Below are positions 1 to 39,053 of a stretch of DNA of 39,053 nt, one piece after another. Position 1 is the first letter of the stretch. Each line of letters opens with the position of its first letter. The notes beneath the pieces are model-generated. The model worked only from the letters and a program-made list of their open reading frames with translations, made no database searches and was not told the origin of the DNA. This stretch comes from a virus: IMG/VR virus record IMGVR_UViG_3300010397_000036, positions 1 to 39,053 of that record. The stretch is one strand, 5' to 3'. A program made the translations under genes and the position numbers.

Positions 1-123
1 CCGCGTTTGACTTCAAGATCGCCCTTACCAAGCTGCTCGGCCAATTGTTCCGCATAGGTCTTGTTGCGGGTATAAAGCGGATTGACGCCCTGCGGGCCGG
101 CCTGGAGAATCTGGTCGCCGAAC
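1..123. repeat. Terminal direct repeat, left copy (contig overlap)
   Basis: Bases 1-123 are identical to 38931-39053. The repeat lies inside a coding frame that reads continuously through the join, which is what an assembler overlap on a circular or circularly permuted molecule looks like. It need not be a physical terminal repeat of packaged DNA. The unique genome length is 38,930 bp. Confidence 0.95.
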
Positions 124-503
124 GCCATGGTCTTTGGCGCGGCGGCGATCGATTCACCATTCGGGCCGAAGCGTTGCGATCCCTCGCTCAGCGTGTAGGG
201 CGACTGCTGTTCCTTCAGCAGCTCCCCGAACGCCTTGGGGTTGGCCATATAAAGTAGCTTTTCCTTTGGCGACAAGCCGAGGCTATCGGCAAGCGCGGCG
301 ATCTGCTGGCGTTGCTCCGCCGCCTGACGGCGTTCCGCCTCGTCAAGACGCCGTTTACGGCCTGCTTCGACACGGCCTCCATTGTCTTCAAAATCCATAA
401 CCGTATCGCCAAACTGATCAAGCTTATCAGCCCAGGACAGTTTGCCGGGAGTCGCGGTGTTGAATTTTGTACTGAAGGATTTCAGACCGTCGAGGATGCC
501 CAT
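1..503 (-). CDS. Virion-region protein, 5' part of a gene split by the contig ends
   Basis: The frame opens with ATG at 503, overlapping the stop of the upstream gene (ATGA), and runs open to base 1. It continues at 38930 and stops at 38762, giving 223 aa in all. The product starts MGILDGLKSFSTKF, then has a charged, helix-prone stretch (about residues 38-75, rich in E, R and Q) and ends WEEEK. No domain is recognised. It sits between the S74-domain protein and the ejection-type proteins, so a structural or internal virion role is likely by position only. Confidence 0.75.
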   Translation of the reverse strand, partial: MGILDGLKSFSTKFNTATPGKLSWADKLDQFGDTVMDFEDNGGRVEAGRKRRLDEAERRQAAEQRQQIAALADSLGLSPKEKLLYMANPKAFGELLKEQQSPYTLSEGSQRFGPNGESIAAAPKTMAFGDQILQAGPQGVNPLYTRNKTYAEQLAEQLGKGDLEVKR

Positions 504-1666
504 CACAGCGCTCCGTAATCGACCATGAGGAAGCCGCTCACATGGCGCAAGACGGCGTGCGGCTTGATCGCCAGCACTTCGTCAGCCATGACGCCCTCGT
601 GTTCGCCACCACCCCAGATGTAATTGTAGCGGTACCAGCCTAGACCGTCGTCGCGTGTGCCAATCTTGACGATGTCGCGCTTGAGAGCCCGATCGGAGAA
701 CAGAGCCGCGAGCTTGGCGGCTTCGGCGATCTTCTGCATCGTGCTTGGATCTTGTTTGGTGACGCCCGTGCTCGTGCCGCTCTCTTGACCTGTCACTGTC
801 CCACCATGGAACAGATCGAGCGGCAGGCCCGCAAGAAGCTGCTGCTGCGCCTGTAGCAGGCTCAGCGGCGCGGTGGCCTTGTCCTGCGCGATGCCGCGCT
901 CAACGCCGCCCAGATCGCCTAGGAGCGCCGTGTTGGCGCGGCCGGAAGCGTCTTGCGCCGTGCCGATACCAGACAGCAGTCCGGCCGAGGTCAAATAGCG
1001 GTCGATGACCGAATTGTGCGAAGCCTGGTTCGCCAGGTCGCTTTGTTGCGCCAATTGCGCATTAAGAGACGCCGCTTGTTGACGGCGGTTGGCGTCATCA
1101 GCGGAGTAGCCATAAGCCTTGGTATAGGCGTCACTGAGAAGACCGGCCTCGGTCGAGGCGCGATTACGAGCGGTGTCGGCTCCAAACTGCCCCTCCGCCA
1201 GGCCATAACGAGAGCCGCCGAACGCATGATTCTGCGCGCCTTTGGCCGCCAACGCCACCGCCTGTTGTCCAGCGTTTTCGTCGTACTGGTCCAGCGTGGT
1301 TCCCACCACGTTCTTGAGCATCGGGTTGACGTACCGATCCAGGCCCGTCAGTAGCGATTCTCCGCCCCCCATGTTGGCGGCGGTGCTCAGTGGCGTGGTG
1401 GCGCTGTTGGCGGTGCCGATGGCTCCGATAGCGGCGTCGTATTGCGGGCTTGTCCTGGCGTTGGAGGCCTGATCGAAAGCCTGTTGTTGCAGGCCAGAAG
1501 CCGGTGTCACATAGGATTGCGGATCGGTCCCCCCCAGCACACCGATCTTGTTGACGAGATCCTGTACGCCACCCGTCACCCAATCGGGGTTGCTCGGCGT
1601 CGAGGTCGACGTCGAATTGCTATTCTTCGTGCCGCTCGTGGTGGTTTTCTTGGTCGAGATACCCAT
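503..1666 (-). CDS. Virion protein with C-terminal S74-type chaperone domain
   Basis: The product has 387 aa. Residues 1-320 are rich in Ala, Gln, Ser and Gly with a Ser/Thr-rich start, as in long helical virion proteins. The last 64 residues, from SDRALKRDI at about 324, match the start of the intramolecular chaperone (peptidase S74) domain known from tail spikes and fibres. In that family a Ser/Lys pair cleaves the domain off after trimerisation, and both residues are present here. The domain is short compared with the usual 100 or more residues. The gene follows the 154-aa gene closely and overlaps the next start by ATGA. A trimeric tail or ejection component is inferred. Confidence 0.7.
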   Translation of the reverse strand: MGISTKKTTTSGTKNSNSTSTSTPSNPDWVTGGVQDLVNKIGVLGGTDPQSYVTPASGLQQQAFDQASNARTSPQYDAAIGAIGTANSATTPLSTAANMGGGESLLTGLDRYVNPMLKNVVGTTLDQYDENAGQQAVALAAKGAQNHAFGGSRYGLAEGQFGADTARNRASTEAGLLSDAYTKAYGYSADDANRRQQAASLNAQLAQQSDLANQASHNSVIDRYLTSAGLLSGIGTAQDASGRANTALLGDLGGVERGIAQDKATAPLSLLQAQQQLLAGLPLDLFHGGTVTGQESGTSTGVTKQDPSTMQKIAEAAKLAALFSDRALKRDIVKIGTRDDGLGWYRYNYIWGGGEHEGVMADEVLAIKPHAVLRHVSGFLMVDYGAL

Positions 1667-1670
1667 GGCG

Positions 1671-2135
1671 CTACAGGGCCTTCTTCAGGGTCAGCGACCA
1701 GAACTTATAGTCAAGCGGCGCGAGCATCTTCTCCCAACCACGCCGGCCTTCGATAAGCATGGCCGAACAGCCAAGCAGGCGGCCAACGGCCTCAACGCCA
1801 GGCGCGAGCGATAAGACCTCTTCCATGTCGCCCACGGCCCAGGTGACTTGGAAGAAGGTTTCGTTGCCATACACGGCCTTCTCGGCCGTAATGGCGGCGT
1901 TCTTGCCGGGGAAAAACATCGTACGGCCTTGGCCGATTGAGCGCTCAAGATCTTCGATCGCGTAGGGCGTTTCAGCCATCGCCTCGGTGAATTGCGGTTT
2001 GAACCGCTCCCATTGCGCGTGCAGGGGCAGAACGGTGTTTGGCTGCACCACCTCAAGCGGCGCTGCCTCGATAGGCTCAGGGGCCACCGCAGCCTTGACG
2101 CCGAGCACTTCGTTCAGATCATTGTCGATGCTCAT
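1671..2135 (-). CDS. GNAT-like virion-associated protein
   Basis: The product has 154 aa. Its C-terminal third (GCSAMLIEGRRGWEKML) resembles the phage GNAT-like family in which a conserved G-R-x-G-W is followed by a hydrophobic strand. Such proteins appear among structural genes of podoviruses, for example as internal virion protein A-like acetyltransferases. The N-terminal 35 residues are Pro/Glu/Ala-rich and probably disordered. The start overlaps the stop of the 674-aa tail gene by four bases, so the two are probably translationally coupled. No substrate can be proposed, and acetyl-CoA binding cannot be judged by eye. Confidence 0.5.
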   Translation of the reverse strand: MSIDNDLNEVLGVKAAVAPEPIEAAPLEVVQPNTVLPLHAQWERFKPQFTEAMAETPYAIEDLERSIGQGRTMFFPGKNAAITAEKAVYGNETFFQVTWAVGDMEEVLSLAPGVEAVGRLLGCSAMLIEGRRGWEKMLAPLDYKFWSLTLKKAL

Positions 2136-4156
2136 CGCATCCCCCGCTCAAAGGCGTCGAACTCAATCTTGCCAAATCGTACAAAAGCTGGACTAGTATT
2201 GCCCGAAAAGGCCACCTTGACCACCCGCGCGCTAATGCGGAAATCCTTCTTGGATTGACCGACCGCAAGGGAATACGGCCCAGTGCTCCGCACCGCCGAT
2301 TGCGGATAGAGCTGACCGTTCAGTTGAAACATGACGACGCCCTGTTGGTCCTTGAAGTCGGGCCACATCGATTCGACCTGAAGCGTCCTGTCGCCTTCGC
2401 CGAGGTAATAGTCGGCGGTCTCCAGAGACCACGACAGCGGAGACCCGTTCGCCGAGTTTCCGCGCTCGTGATAGTAGCTGTATCCAGTGTAGTCGACACC
2501 GATCGGGTAGGGCTGCGACGCGGCGTCGGCGAAGGCGGTGCGGACCATGAGGCCTTGCGACCACGTTCCTTCAAGGAAGGAATAGATCAGGTAGCGGCTG
2601 TTCTCGTAGCCGTCGCGGCCATCGGGATAGAACCACCAAACCTCACCGAACTGATTGACCGTGGTGGCCACGACCTTGTCTTGTTGCGAGAAGGCCAGGT
2701 TGGCGGCGAACTCGGCCTGAAGCGGAGATGAAAGAATCTGCGGCGCGCCGCCCAGGACGCAGGAACGAAACTGCAAATCGGCCCCGACCCAATAGGCGGT
2801 CTGACCAACGACGCATGCGGCGTTTGGCCCCAGCAGCCCGCAGTTCTTGCCTAGCAGATCAAAGCGGTAGGTCTGGGCCGGATCACCGATGAAGGTTCCT
2901 TGATACAGGGCCTCCGACGTCCAGACAAACACGCCAGATCCGGTGACCAGCCCCCCCACCAAGCGACCACCGCCATCGACGACATATTCGAAGGCGTTGT
3001 TGCTGGTGCGCGTCGTCCAATCCTCGGGGTTCTCGATGTCCGAGCCGCGAATGCACAGCGGATTGAACTCGCCTGACAGCTCCTCATTACATCCCAAGGC
3101 GATGACCTGGCGCTCAGGCGTAACCAGCATATAGGTCACCTGGCGGGGCGCATTGAGCAACGGCTCGGCGTTCAACAGGGTGTCGTTCTGCCACCAGTAG
3201 ATGGTCCGACCACGCGGATTGGCCATCAAGCTTTCGCCGTAATTGGCCAAACTCCAGGTCATCGGGAAGAAGTCAGCCGTGGAAGGGCTTGAATAGGTTC
3301 CTGACGAATAGGTCCCCGTGCCGTATCCAGATCCGCCAGCGCCATCGACCGCGCCTGCCGTAAACGCAACCTGCGAGGCAATCTTGACGGCGTCGCCGCC
3401 CGCGATCTTGGCGAACTCGACAACCGCCGCCCCGCCACCCGTCGCGGTCGAAGTCGCGGCGCTGGTGAACTGATAGGTGTAGGAATCAGCGTCGATAGCG
3501 TTGATGACGAAGGTGCCGTTCGGCGTGATGCCCCCGACCGCCGCTGCACCGCTGATAACCACCGTGGCCCCATCGGTCAGACCGTGGGCGACGTGCGTCA
3601 CCGTCACCGTCTTAAGGCCCAGCGTCACCGCCAGCGGAGCCGCCGCGAGCGTGGTCGAGGTGGCGTTGCTGGCGAAGGTGTAGGTGAAGTTGTCCACGTC
3701 CGTGACGGTGACGGTGTAGGTACCGTTAGGAACCAGATTGCCGACCGTCGTCGCACCAGACACGATAATCGTGTCGCCCGTCGTCAGGCCATGTCCAGGC
3801 TCGTTGACGCTGATGGTTGGCGAACCCAGCGTCGCTGTCAGCTTGTTGGGAGGCAGGACGATAGGGGGCTGATTGAGGGTCGGCGTAAGGTCGAACAGAT
3901 CACCGCCGTAGAAAAGTTGCAGGTTGCTGTTCGTGCCAAACGCGACATTGAGCGCTCCGTTGTTGGAGGTCCAAGACAACAGGGAGCGGCATACGCCCGT
4001 GAGGGCGGTCAGCATCAAGGCTTCCCACCCGCCAATGACCTGGGCGCGTTGACGCCAGAACCGCACCTTGTCGGCCGTTTCCCATCGGGCCTCGTTGCTG
4101 AACGAGGTGTTGTCTCGAAACAGGCCTGGCGGTGGATCGAGTGGAAACCGCGCCAT
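2132..4156 (-). CDS. Tail/stabilisation protein (P22 gp10-like) with two inserted repeat domains
   Basis: The product has 674 aa. The start (MARFPLDPPPGLFRDNTSF) is characteristic of a large family of podovirus tail proteins related to P22 gp10, the packaged-DNA stabilisation protein, whose body is a beta-rich propeller-like fold. Residues 106-168 and 177-240 are two tandem copies of a small beta domain containing HGLT-x-G-x-T-x-(I/V)-x-SGA, NGT and a Phe/Tyr-Thr-Tyr strand. This is the pattern of the FCCH domain often inserted in phage tail proteins. After them the gp10-like body resumes. It lies between the fibre gene and the GNAT-like gene with stop/start overlaps on both sides. By position it is a tail hub or plug component. 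Confidence 0.75.
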   Translation of the reverse strand: MARFPLDPPPGLFRDNTSFSNEARWETADKVRFWRQRAQVIGGWEALMLTALTGVCRSLLSWTSNNGALNVAFGTNSNLQLFYGGDLFDLTPTLNQPPIVLPPNKLTATLGSPTISVNEPGHGLTTGDTIIVSGATTVGNLVPNGTYTVTVTDVDNFTYTFASNATSTTLAAAPLAVTLGLKTVTVTHVAHGLTDGATVVISGAAAVGGITPNGTFVINAIDADSYTYQFTSAATSTATGGGAAVVEFAKIAGGDAVKIASQVAFTAGAVDGAGGSGYGTGTYSSGTYSSPSTADFFPMTWSLANYGESLMANPRGRTIYWWQNDTLLNAEPLLNAPRQVTYMLVTPERQVIALGCNEELSGEFNPLCIRGSDIENPEDWTTRTSNNAFEYVVDGGGRLVGGLVTGSGVFVWTSEALYQGTFIGDPAQTYRFDLLGKNCGLLGPNAACVVGQTAYWVGADLQFRSCVLGGAPQILSSPLQAEFAANLAFSQQDKVVATTVNQFGEVWWFYPDGRDGYENSRYLIYSFLEGTWSQGLMVRTAFADAASQPYPIGVDYTGYSYYHERGNSANGSPLSWSLETADYYLGEGDRTLQVESMWPDFKDQQGVVMFQLNGQLYPQSAVRSTGPYSLAVGQSKKDFRISARVVKVAFSGNTSPAFVRFGKIEFDAFERGMR

Positions 4157-5703
4157 CAGGAGATGCCTCGGATGCGCAGCTCACCGCGCGCGCCAGCCCC
4201 CGACTGAGTGCCGCTCTTGGTCGCGCCCCCGCCGCCGCCTGGAGCCGTGCCGTCAGCGCCGTTACCGGCCAGACTTCCCAGACCCCCAACGCCGCCAAAG
4301 ATTGTCGGCCCTAGTGTTCCAAGGGCATCAGCGGACGTAATCCCTCCACCAGAACCAGCGCCCCACACCGTAGAAGTTCCGGTACTGATTTTACAAGTTG
4401 CCCCCGCCAGATAAGCGGATGCAACATTCCCCACCGCATCAGTGATGTCCGTAACTTGATTGTTGGGGACGGCATAAGCCTGGCCACCAAGCCCGCTTGC
4501 GGCAGTGCCCGCCCCGGCGCCTTTGGCGGTGACGGTCTTGAAGATGCTGTCGCCACCAGGATTCCCATCAGTGGCATTAACGGTCTGAGCCGCTCCACCC
4601 GCTCCAATGGTAACAGTTTCAGTGGCGGACATCTCAGACGCCTGAAACAGGAATGGCGTGCAGCAGCCCCCGCCACCGCCAGCCTTATCAGCGGCTGAAA
4701 CATTCTTGCGACCAGAGCCACCACCGCTCCACATTTCGCCTGTAAAAGCGAGATATCCAGGCGGCGTCGTAAACGTCCCAGACGCGGTGAAGGTGCGCGT
4801 GAATGGCTTAACGACGAAGCTGACATAGGCGCTCGCGCCAGCGATCAGGAAGAACCGCATCTCGCCCGGATACATGACATAGGCGGTCAGGCCGTCGATG
4901 GTGTCGGAACCGCTACGCACGAGGCTGATGTCGCCTGTGCCGTTATTGCGGACCCAGACGCCAAAGTCGGTATCCATAGTCGACGCGGCCGGGAAGGTCA
5001 GGTTAAACGTCCCGGTGCAGTCGATCAGATATTCCTTATCCGTCACCGCCAAGGTGTAATTGGCGACCTTGGCGGCATAGCCCTTGAAGCCCGCGACGCT
5101 CCAGGCAGTCGTCAGCCCAGACGTCGACAGAAACTTGCGGGCATTGCCGGTCTGAGTCGGAAAAGGGCTGGACCAAGAAGCGGTGACGCCATCATTGCCG
5201 ACGAACAGCCCAGCGGTGCCGGGGTTGATGCCAGGCAGATTGCTGGAGCCAAAAGCGACCCCATCGACATAAGCCTTGTTCGCCGCGTCGGTGTTGTTCA
5301 GCGGCGTTGGGAAGCCTTGCGGAATGATCTTGGTGACGTTGGTCCCGTCGCACATGACGAAAGACGATTCACCGACCACCAGGCTAGCGCTCGTTGCACC
5401 AGCCGTGATGGTGACGATGCCGGCCGAACCGTTGAGAACCTGATAGATCTTGGTCACGGACGGGACAATGATCGTTCCGCCCATGCCCCCCGTGATGTGA
5501 ATCATGGCGTTGCGGGCTTGGTCGGCGACGCCATTAAGGCTGGTCAGGGTGACCGATCCAGACAGGGACAGCGCGAGCCGCCCACTGATTGAGGTGTCGA
5601 CCAAGCCGAACACGCCAGAGTTTAAAATCAAGCCCCACGTGTTTAGGTTGTCTCCAGCACCTTGAAGATTGAGCCGCAGGGACGGGGTATAGGTCGAAGC
5701 CAT
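4156..5703 (-). CDS. Tail fibre protein with glycine-rich tip
   Basis: The product has 515 aa. The N-terminus (MASTYTPSLRLNLQGAGDNLNTWG) is the conserved virion-attachment start seen in many phage fibres. The middle is beta-rich with an AANKAYVD motif typical of fibre shafts. From about residue 320 a tip rich in GGG, GAGG and GGVGG runs follows, similar in composition to the polyglycine type II tips of receptor-binding proteins such as the T-even gp38 adhesins. It would bind the host receptor. Its start overlaps the stop of the 84-aa gene by one base. Confidence 0.8.
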   Translation of the reverse strand: MASTYTPSLRLNLQGAGDNLNTWGLILNSGVFGLVDTSISGRLALSLSGSVTLTSLNGVADQARNAMIHITGGMGGTIIVPSVTKIYQVLNGSAGIVTITAGATSASLVVGESSFVMCDGTNVTKIIPQGFPTPLNNTDAANKAYVDGVAFGSSNLPGINPGTAGLFVGNDGVTASWSSPFPTQTGNARKFLSTSGLTTAWSVAGFKGYAAKVANYTLAVTDKEYLIDCTGTFNLTFPAASTMDTDFGVWVRNNGTGDISLVRSGSDTIDGLTAYVMYPGEMRFFLIAGASAYVSFVVKPFTRTFTASGTFTTPPGYLAFTGEMWSGGGSGRKNVSAADKAGGGGGCCTPFLFQASEMSATETVTIGAGGAAQTVNATDGNPGGDSIFKTVTAKGAGAGTAASGLGGQAYAVPNNQVTDITDAVGNVASAYLAGATCKISTGTSTVWGAGSGGGITSADALGTLGPTIFGGVGGLGSLAGNGADGTAPGGGGGATKSGTQSGAGARGELRIRGIS

Positions 5704-5957
5704 TACAAGGCGCTCCCATCAGCACGGACCCAGGCGGCCCCGGTGGACATCGCCACGGTTTCAAGATCAGTGAGGGCGATGATGCACCACGGCCAATCGA
5801 TCGGATTAGGAAGGTCCGTCGAGACAAACCGTGACAGAAGTTGCGGACGTGTCGGAGCGGCCTGGACATAGCCGTCTTCCAGAGATGCGGCGAACCGCTT
5901 CATCCAGTCGGGAGCGGTACTGTCGAGCGTGGCCGGCTTGCTGACGCGGGTCACCAT
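5703..5957 (-). CDS. Small conserved tail-region protein, unknown function
   Basis: The product has 84 aa, with WPWCIIALTDLETVAMSTGAAW in the middle as its most distinctive stretch. No domain is recognised. It lies between the head-tail adaptor-like gene, which it overlaps by seven bases, and the fibre gene. Its position suggests a tail or fibre-assembly role, which is inference. Confidence 0.65.
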   Translation of the reverse strand: MVTRVSKPATLDSTAPDWMKRFAASLEDGYVQAAPTRPQLLSRFVSTDLPNPIDWPWCIIALTDLETVAMSTGAAWVRADGSAL

Positions 5958-6577
5958 GACTGCCTCACACGACCCGTGGTCATCATGCGGTTGCTGACAC
6001 CCTTGAGATTGGCATAGGCCTCGGTTTCGGCCGCCTTGGCGATCTGCATTCCGCCATCGTCACGGAAGTAGTCACGGTACAGCAGGAAGCGAGTGCGGGC
6101 GTCGATCAGATCCGCGCCCCGCGTCGTCCAATCGTTCGTCGAGGCGTCATCGGTGTAGTCCAGGGCCGGCGTGACATCGGCCACGCCAATCCAGATCATC
6201 GTGTAGGCGATGTTCGGCGTTGGCCAAAGTCGGGCCTGAAAGTTGTACTCCGCCCAATTGGTCGGCTGACCCGTCAGTGGGACGCTATAGAGGTCCTCCA
6301 CCTGCGTCATTTGCAGCTTGCGGAGCGGATAGCGGACACCACCGACAATGACGAACAGCTCGTCGACAAAACGAAAGTTAGTGGGAATGGTGAGGTATTC
6401 TGAACCCTGCGCCGCGATGCTGGTGGTGCGCAGCTCGTTGAAGGTGAAACGCGAATTGGCGTAGAAGTCGATCGCCTGCGCGATGCAGCTATTGAGCGCG
6501 GACGCCAGGTCGTCAAGCAGATCGTCGCGGTTCGTCTCCGAGACGATGCGAGATTTCAATTGGCCTAGCGTCGCCAT
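5951..6577 (-). CDS. Head-tail adaptor / tail accessory factor-like protein
   Basis: The product has 208 aa. It starts MATLGQLKSRIVSETNRDDL and continues with an all-helical-looking region, then SRFTFNE and a C-terminal helix with LIDARTRFLLYRDYF. This arrangement is typical of phage proteins of the P22 gp4 / gp16-like adaptor group that bind under the portal ring. The place between capsid and tail genes agrees. Sequence recognition is by pattern only. Confidence 0.6.
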   Translation of the reverse strand: MATLGQLKSRIVSETNRDDLLDDLASALNSCIAQAIDFYANSRFTFNELRTTSIAAQGSEYLTIPTNFRFVDELFVIVGGVRYPLRKLQMTQVEDLYSVPLTGQPTNWAEYNFQARLWPTPNIAYTMIWIGVADVTPALDYTDDASTNDWTTRGADLIDARTRFLLYRDYFRDDGGMQIAKAAETEAYANLKGVSNRMMTTGRVRQSW

Positions 6578-6595
6578 GATTCACCATGAAAGAGT

Positions 6596-6621
6596 GGCGG
6601 GTCGCCTTTCGACAACCCGCC
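6596..6621 (-). terminator. Hairpin between capsid-type and adaptor/tail genes
   Basis: A perfect 7-bp stem (GGCGGGT with ACCCGCC) encloses a 12-base loop, just upstream of the adaptor start. On the minus strand it is followed by ACTCTTTCAT, so the T-run is poor. It could be a weak terminator or attenuator that lowers tail gene expression relative to capsid, or an RNA stability element. Confidence 0.45.
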
Positions 6622-6632
6622 TAATCCGACGC

Positions 6633-7025
6633 TTAGCCAGCGCCAGTGATGTAATAGACGATGACCGTCGTCTGGCCGGCCGTGCCGGCGGTGCCACCGA
6701 AAGCGAAGGAGGCATAGATGGGCGTATCGGCCGCGAGCGGCCCGACTTGAGCGATCGGCACTTGCGTGTCGACCCGAGCAGCGGCGGTGCGAACATCGGT
6801 GGCGTTGATGAACTGCGTGCCGGTCAAGGTCGTACCAACCGAGGCGGTAACTGACACGGTGCCGTTCCAGGCGGTCGTGGTGAGAACCGAGGTCTCATCG
6901 ACGAGCGCGCCGGCCGGAAGCGTGCCGATCTGAAGACCGGCGGCGAGGCCGGCGTCAGCGAAGGTGAAGGTCCGCGAGATTTCGTGGACGACCTGATACT
7001 GAGTTTTACGAGCGGGAGTGGGCAT
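6633..7025 (-). CDS. Probable capsid decoration or head-associated protein
   Basis: The product has 130 aa, rich in Thr, Ala and Val with alternating hydrophobic strands, so it is mainly beta. It contains LPAGALVDETSVLTTTAW and ends VIVYYITGAG. It lies directly downstream of the major capsid gene with only a 13-base gap, the usual place of a decoration protein. No named family is recognised. Confidence 0.55.
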   Translation of the reverse strand: MPTPARKTQYQVVHEISRTFTFADAGLAAGLQIGTLPAGALVDETSVLTTTAWNGTVSVTASVGTTLTGTQFINATDVRTAAARVDTQVPIAQVGPLAADTPIYASFAFGGTAGTAGQTTVIVYYITGAG

Positions 7026-7038
7026 GGTGCACCTATCC

Positions 7039-8097
7039 TTAGGAGGCCGTGAAGGTGGCGATGACGATGGTGCCGTAGTCGGTGCTGTTGAACTGAGACT
7101 TTTTCAGCCCATAGATGCAGCCCGCCGAGACGCCCAACTGATTGCCGTAATCGAACAGCTCCTCGTTCCAGTCCATCTGGTCCATGGACGCGCCTTGACC
7201 GAAAGCCAGGACGGCGGCCTGAGCCCCCATCAGGACAGCGCGGCGCGCCGTGGAAACGGCGGCCCCGGTCGAGGAGTTGACGCCCTGCGGGATGCGACGG
7301 TCCTCGAAGAGGATGACGCCGTTGTACTCGCCCAGCGCACCCGTGAAGATCGGGTTGTTTTTGGAGCCGTCGCCGGTCGTGGCGGCCTTCTGGATGTCGA
7401 GCCATTGGCCGGTCGAGGTGTTGGTGCGCAGTTGCAGCACCTGGCCCAGGCTCAGCACGCAGACGTACTTGTCCTCGCCGTCGACCTTGATCGGACGGAT
7501 GATCGGGTTGGCCGATTTGGCGAGCAAGACAGCTTGGTCGATCAGGGTCAGGGTGAACTCATCCCCTGTCGTCAGGGACTGGTCATTGGCGCGACCATTG
7601 GGACGATAGATCCGCGTCGAGGTCGGCGCGATGATCGCGTTGTTGCCGTTGTACTGGCTGCGCGTTTCGGTGGTGTAGCCGCAGACCTGATTGAAGAACA
7701 CTTGGTCGAAGCGGCCGGCGAACCAGTCGGCGAGGCCGGTCTTGGCCTCATCGCGGATCGACCACGGAATACGCTGTTCGGTCATCTTGCCGCCGCTGCG
7801 AACGGCGTTGCGGAGCTGATCGATATAGAGGTTGTCGGTGTAGGTGACCAACGCCTCTTCGTTGCCCTCCAGCGTCGCGTCACCAACCACGCCATCGGCG
7901 GTCAGTTGCATACGCAGGGTGACAGTGATGCGGTCGCCAGCGCCCTTGCGGGTGTCGTCGAGGACCTGAAGGACGTTGTCCGAGCCTTCGCCCATGAACT
8001 TGCCGACCCAGGTGGCGGCGAGGGCTTCCTCGAACAGGACTTTCCGCCACAGCTTGACGGCTTCGGGCGAGTTAACGCCATAATTGGTGGTGGACAC
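7039..8097 (-). CDS. Major capsid protein, N4-gp56 family
   Basis: The product has 352 aa. It begins with GTG at 8097, preceded by a GTGGAGAA ribosome site. The N-terminal region (VNSPEAVKLWRKVLFEEA), the early G-D-R-I-T-V strand and the C-terminal NSTDYGTIVI are typical of the N4-gp56 / DUF4043 capsid family, an HK97-fold shell protein. Length is in the family range. It follows the scaffold gene after a 121-base leader that contains repeats and hairpins, which suggests separate control of this highly expressed gene. Confidence 0.85.
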   Translation of the reverse strand: MSTTNYGVNSPEAVKLWRKVLFEEALAATWVGKFMGEGSDNVLQVLDDTRKGAGDRITVTLRMQLTADGVVGDATLEGNEEALVTYTDNLYIDQLRNAVRSGGKMTEQRIPWSIRDEAKTGLADWFAGRFDQVFFNQVCGYTTETRSQYNGNNAIIAPTSTRIYRPNGRANDQSLTTGDEFTLTLIDQAVLLAKSANPIIRPIKVDGEDKYVCVLSLGQVLQLRTNTSTGQWLDIQKAATTGDGSKNNPIFTGALGEYNGVILFEDRRIPQGVNSSTGAAVSTARRAVLMGAQAAVLAFGQGASMDQMDWNEELFDYGNQLGVSAGCIYGLKKSQFNSTDYGTIVIATFTAS

Positions 8098-8218
8098 TTA
8101 GGCTTCTCCACGGATGAAAGGGAATGCGGATGATTCCGCGCTTCGCTCCCGTCCGTGGGGCCTACGACCGGCGTGTTAGAGGCTCACCGATGCCTTGGCC
8201 CGTCCGTGGGCCAGACGA
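8098..8218 (-). promoter_or_regulatory. Leader of the capsid gene with a repeated 12-mer
   Basis: This is the largest gap in the structural block. The 12-mer CCCGTCCGTGGG (plus strand) occurs at 8148-8159 and again at 8199-8210. The second copy forms a 6-bp hairpin (TGGCCC 8196-8201 with GGGCCA 8208-8213). A related half-site (CCACGGATG) lies near 8108. No convincing -35/-10 pair is seen. An operator, an attenuator or an mRNA-stabilising leader for the capsid gene are all possible. Confidence 0.4.
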
Positions 8219-9202
8219 TCAACGATAGTTACCGGTCCGCTTGGCCTGTTCCTTCAGCTTGGCGTAGTCGGCGAGCAATTCCTTGCCCGTCTTCTTGGCG
8301 GCGCTGGTGAGGGTCACTTGACCACCCGTCCCGTTGCCACCGCCCACTGAAGAAAGAGATCGTCCAGCTTGTTGACCTTGCCTAAGGGTCTGTATCTTTT
8401 CAGCCGCTTTGTCAATATCGGCCTGTGTCGCGGCGATCTTCTCGTCAACCTTGTTGACGGTTGTCGCGCCGCCCTTGAAACCGCGCTTCTTGGCCAGTGA
8501 ATAGACCACCTCGGCCGGGTTGCGGTCGGCGTCCATGGCCTTCTTGGCCAGATTGATCAGGGTGGTGGCGAATTCCTTCTCAAGCTCCTGGCCCCTGAGG
8601 CCCTGTTCTTCCAACTCCTCCCGCACCGATTGACGGAAGTGCTTCACCGCATCGTCATAATCAGGGTTGTCGGCTTTGAACTCGACTTCGCCCTCAGCGA
8701 CCGAGGTGGCGAACGAGGTCATCGCCGTCTGCTGCTCACGCTGCGCGCGTTCGGCCTGCGTCTCGTCCTTCTGGCGCTTCATGAACTCGCGCAGCAAGGT
8801 CTTAACGGTGGTGATGTCCTCGATCGGGTCATCGTCATCGTCGCGCAACGACGACACCAGGCGCTCGATGGCGTCCTGCTCTTCGGCTTGGGCTGCTCGC
8901 TGCGCCTCCAGCCCAGCCAGACGCTCCTTCAGCTCGCGAGCCTCGCGGCGCGTCTCCTTCAGCGCGGTCTTGGTGTCGTTCCAGCGTTTCTCGACCTCTT
9001 CCGGCGCGAGAGGCTTGCGCTGCTCTAGCTTGGCTTCGTCGCCTTGCGCTTGCTCTTCTTCTCCGCCGGGCTGAGCGTCGGAGGTTTCGGGGCCTTGGTC
9101 TCGACCTGCGTACTTGGCCTCCAATGCCGCGTATTTGGCGTCATCGGCCGACGTATCCGGGGCCGGCGCGTTGTCCGAAACGTCGTTCTCGATGTCGCTC
9201 AT
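8219..9202 (-). CDS. Capsid scaffold protein
   Basis: The product has 327 aa, highly charged, with a disordered acidic start (SDIENDVSDNAPAPD), a long predicted coiled coil (about residues 65-165, rich in E, R, K and Q) and a basic C-terminus ending RTGNYR. This composition and the place between portal and capsid genes are those of phage scaffold proteins, which line the procapsid and leave before DNA fills it. The start overlaps the portal stop by one base. No protease motif is seen. Confidence 0.75.
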   Translation of the reverse strand: MSDIENDVSDNAPAPDTSADDAKYAALEAKYAGRDQGPETSDAQPGGEEEQAQGDEAKLEQRKPLAPEEVEKRWNDTKTALKETRREARELKERLAGLEAQRAAQAEEQDAIERLVSSLRDDDDDPIEDITTVKTLLREFMKRQKDETQAERAQREQQTAMTSFATSVAEGEVEFKADNPDYDDAVKHFRQSVREELEEQGLRGQELEKEFATTLINLAKKAMDADRNPAEVVYSLAKKRGFKGGATTVNKVDEKIAATQADIDKAAEKIQTLRQGQQAGRSLSSVGGGNGTGGQVTLTSAAKKTGKELLADYAKLKEQAKRTGNYR

Positions 9203-11226
9203 CAGGAATATTCCTCTTGGGTCTTGGTGCGGTTCGAAAGGTCATTGACGATACGGTTTTCAATCTCGGCGACACGTGCGGCGTTTAGACGCGCGGCAGA
9301 GTCGGTCTCGACAGGATCGGTTTGCGCCGCGCCCGCGTGCTCGGCGGCTTGGGCCTGCTTAAGCTGCGCCCCGGCCGCCTTGTCGGCAACATCGGCTTGC
9401 GCGCCTTGCATCTGAAGCTGTTCGGCCGCCTGCTTCATCGGCGCTTGCGCCTGCTCGGCGGCCTCTTGCTGCTTTTCCTGATCGGTGATGATCTTGGCCA
9501 GTTTTGCCGACAGACCCGCCGGAAGTGGGCTGTATTTCGCCATCTCGGCCCAGAACGAGGCGGGCAGATCGGCATTGCTGAACAGCGGCATGAGCTGCGT
9601 CAGCATTTGGAAGGTCTGCACCTTCTGGTTCGGCGAGGCGGGTGCTTCGTCGACCACGATGTCGTATTCCATCGTGTCCTTCTCCAGCGCCAGCGGCACG
9701 TACTGCGGCGAGCCGTCCTCGCCGACGATCCGCACCAGCTTATCGGCCGGCAGGTACTTCTGAATGAGTTTCAGCAGCAGCCGGCCCTTCAGCTTCATGT
9801 AGCGCCTGCGCGCGTCGAAGAAAGCCGCCAGAATGCCATAGGTCTGCTGCTTACGCTGCTGCTCCAGCACGCCGGGCTGATCTCGGTCGGCGAGGCCGAG
9901 CATTTCCTGCGACACGCCCGTGACGTCGCGGATCGCGTCCACCGATGTCTGCATCATGCGATCGGAGCCCTGCGGATAGGCAGGAGCCTGCTTTTGGATG
10001 ATACGTGGATTGGTGCCCTGCAACGCGCCGTCATTGACCCAGGTAATGGCGTCGGCCTGGGCATAGGAGGCTTCGAAGTTGCGGATGTCCTCGACCGCCC
10101 CCTCCTCCACCATGACGCCGCCCTTGGCGTTGGAGTTGATGATGTGAAGGATCTGGCTGAAGAACTTGTTGGCGAACTTCTGCGGGTCCTTCATCGGCCG
10201 AACGAGGCCGTAAAACGTCCCCTTGTTGCGGTCACGCTTGCCGGTGATCGCCTTGTAGGTGAAGTCGCCGACGTCGATCTCCTCCACCTCCATGATCTGG
10301 GGGCCGTTGGTGAAGGCGCGGTAATAGACGCGGCGCGACTGCTTGACGGCGTCGAGGTTCGGATTCGCCTCCAGCGCCTCGGCGTGCTCGTCCGTGGTCA
10401 GCGTGACGATCTTGCCTTCGATCGCGGCGAGATGGGTCGTCTCGTTTTCGTACCATTGCCACTCACAGACGACGACGTCGCCCTTGTCGTTGTCGCCAAG
10501 CTCGCCATGGGTGTAGCGCACACGCGGATCAACGACCGTGACGCGCTTGCCGTCGTTCTCATCGCCCGTGGGGGAGAAGCCGGGCCATAGCTCCTCGAAT
10601 TCCTCCTCGTCCATGTGCTTTTCGCGCTTGAGAAAGCGCGCGTCGGCGAAACAGGCCTTGCGATTGCCGGGGTCGAACAAGATCTCCAGCGGGTCGATGC
10701 GGTCGCAGATGATACTGACCTCACCGTTGACCGTGTCGGGGCGCGTCTCGGTCACTCCCACGCCGCAGATCAGGCAGTCCCGGAAGGCATCCGAGTCCTC
10801 CTCGTTACCGTCGCACTCGCCCATCTCATACTCAGCGCCCTGCGTCAGGATCTCACTGACGGCGCTGTCGCCCACTTCACGGGGGAAATACTGGATCTGT
10901 TGCCGACCCTGGATCTCAGCGCCGGCAACCGCGTCGATGGTCGGTTGAATGCGGTTGAAGGTGGTCGGGATGCGAAGCTTCTCCTCCATCTCGGAGATTT
11001 CATTGTCCGTCCACTGACGGCCCGCCACGAGGTCGAAGCACTCTTTGGCCTCTGACAGCCATTCGGAGTAATGACCGTCGAGCTTGCGACGCCAGCGCGC
11101 GAACTTGGCGAGAAGCGACTCCTCGTCCGTTCCGAACCGGCTGTAGAAATCGGGGTCGGTGACAGCCTGGGGCGGTGCGTTGTTCGCGCTCTCGCCGACT
11201 TCGTTATCTTCGTCGAGGTCGATCAT
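9202..11226 (-). CDS. Portal protein, P22-like family
   Basis: The product has 674 aa. The N-terminal block (LAGRQWTDNEI), IPTTFNRIQPTIDAVAGAE and the central ICDRIDPLEILFDP are hallmarks of the podovirus portal family. A C-terminal coiled-coil 'barrel' (about residues 585-660) is rich in Gln and Ala. Twelve copies would form the DNA channel at one capsid vertex and bind the terminase. It sits between the terminase block and the scaffold gene, overlapping the 105-aa gene by four bases. Confidence 0.85.
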   Translation of the reverse strand: MIDLDEDNEVGESANNAPPQAVTDPDFYSRFGTDEESLLAKFARWRRKLDGHYSEWLSEAKECFDLVAGRQWTDNEISEMEEKLRIPTTFNRIQPTIDAVAGAEIQGRQQIQYFPREVGDSAVSEILTQGAEYEMGECDGNEEDSDAFRDCLICGVGVTETRPDTVNGEVSIICDRIDPLEILFDPGNRKACFADARFLKREKHMDEEEFEELWPGFSPTGDENDGKRVTVVDPRVRYTHGELGDNDKGDVVVCEWQWYENETTHLAAIEGKIVTLTTDEHAEALEANPNLDAVKQSRRVYYRAFTNGPQIMEVEEIDVGDFTYKAITGKRDRNKGTFYGLVRPMKDPQKFANKFFSQILHIINSNAKGGVMVEEGAVEDIRNFEASYAQADAITWVNDGALQGTNPRIIQKQAPAYPQGSDRMMQTSVDAIRDVTGVSQEMLGLADRDQPGVLEQQRKQQTYGILAAFFDARRRYMKLKGRLLLKLIQKYLPADKLVRIVGEDGSPQYVPLALEKDTMEYDIVVDEAPASPNQKVQTFQMLTQLMPLFSNADLPASFWAEMAKYSPLPAGLSAKLAKIITDQEKQQEAAEQAQAPMKQAAEQLQMQGAQADVADKAAGAQLKQAQAAEHAGAAQTDPVETDSAARLNAARVAEIENRIVNDLSNRTKTQEEYS

Positions 11227-11540
11227 CCCAGCGCCTTCCGAACGGCCTTCATGCCGTGAACCTTGATGGCCTTCTGCACGACGGGCGAAGGCATGTTGCG
11301 GTTGATCTGGTCGAGCACGCGAGCCTTCCAGTCGTTTAGGACGATCAGGACGCTATCGCGCGACGCGGTGACGGTCTCGACCTCGACGCCCTTCGACCAT
11401 GGCAACGTCTCGTGCGGGATGATGTCGAACACGAAGATGATACGGTCGCCAAAGTCGACCGGGGTGGCGGCGACGAGCTTAGGGCTACCAATGTCGCGGG
11501 CGACGCTGTCGGCCTTCTCCTGCGGGGTCACAGCGCCCAT
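11223..11540 (-). CDS. Conserved hypothetical protein upstream of portal
   Basis: The product has 105 aa with alternating strands and helices (FGDRIIFVFDIIP, then a C-terminal basic helix). No domain is recognised. It overlaps the 80-aa gene and, by four bases, the portal start, so it is probably co-translated with head genes. Confidence 0.6.
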   Translation of the reverse strand: MGAVTPQEKADSVARDIGSPKLVAATPVDFGDRIIFVFDIIPHETLPWSKGVEVETVTASRDSVLIVLNDWKARVLDQINRNMPSPVVQKAIKVHGMKAVRKALG

Positions 11541-11770
11541 CCGTTCATCTCGTCAACCATGGCGTCGCTCTGCTGTCGCGCCGTGTCGGTACCGTAGTTC
11601 GCCGTGCTGATCGTGCGCTCCTGGCGCGGGCCGCAGGGGCGTCGCATCGAGAAGGTGACGACGGTAAGCTCTTGGCGCGTCTCGGGCGCAAACTCCCAGA
11701 TGCGCCCGAGCGTGTCCATCTTGCTGCGCCCCTCACGGTATTGGAACCCCTCCCAGGCCTCTTCCTTCAT
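11528..11770 (-). CDS. Small protein (80 aa), C-terminal part of a longer open frame
   Basis: The product starts MKEEAWEGFQYREGR and ends DEMNGWAL. Codon use here is G/C-rich at third positions, unlike the stretch of the same frame above it. The frame is open as far as 12208, so automatic callers would make one 226-aa gene. The start at 11770 lies just after the stop of the 58-aa gene (11776), which fits a separate coupled gene, although the ribosome site is weak. Function unknown. Confidence 0.5.
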   Translation of the reverse strand: MKEEAWEGFQYREGRSKMDTLGRIWEFAPETRQELTVVTFSMRRPCGPRQERTISTANYGTDTARQQSDAMVDEMNGWAL

Positions 11771-12208
11771 AGCGGCTAGTTCATGGCCTGTAATGAGTGA
11801 GAAAACAGGTAGTTCTTTTGCGCTTGCGCCTGCTCCCGCGTCATCCTCGGCCAGAGCTGAGGCTCTGGGATCTGCATCGCTCGGTACTTCCCCCGCTCCC
11901 GAAACCGCTCGTTCCGCTTCATCAGCGACAGCATGTTCTTCATATTGATCATGGGTTAGGTCTCCAGAAAGCTGGCGATCCATGACTTCGCTGTCAGGTT
12001 CGATATCAGCTGCTGCCGCAAACGCTCCAAGCGCTGCTCTGGCGTCAGCTTCTTCCATGCCTCCCAATAGGCCGCCCGCTCCTTCCGAAACGCCCTCAAC
12101 TCCCGCCGCCGAGCGTTCTTCTCCTCGCATGTCATAGGCGTGGATGTTCTCCACAGGCAATGGATGCTTACGCGGACGGCCGGGCTTGCGCTTCGTAGGC
12201 TGGTTCAT
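11528..12208 (-). CDS. Alternative 226-aa open frame beginning with an AT-hook-like motif
   Basis: ATG at 12208 overlaps the stop of the 51-aa gene (ATGA), which supports this start. The first residues (TKRKPGRPRKHP) contain the GRP core of an AT-hook, a minor-groove DNA-binding motif. From about 12135 to 11771 the third codon positions lose their G/C bias and the product becomes an Ala/Gly/Glu/Asp-rich low-complexity stretch, while the +1 frame is G/C-biased and reads as normal protein. Either the N-terminal 25 residues join the +1 frame by a frameshift, or two other genes overlap a fortuitously open frame. Confidence 0.35.
   Translation of the reverse strand: MNQPTKRKPGRPRKHPLPVENIHAYDMRGEERSAAGVEGVSEGAGGLLGGMEEADARAALGAFAAAADIEPDSEVMDRQLSGDLTHDQYEEHAVADEAERAVSGAGEVPSDADPRASALAEDDAGAGASAKELPVFSLITGHELAAMKEEAWEGFQYREGRSKMDTLGRIWEFAPETRQELTVVTFSMRRPCGPRQERTISTANYGTDTARQQSDAMVDEMNGWAL
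11776..11952 (-). CDS. Small basic protein (58 aa)
   Basis: Too short for ordinary calling. ATG at 11952 lies four bases after the stop of the 59-aa gene. The product MINMKNMLSLMKRNERFRER and onward is basic and helix-prone, ending SHSLQAMN. Third codon positions are strongly G/C, as in the rest of the genome, whereas the overlapping long frame is not. Function unknown. A shorter start at Met4 is possible. Confidence 0.5.
   Translation of the reverse strand: MINMKNMLSLMKRNERFRERGKYRAMQIPEPQLWPRMTREQAQAQKNYLFSHSLQAMN
11956..12135 (-). CDS. Small helical charged protein (59 aa), or C-terminal part of a frameshifted AT-hook protein
   Basis: ATG at 12135 opens MTCEEKNARRRELRAFRKER; the product also has an AYWEAWKKLTPEQRLE helix and ends ASFLET. 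By hand about four fifths of its third codon positions are G or C, against under half in the overlapping 226-aa frame. A GGAGAA about 12 bases upstream could serve as ribosome site. It could also be reached by a +1 shift from the AT-hook start at 12208. Confidence 0.5.
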   Translation of the reverse strand: MTCEEKNARRRELRAFRKERAAYWEAWKKLTPEQRLERLRQQLISNLTAKSWIASFLET

Positions 12209-12360
12209 TCTTCAAGCACCTGAAAATACGACCAGCACTCGCAGCGAAAGATGGCGACGATATCGTTCGCCAGCTTGAGCACGAGATTGTTCGTCATGTC
12301 GGGCACCGCTTCGTCAGCCTCGATGTCGAACTGGCCCTTGTCGCAGAAGACGCGGATCAT
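12205..12360 (-). CDS. Small conserved protein (51 aa)
   Basis: The product starts MIRVFCDKGQFDIEADEAVP and has a C-R-C-E-C-W-like cysteine cluster (FRCECWSYF) near the end. ATGA overlaps join it to the genes on both sides (12357 and 12205). No family recognised. Confidence 0.6.
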   Translation of the reverse strand: MIRVFCDKGQFDIEADEAVPDMTNNLVLKLANDIVAIFRCECWSYFQVLEE

Positions 12361-12539
12361 GACTGGCACATAGGATTTTCAACCCGCTTGGACATTTCTA
12401 CTCCGATAGCCCTAGCTTTACCGGCGGTCTTCAATTTCGCATTAAGTCGTATAAGAATTTGCTCTTGCTCTTCAGTCCAACCGTCATCCGACAGCATCGC
12501 CGCTATCGCCATTTCCTCTGCATCGTTCAGGATGAACAT
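12357..12539 (-). CDS. Small helical protein downstream of large terminase (60 aa)
   Basis: ATG at 12539 overlaps the terminase stop (ATGA), so this start is preferred to the one at 12551. The product is mostly helical (WTEEQEQILIRLNAKLK) with an acidic first half. Function unknown. Confidence 0.55.
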   Translation of the reverse strand: MFILNDAEEMAIAAMLSDDGWTEEQEQILIRLNAKLKTAGKARAIGVEMSKRVENPMCQS

Positions 12540-14134
12540 CACACAGCCCATGCAGACGCGCGACGCTGCGTCGAACCAGCGTAGCGCGTTCGCGCCGGTT
12601 CTTCAATTCGCACCTTGACAGGGGCCGCGAAGGTCAGGGCAAGCGCGTCAGCGGCGTCCGGCGAGCGCATACCGCGCTTCTTGATGTCTTCCTTGCTCTC
12701 AAGGATCAACTCGCGGGCAGTGTTGTGCCGATAGCCTGGTGCGCAGAGATCGGCGTGCAGCGCATCCTCGTCGGGGATGTCGACACCAAGCGGATCTTGC
12801 AGCCAGGTCTTCATACGCATCCACATCTCAGCGCGGCGATTCTTGGCGCTCGGCAGCTTCGTGCCATCAGATCCAATTTTCGGGGGATCTTGAGGCGAGC
12901 CGCCGAAGCTGACGGCCTCAACGCATCGATCGTAGTGCTTGCCCCAATCACGCACGATTTGGATGAACTCGCCATAGCCACCGCCAACGTCAACGAACAC
13001 CTTGGCCGGCTCGTCTTCGTCGATGATGGTTCGAACCCAGTTCGCCTTGTCGACGGCGGTCAGCTTGTAACGACGCTCGGTCTTGATCAGCTGATTTCCG
13101 CGCCTCCAGGCGACCGCCGTGGCGTCGTCACCTTGTCCGGCTGGATCCATGCCGACCACCAGCGACCCCGGGCCATCGATCTCGCGCTTACGCGCCACCA
13201 TGACCAACTCAGTGTCGATAAAGGCGTCATGGCCCGTCGTCTGGAAGGCTTCTGCGGCGGTAGCTGGATATTCCTGTTTGAAGAGCTGAGCGCTGCCAAG
13301 CTCGACGATCTTGTCGCGTCGCCAGGCAATCTGTTCCAACGACAGTTCGTGCAGCGCCTGATATTCAGTCTCCTCTTCGTCGAGCACGAATCCGAACGGC
13401 ACGGGCGAGGCGTACTCATCAGACCAGAACCACGGCACGAAGATGGCTTGATATTCACCCTTTCCGGCTTCAGCCTCCTGCCAGCGCTTGTGAAACTCGC
13501 CGCCAATACCGTTCGCCGTGCTCTCAAGGATGATTTCGCTGCCATCGACCTTCGGCACGCCCTGAACGACGGCGGCGAAATGGTCCGAGGCGTTCGGCCA
13601 GAAGGCCACTTCACTGCCATGAAAGAGCTGCACGGTCGACGATCGGCCCACGCCCTTCGTCCCAGCCGTTCCGACGCTGTAGCCGCTATCCAGGGCGCTG
13701 AACGACAGCTCCTTAGCGTTTGAGGCGCTGGTAGGCTGAGCATGAGGATCGTTCTTGTGGTAGCGCTCCACCATCTTAAACAGCTTGTCGGTGGCGGCGG
13801 CCTCGTGCGTCAAGATGAAGCACTGAAAGCCGCCGGTCTTCGTCACTTTCCAGTAGAACCGCGCGCCAATGAGCGTGGATGCTCCCTGCTGACGGCCCTT
13901 AAGAATCAGCGCGCGGACACGGCCAGTACGCTCAAGCTGTTCATCGAGGCGGGAGTTGATGTAGCGCTGCGCTCGATTGAGCGTGAAGGGCATCAGTGCG
14001 CCCTCTTTCGGGCGGATCTTTAGCCGCGTATGCGCGAAGTACTCGAAATCGACGGAAGCCCGCACCTTGTCGGCACGGGCTTGTTTTTCGTCGAGGAGGG
14101 CTAACAGCTCTAGCTTTTTCTCGCGGGTGAGCAT
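12539..14134 (-). CDS. terL: Terminase large subunit
   Basis: The product has 531 aa. The N-terminal ATPase has a Walker A-like KGRQQGAST at about 79-87 and a Walker B strand EIILESTAN at about 200-208. The C-terminal nuclease has the RNase H-like acidic residues expected of this family: Asp330 in VVGMDPAG, Asp382 in VFVDVGGG and Asp493/Asp496 in SPDAADAL. Together they pump DNA through the portal and cut concatemers. Length is normal. The small subunit is about 2 kb upstream, separated by small genes and a tRNA-like element. Confidence 0.92.
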   Translation of the reverse strand: MLTREKKLELLALLDEKQARADKVRASVDFEYFAHTRLKIRPKEGALMPFTLNRAQRYINSRLDEQLERTGRVRALILKGRQQGASTLIGARFYWKVTKTGGFQCFILTHEAAATDKLFKMVERYHKNDPHAQPTSASNAKELSFSALDSGYSVGTAGTKGVGRSSTVQLFHGSEVAFWPNASDHFAAVVQGVPKVDGSEIILESTANGIGGEFHKRWQEAEAGKGEYQAIFVPWFWSDEYASPVPFGFVLDEEETEYQALHELSLEQIAWRRDKIVELGSAQLFKQEYPATAAEAFQTTGHDAFIDTELVMVARKREIDGPGSLVVGMDPAGQGDDATAVAWRRGNQLIKTERRYKLTAVDKANWVRTIIDEDEPAKVFVDVGGGYGEFIQIVRDWGKHYDRCVEAVSFGGSPQDPPKIGSDGTKLPSAKNRRAEMWMRMKTWLQDPLGVDIPDEDALHADLCAPGYRHNTARELILESKEDIKKRGMRSPDAADALALTFAAPVKVRIEEPARTRYAGSTQRRASAWAV

Positions 14135-14139
14135 GGCGG

Positions 14140-14388
14140 CTAAATACGCCCCGGAAGCGAGCCCTTTGGCTTATTAGGCCGATCGACAATCCCGCGCCGG
14201 CGCTGGGCTGTGGCCCGCATGTTCCGCTTGGTGGCGACGCCGATCGGCTCGTCTTTCACTTCGCCCTGGTCGTCGACCGACACGAACACGATGTCATGAA
14301 CTAAGCCGCAATCGCAACAGGCCCAGCGCGTCGGCGTGCCGCTTTGGACTTCAAAGCCTTCGCCGTCATATCGCTGAACATAGCGCAC
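14140..14388 (-). CDS. Zinc-ribbon-like small protein (82 aa)
   Basis: The product has RWACCDCGLVHDIVF, a CxxC-type metal knuckle, followed by a basic tail (RRRGIVDRPNKPKGS). A second cysteine pair is missing, so metal binding is uncertain. It ends six bases before the large terminase start, so the two are probably coupled. Confidence 0.55.
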   Translation of the reverse strand: MRYVQRYDGEGFEVQSGTPTRWACCDCGLVHDIVFVSVDDQGEVKDEPIGVATKRNMRATAQRRRGIVDRPNKPKGSLPGRI

Positions 14389-14392
14389 GAAG

Positions 14393-14503
14393 CTACCGCT
14401 TGTTCGTCACTGCGTTGGACTTCTGCTTCTTCGACAGGTTGAACGGCAACGACGGGCCGCTCGACTTGCCGTTCTTGCCGGGGAGCTTGGTGCTGTTTTT
14501 CAT
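14393..14503 (-). CDS. Basic peptide (36 aa)
   Basis: ATG at 14503 overlaps the stop of the 106-aa gene by ATGA. The product MKNSTKLPGKNGKSSGPSLP and onward is Lys/Ser/Gly-rich, with net positive charge and likely disorder. An 85-aa frame on the same strand (14301-14558) is the competing reading, but this one fits the gene chain better. Function unknown. Confidence 0.5.
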   Translation of the reverse strand: MKNSTKLPGKNGKSSGPSLPFNLSKKQKSNAVTNKR

Positions 14504-14820
14504 TGCTCAAGTCCGTATTGGTTGCTCGCCATGCCGCCTTTAACAATTTGTTGAGCACGGCATTTTTCCACGAAAGCGGCCTGTTCGGCCTTCGTGATCT
14601 CGGCCTTCTTTAGAGCCTCTACCGCGTAAGCTCCACACGCATCAAGCTCACCTGCGAACAGATACTTCTGCTCACCGTAAAGCTGTCCGACTACAACGTA
14701 GCCGCCATCCTCGCACGAAGAGATCGCTACGGCCGTGTAGTAGCTTCCATTGATGACATTCGATCCTACGCGACCAAGCCGACCAAAGACGGCGTCTGAA
14801 CTTTCAGAAGTGTCTCTCAT
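14500..14820 (-). CDS. Hypothetical protein (106 aa)
   Basis: The product has a beta-rich first half (SYYTAVAISSCEDGGYVVVG) and a helical second half (AVEALKKAEITKAEQAAFVEKC). GAGGAG lies directly against the ATG, closer than usual, so the start may be slightly wrong. No domain recognised. First in a short chain leading to the large terminase. Confidence 0.6.
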   Translation of the reverse strand: MRDTSESSDAVFGRLGRVGSNVINGSYYTAVAISSCEDGGYVVVGQLYGEQKYLFAGELDACGAYAVEALKKAEITKAEQAAFVEKCRAQQIVKGGMASNQYGLEQ

Positions 14821-14824
14821 CTCC

Positions 14825-14974
14825 TCAGCCCTTGTTCAGCACGGTCATGCCGCGCGGCGTCGACGGCTTGCCCTTGGCGTTCGGCACGGACGGGCCGCTG
14901 ATCGAAAACACGCGCCCGGCGCTGGCCGACTTGATCGTGCCGACCGGGCTCTTGGGGGCGAGGGGCGATTTCAT
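14825..14974 (-). CDS. Basic, low-complexity peptide (49 aa)
   Basis: ATG at 14974 is preceded by ACAGGAA. The product starts MKSPLAPKSPVGTIKSASAG and is Pro/Ser/Lys/Gly-rich, much like the 36-aa peptide at 14393. Both could be small DNA- or virion-binding peptides, but that is inference. It follows the tRNA-like element. Confidence 0.5.
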   Translation of the reverse strand: MKSPLAPKSPVGTIKSASAGRVFSISGPSVPNAKGKPSTPRGMTVLNKG

Positions 14975-15036
14975 GATCGTTCCTGTCGAGGGAAGTATGG
15001 CCCGACGATAGCACGGATTTCGGCGAGAGCAAGACG

Positions 15037-15154
15037 CTGCGGCGAAGCGGCGGGATTCGAACTCGCGGTTGCCGTCTTTTTCCACCGTGCGCGGTGATTG
15101 ACGGAAACTAGCGCACCAGAGGCCTTAAGCCACTCAGCAACGCGAACGCCGCAG
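15037..15154 (-). ncRNA. tRNA-like structured element (degenerate or non-canonical tRNA)
   Basis: On the minus strand CTGCGGCG at the 5' end pairs with CGCCGCAG at the 3' end (8 bp). Inside are a D-arm-like TGAGTGGCTTAAGG, nested stems CCGTC/GACGG and CACCG/CGGTG, and a T-arm-like hairpin whose loop is TTCGAAT (15050-15066). The D-arm, long variable region and TTCGAAT recall class II tRNAs (Ser/Leu/Tyr). I cannot place a 7-base anticodon loop with a U33 and purine 37, the canonical 7-bp acceptor does not form, and no CCA is encoded. It could be a decayed tRNA, a tRNA-derived attachment site, or an RNA mimic. Confidence 0.4.
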
Positions 15155-15330
15155 CAACAGAACGATAGCACGGTTTGCGCGGGTTGCAAGGTGGTCGCTG
15201 TGAGCCGGGCGACTAACCCCGACGCAGCGCTGATCGTCAATTCGGTGCAAAACCCCTGGACCGACCGTTGCTGGTTCGGGAGCCGGTAGAGCCGAAAGCC
15301 GCTTGATCACAGCACTAACGACTAAACACC
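15155..15330. other. Non-coding stretch upstream of the tRNA-like element
   Basis: With the tRNA-like element this forms a gap of about 350 bases without a convincing gene, between the gene starting at 14974 and the terminator at 15331. A minus-strand TTGCAA at about 15180, followed by TGCTAT, could be a weak promoter for the tRNA-like element. Nothing else is clear. Confidence 0.35.
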
Positions 15331-15363
15331 AAAAAGCCCCCGCCAGCAAGTGACGAGGGCTTT
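15331..15363 (-). terminator. Rho-independent terminator
   Basis: On the minus strand AAAGCCCTCG pairs with CGGGGGCTTT and runs into CTTTTT. It ends the transcript of the small-terminase block (genes from 17.2 down to 15.4 kb) before the tRNA-like element. This is the clearest intrinsic terminator in the leftward set. Confidence 0.8.
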
Positions 15364-15421
15364 CCGGGACAGAAGACGCAGGAGACGACGACCCGTGACG
15401 GTCAACGTTCAGACTACACCC

Positions 15422-15748
15422 CTAAACCTCAGGGTCAAGTCGGCCGGCGCTGTTCGGATCTTCGTTCGGGCCAATCTGCTTCTCGTAGTCGACAGCGCCC
15501 TTGCGCGGCGCGTTCGGGTCAGGCTGCGGACGGTCTGCATGCCGCCAGTTGTCGCCGTCTTCCTTCGGGGCGTTCTTGGCGGCCTGCTTCTGCGCCTTGG
15601 CGTTGTCGGTCTCGCGCTCGTCTTCCGCCTTCTTGGCTTCCTCGAACTTGGCCTGGCGGTCACGTTCGATCTGTTCCGGCGTGCGGGGGTCACCGGTCGT
15701 CGAATGAGGATCAGCCGGCTTGTCGGCGGGTTTCTGGGTCATGGCCAT
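15422..15748 (-). CDS. Charged, disordered protein (108 aa)
   Basis: The product starts MAMTQKPADKPADPHS. Its middle is dense in E, K, R, A and Q (QAKFEEAKKAEDERETDNAK), a probable short coiled coil, and the tail is Pro/Asn/Asp-rich. GGAGAG eight bases before ATG 15748 supports this start over the one at 15799. It is the last gene before the terminator. Composition resembles small scaffold or virion accessory proteins, but function is unknown. Confidence 0.55.
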   Translation of the reverse strand: MAMTQKPADKPADPHSTTGDPRTPEQIERDRQAKFEEAKKAEDERETDNAKAQKQAAKNAPKEDGDNWRHADRPQPDPNAPRKGAVDYEKQIGPNEDPNSAGRLDPEV

Positions 15749-15808
15749 GGCTTGGCTCTCCGTGAGTGTCTGCCGGTGGAACGCGTCACGACGTCGCATG
15801 GTTCAATC

Positions 15809-16045
15809 TCACTTAAGCTGGCTCATGAGTTCGCGATCCATCGCGCCACGGTACACCGCATCGCGATCCCGCTGCCCGATCTCCTCGAACAGCTCACGCA
15901 GCACGGCCGCCACGTCGTCGGGCACCTCCATGGCGTCAAGCTTGTAGGCCAGGTCGCGAACCTTCTCGGCCCACGTGTTGATTCGTGCGCCAGGGCGCGG
16001 CTCGCGAAGCCAACCGATCTGCGCGTGGTCGAGGTAGGTGTTCAT
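15809..16045 (-). CDS. Hypothetical protein downstream of small terminase (78 aa)
   Basis: The product is mainly helical (INTWAEKVRDLAYKLDAMEV, then LRELFEEIGQRDRDAVYRG). It overlaps the small terminase stop by four bases and is probably coupled to it. No family recognised. Confidence 0.6.
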   Translation of the reverse strand: MNTYLDHAQIGWLREPRPGARINTWAEKVRDLAYKLDAMEVPDDVAAVLRELFEEIGQRDRDAVYRGAMDRELMSQLK

Positions 16046-16473
16046 TTCCCGCCCTTCAGCGTCGCCGGGTCGATCCCATGCGCCAGCAACCGGCGGTCAA
16101 GTTCCTCGTCAGGCGTGTCGGTCGCGATGTGGCCCGTATGCTCGATCTGCTGCTTGTCGCCCCACTGGCGCGGGAAGAGCTTGCTGGCGATCCACTTGCG
16201 GGCGTCTAGTTCGAGACGGCCGACTGAAGGATCAACAGAACCTTCTCGCATTTCAGTAATCAGCGCCTCGATCAAGTCCACCTGAGACTTGGCGATTCCT
16301 TCACACGCGCTTGCGTAATGGTCAGCCGCGTTGACCTTCAAAGCAGCGGCGCGGAAGGTCGCTCTGTTGATCCCAACTTGCTCACAAGCCGGCCGCTCAG
16401 CCATGCCATCATCCATCAGCGCGAGCACGGCGCGGACCTGAGCGGCGCGTTCTTCGTAGCTGGGCTGCGTCAT
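16042..16473 (-). CDS. terS: Terminase small subunit
   Basis: The product has 143 aa. The first half holds a helix-turn-helix-like region (ERPACEQVGINRATFRAAA) that would bind the packaging site. The second half has LDARKWIASKLFPRQWGDK, a signature of phage small terminases and their prophage relatives, followed by an acidic oligomerisation tail. ATG overlaps the stop of the 45-aa gene by ATGA. The distance to terL (about 1.9 kb) is unusual but tolerable. Confidence 0.82.
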   Translation of the reverse strand: MTQPSYEERAAQVRAVLALMDDGMAERPACEQVGINRATFRAAALKVNAADHYASACEGIAKSQVDLIEALITEMREGSVDPSVGRLELDARKWIASKLFPRQWGDKQQIEHTGHIATDTPDEELDRRLLAHGIDPATLKGGK

Positions 16474-16607
16474 CTAGGCTCATTCCTATCAAGCCAAATG
16501 CTTAGCTGCGCGCCCAGTTCTACCACCCAATGAGACAGCGGCACACAAATAGCGAAAATGCATCCTAGCGCTAGGGTAGCGCCTAACAAAGTCATGAGGT
16601 CACTCAT
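16470..16607 (-). CDS. Membrane peptide (45 aa)
   Basis: The product MSDLMTLLGATLALGCIFAI and onward has one hydrophobic span (about 5-24), then an amphipathic C-terminus. ATGA overlaps connect it to the 44-aa gene before and the small terminase after. Function unknown. Confidence 0.55.
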   Translation of the reverse strand: MSDLMTLLGATLALGCIFAICVPLSHWVVELGAQLSIWLDRNEPR

Positions 16608-16738
16608 CTCACCCTCACATAAGCCGGTTGACAATAGGTAACCTTCGGTCGCACCCGCGCCATGCAGTCGCGATGGGTCGGGTACGTCGCGAGGATGACG
16701 GGGTGGTTAAAGGCGAGGACGAGAGCCCAGACGATCAT
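16604..16738 (-). CDS. Small, possibly membrane or exported peptide (44 aa)
   Basis: The product starts MIVWALVLAFNHPVILATYP, then carries two cysteines (DCMARV and TYCQPA) that could form a disulphide if exported. It is joined by stop/start overlaps to the 59-aa and 45-aa genes. Function unknown. Confidence 0.55.
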   Translation of the reverse strand: MIVWALVLAFNHPVILATYPTHRDCMARVRPKVTYCQPAYVRVR

Positions 16739-16914
16739 GAATACCACCATTTTTCACTCGCTTGGCAATAGGCCTCCGCGAGCTTTGGAAAGCCGTGCAT
16801 GCGAAGGACCTTTCCCACAAATTCGTCACCGCGAACGTGGTCTTCTTCACGATCCTTCCAGGCTGGAATTATCCTCTGGGCCTCAAATGCTTCGACAGCC
16901 TCTTCGTCTGTCAT
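16735..16914 (-). CDS. Acidic small protein (59 aa)
   Basis: The start MTDEEAVEAFEAQRIIPAWK (ATG 16914) has AAGGAAGATGGAAAG just upstream and is preferred to the longer frame from 17007. Predicted helical with no domain recognised. Its stop overlaps the start of the 44-aa gene. Confidence 0.55.
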   Translation of the reverse strand: MTDEEAVEAFEAQRIIPAWKDREEDHVRGDEFVGKVLRMHGFPKLAEAYCQASEKWWYS

Positions 16915-16939
16915 CTTTCCATCTTCCTTGTTGAAGGCC

Positions 16940-17224
16940 CTAGAAGGAGGGGCGAGTCCATTCGAGGCCAATCCGCCGGGCGCAATCCATGCCAACCAAG
17001 CCAACATTTATCGGGTCGCGATGTTCTCGCCGAGTTCTGATTTCTGCGTCGGCCACCTCCCAATCTTCACCGTGAACCGCATCCATCGTGTCTAGCTCCC
17101 ACATGATGCGGCGATGGGGTTGTGCAAGACCAAGATCCCGCTGACATTTTTGGCAATAGCGATCAGTCTTCGGATCGCGCCGGTAGTCGGGGTCAAAAAA
17201 CTTTACGCGGTATCCATGTGCCAT
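16940..17224 (-). CDS. Hypothetical protein with CxxC motif (94 aa)
   Basis: The product starts MAHGYRVKFFDPDYRRD, followed by RYCQKCQRDLGL, a metal-knuckle-like CxxC, and a DAVHGEDW region. GGAGAGAGACG precedes the ATG. It is the first well-supported gene after the putative structured RNA, whose transcript would run into it. Confidence 0.6.
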   Translation of the reverse strand: MAHGYRVKFFDPDYRRDPKTDRYCQKCQRDLGLAQPHRRIMWELDTMDAVHGEDWEVADAEIRTRREHRDPINVGLVGMDCARRIGLEWTRPSF

Positions 17225-17454
17225 CGTCTCTCTCCAGTTAGTTGGGAGGGCGCTAAAGGATAAACCCCTAGGGGGCTCGGGTTAGCACGTGGAGTGAGGT
17301 TAGAACCCTTCAGGGTCGCCTTGAGGGCTAGCCGGTTACGCGGACTACGCCTCACTTTGCCCACATGCTCGCCAGAGCCTCCTAGGTCCGATTCCAGACG
17401 GAGCCCTTCGGGGCGTGACAGGTGGTGCTGAACCACCGTTTGGCGCTTGGTCAT
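17203..17454 (-). CDS. Doubtful 83-aa open frame over the structured RNA region
   Basis: ATG at 17454 has a good ribosome site (AGAGGAG, about 8 bases upstream) and a promoter-like pair behind it. The product (MTKRQTVVQHHLSRPEGLRL and onward) is poor in aromatic and hydrophobic clusters and looks unlike a folded protein. The DNA is instead full of paired stems. It may be a leader peptide or a chance frame over a non-coding RNA. Confidence 0.35.
   Translation of the reverse strand: MTKRQTVVQHHLSRPEGLRLESDLGGSGEHVGKVRRSPRNRLALKATLKGSNLTPRANPSPLGVYPLAPSQLTGERRWHMDTA
17274..17379 (-). ncRNA. Candidate structured RNA, multibranched fold
   Basis: On the minus strand GGCUC-type outer pairs (17375-17379 with 17274-17278), an 8-bp helix GCAUGUGG/CCACGUGC (17361-17368 with 17285-17292) and a 6-bp helix GUGAGG/CCUCAC (17350-17355 with 17294-17299) stack with internal loops. 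They enclose small hairpins at 17329-17347, 17318-17328 and 17305-17316. The single G-U pair in the 8-bp helix becomes C-A on the plus strand, so the minus-strand RNA is favoured. More hairpins lie 5' of it (17403-17414 and 17421-17437). No known riboswitch or ribozyme core is recognised. Confidence 0.45.
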
Positions 17455-17490
17455 TTCCAGTCTCCTCTAGGTGTCTCTTCCGTTACCAAC

Positions 17491-17518
17491 ACCATACGCT
17501 TTTCGTACAGCTCGTCAA
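17491..17518 (-). promoter_or_regulatory. Candidate sigma-70-type promoter
   Basis: On the minus strand TTGACG (17513-17518) and TATGGT (17491-17496) are separated by 16 bases. It lies in an 84-base gene-free gap after the 182-aa gene and points at the structured RNA and small-terminase genes. Confidence 0.45.
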
Positions 17519-17538
17519 CGTGTTTCTTTCGCTTCTCC

Positions 17539-18087
17539 CTAAAACGGGATCTCATCCCCGGCCTTCACCCACGACCGATCAGCCGGCGCGCAGACCATCG
17601 CCCCCGGAAACGAGCGTTTGATCTCCAAAACCGGCCCTACCGCCTTCAGCAGGTTGGCGACCTCCTCAAGGGTCAGAACCACCGTCGCCCGTCCTTCGTC
17701 GAGGACATGTTTCGCCTCCGCGTTCGTCCCGACCACCGCCAGCACCGAACCATCGTGCGTACGGCCCTCCAGCACGGTCACAACGGCCGAAATGGGCATC
17801 TGCCTATCCGAGGTAGCCTGAGCGTCTAAAACCGCCCAGGCGCGCTCCATGGCGGCGCAACGGGCAATCGCGGTTTCCAGCATGTCCCGCGTCAGGACCT
17901 TCGCGCTCCATGCCTCTGACAGCGCCTCGCCGACCTTGATGCGCTGACGTTCGAACTTGGCCCGCAGCTCGGCGTCCACCAGCAGGGGAAGCCGCTCGAC
18001 CCCCCACTTGGCTTCCATGCGCCTGGCGACCTCGTCTAGGCCAGTGTGGATGGATTGGAGGGTAACGGCGTCATCAGAATTTGGCAT
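17539..18087 (-). CDS. Hypothetical early protein (182 aa)
   Basis: The product starts MPNSDDAVTLQSIHTGLDEV, with AAAGGAAACC upstream of ATG 18087, so the longer frame from 18153 is not needed. It is helical in the first 100 residues (AMERAWAVLDAQATSD), then alpha/beta (ISAVVTVLEGRTHDGSVLAVVG), ending GDEIPF, an acidic-hydrophobic tip similar to SSB-type protein tails. It lies downstream of the primase-helicase, so a role in replication is possible but unproven. Confidence 0.65.
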   Translation of the reverse strand: MPNSDDAVTLQSIHTGLDEVARRMEAKWGVERLPLLVDAELRAKFERQRIKVGEALSEAWSAKVLTRDMLETAIARCAAMERAWAVLDAQATSDRQMPISAVVTVLEGRTHDGSVLAVVGTNAEAKHVLDEGRATVVLTLEEVANLLKAVGPVLEIKRSFPGAMVCAPADRSWVKAGDEIPF

Positions 18088-18226
18088 AGCTGGTTTCCTT
18101 TGTGTCCGTATGGAGCGCCGGGCCGAGCGCGCGCTGACAAGCGCGCTCGGCACTGAGCGCGACAGTGCTCAGGCTATACGCGCGCGCCCGCGCGAGGAGC
18201 GCCTGTAACTTGTTGAAATTAAACAT
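18074..18226 (-). CDS. Small open frame (50 aa) in the repeat region
   Basis: ATG at 18226 has GAGGA about 9 bases upstream. The product MFNFNKLQALLARARAYSLS and onward is basic and Ala/Leu/Arg-rich. The stop overlaps the start of the 182-aa gene. It lies between repeat copies and may be a chance frame, but spacing and ribosome site fit the pattern of this genome. Confidence 0.35.
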   Translation of the reverse strand: MFNFNKLQALLARARAYSLSTVALSAERACQRALGPALHTDTKETSYAKF

Positions 18227-18437
18227 GAAACACAGTCCTCAAGCACTGGCAAAGAGACCAAGTTCTAGAACTGGCATTTTTGTCAACGATTTCAACGACA
18301 TGATAAAGTGCCCAGTGCCCACTTGGCACTGCCAGTGCTTTGAAAAGTGCTCTGGATTTATCGTTTATCGATACGAGAGCACTGGCCAATTTATCGATAA
18401 ACGATGCGAGAGCACTTTTAGCTTTGAGTTGGGCACT
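18150..18437. repeat. AGTGC/GCACT cluster with a 14-bp inverted repeat (origin or operator candidate)
   Basis: The pentamer AGTGC occurs 11 times on either strand in 288 bases, where about 0.6 would be expected by chance. A perfect 14-bp inverted repeat (18360-18373 and 18392-18405, ATCGTTTATCGATA type) is embedded, and each arm is followed by the direct repeat CGAGAGCACT (18374-18383 and 18407-18416). Iterons and AT-rich inverted repeats next to a primase-helicase gene are typical of replication origins. A set of regulator sites is the alternative. Confidence 0.55.
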
Positions 18438-18440
18438 CAT
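18219..18440 (-). CDS. Small open frame (73 aa) overlapping the repeat cluster
   Basis: ATG at 18440 overlaps the primase-helicase stop by ATGA, as with many genuine neighbours here. The product starts MSAQLKAKSALASFIDKLAS and has an amphipathic helix in its first 35 residues. Because the DNA beneath is highly repetitive, the frame may instead be a by-product of an origin. Both could be true. Confidence 0.4.
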   Translation of the reverse strand: MSAQLKAKSALASFIDKLASALVSINDKSRALFKALAVPSGHWALYHVVEIVDKNASSRTWSLCQCLRTVFHV

Positions 18441-20629
18441 GACAGGGCCCTATAACCGCTCTTGCCGTTGCTCTTGGCCAGATAGATTTTCTCATCATCA
18501 ACCGCTTCCCTGACGGCCTGGCGAACAAGGTTCGGCGCATAGCCTGACGCCAAAAGCTTGGCCGGAAGAGCGGCATAGATGTGCCGCGAATGGCTCTTGC
18601 GACCGGTGTAGGGGTTGCCTTCATCCCACGCCTTGTTGACGGCCTGGCAGGCGTCTCGGATGCACGCCCACAACAGGCTATCCGTCCCCGGCACGTCGTC
18701 ACCGGCATGAAGCACGCCGTTGGCGTAGAAAAGGCGGATGGCGGTATCATCGCCGCTAGCGGCGTAGTTCGCCTTTCCGCGCGTCAGAATGCGTTCTTCG
18801 CTCGCCCCGTCGTCGGGCTTTTGAAGATACATGCGCGAGCGAACGCTGTTGTTCCAGGCGGTCGAACCACTGAAGCCCCGGCCGTCGGCCTTACCGCTGA
18901 CGGACGGGTGTCCTAGCAACAGAACGGTAAGCGGCGCTTCTGGCCCCCGCTCACGGATCAGGCCGCCCAAAACGGTCTTGATGAAATAATTGACCTGCAC
19001 GCGGTCGATCTCATTACCGCCGTAAATGTCCGCGAGCGTATCGAGAATCAATAGCGACGGCTGTTTCTCGCGAATCTCGGCGGTAAGGTCCTCATAGAAG
19101 GTCGACAGCTTTGCCGTTCCGTCCCTATCCCAAGTGACGATAAGATTGCTTTCCCCGACCCGTGGCCACAGGTGGAAATCGTCGAACGGGTTTCCGATGG
19201 CGTAGCCGAGCGAGGCCTTGATGTCGTTGTGTCGCCGCCACAGCTCGTCTTTCTCGTCCTCGCAGAGAATGGCCATGACAGAGCCCTTCTTGGTCTCCAG
19301 GCCAATCCAATGCACACCGAGGGACACACTCGCCCCAAGCTGCTGAGCGAGAAGCGTCTTCCCAACGCCACCATCACCATACAGGCTGTTGACCGCGCCT
19401 TCTATAATCCAGTCCTGCACCACCCACTGACGGGGAGGCGGCTCACCATTGAGACTGCTGGCGGGGAAGGAATGCGATTTTGACGCAGGCGCTTCCTCGG
19501 CTTCGAAAGCCGCGATCTGGTCAAAAGGGTCGCCTGACTTGATTTCCCCCTTGATCTTGGCGGCGTAGGTTTCGACAGCCTCATCTAGCGTCCTAGCGAA
19601 CGGGATCATGCCGCGCTCAAAGGCGGTCAGGGCCTCAGCGCATTTTTGCTTCAGGAACGACGGTCCCCGCCCCGGACGGTTCTGATCGGCCTTGGCGAGA
19701 TAGACAGGCGCGACGGATTGATAAAGCTCGTCGGGGGTCGGTTCGCTACCCGTCGTCCCGATGATCTCAACAAGGTGTGCACGCACTAGGCGAAAAGCGT
19801 AACCCTCCCGCCCATCCATGACCTTCTCAATCAGCCCTAGCGAACCTGACGGCGCGACCTCGACATCAGCTATGCCAGATGACCTGAAATCGGCGACAGA
19901 GACGGGTGGAAAGGCCTTGTGGATATGCGGCAGAGCAATGGCTTGCAGGGCGTTCTTGGGTCGGTGCAGTTCGCACACTTCCAAGATCCGCCCTTCCTTC
20001 TTGGGCCAGTTGAGCGTCCCCGCCAGGCGCATGATCTGCTTGGCGCTGCACACGGCCGGGTCGCTATGCAAGGCGGCGACGATACCACGAAGCGACGAGC
20101 GCTGTTCGTCACGGTCTGAAATCGCTTCCTCTAGCGGCCACCAGACCTGCACGCGCTTGGTGGGGTGGCGACCCGTGACCACAACGAGCGCCGGCTTGAG
20201 GCCCTGAGCCTCATAAAGCTTACGGGCCGCTTCAAAATCATGATCATCGTCAAAATCTGCGAACAGGCAGTAGGAGCGCTCGAAATCGGTATCGTCGGCG
20301 GCCTTGCCCGGAAAAACATCTTCATGCCGCGTAGCGGCCCCGACATAGACATTGCGGCCGGGCTCGCCGTTAAGCGCGATGGCGTATTCAACAGCCGCTT
20401 CCATGTCGTCGAGGTCAAAGAATTTTGTCTTCGGATGCGGGTGATCGCCGACCTTGATAGAGGTGATCTCGACGCGACCCGTCAGGGCTCGTCCGAACAG
20501 AAATTGCAGGTGCTCCAAGCACCAATCAGGACGCGGCTTGACGAGCGGCGTAACGCTATTATTGACGCCAGCGTCCGGGGCATTAGTATCTGACATGCAG
20601 TGGTCGTCCTTCTCACCCAAGGCTTCCAT
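18437..20629 (-). CDS. Primase-helicase (RepB-like primase plus RepA-like ATPase)
   Basis: The product has 730 aa from ATG 20629. A start at 20596 (MSDTNAPDAG, 719 aa) has a better ribosome site (AGAAGGA) and may be the real one. The N-terminal half is an archaeo-eukaryotic type primase: FADFDDD with Asp125 and Asp127 as metal ligands, KRVQVWWPLEE, and QIMRLAGTLNWPKK at about 198-211. The C-terminal half is a RecA-like hexameric helicase: Walker A GDGGVGKT (418-425), Walker B LLILDT (526-531) and LLLGHPS as motif 3. It would prime and unwind during replication. It is the only replication enzyme in the genome, so host polymerase must be used. Confidence 0.88.
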   Translation of the reverse strand: MEALGEKDDHCMSDTNAPDAGVNNSVTPLVKPRPDWCLEHLQFLFGRALTGRVEITSIKVGDHPHPKTKFFDLDDMEAAVEYAIALNGEPGRNVYVGAATRHEDVFPGKAADDTDFERSYCLFADFDDDHDFEAARKLYEAQGLKPALVVVTGRHPTKRVQVWWPLEEAISDRDEQRSSLRGIVAALHSDPAVCSAKQIMRLAGTLNWPKKEGRILEVCELHRPKNALQAIALPHIHKAFPPVSVADFRSSGIADVEVAPSGSLGLIEKVMDGREGYAFRLVRAHLVEIIGTTGSEPTPDELYQSVAPVYLAKADQNRPGRGPSFLKQKCAEALTAFERGMIPFARTLDEAVETYAAKIKGEIKSGDPFDQIAAFEAEEAPASKSHSFPASSLNGEPPPRQWVVQDWIIEGAVNSLYGDGGVGKTLLAQQLGASVSLGVHWIGLETKKGSVMAILCEDEKDELWRRHNDIKASLGYAIGNPFDDFHLWPRVGESNLIVTWDRDGTAKLSTFYEDLTAEIREKQPSLLILDTLADIYGGNEIDRVQVNYFIKTVLGGLIRERGPEAPLTVLLLGHPSVSGKADGRGFSGSTAWNNSVRSRMYLQKPDDGASEERILTRGKANYAASGDDTAIRLFYANGVLHAGDDVPGTDSLLWACIRDACQAVNKAWDEGNPYTGRKSHSRHIYAALPAKLLASGYAPNLVRQAVREAVDDEKIYLAKSNGKSGYRALS

Positions 20630-20661
20630 TCATTGGTCCTGGCCACCACGCCACAACCAAA

Positions 20662-20691
20662 GAAGGCCCCCGGATCAGTTCGGGGGCCTTC
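20662..20691 (-). terminator. Intrinsic terminator after the SSB-like gene
   Basis: A perfect 11-bp stem (GAAGGCCCCCG with its complement) surrounds an 8-base loop. On the minus strand it is followed by TTTGGTT. It separates the SSB-like gene from the primase-helicase, which may therefore depend on read-through or its own promoter. Confidence 0.75.
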
Positions 20692-20727
20692 ATAGTTCCA
20701 CCCTATCGGTGTTGGGTCAATGTGGGA

Positions 20728-21390
20728 CTAGAACTCGTCATCGGCATTGACCAGGGCCTTGGCTTCGACTTTTGGCGGGGTCGGCTTTTCGACTTCCTTC
20801 GTGGCCTCCGCCGCACCGCCTTCGCCCCCCAGCTCAGCCGGGCGGGGGACCCACTTCACGATCTCCCACACCGGCTGATAGTTGGTGGACGACTGCGCCT
20901 TGCCTTGCGCATCCTTGCCGGTCTTGGTGACCGCCGTGGTGGTGCTGAGAGCGACGACAGGCAGTAGGCCCGCATTGTCCTTCAGCCCCGCCGTATAAGC
21001 GGTGTGCAGCGCGTCCATGCCGGCGATGGACACACCAGCGTTAGACGCCATTTCGCGCAGATCACCGCCGGACGACTTGCCCAGTTTCATCAGCACGCGA
21101 AAGCCCTGCTTGCTGCCATCCGCCGGTTTGGGCGGAAGGGACTCGCCCAGCTTGACGAGCACCATGCTCGGCGCGCCGCCGGCCGGGAAGTTCAGCCACC
21201 CGACCTGGATGTTTTCGAGATCCATAACGGCCTGGAAGCCGTTGGTGATTTCGACCTGATCCGTTTGCCAGGTTCCGCCCGCATCCTGCGAACGGTCGAT
21301 ACGGAAGATCCGCCCGGCACGGGCGTCGTATTTCACCAAGGCTATGCGATCTTCGAAGTTACCGCCACCAGTTTGAAGGCCTAAAGCCAT
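20728..21390 (-). CDS. SSB-like single-stranded DNA-binding protein (putative)
   Basis: The product has 220 aa. The first 170 residues are beta-rich with conserved aromatic and glycine positions (VGWLNFPAGGAPSMVLVK). The last 35 are Pro/Lys/Glu-rich and end ADDEF, resembling the acidic tip of SSB proteins that recruits partners. It precedes the primase-helicase and is followed by a strong terminator, consistent with an abundant replication protein. The assignment rests on tail and context, not on a recognised OB-fold motif. Confidence 0.45.
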   Translation of the reverse strand: MALGLQTGGGNFEDRIALVKYDARAGRIFRIDRSQDAGGTWQTDQVEITNGFQAVMDLENIQVGWLNFPAGGAPSMVLVKLGESLPPKPADGSKQGFRVLMKLGKSSGGDLREMASNAGVSIAGMDALHTAYTAGLKDNAGLLPVVALSTTTAVTKTGKDAQGKAQSSTNYQPVWEIVKWVPRPAELGGEGGAAEATKEVEKPTPPKVEAKALVNADDEF

Positions 21391-21391
21391 A

Positions 21392-21934
21392 TCACTTCTC
21401 CACGTTCTTCACGTCTACACATTGCGACTGTACGCCGTCGCCACGATCTGGAAAGTTCAGTTTAGCGAACTCTCCGAATTTTTCTGATGCGACTGCATCG
21501 TATCGCCTGGCCGCGTCTTCGGGTGTATCAAAGTACCCCATATTTTTGCCGCCGCACTGGCAGATATAGCGAGCGCTTTTTGCGCGCTTATCAGTTGTAA
21601 CGCCTCGATATCCGGTAGCTCCTAGCGCCCGGCGGTTATTCGCCAGGTTTTGACTCCGTGTCGCCAGGCGCAGGTTTGAGCGGCGATTGTCGAGCGTGTC
21701 TCCGTTGATGTGGTCAACGTCCGTTCTGTCAGGCGGCAGCATGATGGCGCGATGCAGCAAGATCATTTTTTGCCACTTACGCACGCCGTTATCACACATC
21801 TGTCGCCGGTAGGCGTACACACGCTTGATGTGCTGCCCCGTAATAAGCGCTGTCCATTTTCGTTGGCTCAGCACCTCGAAATCCTCGTCATCCACAATGG
21901 CGACGAATCCTTTTGTCAGTATGAGTTCTTTCAT
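21392..21934 (-). CDS. HNH homing endonuclease with AP2 DNA-binding domain
   Basis: The product has 180 aa. Residues about 55-100 hold the HNH core (LLHRAIM, VDHINGDTLDNRRSNLRL, NLANN). Residues about 105-165 form an AP2 domain (GYRGVTTDK, GYFDTPEDAARRYD, FGEFAKLNFP). The pair is typical of free-standing homing endonucleases, which cut a cognate site and are copied in by recombination. The flanks and coding region are visibly more AT-rich than neighbours, a sign of transfer. It lies between the SSB-like gene and the 86-aa gene. Confidence 0.88.
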   Translation of the reverse strand: MKELILTKGFVAIVDDEDFEVLSQRKWTALITGQHIKRVYAYRRQMCDNGVRKWQKMILLHRAIMLPPDRTDVDHINGDTLDNRRSNLRLATRSQNLANNRRALGATGYRGVTTDKRAKSARYICQCGGKNMGYFDTPEDAARRYDAVASEKFGEFAKLNFPDRGDGVQSQCVDVKNVEK

Positions 21935-21971
21935 ACCGAAAATGCTATTTCAATTATGGTGATACGACAAG

Positions 21972-22232
21972 TTAGAAATCATATTTGCTGCGCATGATCG
22001 CACCGATGTCGTCCGCCGCGATCTCCTCGCGTGTCTTCTCGATCACCTCGGCGAGCGGTTCATGCCAGGCGCGGGGGATCTGTAGCTCTATCGCCACGAG
22101 GTGGGCTTCGAAGTCGTCGACATGCGCCTGAGTGACGCACTCCCCCAACTTAGCCATCAGCTCAGGCCAGAGATCGGCCTTCTTCGCGGCGCTGGACGAC
22201 TGCTGCGACAGGGCTTTCGCAATCAGGCCCAT
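21972..22232 (-). CDS. Helical hypothetical protein (86 aa)
   Basis: GGAGGAG before ATG 22232 decides the start: the product starts MGLIAKALSQQSSSAAKKAD and is mostly helical with an acidic tail ending RSKYDF. The longer frame up to 22436 overlaps the upstream gene and is rejected. Function unknown. Confidence 0.65.
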   Translation of the reverse strand: MGLIAKALSQQSSSAAKKADLWPELMAKLGECVTQAHVDDFEAHLVAIELQIPRAWHEPLAEVIEKTREEIAADDIGAIMRSKYDF

Positions 22233-22233
22233 G

Positions 22234-22587
22234 CTAAAACTCCTCCACTGACCACCCGCCACCCGCCTTCTTCGGCAATGCCTTGATGGCGATAAAGCGG
22301 AAGGGGAAGAGGGCGGCAGCGACCTTGATCTTGACGCGAGCGTCGTCGGACCAGAAGCCCTTGACCTCGTGCACCTCAAGCTCACCACTAGATCGCATGA
22401 CGGCATAGTCCGGCGTGTAGAAGGTGTTGTCGGCAAGCCTGAGCTTCAGGCCCTCAAAGGCGTACCAAAGCACCTCACCTCCAGCCTTCAGCAGTTCAAG
22501 CCGTTGACCGTAGCTCGCCTCCGTCTTGTTCATCGCGCCCGTCTTCAGGCGTCCAAGCGCGTAGCGGCCTCGTGTGGCGGCGTTCAT
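22234..22587 (-). CDS. DUF1064-type protein (putative nuclease-like)
   Basis: The product has 117 aa from ATG 22587, which overlaps the stop of the 56-aa gene. NKTEASYGQRLELLKAGGE, then TFYTPDYAVM and ELHEVKGFW-like LEVHEVKGFWSDDARVKIK are the DUF1064 pattern. The D-x-n-E-V-K arrangement resembles PD-(D/E)XK nucleases, and relatives are suggested to act on recombination intermediates. The longer start at 22671 would overlap the 56-aa gene and is not favoured. Confidence 0.75.
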   Translation of the reverse strand: MNAATRGRYALGRLKTGAMNKTEASYGQRLELLKAGGEVLWYAFEGLKLRLADNTFYTPDYAVMRSSGELEVHEVKGFWSDDARVKIKVAAALFPFRFIAIKALPKKAGGGWSVEEF

Positions 22588-22754
22588 GCGATTTTCCATA
22601 AATACGCGCCAAGAAAAATAAGAATGAGCGAGGATGTCGACGCCCACCCTGGCCAGATGCTTTTTGGCCATTCATTTCCTGCGGCTCCGGCGAAAACCGC
22701 TACTCCATTGCCCAGGAGCATGAGAGCGCCGCCCAACAACAGATTACCGTTCAT
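22584..22754 (-). CDS. Two-span membrane peptide (56 aa)
   Basis: The product MNGNLLLGGALMLLGNGVAV and onward has two hydrophobic segments (about 4-23 and 41-54) around a Trp-rich loop (NEWPKSIWPGW). ATGA overlaps join it to both neighbours, which is strong support in this gene chain. Function unknown. Confidence 0.6.
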   Translation of the reverse strand: MNGNLLLGGALMLLGNGVAVFAGAAGNEWPKSIWPGWASTSSLILIFLGAYLWKIA

Positions 22755-23170
22755 GCCGTCTCCTTGCGAAAATATCCCGCTCGCTCAAGTCCCTCGATCA
22801 TCACTAGCTTGCCGACGTCGGACAGCCGATAGCCACGGCCCCAGACGTTTTCGATGACCTCCTTGCCCACGGCGCGACGGATACGATGGATCTGCACCTT
22901 GACGAGGTTGTCGATGTCGCCATGCGGGTCGCGCCCGCCTGTAGGCTCCATGAAGGCTTCCAACGTCTCGATGCTCACCGCGCGACCATTCGCACCTCTC
23001 AGCGCCTCCAGGATAGCCCCCTGCTGTTTCGTCAGCCCAAACGCCAGGCGTATGCGGTCCGCAATCTGCAGGTTAATCTCATAGGCGAGCTGACGCCGCA
23101 GCTCCTTGTTCTCTTCGCGCAGAGCGGTGTTCTCGGCGCGAAGGGTTTGGATGTCGAGGAGGGCGTTCAT
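22751..23170 (-). CDS. Winged-helix regulator (OmpR/PhoB-type DNA-binding domain) with coiled coil
   Basis: The product has 139 aa from ATG 23170, which overlaps the previous stop. Residues 1-40 form a coiled coil (IQTLRAENTALREENKELRR). Residues about 50-125 match the OmpR-type winged helix: an initial helix (LTKQQGAILEAL), the recognition helix (DIDNLVKVQIHRIRRAVG) and the hairpin wing ENVWGRGYRL. There is no receiver domain, so control by phosphorylation is not expected. The coiled coil probably dimerises it. A regulator of late or host genes is inferred. Confidence 0.8.
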   Translation of the reverse strand: MNALLDIQTLRAENTALREENKELRRQLAYEINLQIADRIRLAFGLTKQQGAILEALRGANGRAVSIETLEAFMEPTGGRDPHGDIDNLVKVQIHRIRRAVGKEVIENVWGRGYRLSDVGKLVMIEGLERAGYFRKETA

Positions 23171-23334
23171 TTCGTTCGCTCTAAGATAATAGCCAACACG
23201 ACAAGTGCTCCACCACCAATGAATCCGATCACCCACACGAGCTCACGTTTCCAGTCGCTTTTGGAAAGAGCGATGTTGAGGCCGCATATAACCGCAAGCC
23301 AGATGCCGATATTGACAAGCGTAGTGATCATCAT
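23167..23334 (-). CDS. Two-span membrane peptide (55 aa)
   Basis: The product has hydrophobic spans at about 5-23 (LVNIGIWLAVICGLNIAL) and 33-51 (VWVIGFIGGGALVVLAIIL), separated by a charged SKSDWKRE turn. It overlaps both neighbouring genes by ATGA. A holin-like or membrane-altering early role is possible, not shown. Confidence 0.6.
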   Translation of the reverse strand: MMITTLVNIGIWLAVICGLNIALSKSDWKRELVWVIGFIGGGALVVLAIILERTK

Positions 23335-23453
23335 CCACCTCCAGAAACAGACCGCCACGCCCAATCGATCAGGGCGACGACGGCGACGAGAAGAACGAGG
23401 TTGAGGACCAACGCCCAAATGCGCACCGCGCCCTTGGTGAGGGGGCGAGTCAT
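23331..23453 (-). CDS. Single-span membrane peptide (40 aa)
   Basis: The product starts MTRPLTKGAVRIWALVLNLV, continues LLVAVVALIDW, and ends with a short SVSGGG tail. One transmembrane helix with a basic N-terminus. Stop/start overlaps on both sides. Confidence 0.55.
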   Translation of the reverse strand: MTRPLTKGAVRIWALVLNLVLLVAVVALIDWAWRSVSGGG

Positions 23454-23626
23454 CGACCAGTCTCCATGATTTCGTAACTACGCTGACGAATTTTGGCGAT
23501 TCGGTTGGCCTTGTAAGCGGCCCTGCACTTCTTGCAGTCCGGAAGCACACCGTCACGCCTTTCCCGATGGGGTGAAAACTCGATTAGCGGCTTCTCTTCG
23601 CCGCACTTGGTGCACTTTTTTCTCAT
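23450..23626 (-). CDS. Zinc-finger protein, HNH/endonuclease VII-like N-terminal type (58 aa)
   Basis: ATG at 23626 overlaps the 22-aa gene. KKCTKCGEEKPLIEFSPHR followed by PDCKKCRAAY gives two CxxC pairs, as at the start of many phage HNH and endonuclease VII-like proteins. The nuclease part is missing, so it is probably a free zinc finger or a shortened relative. Confidence 0.6.
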   Translation of the reverse strand: MRKKCTKCGEEKPLIEFSPHRERRDGVLPDCKKCRAAYKANRIAKIRQRSYEIMETGR

Positions 23627-23691
23627 CGCGTCACCGCCCAGATGCAGCCGACGAGGATGGCGAAGGTCAGCAGCAGATAGATGGCGGTCAT
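23623..23691 (-). CDS. Membrane micropeptide (22 aa)
   Basis: MTAIYLLLTFAILVGCIWAV plus TR, a single transmembrane helix. Both ends show ATGA overlap with neighbours (23688 and 23623), the same junction used throughout this operon, which is the main support. Confidence 0.45.
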   Translation of the reverse strand: MTAIYLLLTFAILVGCIWAVTR

Positions 23692-23852
23692 GACACAGCC
23701 TCTCGATTGCGAGCCAATTCAGCGCTCGACAGTCTGTCGCGGATATATTCGAGGCAGTCGTATAGCGTGCCGGCGAAGAAGACCTCCGCAGTGAAGTCAC
23801 TTCGGACGAGATAGCCGCCATCCTGGGCGGGACAAATGTTGAAACCGCTCAT
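23688..23852 (-). CDS. Small protein (54 aa)
   Basis: The product starts MSGFNICPAQDGGYLVRSDF, contains AEVFFAGTLYDCLEYIRDRL and looks alpha/beta. The motif DGGYxVxS also occurs in the 106-aa protein at 14500 (DGGYVVVG). Overlaps on both sides support it. Function unknown. Confidence 0.6.
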   Translation of the reverse strand: MSGFNICPAQDGGYLVRSDFTAEVFFAGTLYDCLEYIRDRLSSAELARNREAVS

Positions 23853-24088
23853 TTTATCGCCTCCTCACCTTTCCGCGTCCGCGTGAATACGGTGTAGTCG
23901 TCGAGCACCGTCCGCCCCACGAATCGCGCCGAAGGCGCGAGGTAGTGGCGGCGAACCAGGCTGTCGACCTTGCCCCCGATGGCGTGTTGCACACAGCGGA
24001 TGTCGGGCAATTCGTAGGGCGCGCCTTGGAGAACGCGAATGTCGTCCTCGTCTAGCGGCGCGTAGGTTGTGACGGGGGTGGCGGTCAT
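23849..24088 (-). CDS. Hypothetical protein (79 aa)
   Basis: The product has an acidic N-terminus (APLDEDDIRVLQGAPYEL) and a basic central part (LVRRHYLAPSARFVG), with TRTRKGEEAIK at the end. The layout recalls small winged-helix-like phage proteins but no helix-turn-helix can be fixed by eye. ATGA overlaps both sides. Confidence 0.55.
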   Translation of the reverse strand: MTATPVTTYAPLDEDDIRVLQGAPYELPDIRCVQHAIGGKVDSLVRRHYLAPSARFVGRTVLDDYTVFTRTRKGEEAIK

Positions 24089-24348
24089 GGAGTCACCGAT
24101 TTGCGATTTCGAGCCCGCATACCGGCTGCGACGGCATTGCGTTCGCGAGCAGCGGCTTTTTCAACCTCGCCGTCCCACCACGCCTGCGCTTTCTCACGGG
24201 CAGCCTCTTCCGTTGAGGCGTTGATCACGACGGGATGAAAGGCCAGCCGGGTCTTCTTGGTTTTCACGTCAGTTTGCGGGGTGAAGATGTGCGCGACACA
24301 TTCAAACCCGGCGGGGGCGTCATCGCTGCGATAGGTTGCGATAATCAC
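24085..24348 (-). CDS. Hypothetical protein (87 aa)
   Basis: Beta-rich first half (CVAHIFTPQTDVKTKKTRL), helical second half (STEEAAREKAQAWWDGEVEK) and basic tail. Second gene of the leftward transcript, overlapping its neighbours. No family recognised. Confidence 0.6.
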   Translation of the reverse strand: MIIATYRSDDAPAGFECVAHIFTPQTDVKTKKTRLAFHPVVINASTEEAAREKAQAWWDGEVEKAAARERNAVAAGMRARNRKSVTP

Positions 24349-24560
24349 GACCGCCTCTCCCGCGCGATGTTCGCCAGCAACGCGTAATTCACGTGATAGA
24401 AGCCGCGCCGATGCGCCGCGAAGACGACCTTGTCATAGTGAGCTGGCGGGATGACATTGTTCCTCCACCAGTAACCCACGGCGTGGGTCGTCGATCCGAC
24501 GTCCTTGCCCATCTCGGCGCGGTTAGGCCAGAGCCCGATGATGTCGCGAAAGGTCTGCAT
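24345..24560 (-). CDS. Cro-like regulator, carph-isopro domain
   Basis: The product has 71 aa. The pattern IIGLWPNRAEMGKDVGSTTH, then VGYWWRNNVIPPAHYDKVV and GFYHVNYALLANI is that of the carph-isopro family, a small helix-turn-helix found mainly in phages and prophages of Caulobacter-like bacteria. It is the first leftward gene, beside the divergent promoters and the ATATGCATAT palindrome, where a Cro-like switch protein would bind. The name of the family refers to its occurrence. Function is inferred from fold and place. Confidence 0.8.
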   Translation of the reverse strand: MQTFRDIIGLWPNRAEMGKDVGSTTHAVGYWWRNNVIPPAHYDKVVFAAHRRGFYHVNYALLANIARERRS

Positions 24561-24686
24561 TGTTCACCCGTTACGTCTAAGGTGTACCAATGATATGCAT
24601 ATTGTGAAAATACCGCAAGCGTATAATTGATGTTGACACGCCGTCTGTGCGATGGTTGTCTAGGGCTCGGAAACAAGGAGACGGAC
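24561..24686. promoter_or_regulatory. Divergent early promoter and operator region
   Basis: Leftward: TTGCGG (24613-24618) and TATCAT (24590-24595) with a 17-base spacer. Rightward: TATAAT at 24622-24627 and, further on, TTGACA (24633-24638) with a poor -10 17 bases later. The palindrome ATATGCATAT (24593-24602) overlaps the leftward -10 and is a likely operator. The region is more AT-rich than its surroundings. It is the only place where both transcription directions start. Confidence 0.65.
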
Positions 24687-24941
24687 ATGAAGTCCCTGAT
24701 CGTCTATCAACCCCGCGAGCTGATCCACCAAGCCGTCCGAGACGTGAAAACGGCTTCCGACATGCGCTGGGTCGCTCGGGTCAACGGCTCGCCGCTGGAT
24801 CATGCGCGCCATGCCGACTTCCTGCGGTGGGCTGCTCAGAAGCGCAAACGCGCCGCCGCTAAGCTGGTCTGCGCCGCCTACCAGATCGCTGACGGCCTGA
24901 TCGACAGCGTGGCGCCTTCCATCACGGAAAGGGCCGCCTGA
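24687..24941 (+). CDS. First rightward early protein (84 aa)
   Basis: ATG at 24687 has AAGGAG seven bases before it, so the longer frame from 24627, which would lie over promoter elements, is rejected. The product MKSLIVYQPRELIHQAVRDV and onward is basic and helical with a KRKRAAAKLV stretch. The stop overlaps the next start (TGATG). Function unknown. As the first early gene it is a candidate host-takeover protein. Confidence 0.65.
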   Translation: MKSLIVYQPRELIHQAVRDVKTASDMRWVARVNGSPLDHARHADFLRWAAQKRKRAAAKLVCAAYQIADGLIDSVAPSITERAA

Positions 24942-25792
24942 TGGCCAGCACCTTCGCCAAGGGCGACACCGTCTTCCTGAGCGATGGCCAGGAGGTCGAA
25001 TACATCGCGGGATCGGTCGGCGAGCACGTCGTTCGCCCCATCCTCAACGACGTCGACGACGAGCCGCACTACGGCCGCCCCTTCACCGTCTACGAGGTGT
25101 TCGTCGAGGCGCCGGTCGCGAAGTACGACGAGCGCATCGCCAAGCTGCGCGCCGAAGTCGAGGAGCTTGAGGCCAAAGCCAAGGCCGCCCGCACGGCCTC
25201 GCAGGACTTCGAGCGCGGAGAGCGCGAACGGCGCGAGCGTCTCCGCACGCACGACAGCCTACAGCGCCTAGACGACCTTCTCGCCGGCCGCATCACTCAT
25301 GCCGTGGTCGCCGAATACTGCGGCGCGTCGATCCAGACCTTCGACGAGGTCTTGGTGTATCGCAGGGACAACGGCCGCGAGGAGGGCCTGAAGCTTCTCA
25401 CCCTGTTCGGTAAGAGCGGGGGCGACCTGACCTGGGGCGTGAACCGCTACTACGATGGGTCCGGCAGTAACCAGACCATCTATCCGGCTTGCTCCTACGA
25501 GGAGGCGCTCGAAATCTGGACGCGCCTGTGGGACGCGGCGATGGCCGAGTTCCGCACCAAGACCGGCTACATGCACGGTCTCAACTACTGGATTGAGGCC
25601 GGCAAGAAGGTCGGGGTCGAGCTTCCCGCTGACGTTGCTGAGCGCTGGTACGCCCACGCTGTTGCGAGCGCTGAAGAAGCCCTTGCCAAGGCGCGCTCCG
25701 ACATTGCCAAGAAGGAGAAGGAGCTAGCCACAAGGCGGGCGCTCTTCGAGGCGGCCAAAGCCACCCCCTCCGACACCCATGAGGTGGGGTGA
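24941..25792 (+). CDS. Early coiled-coil protein (283 aa)
   Basis: The N-terminal 55 residues look beta-rich and KOW-like (FAKGDTVFLSDGQEVEYIAG). A coiled coil follows at about 62-105 (IAKLRAEVEELEAKAKAA). A central region (RRDNGREEGLKLLTLFGKSG) precedes a second coiled coil at about 245-270. The gene resembles large early hypotheticals of alphaproteobacterial phages. No catalytic motif is seen. The 3' end includes a hairpin of the boundary repeat. Confidence 0.65.
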   Translation: MASTFAKGDTVFLSDGQEVEYIAGSVGEHVVRPILNDVDDEPHYGRPFTVYEVFVEAPVAKYDERIAKLRAEVEELEAKAKAARTASQDFERGERERRERLRTHDSLQRLDDLLAGRITHAVVAEYCGASIQTFDEVLVYRRDNGREEGLKLLTLFGKSGGDLTWGVNRYYDGSGSNQTIYPACSYEEALEIWTRLWDAAMAEFRTKTGYMHGLNYWIEAGKKVGVELPADVAERWYAHAVASAEEALAKARSDIAKKEKELATRRALFEAAKATPSDTHEVG

Positions 25793-25858
25793 TGGGAGAG
25801 AACAGAGGCCATCCCGGGACCACTGACACGCCCGTCTCGACGCCCAAGAGCGCCGACC
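25762..25858 (-). repeat. Boundary repeat copy 1 (reverse orientation)
   Basis: Hairpin-type CACCCC/GGGGTG block at the end of the 283-aa gene, the ATG of the next gene, then the reverse complement of the CTCTTGGGCGTC-GAGACGGG / CCCGGGA block at 25809-25858. It encodes the N-terminus of the 204-aa protein. Confidence 0.6.
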
Positions 25859-26406
25859 GCGAACTCGAAATAGCCGAGCGTGGCTGGGCAAACGCGCACC
25901 GGGCTTGGAGCCGGGAGGACCACTCGGACGCCATCCGCTCCATGAAGGTCGGCGAGGACATGATGTTCGCCGCCACGGCCTACATCGAATATCTCAAGGA
26001 AGCATTGGAGGGGGCGCTTGCTCGCAACGATGCGGAGCCGTTCAGGCTGATCGGCTGGGGGCTATTTAACCCTGACACCCAGCGCTTCCGCTCGAAGCTC
26101 TATCTCCGCCACGATGACGCGGCGGACGATGCCTTGCGGCTGACCGATAACTACATGCGCATCGAAGCGCGTCCGCTCTACGAAGAGGCGTATCAATCCC
26201 GAATCCCCTCGCGACATCAGCTAATTGCTGCGATCAAGGAGAGCATTCAGGGTGATTTCATCGGCGAAGATCAGGCGGCTGATGCTGTGCTTAAGCTCCT
26301 ATCCGATGGCCCTCTTGGGGGTCAGGACGGGATTGTTCAGCCGTCCCGGGACGAACACTCAACTGTACTTCCCACCCCTCCCTCTAAAGGGGGTGCTGAG
26401 ACATGA
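25792..26406 (+). CDS. Early protein with boundary-repeat sequence at both ends (204 aa)
   Basis: ATG 25792 overlaps the previous stop; a GTG three bases earlier is possible. Residues 6-22 (HPGTTDTPVSTPKSADR) and the last 35 residues (SDGPLGGQDGIVQPSRDEHS and onward) are translations of the same composite repeat in opposite orientation. The core between (LEIAERGWANAHRAWSREDH and onward) is helical and unrecognised. Removing repeat-derived ends leaves a protein of about 150 aa. Confidence 0.65.
   Translation: MGENRGHPGTTDTPVSTPKSADRELEIAERGWANAHRAWSREDHSDAIRSMKVGEDMMFAATAYIEYLKEALEGALARNDAEPFRLIGWGLFNPDTQRFRSKLYLRHDDAADDALRLTDNYMRIEARPLYEEAYQSRIPSRHQLIAAIKESIQGDFIGEDQAADAVLKLLSDGPLGGQDGIVQPSRDEHSTVLPTPPSKGGAET
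26305..26402 (+). repeat. Boundary repeat copy 2 (forward orientation)
   Basis: GATGGCCCTCTTGGGGGTCA then GACGGG, CGTCCCGGGACG at 26342-26353, and the hairpin CACCCC (26373-26378) / GGGGTG (26390-26395), followed by CTGAGACATG, the start of the next gene. It encodes the C-terminal tail of the 204-aa protein and provides the G-rich ribosome site of the 50-aa gene. Confidence 0.65.
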
Positions 26407-26555
26407 CCGACTTGCTCGACTTCGCCGACCTTGACGCCCTATTTCAACTGTCAGGACGCGAGCTGGATGACGCCATAGAGGCGATGTCGTCCGAAACAAT
26501 CGAGGTGCTGATGCGCAAGCTCGCCGAGCATCAAGGACAAGGAGTTCCGCAATGA
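26403..26555 (+). CDS. Small acidic early protein (50 aa)
   Basis: The product MTDLLDFADLDALFQLSGRE and onward is acidic and helical (AMSSETIEVLMRKLAEHQGQ). Its ribosome site is the GGGGG of the repeat hairpin. Its stop overlaps the next start by ATGA. Acidic helical early peptides can be DNA mimics or RNA polymerase binders, but nothing here proves it. Confidence 0.55.
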   Translation: MTDLLDFADLDALFQLSGRELDDAIEAMSSETIEVLMRKLAEHQGQGVPQ

Positions 26556-26746
26556 CCCGCACCGACTATCAGGCCGTCACGCAAGCCGGCGTCACCATCC
26601 GCACCTTCGGAGACCGCGACATTGCGGTGAAGTGGGCGAAGGATCACGGCGTGCAGCATCCGGGTCTTACGATTGACGAAGTGACCGTCACCGAGCTTCG
26701 GCGTCGTGTTTATCGTCCGCGCCCACAGATGATGGAAGTGGCGTGA
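26552..26746 (+). CDS. Small early protein (64 aa)
   Basis: The product has a compact alpha/beta look (MTRTDYQAVTQAGVTIRTFG, then IAVKWAKDH and IDEVTVTELRRRVY). ATGA overlap with the 50-aa gene. Function unknown. Confidence 0.6.
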   Translation: MTRTDYQAVTQAGVTIRTFGDRDIAVKWAKDHGVQHPGLTIDEVTVTELRRRVYRPRPQMMEVA

Positions 26747-26754
26747 GTCCCCAC

Positions 26755-26855
26755 CCCCAACAGCAGGAGGCCGGAATGGCCGATGAAGAACAGAATTTGA
26801 GCGGTCCCGGGGCTGTTGAAGCGCCCGTCTTGACGCCCGAGAGCGCCATCGGTCG
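26755..26855 (-). repeat. Boundary repeat copy 3 (reverse orientation)
   Basis: A C-rich/G-rich block (CCCCACCCCC to AGCAGGAGG) around the gene start, then the reverse complement of the core: GGTCCCGGGG, GCCCGTCTTGACGCC, GAGAGCGCCATC at 26801-26855. It encodes residues 9-26 of the HTPGPW protein. Confidence 0.55.
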
Positions 26856-27171
26856 GCATACGCCGGGGCCGTGGAAGTGGGACTGCGGCATTATCCCGCC
26901 TGATGGCCCCGGACACTACGCTGACATCTACAAGGACGGTGGCGATCTCATCATCGCTCAGTTCAACAAACAAATCCCGGAAGGTCACGCCAACGCCCGC
27001 CTGATCGCCGCCGCTCCCGATCTGGTGGCCGCCCTGAAGCGCAACCGCGCCGCCCTGGACCTCATCGATCCTGACCGGCCGCTTCAATACGCGACCACCA
27101 TGGACTTGATGCGCAAGGACATGGACGCCGCCATTGCTCAAGCGACTGGAGAAGGGCGAGCCAATGGATAG
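26776..27171 (+). CDS. HTPGPW-type phage protein (131 aa)
   Basis: AGGAGG seven bases before ATG 26776 decides the start. After a repeat-derived N-terminus the core reads RHTPGPWKWDCG, then HANARLIAAAPDLVAALKR, a very common phage early protein family of unknown function. The remainder is helical. Overlaps the next gene by eight bases. Confidence 0.75.
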   Translation: MADEEQNLSGPGAVEAPVLTPESAIGRHTPGPWKWDCGIIPPDGPGHYADIYKDGGDLIIAQFNKQIPEGHANARLIAAAPDLVAALKRNRAALDLIDPDRPLQYATTMDLMRKDMDAAIAQATGEGRANG

Positions 27172-27346
27172 CGACGATCAACTCGACCGCATCTTCGATG
27201 CTGCCGAAGGAACGCCATGGGAGGCCAACGAGGACGGCCTGTGGTGCTTGAACTGCGGCAATCACATCGCCGCGCCCTGGAACATCGAAGAGGGCTACGT
27301 CGCCCCTCAGAGCTGCCGCGAGTGCGGCAACGGTTGGGAGGGATAA
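27164..27346 (+). CDS. Zinc-ribbon protein (60 aa)
   Basis: ATG 27164 lies just before the previous stop. After an acidic start, LWCLNCGNH and SCRECGNGW give two CxxC knuckles of a rubredoxin-like zinc ribbon. Such small ribbons often bind nucleic acid or RNA polymerase. Confidence 0.65.
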   Translation: MDSDDQLDRIFDAAEGTPWEANEDGLWCLNCGNHIAAPWNIEEGYVAPQSCRECGNGWEG

Positions 27347-27349
27347 AAC

Positions 27350-27634
27350 ATGGCCGAAGACCGCAAGTTTAAATTCGAGGGCGGCCGTTTCATCAATCGG
27401 GTGTCGGGCGAGCCGATCCCCGACGAAGAGCCCGTCATCCTGTTTCGCGCCCGGGACAAGCACGCCCTCCCCGTCCTGATGGCGTACCTCGACATGGTCA
27501 GTGATCCGCACCATCGCCAAGCGGTCATGGATCGGCTGGACGAGTTCAGCGCCTACCGCGCCGCCTACCCTGAGCGCCTGAAAGAGCCAGGGATCACGGG
27601 CCACATCATCTTGAACAAGGATCGCGGTCAATGA
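27350..27634 (+). CDS. Conserved early phage protein (94 aa)
   Basis: The pattern GGRFINRVSGEPIPDEEPVI, LFRARDKHALPVLMAYLDM is found in many phages and predicted alpha/beta. Function unknown. The stop overlaps the next start. Confidence 0.7.
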   Translation: MAEDRKFKFEGGRFINRVSGEPIPDEEPVILFRARDKHALPVLMAYLDMVSDPHHRQAVMDRLDEFSAYRAAYPERLKEPGITGHIILNKDRGQ

Positions 27635-28392
27635 CCCCCGCCCCTACCCTAGAGGCGGAGAGCCGGGAGCTACTGCCGTGCCCGTTCTGTGGCGGCTTGC
27701 CGATCTCGTCCTATGTCCGCGACGGGCGAGTGATCGTCTGCCAGGGTTGTCACGCCAGCGCGCCGCCTGCCTACCACGGCCCGCCTGACCGGCCCTCCTC
27801 CGAGGAGCGCGCCCGCGAGAACTGGAACCGCCGCACCGCTCCTCCCATCCCTACAGGAGGGGGAGAGCCGAGCAAGAATGGTTACACCTACGACCCGGAT
27901 CACTATTGGTCGCCCGCACAACTGCGGCGCTGGGCTGATCGTGAGTCCTGCCGGGTCGGCGGGGATGCAGAAACGGCTCGCTATCTCTGCCGTGCCGCCG
28001 ACCGCATCGAGGCCCTTAACGCCCCCTCTCCCGCCACTGGAGCCCCGCCGCCCCTCACCGTCCAAGCCGGCTTCCTCCCCGGCTCTGAGAACCACGCCGA
28101 GGCGGTGAAATTCTTGGCTGGAGGGGTGGAGACGGATTGGGAACACTGGTGCCGCTGGCTGATCGAGAAGGCCAACGACCGGGGCCTCACGGATGCCGAG
28201 AAGGTCAGCATCATCGCGCATCTTCCTATGGATGCGCCCTCCCCGCCTCCTGCCGCAGGGGTGACGAAGGAGCAGATTGAGGAATTGCTGGGCAAGCTCC
28301 TGAGCGTTCCAGGGCCTGTTCGAGCCACCATCTTTGGCCAGGACGACGCCGCCGACGCCATCCTCGCCCTCTTCCAAGGAGCGGGCCGGTGA
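27631..28392 (+). CDS. Lar-like zinc-finger protein fused to low-complexity and helical segments (253 aa)
   Basis: Residues 12-70 (LLPCPFCGGLPISS, VIVCQGCHASAP, ARENWNRRTAP) match the restriction-alleviation Lar-type zinc finger family: CPFCG, a second CxxC and the terminal W-N-R-R. Known Lar proteins alleviate type I restriction; many phage relatives are untested. Three Pro/Gly-rich linkers (PPIPTGGGE, PSPATGAPPP, PSPPPAAGV), each over a palindromic C-rich/G-rich DNA block, separate helical segments such as YWSPAQLRRWADRE and EQIEELLGKLLS. Confidence 0.65.
   Translation: MTPAPTLEAESRELLPCPFCGGLPISSYVRDGRVIVCQGCHASAPPAYHGPPDRPSSEERARENWNRRTAPPIPTGGGEPSKNGYTYDPDHYWSPAQLRRWADRESCRVGGDAETARYLCRAADRIEALNAPSPATGAPPPLTVQAGFLPGSENHAEAVKFLAGGVETDWEHWCRWLIEKANDRGLTDAEKVSIIAHLPMDAPSPPPAAGVTKEQIEELLGKLLSVPGPVRATIFGQDDAADAILALFQGAGR
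27638..27658 (+). repeat. Hairpin related to the boundary repeat palindrome
   Basis: CCGCCCCTA and TAGAGGCGG pair with one mismatch around CCC, within the first codons of the Lar-like gene. A similar block (CCTCC/GGAGG) lies at 27841-27860 in the same gene. Confidence 0.45.
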
Positions 28393-28658
28393 GCCTCGAC
28401 ACCAAGCCTTTCCCGATCATGGGCAACGACAAGATCAAGTCGGTTCCTTGGTGGCTGGTCGAAACGGCGCGAGGCCAACTGCAGCGGAACCATGGCCAGA
28501 CTATCGAGCTTCTGGCCAAGCGCGGCGGCCTGGACGTCCTTGAGCTTGCGGGAGCCCTGACCGGTCGCAAGTGGGGGCAGCTTCGCGACCTTAACGAAAC
28601 CCAGGCCCTCGCCGTGATCAACCGGCGACTTGAAGTAGAAGCTGGAGCCGGCCGATGA
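28389..28658 (+). CDS. Conserved early phage protein (89 aa)
   Basis: GTG start overlapping the previous stop (GTGA). The pattern PWWLVETARGQLQRNHGQTI, LLAKRGGLDVLE, RKWGQL is a common small phage protein of unknown function, helical throughout. Confidence 0.65.
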   Translation: MSLDTKPFPIMGNDKIKSVPWWLVETARGQLQRNHGQTIELLAKRGGLDVLELAGALTGRKWGQLRDLNETQALAVINRRLEVEAGAGR

Positions 28659-28759
28659 GCGCGCTGTGGCGGGTTCCATACGGGGTGTTCTGCCTCTTTA
28701 TTGTCATGCTGATCTTCTGCGGCGTGCCGTTTCCGTGGAGCCGGCACCATGAAGATTAA
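28655..28759 (+). CDS. Membrane micropeptide (34 aa)
   Basis: MSALWRVPYGVFCLFIVMLI continues FCGVPFPW: one transmembrane helix with a short charged tail. ATGA overlap with the previous gene, and 11-base overlap with the next. Confidence 0.55.
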   Translation: MSALWRVPYGVFCLFIVMLIFCGVPFPWSRHHED

Positions 28760-28883
28760 GCCGATCTTCGCTTGGTATGACCTCTGGGTCGGGGCGTTCT
28801 GGGACCAATCCAAGCGCCGCCTCTACATCTTTCCGATCCCCTGCTTTGGCGTGGTGATCGATTTTCCGGGAGCCAGCCGATGA
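28749..28883 (+). CDS. 44-aa conserved protein, copy 1
   Basis: The product holds FAWYDLWVGAFWDQSKRRLY, then IFPIPCFGVVIDFP, a conserved tiny protein of proteobacteria and their phages. It is aromatic-rich, probably a small beta-sheet or membrane-surface protein. A near copy lies at 29434. Function unknown. Confidence 0.7.
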   Translation: MKIKPIFAWYDLWVGAFWDQSKRRLYIFPIPCFGVVIDFPGASR

Positions 28884-29437
28884 CCAGTCCGACACGGGAA
28901 GAGGCCATGGCCTGGGTGGAGGGACCGACCGCCTTGGTGCGGCGTGCTGAGAAGGCCGAAGCCGACCTCTCCGCCGCCCGGTTGCGGATCATGGCGCTGG
29001 AGGCCCATGCCGAACAGTTGTTGGTGGCTATGGGCGTTGCCGATCAAGCCAGCGTCGAGGACGACGACTATATCCCGGCCTGTCTCGATATCGGAAAGGC
29101 GGCCGACGAGCTACGCGCCCTCCTCTCCGTTCCACAGGGGGAGACGCGGGGGGGAGATAGGGTCTCCCAGGACCCTGGCCCCCATCCGTGCGGCGAGCAG
29201 GATGAACAGGCCGTGGGTGCGACGGCTGCGCTCGCTGGGTGGCGGCCCATAAGCAGCGCTCCAAAAGATGGCTCTGCCGTCCTGCTGTTCTTTCCCAAAC
29301 GATACAGCGGTTCAGGTGGAATTTCATGGGGTTGCCATGTGTCTGGCGACTGGCTGGATAGCCGTGCCATTCGCGACAATGACGCATCCCATTGGATGCC
29401 GCTGCCCGAACCTCCGGCCCCGGGAGAGGGTCAATGA
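28880..29437 (+). CDS. DUF551-like protein with coiled-coil N-terminus (185 aa)
   Basis: The C-terminal 70 residues read GWRPISSAPKDGSAVLLFFP and then SHWMPLPEPP, the DUF551 pattern of phage early proteins. The first 75 residues form a coiled coil (AEKAEADLSAARLRIMALEA). A repeat-like linker (SVPQGETRGGD) lies between. Function unknown. Confidence 0.7.
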   Translation: MTSPTREEAMAWVEGPTALVRRAEKAEADLSAARLRIMALEAHAEQLLVAMGVADQASVEDDDYIPACLDIGKAADELRALLSVPQGETRGGDRVSQDPGPHPCGEQDEQAVGATAALAGWRPISSAPKDGSAVLLFFPKRYSGSGGISWGCHVSGDWLDSRAIRDNDASHWMPLPEPPAPGEGQ

Positions 29438-29568
29438 AAATCCGTCTGATTTTCGCCTGGTATGACCTCTGGGTCGGGGCGTTCTGGGACCAGTCCAAGC
29501 GCCGCCTCTATGTCCTGCCAATCCCATGCTGCGGCGTAGTGATCGACTTCCCCCGAGGTGACCGATGA
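29434..29568 (+). CDS. 44-aa conserved protein, copy 2
   Basis: Same length as the 28749 copy and nearly the same sequence: FAWYDLWVGAFWDQSKRRLY is identical, the end (VLPIPCCGVVIDFP) differs by a few residues. ATGA overlaps with both neighbours. A recent tandem duplication with the 185-aa gene between is likely. Confidence 0.7.
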   Translation: MKIRLIFAWYDLWVGAFWDQSKRRLYVLPIPCCGVVIDFPRGDR

Positions 29569-30068
29569 GCCCGATCCGTGAAGCCATGGCGCGCCGTATC
29601 GATCCGGGGTCGTGGACGAATTTCGACGCTGACCCGAACCACCACAATCGGCTTTCCTGGGTGCGCCCATCGCTCGACAAGGCGGACGAAATCGTCGCCC
29701 TCTTTGGCGAGATCGAGCCGACTGCGTGGCTTGCCGAACAGCACCTCGCCGAAAGCCTGTGGAGCGAACCCCGACTCCTGCACGACGTGCCAAAGACTGG
29801 CTGGTCGGGCTGGCGCAACGTCTGGCCGCTATATGCCCTCGACACCATTCCCGGCCACGCCGCACCGACGCCGGTAACCATTTCACCGACGCCCGCCCAG
29901 CTTCGCCATTTCGCGGCTGAGATCACCGACAACGACCGGCGGCTGGCCGGTACGCGCGGCAACTTCAGCATTCTGGTCGCCAAGCACCTTCAAGGTGCAG
30001 CGGACCTGATCGAGTCCTTGTCGGCCACCGTTGGTTATCGGGGCGCTGGGCCTGAGACGGGGGGATAG
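29565..30068 (+). CDS. Early protein (167 aa)
   Basis: The N-terminal part (ARRIDPGSWTNFDADPNHHN) is a frequent start of phage hypothetical proteins. The middle has TGWSGWRNVWPLYAL and the C-terminus PTPAQLRHFAAEITDNDRRL, helical. No function known. Confidence 0.65.
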   Translation: MSPIREAMARRIDPGSWTNFDADPNHHNRLSWVRPSLDKADEIVALFGEIEPTAWLAEQHLAESLWSEPRLLHDVPKTGWSGWRNVWPLYALDTIPGHAAPTPVTISPTPAQLRHFAAEITDNDRRLAGTRGNFSILVAKHLQGAADLIESLSATVGYRGAGPETGG

Positions 30069-30070
30069 CC

Positions 30071-30283
30071 ATGGCCGTCGATGAATTTCGCAAGGCCGCG
30101 CACGAACAAGGCGACCAAGACGACGTCATCCACCGCGAGGTGGAATGTGAAGCGTGCGGCGGAAGCCGCATCGAGGAGGTCTACGTGGGCCATGGCGTAG
30201 TTATTGAGTTTGAATGCGGAGCATGCGCGACCGCATCTCCGACGCCTGACACCGTCCCCGGCGAAAGTGGAGATAAGTCATGA
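30071..30283 (+). CDS. Zinc-ribbon protein (70 aa)
   Basis: VECEACGGSRIEEVYVGHG, then FECGACATAS: two CxxC knuckles about 20 residues apart, typical of zinc ribbons. A disordered Thr/Pro/Ser tail follows. Overlaps the next start by ATGA. Confidence 0.65.
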   Translation: MAVDEFRKAAHEQGDQDDVIHREVECEACGGSRIEEVYVGHGVVIEFECGACATASPTPDTVPGESGDKS

Positions 30284-30660
30284 GTGATCACCCCAGGGCC
30301 GCCGTCTCCGCGCCAAGTAGCGCGGACTGTGCGCCTCGGCGCTGCGGCCTTTGCGGAGAAATCGAGCGTTGCGATTGCTGGTCGCAAGACACTCAGCTTG
30401 AGCCGCCATCCTCGCGCGCAGTCAACACCGCAGGCATCTGGGCCTATCGCGGCTGGCACATCACCAAGGAACCGGACGGCCGGTGGCACGGGTTCAGCGG
30501 CAACTATGACGCCTCGTACGAAGGTCCAGAAGACGGTTGGGTCGATAACAGCGAGAGGGTGGATGGCGCGACGCTGTCGGAAGCCTGTGACGAAATCGAC
30601 GCCTTCATCGAAGAGGGCGAAGAGGCCGAGCGAGCATATGAGGCCCAAGATGCCGAGTAA
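30280..30660 (+). CDS. Early protein with cysteine cluster (126 aa)
   Basis: The first 20 residues (MSDHPRAAVSAPSSADCAP) are a diverged translation of the boundary repeat. Then CGLCGEIERCDCW, a possible metal site, a beta-rich part (WAYRGWHITKEPDGRWHGFS) and an acidic helix end (IDAFIEEGEEAERAYEAQDA). Confidence 0.6.
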   Translation: MSDHPRAAVSAPSSADCAPRRCGLCGEIERCDCWSQDTQLEPPSSRAVNTAGIWAYRGWHITKEPDGRWHGFSGNYDASYEGPEDGWVDNSERVDGATLSEACDEIDAFIEEGEEAERAYEAQDAE

Positions 30661-30934
30661 CCGCGTGAATAATCGGGGCGTCCCCAAGTCTCTGGCGGGC
30701 GTTCCCGTCGACCGTATGACGCTGGAGCGCATCAAGCTTCGGGTGCAGAGAATCTTACCCCCACGACCGCTTGAGCGGCCGATAAGCGACTTGCTCGCCG
30801 CCGCCTACATGGCCGGGATCGTTGATGGAGCTTCTGGCCAGCGAGCAATTACCGATGGCCCTCTTGGGGGTCAAGACGGGCAACTCCGGGACGATCTAAA
30901 TCCCGTCGCCACCCCTACTCTAGGGGAGGGCTGA
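30638..30934 (+). CDS. Early protein ending in boundary-repeat sequence (98 aa)
   Basis: The start may be ATG 30638 or 30650. Both overlap the previous gene; the 216-aa frame from 30284 is not real. The core RMTLERIKLRVQRILPPRPL and AAAYMAGIVDGASGQ is helical. The last 30 residues (TDGPLGGQDGQLRDDLNP and onward) are repeat-derived, as in the 204-aa protein. Confidence 0.6.
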   Translation: MRPKMPSNRVNNRGVPKSLAGVPVDRMTLERIKLRVQRILPPRPLERPISDLLAAAYMAGIVDGASGQRAITDGPLGGQDGQLRDDLNPVATPTLGEG

Positions 30935-30938
30935 GACA
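30854..30938 (+). repeat. Boundary repeat copy 4 (forward orientation)
   Basis: GATGGCCCTCTTGGGGGTCA then AGACGGG, CCGGGACGA, and the perfect hairpin CCCCTA (30912-30917) / TAGGGG (30921-30926), then GGGCTGAGACA directly before the next ATG. Same order and spacing idea as copy 2. Confidence 0.65.
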
Positions 30939-31175
30939 ATGGCCGGGAAGACGCTGGAACTCCTCAAGCTCGTCGCGGCCGGTGGAAGTAGCCTGTCATA
31001 CGAGGACTACCCTGACGATCCCGCCATGCAGTTTGTCGATGACGGTGAACCCGACACGCTGAACGCCACCATAGACGCTGGCCTCCTACTGTGGAGCCAC
31101 GACAGCAGCAGCGACACCAGCTTCCTGAGACTGTCGAGCGCCGGCCGCCAAGCCCTCACCCAGGAGCAGAGCTAA
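30939..31175 (+). CDS. Small early protein (78 aa)
   Basis: The product has LELLKLVAAGGSSLSYEDYP and a C-terminal winged-helix-like ending (FLRLSSAGRQALTQ), as in small regulators where a helix follows a beta-wing. Its ribosome site (GGGGAGGG) is part of the repeat hairpin. Stop overlaps the HNH start (TAATG). Confidence 0.55.
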   Translation: MAGKTLELLKLVAAGGSSLSYEDYPDDPAMQFVDDGEPDTLNATIDAGLLLWSHDSSSDTSFLRLSSAGRQALTQEQS

Positions 31176-31588
31176 TGGCTGGGAAGCTGACGAAGGCGCA
31201 GCGGGCGCAGGTGTTCGCGATGTTCGATGGCCGTTGCGCCTACTGCGGGTGCGAGCTTGGGAAGGGTTGGCACGCAGACCATTTCGATCCCGTCATTCGC
31301 GTCATGACGACGGGCCATCGGGAGGACGGCTTTCACCAACTCCATCCCGAGCGGAACACCTTCGAAAACTACCGTCCGTCGTGCCCGCCCTGCAACATCG
31401 ACAAGCACCGGATGACGCTGGAGCGCTGGCGCGAATGGCTAGGCGTGCGGTTAGAGGCCCTGAAAAAGCAAGCCGGTTTCAAGCTGCTCTCGGCCCATGG
31501 CTTGATCGCTGAGACCGGCTTGCCTGTCGTCTTCTATTTCGAACGGCTCAACGCCGGCCGCGCCGCTCTTGAAGCCAAGGAGGACTGA
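31175..31588 (+). CDS. HNH endonuclease (137 aa)
   Basis: ATG 31175 overlaps the previous stop. CAYCGCELGKGWHADHFDPV supplies the CxxC and the H of the HNH core, followed by N-T-F-E-N and SCPPCNIDK with the second zinc pair and a C-terminal helix WREWLGVRLEALKKQ. It cuts DNA as a free-standing or homing nuclease. Position near the end of the early transcript is a common site for such genes. Confidence 0.85.
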   Translation: MAGKLTKAQRAQVFAMFDGRCAYCGCELGKGWHADHFDPVIRVMTTGHREDGFHQLHPERNTFENYRPSCPPCNIDKHRMTLERWREWLGVRLEALKKQAGFKLLSAHGLIAETGLPVVFYFERLNAGRAALEAKED

Positions 31589-31591
31589 CCC

Positions 31592-31834
31592 ATGACCCTA
31601 GACAGCACCCCCGATAGCGCCGGGTGGATCGAATGGAGGGGCGGGGAGTGTCCGGTGGGGCCTCAAGCGAAGGTCCGCGTTCGCTATAACTGCGGCGAGG
31701 TCAGCAAGTGGTTAGCCGCGAAGTTCTTCCCGTGGTCATGGCGCGCGGACGCTCCCGGCTACAACGTTCGAGCCTATCAAGCCAAGGGGCTTGCCCGCGC
31801 CCTTCTCGGTTCGGAGGGGCGAGACGATGGGTGA
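31592..31834 (+). CDS. Conserved small early protein (80 aa)
   Basis: WIEWRGGECPVGPQAKVRVR, then a Trp-rich strand (FFPWSWRADAPGYNVRAYQ) is the pattern of a widespread phage protein of unknown function with a small beta fold. Confidence 0.65.
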   Translation: MTLDSTPDSAGWIEWRGGECPVGPQAKVRVRYNCGEVSKWLAAKFFPWSWRADAPGYNVRAYQAKGLARALLGSEGRDDG

Positions 31835-31994
31835 CGCCGCCGAGCAACTTCGCGCACTTCTGGCGGAGTCTGAAGGCCGCAACCCCGGTCTTCAACTTCG
31901 GGCAGCAGCGCCTCAAATCAGGGCCGTTTTGAGGCGTCTGGACCGGCTTGAAGCCGCCCTCCAAGCCCAAGGGGAGAAGACCCCCGATGACTGA
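31827..31994 (+). CDS. Last early protein (55 aa)
   Basis: ATG 31827 with GGAGGGG 10 bases upstream. The product is helical and charged (DAAEQLRALLAESEGRNPGL, then VLRRLDRLEAALQAQ). Its stop lies in the loop of the convergent terminator. Confidence 0.55.
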   Translation: MGDAAEQLRALLAESEGRNPGLQLRAAAPQIRAVLRRLDRLEAALQAQGEKTPDD

Positions 31995-32006
31995 GCACCG
32001 GGGGTC
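31979..32006. terminator. Hairpin at the convergent point of early and late transcripts
   Basis: A perfect 8-bp stem (GACCCCCG 31979-31986 with CGGGGGTC 31999-32006) surrounds 12 bases. It lies exactly between the stop of the last rightward gene and the end of the last leftward gene. It lacks a T-tract, so it may act from both sides by stability or with Rho. Confidence 0.6.
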
Positions 32007-32013
32007 GATGGGC

Positions 32014-32370
32014 CTAGGCGTTGGCGGCGGCGATCACCGACGCCAACGTGTCGGTCACGTGGATGACGGTGGAAGTACCGGACCAATTGAGGGTCAGATC
32101 CGTTTGACCCAGGTTGTTGACATGGCCGTTGTTGATCCGCGCGGCATTCACGCCCCGGTTATTGCCGTCCGTCGTGGTCACCGGGATCAGCCGGACGCCG
32201 TCGACATTGGCCAGGGTGATAACTTCGGCGACCGTCTTGACGGTGTTGAAGGAGGTCGACCCGCCACCGTTGTTGTAGGCCACGGCGCAACTACCGTCAC
32301 CATTGGTGGTGAGCATGACGATGTCGGCGACACCGATGGGACGTTCGGGCAGTTCGATGATGTTGGGCAT
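32014..32370 (-). CDS. Probable virion-associated small protein (118 aa), paralogue of the 34826 gene
   Basis: Beta-rich with Asn/Thr/Gly-rich loops. The C-terminus (STVIHVTDTLASVIAAANA) matches that of the 68-aa protein (TITYHVVETVDALITAINA): a strand, V-T/E-T and a final helix. This strand-helix end also recalls FlbD-like small proteins. It is last on the late transcript, GAGGATTCCC before the ATG. A decoration or head-fibre role is possible. Confidence 0.55.
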   Translation of the reverse strand: MPNIIELPERPIGVADIVMLTTNGDGSCAVAYNNGGGSTSFNTVKTVAEVITLANVDGVRLIPVTTTDGNNRGVNAARINNGHVNNLGQTDLTLNWSGTSTVIHVTDTLASVIAAANA

Positions 32371-32430
32371 GGGAATCCTCGGGGAATGCGCTCATTCGGC
32401 GCGGGCGAAAAACTAGCCTAGGTTGTTGTG

Positions 32431-32452
32431 GCGCTCAAGCCGAGGCGAGCGC
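32431..32452 (-). terminator. Hairpin after the lysis cassette
   Basis: GCGCTC and GAGCGC (6 bp, 10-base loop) followed on the minus strand by CCACAACAACC and, later, GTTTTTC. A weak attenuator between lysis genes and the final late gene is possible. The rest of 32371-32466 shows nothing else. Confidence 0.35.
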
Positions 32453-32466
32453 GTATCGTGAAAACT

Positions 32467-32763
32467 TCATCGTTTAGAGCACCATCGCTGGACGGATCGA
32501 AGGCGCTCGGTCTTGGTCCGATTGTCGCGCCCAAACTCGCTAAGCCAGGTCGCGTAAGCCGCCACGGCGCTCTTTTCGGTCGGAGTAACAGGCGCGGGGA
32601 ATCCAGCGTTGTCAGGCATTTTGGGGGGCTCCTCTACAGTTGCACTCGCTTCGGTAGGACAGGCGACCGGCGCGACGGTGAGCGGCGGCCTATTGCTCGA
32701 CCAAACCCCGCAGGACGCTAGCGGGAATGAGAGCGCGAGTACCGTCAGCTTTCGCAGGAACAT
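32467..32763 (-). CDS. Outer-membrane spanin (Rz1-like lipoprotein)
   Basis: The product has 98 aa. A signal peptide (MFLRKLTVLALSFPLASCGV) ends in the lipobox LASC, so Cys18 would be lipidated. Pro-rich middle, as usual for Rz1. It overlaps the inner-membrane spanin gene by 74 bases in another frame, the classic Rz/Rz1 arrangement. With Rz it disrupts the outer membrane in the last lysis step. Confidence 0.8.
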   Translation of the reverse strand: MFLRKLTVLALSFPLASCGVWSSNRPPLTVAPVACPTEASATVEEPPKMPDNAGFPAPVTPTEKSAVAAYATWLSEFGRDNRTKTERLRSVQRWCSKR

Positions 32764-33043
32764 TGATCACCCGTTCGATGGTTCGGCCGGCCTTAAGCGC
32801 TTGCTGATAGTCGGCCGTGCAGGAAGTGGCGAGCGTAGCGTATGACGCCGTCGCGGCCTTCTGGTCGTCTTTGCGAAAAGATTCGCTGGCGCGATAGGCG
32901 TTGAGGTTGGTTTGAGCCTGGGCGCGAGCCGTAACGAGATCGGCCTTGGCGTGGTTGAGGCGGAGCGTCTGAATCCCCCCCACGGCAATCGCGGACGCCA
33001 AAGCGATGCCTGCGGCTCCGTATAGATAGGGCGTGAGGATCAT
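32690..33043 (-). CDS. Inner-membrane spanin (Rz-like)
   Basis: The product has 117 aa. An N-terminal membrane anchor (LYGAAGIALASAIAVGGI), then a periplasmic coiled-coil-like helix (LVTARAQAQTNLNAYRASES). It overlaps the lysozyme stop by four bases and the Rz1 gene out of frame. Function as for Rz/Rz1 pairs. Confidence 0.8.
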   Translation of the reverse strand: MILTPYLYGAAGIALASAIAVGGIQTLRLNHAKADLVTARAQAQTNLNAYRASESFRKDDQKAATASYATLATSCTADYQQALKAGRTIERVINVPAKADGTRALIPASVLRGLVEQ

Positions 33044-33777
33044 CGGCGTTGCTGCCTCTTGCTGATCCAGGTTAGCACGAGAACAGCTATCGCCGCCATC
33101 GCCCCCAGTGTCGCAAGCACGGTGACGATCTTCTGAACGATCTCGCTCTTATCCTGATATGGCGCTACAGCGGCGGTGAGCTGACTGACGGCCACCGGGA
33201 CGCCCGTGGCGGCGGCTGTGATGGCCGTGATGATGGTGGCGGACTTCTGGGGCGGAACGGGATCCGTGGGCGTTGGTGGGGTGTCTATGGAGCGGGAAAC
33301 GGCGCTCGACATCGGCTCGTCCGTGGAGCCGGGTTCCTCCGTTGACCAGAGCTGTATTTCAGCGGCGCGGCGATTGACAAGGCCTTGGATCTTGCGACCG
33401 TTGGCGTTGACGAACTTGATCATCTCGCCAGGGACCTGATCGAACTGACGGCTCTTGAGTCGCTTCCAGATCGTCCAAGAGGGGTTGGCTCCAAGATTGA
33501 ACACGAAGGACAACAGTGCCGCGTACTGATTTTCGGTCAGGTCATCGACCACGTCACCGATGCGCATACGCAGTCGCCCCGCCGCCGTCACTAGATCATG
33601 ACGCAGCAATTCCATGGCCCTGGCGCGAGTGATCTTGTCGCCTGGCTTGACGCTGGCGGCGTGCCCCACGCCGATGGTCCAAGGATCACCACCAGTGGCG
33701 GGATCGGCGTAGGCCGTCAGCTTGACGCCCTCAACCTTGGCGATGAAGTCGACCGCGACTTGAGGAATCTCACGCAC
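33040..33777 (-). CDS. Endolysin, GH24 lysozyme with C-terminal membrane domain
   Basis: The product has 245 aa. Residues 1-146 are a T4/P21-type lysozyme: Glu16 in AKVEGVKL, Asp25 in AYADP and Thr34 in PWTIGVGH form the E-8-D-n-T triad, followed by NQYAALLSFVFNLG. A Pro/Ser/Thr linker (147-177) leads to one weak and one strong membrane span (about 180-205 and 214-238) and a basic end (SKRQQRR). Most endolysins lack such a tail. It would anchor the enzyme until membrane depolarisation, or act holin-like. Confidence 0.88.
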   Translation of the reverse strand: MREIPQVAVDFIAKVEGVKLTAYADPATGGDPWTIGVGHAASVKPGDKITRARAMELLRHDLVTAAGRLRMRIGDVVDDLTENQYAALLSFVFNLGANPSWTIWKRLKSRQFDQVPGEMIKFVNANGRKIQGLVNRRAAEIQLWSTEEPGSTDEPMSSAVSRSIDTPPTPTDPVPPQKSATIITAITAAATGVPVAVSQLTAAVAPYQDKSEIVQKIVTVLATLGAMAAIAVLVLTWISKRQQRR

Positions 33778-33786
33778 ACGAACCTC

Positions 33787-34128
33787 CTAGTGCTTGAACA
33801 GCTTCCCGATGGTGTCGCTCGTCAGCCACCAGAAGGCCGCCATGAACAGCGTGGCGGTGGCCATGGCTCCCGCGCCGTAGCGAAGCCAGCCGTCCGTCGT
33901 TCGCTTCCACACCTCCAGACGCATCACACGGCCTGTAAGGCCGCGCCCAATCGGTGCGCCTTTCTCATCTAGATCCTCCGAACCCAGGATCTTCATGACC
34001 TGCTCATGGCGCTCGCGCGACAGATCGTGAAGCTTGGCGACTTCGGCCTCAACGCGCTGTTGCGACAGGATGTAGAGATCAAGCCTCGGGTCGAGCGTGG
34101 GTTTTCTCGGCGTCCGTGGCGCGGTCAT
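33787..34128 (-). CDS. Probable holin or lysis-associated membrane protein (113 aa)
   Basis: The first 85 residues are soluble and helical (SQQRVEAEVAKLHDLSRERH), then one span (YGAGAMATATLFMAAFWWLT) and a short basic tail. It lies directly upstream of the lysozyme, where holins usually are. Type III-like single-span holin or an accessory protein. Confidence 0.55.
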   Translation of the reverse strand: MTAPRTPRKPTLDPRLDLYILSQQRVEAEVAKLHDLSRERHEQVMKILGSEDLDEKGAPIGRGLTGRVMRLEVWKRTTDGWLRYGAGAMATATLFMAAFWWLTSDTIGKLFKH

Positions 34129-34622
34129 TGCTGAGCGCCCGCCTTAGTCTCAGCGCGCCGGCCATCAAGCACAGAATGCAGATAGCGAAGGCCACGGCGT
34201 CCCCCCATTGAGGCGATTGCCAGGCACTCTACAACGTAAGATACATCTAGTCCGGCCCAATAGCGCCACTGCGTCAAAGGGCTGCGGGTTGGAAGGCTGA
34301 GATAGACGACGTGCAGACAAAGCTGCGCCAAAAACGCAAAGGCGAGAGCGATTTTCCATGTCGCCGCCTGTCTCTTATAAAGACGTGTAACGGCGAAGAG
34401 CGCGGTCAAATCCATGACCGCGCTGAAAACGACGGTGTCTGTATCGGTCAGGTGCATGGACTTGACGGTCACGTACAGCAACCACAGCCCACAGATGCCA
34501 AGCCCCGCATAGACGCCGCTAGGGTCAGGATGCGGCTTGCGCCTGGCGAAACTCCACTCAATCACGGTTACTCCCAGCGCTGCCCCTCCCAGGCCACCAT
34601 ATAGATATCCCAGGAGGGTCAC
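34125..34622 (-). CDS. Polytopic membrane protein (165 aa)
   Basis: About five hydrophobic segments: LYGGLGGAALGVTVIEW, YAGLGICGLWLLYVTV, FSAVMDLTALFAVTRLY, IALAFAFLAQLCLHVVYL and YVVECLAIASMGG. Basic tail. Overlaps the 113-aa gene. It may be a holin of unusual size or an antiholin-type partner. No named family recognised. Confidence 0.55.
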   Translation of the reverse strand: MTLLGYLYGGLGGAALGVTVIEWSFARRKPHPDPSGVYAGLGICGLWLLYVTVKSMHLTDTDTVVFSAVMDLTALFAVTRLYKRQAATWKIALAFAFLAQLCLHVVYLSLPTRSPLTQWRYWAGLDVSYVVECLAIASMGGRRGLRYLHSVLDGRRAETKAGAQQ

Positions 34623-34628
34623 CGTCGT

Positions 34629-34817
34629 TTACTCGGCGTTCGGCTTGTCGTCGCCGGAACCACCCGATTCAGTGTGGAACGTGGTTTCGATCAGGCCGAT
34701 TTTCTGGGCGCGGAGCTGCGCTCGATGAAGGTGCTTGTGTAGGCTCTTGGTCGCCACCTCGATGGTGTTGAGGTCTTCGGCGATGGCGGCGGCGAGTTGG
34801 TCATTGGTGAGGTGCAT
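34629..34817 (-). CDS. Small helical protein (62 aa)
   Basis: The product starts MHLTNDQLAAAIAEDLNTIE and is helical with a disordered SGGSGDDKPN tail. AGGAG precedes the ATG. Between decoration-like and lysis genes. Function unknown. Confidence 0.6.
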   Translation of the reverse strand: MHLTNDQLAAAIAEDLNTIEVATKSLHKHLHRAQLRAQKIGLIETTFHTESGGSGDDKPNAE

Positions 34818-34825
34818 TGTGGCTC

Positions 34826-35032
34826 CTAGGCGTTGATGGCGGTGATGAGAGCGTCGACGGTTTCGACCACGTGATAGGTGATCGTGTTCTGACCGGTGTT
34901 GATCTTGACGAGCGACGTCGGGTTTGGATCTGGCGGCACGGCCTCGACGGATTGTATCAACGAGATGGACGACACGACAATGCCGAAGGTGGCGTTTGAG
35001 TTATAGTCCGTTACAGCGATAGCCAAGGCCAT
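34826..35032 (-). CDS. Small probable virion protein (68 aa), FlbD-like end
   Basis: Beta-rich; the end TITYHVVETVDALITAINA matches the C-terminus of the 118-aa protein at 32014. TAGGAGTGG precedes the ATG by 13 bases. Paralogous small decoration or fibre modules are proposed. Confidence 0.6.
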   Translation of the reverse strand: MALAIAVTDYNSNATFGIVVSSISLIQSVEAVPPDPNPTSLVKINTGQNTITYHVVETVDALITAINA

Positions 35033-35056
35033 GATGAAGTCCCCACTCCTAGATTG

Positions 35057-35095
35057 CCGATACGTAAGGCGTATCGGATTGATCAGGCGATCAAT
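35057..35095 (-). terminator. Two adjacent perfect hairpins between small virion genes
   Basis: CCGATACG (35057-35064) pairs with CGTATCGG (35070-35077), 5-base loop; ATTGATC (35078-35084) pairs with GATCAAT (35089-35095), 4-base loop. They touch without spacer and include the stop of the 59-aa gene. No T-tract follows. They may mark an attenuator or an mRNA processing or protection site. Confidence 0.45.
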
Positions 35096-35262
35096 TCATA
35101 AACATGGTCGAATCCCGTGCTGTTCTTGAGCGCAAGGATAGTCCCATAAAGTGTTTGAGCCGGTGCCGGCGCTTCGGTGAAGACCTTGACGTCGGTATAG
35201 GTCGGTTGATCGCCCTGTTGGGCTCCTGGAACGATCTTTTTGATTTGATACTTCGCCATCAT
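35083..35262 (-). CDS. Small probable virion protein (59 aa)
   Basis: Starts MMAKYQIKKIVPGAQQGDQP, or one codon later. Beta-rich ending with GTILALKNSTGFDHVYELIA. It follows the 253-aa gene immediately (stop at 35263). Likely a decoration or head-fibre piece by position. Confidence 0.55.
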   Translation of the reverse strand: MMAKYQIKKIVPGAQQGDQPTYTDVKVFTEAPAPAQTLYGTILALKNSTGFDHVYELIA

Positions 35263-36024
35263 CTAGCTCCCTTGGAAACCTTGCGCGGAAACGCGCGTCG
35301 CCGTGGCGGTGGTGATCATGGCCACAATCATGTCCGTATTGGCGGACCCCTTGAGCGGAACGTCAAAGGTTACAAATTGCGTTGTGGTTTGGGATGCGCC
35401 GACATAGCCTCGCCATAGCACCGTCGAAGCACCGTCCTTGACTACGATTTCCGAAGCTGTGGCGGCCGAGTTGGCGAAAGAAATCCCGGCGCAGTAATTG
35501 CGCACGCCAGCACCGCCCGCCGCGATCATGACCGTGTCGGCCGTGGTCGTCAGCCCCCCCGTGGCGCTGGCGAAGTTCCAAATAGCCGTGCTCAAGGAGC
35601 GCTGCATATTGGTGCCGTTGGTGTCACCGCGTTGGCGCTGCCAGAAATTGTCGCCGCTATAGACAAGTCCGAAGTTTCTGACGTTGAGCGCAATGCCGGT
35701 GACATTGTTCTGAGCGTCCGATTGAGTGCCGGCGGCCTGAACGATCGTCCCGTCCTGAACAGTCAGGAAGGTGGCTCCGCTGCCCGTTCGGCCCATCCAC
35801 CAATCGACACGCTGGCCGGTCGCGGTGTTGCCAGGAAGGCCAGTATTGACAAGACCGCCTACCTTTACGGGGTTTCCGCTATCGGTAGCGCCAGCCGCGA
35901 CATTGCCCTGCACCTGCGATGCTGTCGTGCCAGAACCACCGGTAGGCGTGCCGGTCGACGGATCGACAAGATAGACCGGCTCGCCCGTATTCTGCACGCC
36001 AGTCTGAGGAAGCTGCTTAGGCAT
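35263..36024 (-). CDS. Probable capsid fibre or decoration protein (253 aa)
   Basis: The N-terminus (PKQLPQTGVQNTGEPVYLVD, then GTTASQVQGNVAAGATDSGN) resembles attachment regions of head-fibre proteins. The rest is Ala/Gly/Thr/Val-rich beta with DNFWQRQRGD and a C-terminal domain of strands. AAGGTGG lies upstream. It is distinct from the main tail fibre. Confidence 0.55.
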   Translation of the reverse strand: MPKQLPQTGVQNTGEPVYLVDPSTGTPTGGSGTTASQVQGNVAAGATDSGNPVKVGGLVNTGLPGNTATGQRVDWWMGRTGSGATFLTVQDGTIVQAAGTQSDAQNNVTGIALNVRNFGLVYSGDNFWQRQRGDTNGTNMQRSLSTAIWNFASATGGLTTTADTVMIAAGGAGVRNYCAGISFANSAATASEIVVKDGASTVLWRGYVGASQTTTQFVTFDVPLKGSANTDMIVAMITTATATRVSAQGFQGS

Positions 36025-36073
36025 TTTGGTCCACCTTTTTGACGTTACCTACCACATGCGGTAGGGTGTTTCC

Positions 36074-36181
36074 ATGCGACGCATACTGGCTGAAATCACC
36101 TGGGCGACGGTCTTTCTGGCGATCATCCTGCCGGCCTGGTGCTTCGGCGACTGGCTGGCGCATCTTATCGTTCCCCGCTAG
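36074..36181 (+). CDS. Possible membrane micropeptide (35 aa) on the opposite strand
   Basis: MRRILAEITWATVFLAIILP continues AWCFGDWLAHLIVPR, a plausible transmembrane peptide in a 140-base gap of the late transcript. A 6-bp hairpin (CCTACC/GGTAGG) lies just upstream. No good ribosome site, and it would be the only rightward gene in the late region. Confidence 0.3.
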   Translation: MRRILAEITWATVFLAIILPAWCFGDWLAHLIVPR

Positions 36182-38126
36182 CGCCGAGCGCCAGGGCCGG
36201 CGCGAGACGAGCCCCGAACTGCTGAAGCTGCTGTTGCGCGGGCTGAGCGATCTGCGGCGCGAGCTGTTGCGGCGAGCCCGATGAAATTCCCATCTCAACA
36301 AGCGCCTGACGTTCCTGATCGGTCAGGGTAGCCCCGCGCTGGATCTTCTCCCAGGCCGAGGACAGCAGGCCGAGGATCGAAAGCTTTGGCGTCGGGATGC
36401 CTTCGACAAGCGCCTGATCCGCCAGACGCGGAGCCGTCTGCGATCCGGTGTTCGGATTGATGAAGCGGGCGTTGTTCGTCTGGTCGATCAGGTTGCTCAT
36501 GCCGGCGCGGAAATCCTGCGCGGGTTGAGCACCGAAAGCGGTCTCAAGGTTGCGACCCTGATTCGTCGAAGTCGCCAGCTTGTTGAGCGCACCGGTTGAA
36601 CCTTCGGCTGGTGCGCCAATCTGATCGGCGATGGCCTGACGATAGCCGACCTGCGCCGGTTCCATGGCTTGCGGAGGCAAAACGCCGATATCGGCCGCGA
36701 ACTGTTCTGGCCGCGCCGTGAGGCCCTTTGCCCCAACGTCGATCGCCTCCATCTGACCACGCAGGCCGGAAGAGGCTTCCGTCGCCTGCTTGAAGCCAGG
36801 GACGTTGAGAAGGCTGTCGCGAAGATCGGCGGCGCGCCCCGTCAGGCCGCCGCCCAGCGTATTGTTCGCTCCACGCGCGGCTTCCTCACCCGCGTCACGC
36901 AGACCGCGTCGAATCAGGTCCACCGTTCCGGCCGAAACCTGATCAGCCTGTCCTGCGGCCAGGGCGTCGATCTCCTGCACGGCGTTGAAGTCGCGACGAG
37001 CGTCAGCGATCTTGCGGGCAGCGGCCAAGGCGCTGCGGCCCGTGTCACCAGCCAAGGCGTCTCCGATGGCTTGGGTCGGGACCTGATCGGCCTGGAAAGC
37101 GGGGTAGAGGGCGGCGTCGCTCGCCTTGACCGCGCTTTCCAGGCCGCTACGCAGCTCGGGAGCCGATTGCGGATTGTTCGGCGTCAGTCGCTCAGCCAGT
37201 CCGATCGCATTGTCTTGCAGATCCCCCACGACCTGATTGGCGTATTGCGAGGCGGTGTTACGCGCCGGTCCGCTCATCGCCGCGCCACGGATCAGGGCGC
37301 GGGTGTTCTGGCCGCCACCGTTCGCCGAGACGATGTCGAGAAGGGTCGGCGTGACGCCGGTACGCAGCATTTCGTTCTGCGTGGCGCGAATGACCGCCTC
37401 ATCCATGCCATCGGCGCGCATCGCCTCGACCAGGCGCTTGCCGGCCTCGCGGGTTGGATTGAGAAGTTGACCGCCCGACGCCTTGTTAGCGGCACGCGCG
37501 ATCGTTCGGCCCGCGCCTCCTACGGCGTTCGCCGCCTTACCCGCCGCTGCGGTGGCGATCGGCACAGCGCCGCCCACCACACCGCCCGTGATCGCGCCGC
37601 GCTTGATGTCGCGCAGCTCGTCGCCGGGGCGGCTTGTCGTGCCGCCGTAGGTCCCGCCAAGCCCGGCTCCGATCGCCGCGCCGCGCCCAACACCCTCCAG
37701 AAGGCCCAGAGCGCCTTTTGCGACGGGCGTAGCCAGCTTCGCTAGCTGTTGGCCGCCCGGCATGGCCAAGCCGCCTAGCAGCCCTCCAGCAATGTTCTGG
37801 ACAGGGTGAGCCTTAGAGAACTCGTCGCTGCGGTCGCGCTCGACATTGCGTGCGGCCTGGAAGGCCTCGCCAAGACCGTAGCCTGGGTCCTTACCCATCA
37901 GGCGCGGAGCCTGCGTGACCAGCGCGCCGATGCCGGCGTTGGTGAGATTCTGAAGGCCGAGCGACATCGCGCCCGTCACCGAGTCGCTGGCGGTGTTCTT
38001 GCCTCGCAGTTTGGAAACGTCTTGATAGGCTTTGGATTGTGTCGGAATCGCCGACAGCGCCGAGCCTTCGTCCTTGGCCTGGATTTCGTAGATCTTACCG
38101 CCCTGCTTGATCGTGTAGATGGGCAT
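36165..38126 (-). CDS. Large internal virion / DNA-ejection type protein (653 aa)
   Basis: Begins MPIYTIKQGGKIYEIQAKDE, a short beta start, then a Gly/Ala-rich part (about 95-205: GGLLGGLAMPGG, GRGAAIGAGLGGTYGGT, VVGGAVPIATAAAGKAAN) with membrane-active character, then a long helical body. Such Gly/Ala-rich hydrophobic stretches are usual in podovirus ejection proteins that form a channel across the envelope. The gene follows the 211-aa gene in overlapping fashion. No lytic transglycosylase motif seen. Confidence 0.6.
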   Translation of the reverse strand: MPIYTIKQGGKIYEIQAKDEGSALSAIPTQSKAYQDVSKLRGKNTASDSVTGAMSLGLQNLTNAGIGALVTQAPRLMGKDPGYGLGEAFQAARNVERDRSDEFSKAHPVQNIAGGLLGGLAMPGGQQLAKLATPVAKGALGLLEGVGRGAAIGAGLGGTYGGTTSRPGDELRDIKRGAITGGVVGGAVPIATAAAGKAANAVGGAGRTIARAANKASGGQLLNPTREAGKRLVEAMRADGMDEAVIRATQNEMLRTGVTPTLLDIVSANGGGQNTRALIRGAAMSGPARNTASQYANQVVGDLQDNAIGLAERLTPNNPQSAPELRSGLESAVKASDAALYPAFQADQVPTQAIGDALAGDTGRSALAAARKIADARRDFNAVQEIDALAAGQADQVSAGTVDLIRRGLRDAGEEAARGANNTLGGGLTGRAADLRDSLLNVPGFKQATEASSGLRGQMEAIDVGAKGLTARPEQFAADIGVLPPQAMEPAQVGYRQAIADQIGAPAEGSTGALNKLATSTNQGRNLETAFGAQPAQDFRAGMSNLIDQTNNARFINPNTGSQTAPRLADQALVEGIPTPKLSILGLLSSAWEKIQRGATLTDQERQALVEMGISSGSPQQLAPQIAQPAQQQLQQFGARLAPALALGASGER

Positions 38127-38761
38127 TACTGATCAGGCCTCACGCTGAGGATCTTCGGCTTGCTGTCTGCTGACCGAGCCTTGAGGGCGGCGTTCTTGGC
38201 GGCCTTGGCGTCAGGCGGAACACGCCCAGCCGGGACTTGATTGGTGTTGAGGCCAAAGGTCGGCACATCAGGATAAGGAAGCGGCGCGCCCATGGAGTGC
38301 GCCGCGCCGTTGAGCATCATGCGCCGCGTTAGTTCCTTGCTTTGCAGATTGGATGGCGCGTCGCCAAATTCCGGAAGCGCCGCTTTGACCTGACGCTTGG
38401 CCTCGGAAGGCGAAACGGCAGCGCCGGACATGATAGGCATCAGTTGGCTTTCAAAGGCCTTGGCAGCTTGCGTATAGGCCTGATAGTCGTCTCCGCCTGC
38501 CATCTTGGCAAGTTGATCACCGGCTCCGAACGGCAATGCTGACAAGGCAGAAGCGCCCCAGTCCTTTTGCAGTGGATTGCCATTTTTCTCCATGCTGGAC
38601 ATGGTCTGCTCGGCTTGGATCATCGGCCCCAGGCCGAGTGACAGACGAGCGCGCATACCGGCGTCGACAGTGCCCGGAGCTTGTTTCACCCAATTACCGT
38701 TCTTGAACACCGCCCGTTCGCCGGTGCTCTTGTTGATCGCGGTCGCACCTTCTTGGGGCAT
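38126..38761 (-). CDS. Internal virion-type protein (211 aa)
   Basis: Starts PQEGATAINKSTGERAVFKN, GNWVKQ, a motif frequent in virion proteins of podoviruses. Then a helical middle with many Met/Gln and a disordered C-terminus (PKILSVRPDQ). It directly follows the 223-aa gene and overlaps the 653-aa gene, so the three may form an ejection complex. Inference from order. Confidence 0.6.
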   Translation of the reverse strand: MPQEGATAINKSTGERAVFKNGNWVKQAPGTVDAGMRARLSLGLGPMIQAEQTMSSMEKNGNPLQKDWGASALSALPFGAGDQLAKMAGGDDYQAYTQAAKAFESQLMPIMSGAAVSPSEAKRQVKAALPEFGDAPSNLQSKELTRRMMLNGAAHSMGAPLPYPDVPTFGLNTNQVPAGRVPPDAKAAKNAALKARSADSKPKILSVRPDQ

Positions 38762-39053
38762 TTACTTTTCCTCTTCCCATGACGGCGGAAGCGTCGGGCC
38801 AAGAATGGCCGTGCCAGCACCGGGCGTCCCAAAGCCACCGACGCCCTTTAGTCGTGCTTCATACTCTTTCTGGCTCAGACCCAAGCGCCCTCGGCTCACG
38901 CCAAGATTACCCTGCGCCACCCCAAGCTGCCCGCGTTTGACTTCAAGATCGCCCTTACCAAGCTGCTCGGCCAATTGTTCCGCATAGGTCTTGTTGCGGG
39001 TATAAAGCGGATTGACGCCCTGCGGGCCGGCCTGGAGAATCTGGTCGCCGAAC
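38762..39053 (-). CDS. Virion-region protein, 3' part of the gene split by the contig ends
   Basis: Continues the frame from 1-503. In the circle it is 223 aa. This end contains a short heptad-like repeat (QLGVAQGNLGVSRGRLGLSQ) and ends PTLPPSWEEEK. A TTG at 38974 could be taken for a start if the join is ignored. Confidence 0.75.
   Translation of the reverse strand, partial: FGDQILQAGPQGVNPLYTRNKTYAEQLAEQLGKGDLEVKRGQLGVAQGNLGVSRGRLGLSQKEYEARLKGVGGFGTPGAGTAILGPTLPPSWEEEK
38931..39053. repeat. Terminal direct repeat, right copy
   Basis: Identical to 1-123. It should be removed once when closing the circle. Confidence 0.95.

Follow-up and report, generated by a model that had tools for sequence, protein, structure and literature searches.

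Tagged palindromic repeats and the locus

The closest described counterparts of the sequence analysed here are the CGTC-tagged REPs, a class defined in alphaproteobacteria by Di Nocera, De Gregorio and Rocco in 2013 (PMC3733652). These repeats consist of a CGTC (or TGTC/CCTC) tag, a stem of 8-9 bp and a loop of 4-5 nt, with complementary A/T residues "almost invariably" at stem positions 1 and 2 and an unpaired tail that is mostly CCA (PMC3733652). They are said to have no dedicated transposase, and whether their formation is ongoing was left open (PMC3733652). C. crescentus is among the CGTC-positive species, and the class also takes in RPE-4 and RPE-6 of R. conorii (PMC3733652).

The DNA studied here, called the window, is a stretch of 39,053 nucleotides from a virus (IMG/VR record IMGVR_UViG_3300010397_000036). 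An earlier, sequence-only reading had claimed four clear copies and one diverged copy of a composite palindromic repeat at early-gene boundaries. The four clear copies were borne out, and what they share was sharpened to a 27-bp unit with the consensus CCG ATGGCGCT CTTG GGCGYCAA GACG. The copies in the window are as follows.

26303..26329, + strand: copy F1 (CCGATGGCCCTCTTGGGGGTCAGGACG), encodes SDGPLGGQDG in the C-terminal tail of gene 25789-26406
30852..30878, + strand: copy F2, encodes TDGPLGGQDG in the C-terminal tail of gene 30650-30934
25833..25859, - strand: copy R1, encodes TPVSTPKSAD in the N-terminal tail of gene 25789/25792-26406
26826..26852, - strand: copy R2, encodes APVLTPESAI in the N-terminal tail of gene 26776-27171
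30303..30329, - strand: possible diverged copy R3, a CGTC-tagged hairpin, N-terminal tail of gene 30280-30660, AAVSAPSSAD

A weight matrix built solely from the copies of three foreign phages, when scanned over the window, placed exactly F1, F2, R1 and R2 in the top four ranks. The four scored 27.9, 25.3, 21.7 and 19.9 bits, the next-ranked site 13.9 bits, and the single highest score over 100 simulated windows was 21.4 bits. The sequence CCCGGGA adjoins the unit core in the window copies. The diverged copy, proposed at about 30290-30335, is uncertain as a fifth member: it has a perfect CGTC-tagged hairpin with the geometry, place, orientation and phase of the other copies, but its weight-matrix score is at background level and a leave-one-out model built without it misses it.

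Geometry and covariation of the hairpin

One end of the unit carries the CGTC tag; the stem is imperfect (7-8 bp), the loop has 4 nt and the tail 3 nt. The GACG/CGTC tag is invariant in all eight copies (the four window copies, R3 and the three in foreign phages). Each arm is 8 nt long; seven pairs form, one of them a U-G, and the outermost stem position is a mismatch in six of the eight. At stem positions 1 and 2, an A/T pair is found at only one of the two in every copy. The tail, read in tag orientation, is CGG, CCG or CTG rather than CCA.

The hairpin is maintained by compensatory changes. All seven pairs form in each of the eight copies and three pairs are changed on both sides, a result matched in pairing or covariation score by none of 500 shuffles. 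When the doubtful R3 is left out, two pairs changed on both sides remain and 2 of 500 shuffles do as well. The differences between copies mostly change amino acids and retain the hairpin. None of the unit's six reading frames contains a stop.

Copies in other phages

A single copy is found in each of three other phage lineages, where it likewise lengthens a protein; copies per phage genome range from one to five. Comparison across the four lineages gives 96% identity for the unit, but only 30% and 26%, which is chance level, for the adjoining 25 bp on each side. The break in conservation falls exactly at the CCG tail and at the GACG (=CGTC) tag. Conservation extends to the seven positions that the scan pattern left free and to the CC on its left. 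Otherwise the carriers have little in common with the window: G009 shares only a primase/helicase and an adjacent DNA-metabolism protein, G013 only a weak terminase match, and G010 only an endolysin match. The unit is thus sharply bounded, occurring in both orientations at non-homologous gene ends in four phage lineages of little or no other kinship. An assembly artefact is unlikely, as the copies derive from differently numbered IMG/VR data sets. No empty site with matching flanks was found.

The sequence-only reading had named an absence of further copies as its refutation, and these three lineages supply them. It had also proposed a covariance model; in a search of 294 kb, this gave 35-46 bits for the known copies and 20.8 bits for the next best match. 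No further copies were found in 50,697 phage records. It had suggested looking in host genomes as well, and exact-pattern scans of about 85,000 bacterial species gave no copy; the core pattern had no match in genome records titled Rickettsia or Wolbachia. A longer exact core gave zero matches in viral and genome collections because the GGG past the tag is absent from some lineages and one column is variable.

Several candidates were taken as chance: 75 bacterial pattern matches with 3-9 mismatches each, five matches in 398 Caulobacterales genomes, weak phage BLAST matches (E 0.6-8), covariance matches of up to 29 bits in 60 genomes, for which E-values appear over-optimistic, and, beyond the known carriers, all matches to looser patterns (5-11 mismatches).

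Placement in genes

The window genes that host the unit are listed below.

25789..26406, + strand: gene of 205 aa, hosting R1 and F1, one unit at each end
26776..27171, + strand: gene of the phrog_1273 family, hosting R2 within a 26-aa N-terminal extension
30280..30660, + strand: gene of 126 aa, hosting the possible copy R3
30650..30934, + strand: gene of 94 aa, hosting F2; no relatives found

In all eight copies the tag end faces the nearer gene end and a single reading phase is used, and none is more than about 86 nt from a gene end, among small early-type genes. As had been read from the sequence, forward copies encode C-terminal tails (DGPLGGQDG in the window; DG(P/A)LG(G/R)QD overall), and reverse copies encode N-terminal tails of the downstream genes (PV(L/S)(T/A)P(K/E)SA(I/D)).

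Ordinary presence of the tails in relatives was the second refutation named, and in the two testable families the inspected relatives have no tail. Relatives of gene 26776-27171 start at the HTPGPW motif and do not contain the R2 tail (5/5 inspected). The G013 copy also lies in a gene end, that of an ASCH gene; 343 records match this gene, none over more than 80% of the query, and its relatives start at (K)ERPILFS with no tail (4/4 inspected). A tblastn alignment reaching residue 7 in Pseudomonas phages is spurious, as those proteins begin near ERPILFS. Protein searches with genes 25792-26403 and 24941-25789 found no relatives.

Companion sequence beside the unit

In some copies the unit is accompanied by up to ~75 bp of further sequence.

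26330..26402, + strand: F1 companion, TTCAGCCGTCCCGGGAC..., a C-rich/G-rich hairpin, an SD-like GGGGGTG and, from the gene that follows, CTGAGACATG
30879..30938, + strand: F2 companion, reaching CTGAGACA ahead of the ATG at 30939
25762..25832, - strand: R1 companion, TCCCGGGA and a C-rich/G-rich hairpin at the stop/start junction
26776..26825, - strand: R2 companion, GCCCCGGGACC and CTCAA..CTGTTCTTC

The F1 companion is similar to that of F2 (p<0.001) and partly to those of R2 (p=0.005) and R1 (p=0.01), and the R1 companion to that of the G013 copy (p<0.001). CTGAGACA(A)TG follows both F1 and F2, as had been noted. The C-rich/G-rich hairpin had been put forward as the second part of the repeat. 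It is common to some copies, but its folding is unexceptional, and a ribosome-site hairpin as a defining part of the element is not supported. The early region has no unusual density of hairpins: it holds 8 strong ones, where other stretches of its length hold 4-11. The resemblance of hairpins in the Lar gene to those of the element was judged by eye only.

Comparison with described repeats

Compared to the CGTC-tagged REPs, the phage unit shows several similarities. First, it has an unpaired CGTC end and a short stem, with 4 nt in the loop and 3 nt in the tail. Second, those repeats can sit in genes, at either end, and the phage unit lies within gene ends. Third, no dedicated transposase is found beside the phage copies (search for Y1_Tnp in the four carriers). 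The differences are a tail that is not CCA, an A/T preference at stem positions 1-2 that is half met, a stem of seven pairs plus a mismatch, and an intragenic location with one to five copies, whereas CGTC-tagged REPs are mostly intergenic with many per chromosome.

The likeness to the in-frame palindromes of Rickettsia, noted in the sequence-only reading, gains from the tag, the geometry and the class to which RPE-4 and RPE-6 belong (PMC3733652). Like these two, the phage unit is a CGTC-tagged palindrome in frame in protein genes, adding amino acids (PMC3767692, PMC3733652). As with RPEs, it is absent from relatives of the host genes in the two gene families tested. RPE-4, RPE-6 and RPE-7 have ATGAC in common, whose complement, GTCAT, is found within a start of the form CGTCAT. 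Unlike RPEs, which in the available part of the R. japonica table measure 84-192 bp and lie in bacterial genes (PMC3767692), the unit is shorter and found only in phage gene ends.

Two further systems are comparable. GTAG REPs with RAYT/TnpA_REP transposases also have a tagged single-strand hairpin as the proposed dispersal unit (PMC8266576, PMC3733652), but the phage tag is CGTC and the carriers have no RAYT (Y1) gene. SAS/ESAS of cluster K mycobacteriophages are likewise short repeats where unrelated phage genes begin, and ESAS includes inverted repeats (PMC3203893); unlike the 13-bp SAS, which lies directly upstream of starts, nearly always in one orientation and many times per genome, the unit occupies coding ends in both orientations.

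Origin of the unit

Because its edges are sharp between otherwise unrelated phages, mobility of the unit is strongly suggested by these sequence comparisons. We lean, with modest confidence, towards a mobile palindrome of REP/RPE type that is borne by phages and enters genes in frame at their ends. Such a unit would copy itself, or be copied, into new sites as a folded single strand; insertions would survive where they add only a short tail in a tolerated frame, and the survivors would sit at the ends of dispensable early proteins. Since no Y1 transposase is encoded in the four carrier genomes (no Y1_Tnp match), the host may, speculatively, provide the mobilising enzyme in trans, a Y1/HUH transposase being one example. 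Certain observations tell against a mobile palindrome. This lack of a mobilising enzyme in the carriers is one, and the lack of an empty site another; copies are few, with one each outside the window, and no host family of the same sequence was found; the constant phase and outward tag (8/8) are more regular than free insertion predicts; and the CGTC tag alone may match by chance, at an estimated probability of roughly a few per cent.

An unlikely alternative is a recombination linker at gene junctions, a patch of homology for early-gene swaps in co-infection, with the protein tails as by-products. It would resemble the promoter early stem-loops (PeSLs) of T4-type phages, hairpin patches at early gene junctions that are reported to shuffle genes (cited in PMC4503421). 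The copies do stand close to gene ends (about 86 nt at most), with the tag toward the junction, among small early-type genes; the companion extends to the start codon in both F1 and F2, and in R1 and the G013 copy it bridges the stop/start; and a constant phase is compatible with recombination that preserves gene ends. However, no gene flanking a copy is common between carriers, direct exchange between forward and reverse copies would invert, and the conserved 27 bp stop within the gene rather than at the junction. Moreover, PeSLs are composites of promoter and stem-loop (cited in PMC4503421), whereas no sigma-70-like promoter site was found in 24800-31600 and no terminator at any copy. The shuffling of early genes suggested from the sequence alone is not sustained by these results.

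Regulation of translation across gene pairs by a cis-acting RNA hairpin (ribosome-site masking, translational coupling or protein binding) seems improbable. No copy is farther than about 90 nt from a gene junction, the pairing covaries, and in F1 and F2 the companion hairpin pairs with an SD-like G-run, but the RNA of reverse copies is the complement, with the loop CAAG instead of CUUG, and these copies lie after the start codon, not before it. Whole-element folds are no stabler than shuffles (mRNA-strand z 0.09, -0.33, -0.46, 1.15, -1.84, 0.17), and an Rfam search with the element gave zero matches.

Little credence is likewise given to a double-stranded DNA site conserved by being read by a common phage or host protein. 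A short, palindromic, orientation-independent sequence strongly conserved across unrelated phages would suit such a site, but the half-site letters vary in compensated pairs instead of being fixed, the sites lie within coding ends with one each in three carriers, and the phage-record and bacterial scans gave no copy. A functional peptide tail under protein-level selection, such as a binding or degradation tag, is very improbable: the constant phase yields like peptides per orientation, but the peptides of forward and reverse copies are unrelated to each other and sit at opposite ends of the protein, copy differences mostly alter amino acids yet keep the hairpin, and relatives of two host genes have no tail.

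Implications

A broader form of the mobile-palindrome reading, that phages carry and transmit their own still-mobile CGTC-tagged palindromes, placed only at gene ends of early proteins with the tag outward and in one phase, is put forward tentatively, as possible rather than probable. If true, phages would be vehicles for a repeat class whose spread in bacteria is unexplained. The insertions are apparently recent, the set is small and tractable, and there are host genes with known tail-less relatives. Thus, the set lets one ask what moves CGTC-type repeats, and whether the extra tails are tolerated by the proteins or put to use.

The repeat unit and its carriers

A dispersed, sharply bounded and hairpin-conserving unit occurs in four otherwise unrelated phage lineages. 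Further copies outside the window, which the sequence-only reading had proposed to look for, were found in three lineages (G009, G010 and G013) by pattern searching across 2.9 million viral contigs; the contig of L010, near-identical to G009, was counted with it. The unit is 27 bp and reads, from tail to tag, CCG-ATGGCGCT-CTTG-GGCGYCAA-GACG. With one copy per lineage, identity was 0.96 within the unit, a value partly ascertained because the scan pattern fixed 18 unit positions, compared to 0.30 and 0.26 in the 25-bp flanks, values which the search could not have lowered. Conservation also covered the seven open pattern positions and the CC that the pattern did not include, and it dropped from 1.0 to background with the first base past the unit edge.

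Apart from a few matches, the carriers are unrelated to the window phage. With G009 it has two proteins in common at 50-54% identity, the primase/helicase and a protein next to it, besides short weak matches. For G013 the match is a weak one to terminase (27% over 175 aa), and for G010 it is to endolysin alone (33%). Shuffling of modules at the units is an unlikely explanation for their spread; no genes beside the units were common to the window, G009, G010 and G013. In G009, CATGACTAACCC is common to two gene starts (L013 360-381 and 1730-1751) and is possibly another start-associated repeat.

Copies in the window

A scoring matrix trained on the three foreign copies alone picked in the window exactly the four clear copies that had been claimed:

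26303, forward, real copy (F1)
30852, forward, real copy (F2)
25859, reverse, real copy (R1)
26852, reverse, real copy (R2)

Positions 26823-26853 and 30851-30881 form a 31-nt arm pair with 90% complementarity, 4 kb apart. The claimed fifth, diverged copy (R3; 30303-30329, minus strand) is possible, its sequence being doubtful: it scored at background level with this matrix and was missed by a model trained without it, but is kept as a candidate because it is a perfect CGTC-tagged hairpin in the same place, orientation and phase as the other copies. Two more hairpins with a CGTC tag and the same strict geometry, unrelated in sequence, occur at 18906 and 35960 (both minus strand), about the number expected by chance.

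Hairpin constraint

The hairpin is under constraint. Pairing and covariation were scored on a gapless alignment (A2), in which 49 of 49 cells of seven pairs were standard pairs. In three pairs both partners changed (T-A to C-G in R1 and R3, G-C to C-G in F1 and F2, and G-C to C-G in R3), and none of 500 shuffles matched the observed pairing or covariation score. With R3 left out, two pairs had changes in both partners, and the score was reached by 2 of 500 shuffles. When the partner was shifted by one to three columns, pairing fell to 38-52%. Independent covariation events are few, as one of F1 and F2 probably descended from the other. RNA regulation by this hairpin is quite improbable, and equally so is a protein-binding site.

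Position, phase and protein tails

The distance to the nearer gene end was 77 nt for F1, 56 for F2, 41 for R1, 50 for R2, 23 for R3, 86 for G010, 20 for G013 and 35 for G009. The tag pointed toward that end in all eight copies, and codon phase was constant within each orientation. Open frames alone do not explain the constant phase, since the unit's sequence is open in all six. Counted by independent lineages, these regularities are suggestive, not proof.

In G013, the unit falls within the opening residues of an ASCH-domain protein (MASRTQPVLAPKSAIGDAALSGAVRERPILFSAP...). None of the 343 phage records matching this protein covered more than 80% of the query, and four of four inspected relatives begin close to ERPILFS. 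Similarly, R2 lies in the 26 residues ahead of HTPGPW in gene 26776-27171, five inspected relatives of which (5/5) begin within a few residues of this motif. The expectation that homologues lack the tails was thus borne out for both genes in the relatives inspected. Searches found no relatives of the F1/R1, F2 and G010 host genes; the R3 host gene had a weak partial match only. Judged from the two families with inspected relatives, the tails appear to be additions to proteins, and that they serve as functional peptides is highly improbable.

Companion sequence

Outside the 27 bp, likeness between F1 and F2 continues to the start codon (p<0.001) and likeness between R1 and the G013 copy spans the stop/start junction (p<0.001); F1 is also similar to R2 (p=0.005) and R1 (p=0.01). 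All these p-values come from simple shuffles over 21 comparisons, uncorrected. Most other copy pairs are not alike. Some copies therefore belong to a larger unit, at most about 100 bp long, that includes TCCCGGGA and a C-rich/G-rich stretch. The hairpin claimed for this stretch is upheld in part: it is alike in some copies and, at the start site, pairs with an SD-like G-run in F1 and F2, whereas companion folds are not exceptional.

The phage and its likely host

The 39,053-base virus record has an exact 123-bp end repeat. Its minus strand carries genes for terminase, portal, major head protein, endolysin and primase/helicase, and the unit-bearing plus-strand region (24.9-31.6 kb) holds many small genes, including those for Lar-like and DUF551 proteins. 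Caulobacter phages RW, KcrB, RLK and GB2A share 79% DNA identity with 31.2-31.5 kb, and the host is therefore likely among Caulobacteraceae. The HNH endonuclease gene there (31175-31585), downstream of the gene after F2 and 79% identical in DNA to the same four phages, may be a mobile endonuclease close to the repeat. The G013 contig opens with a pentapeptide-repeat gene (L111 1-220) whose DNA is 81% identical to that of Caulobacter phage BL94, a hint that its host is similar. Two copies of a 44-aa gene (IKPIFAWYDLWVGAFWDQSKRRLY...) lie in the window (28749-28883 and 29434-29568), 81% identical in DNA, and G009 carries a relative (L013 about 996-1104).

Comparison to known palindromic elements

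CGTC-tagged REPs, found mostly in alphaproteobacteria, have a CGTC tag, a stem of 8-9 bp, a loop of 4-5 and a tail that is mostly CCA; they lack a dedicated transposase and sometimes lie within genes, at either gene end (Di Nocera et al. 2013, PMC3733652). R. conorii RPE-4 and RPE-6 are CGTC-tagged REPs (PMC3733652). The proposed likeness to Rickettsia palindromes holds through this class of REPs: the unit has their tag and arm-loop-arm layout and, like them, lies inside genes. It differs from the class in its tail, which is not CCA, and in its stem foot, which departs from the A/T rule. A Bradyrhizobium locus (L047 4223-4320) shows the standard form, a CGTC REP dimer (CGTCATTGCGAGCGAAGCGAAGCAATCCA...TGGATTGC...GCAATGACG).

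The unit probably works like, and is probably akin in kind to, a CGTC-tagged REP element. It is not filed as a member because of its tail and stem foot, and because genome scans found no bacterial chromosomes with the same repeat family. A Y1 transposase was absent from all four carriers; a control C. vibrioides genome does match the family. As a mobile element of this kind, the unit would insert into gene ends, where in-frame, harmless tails would survive.
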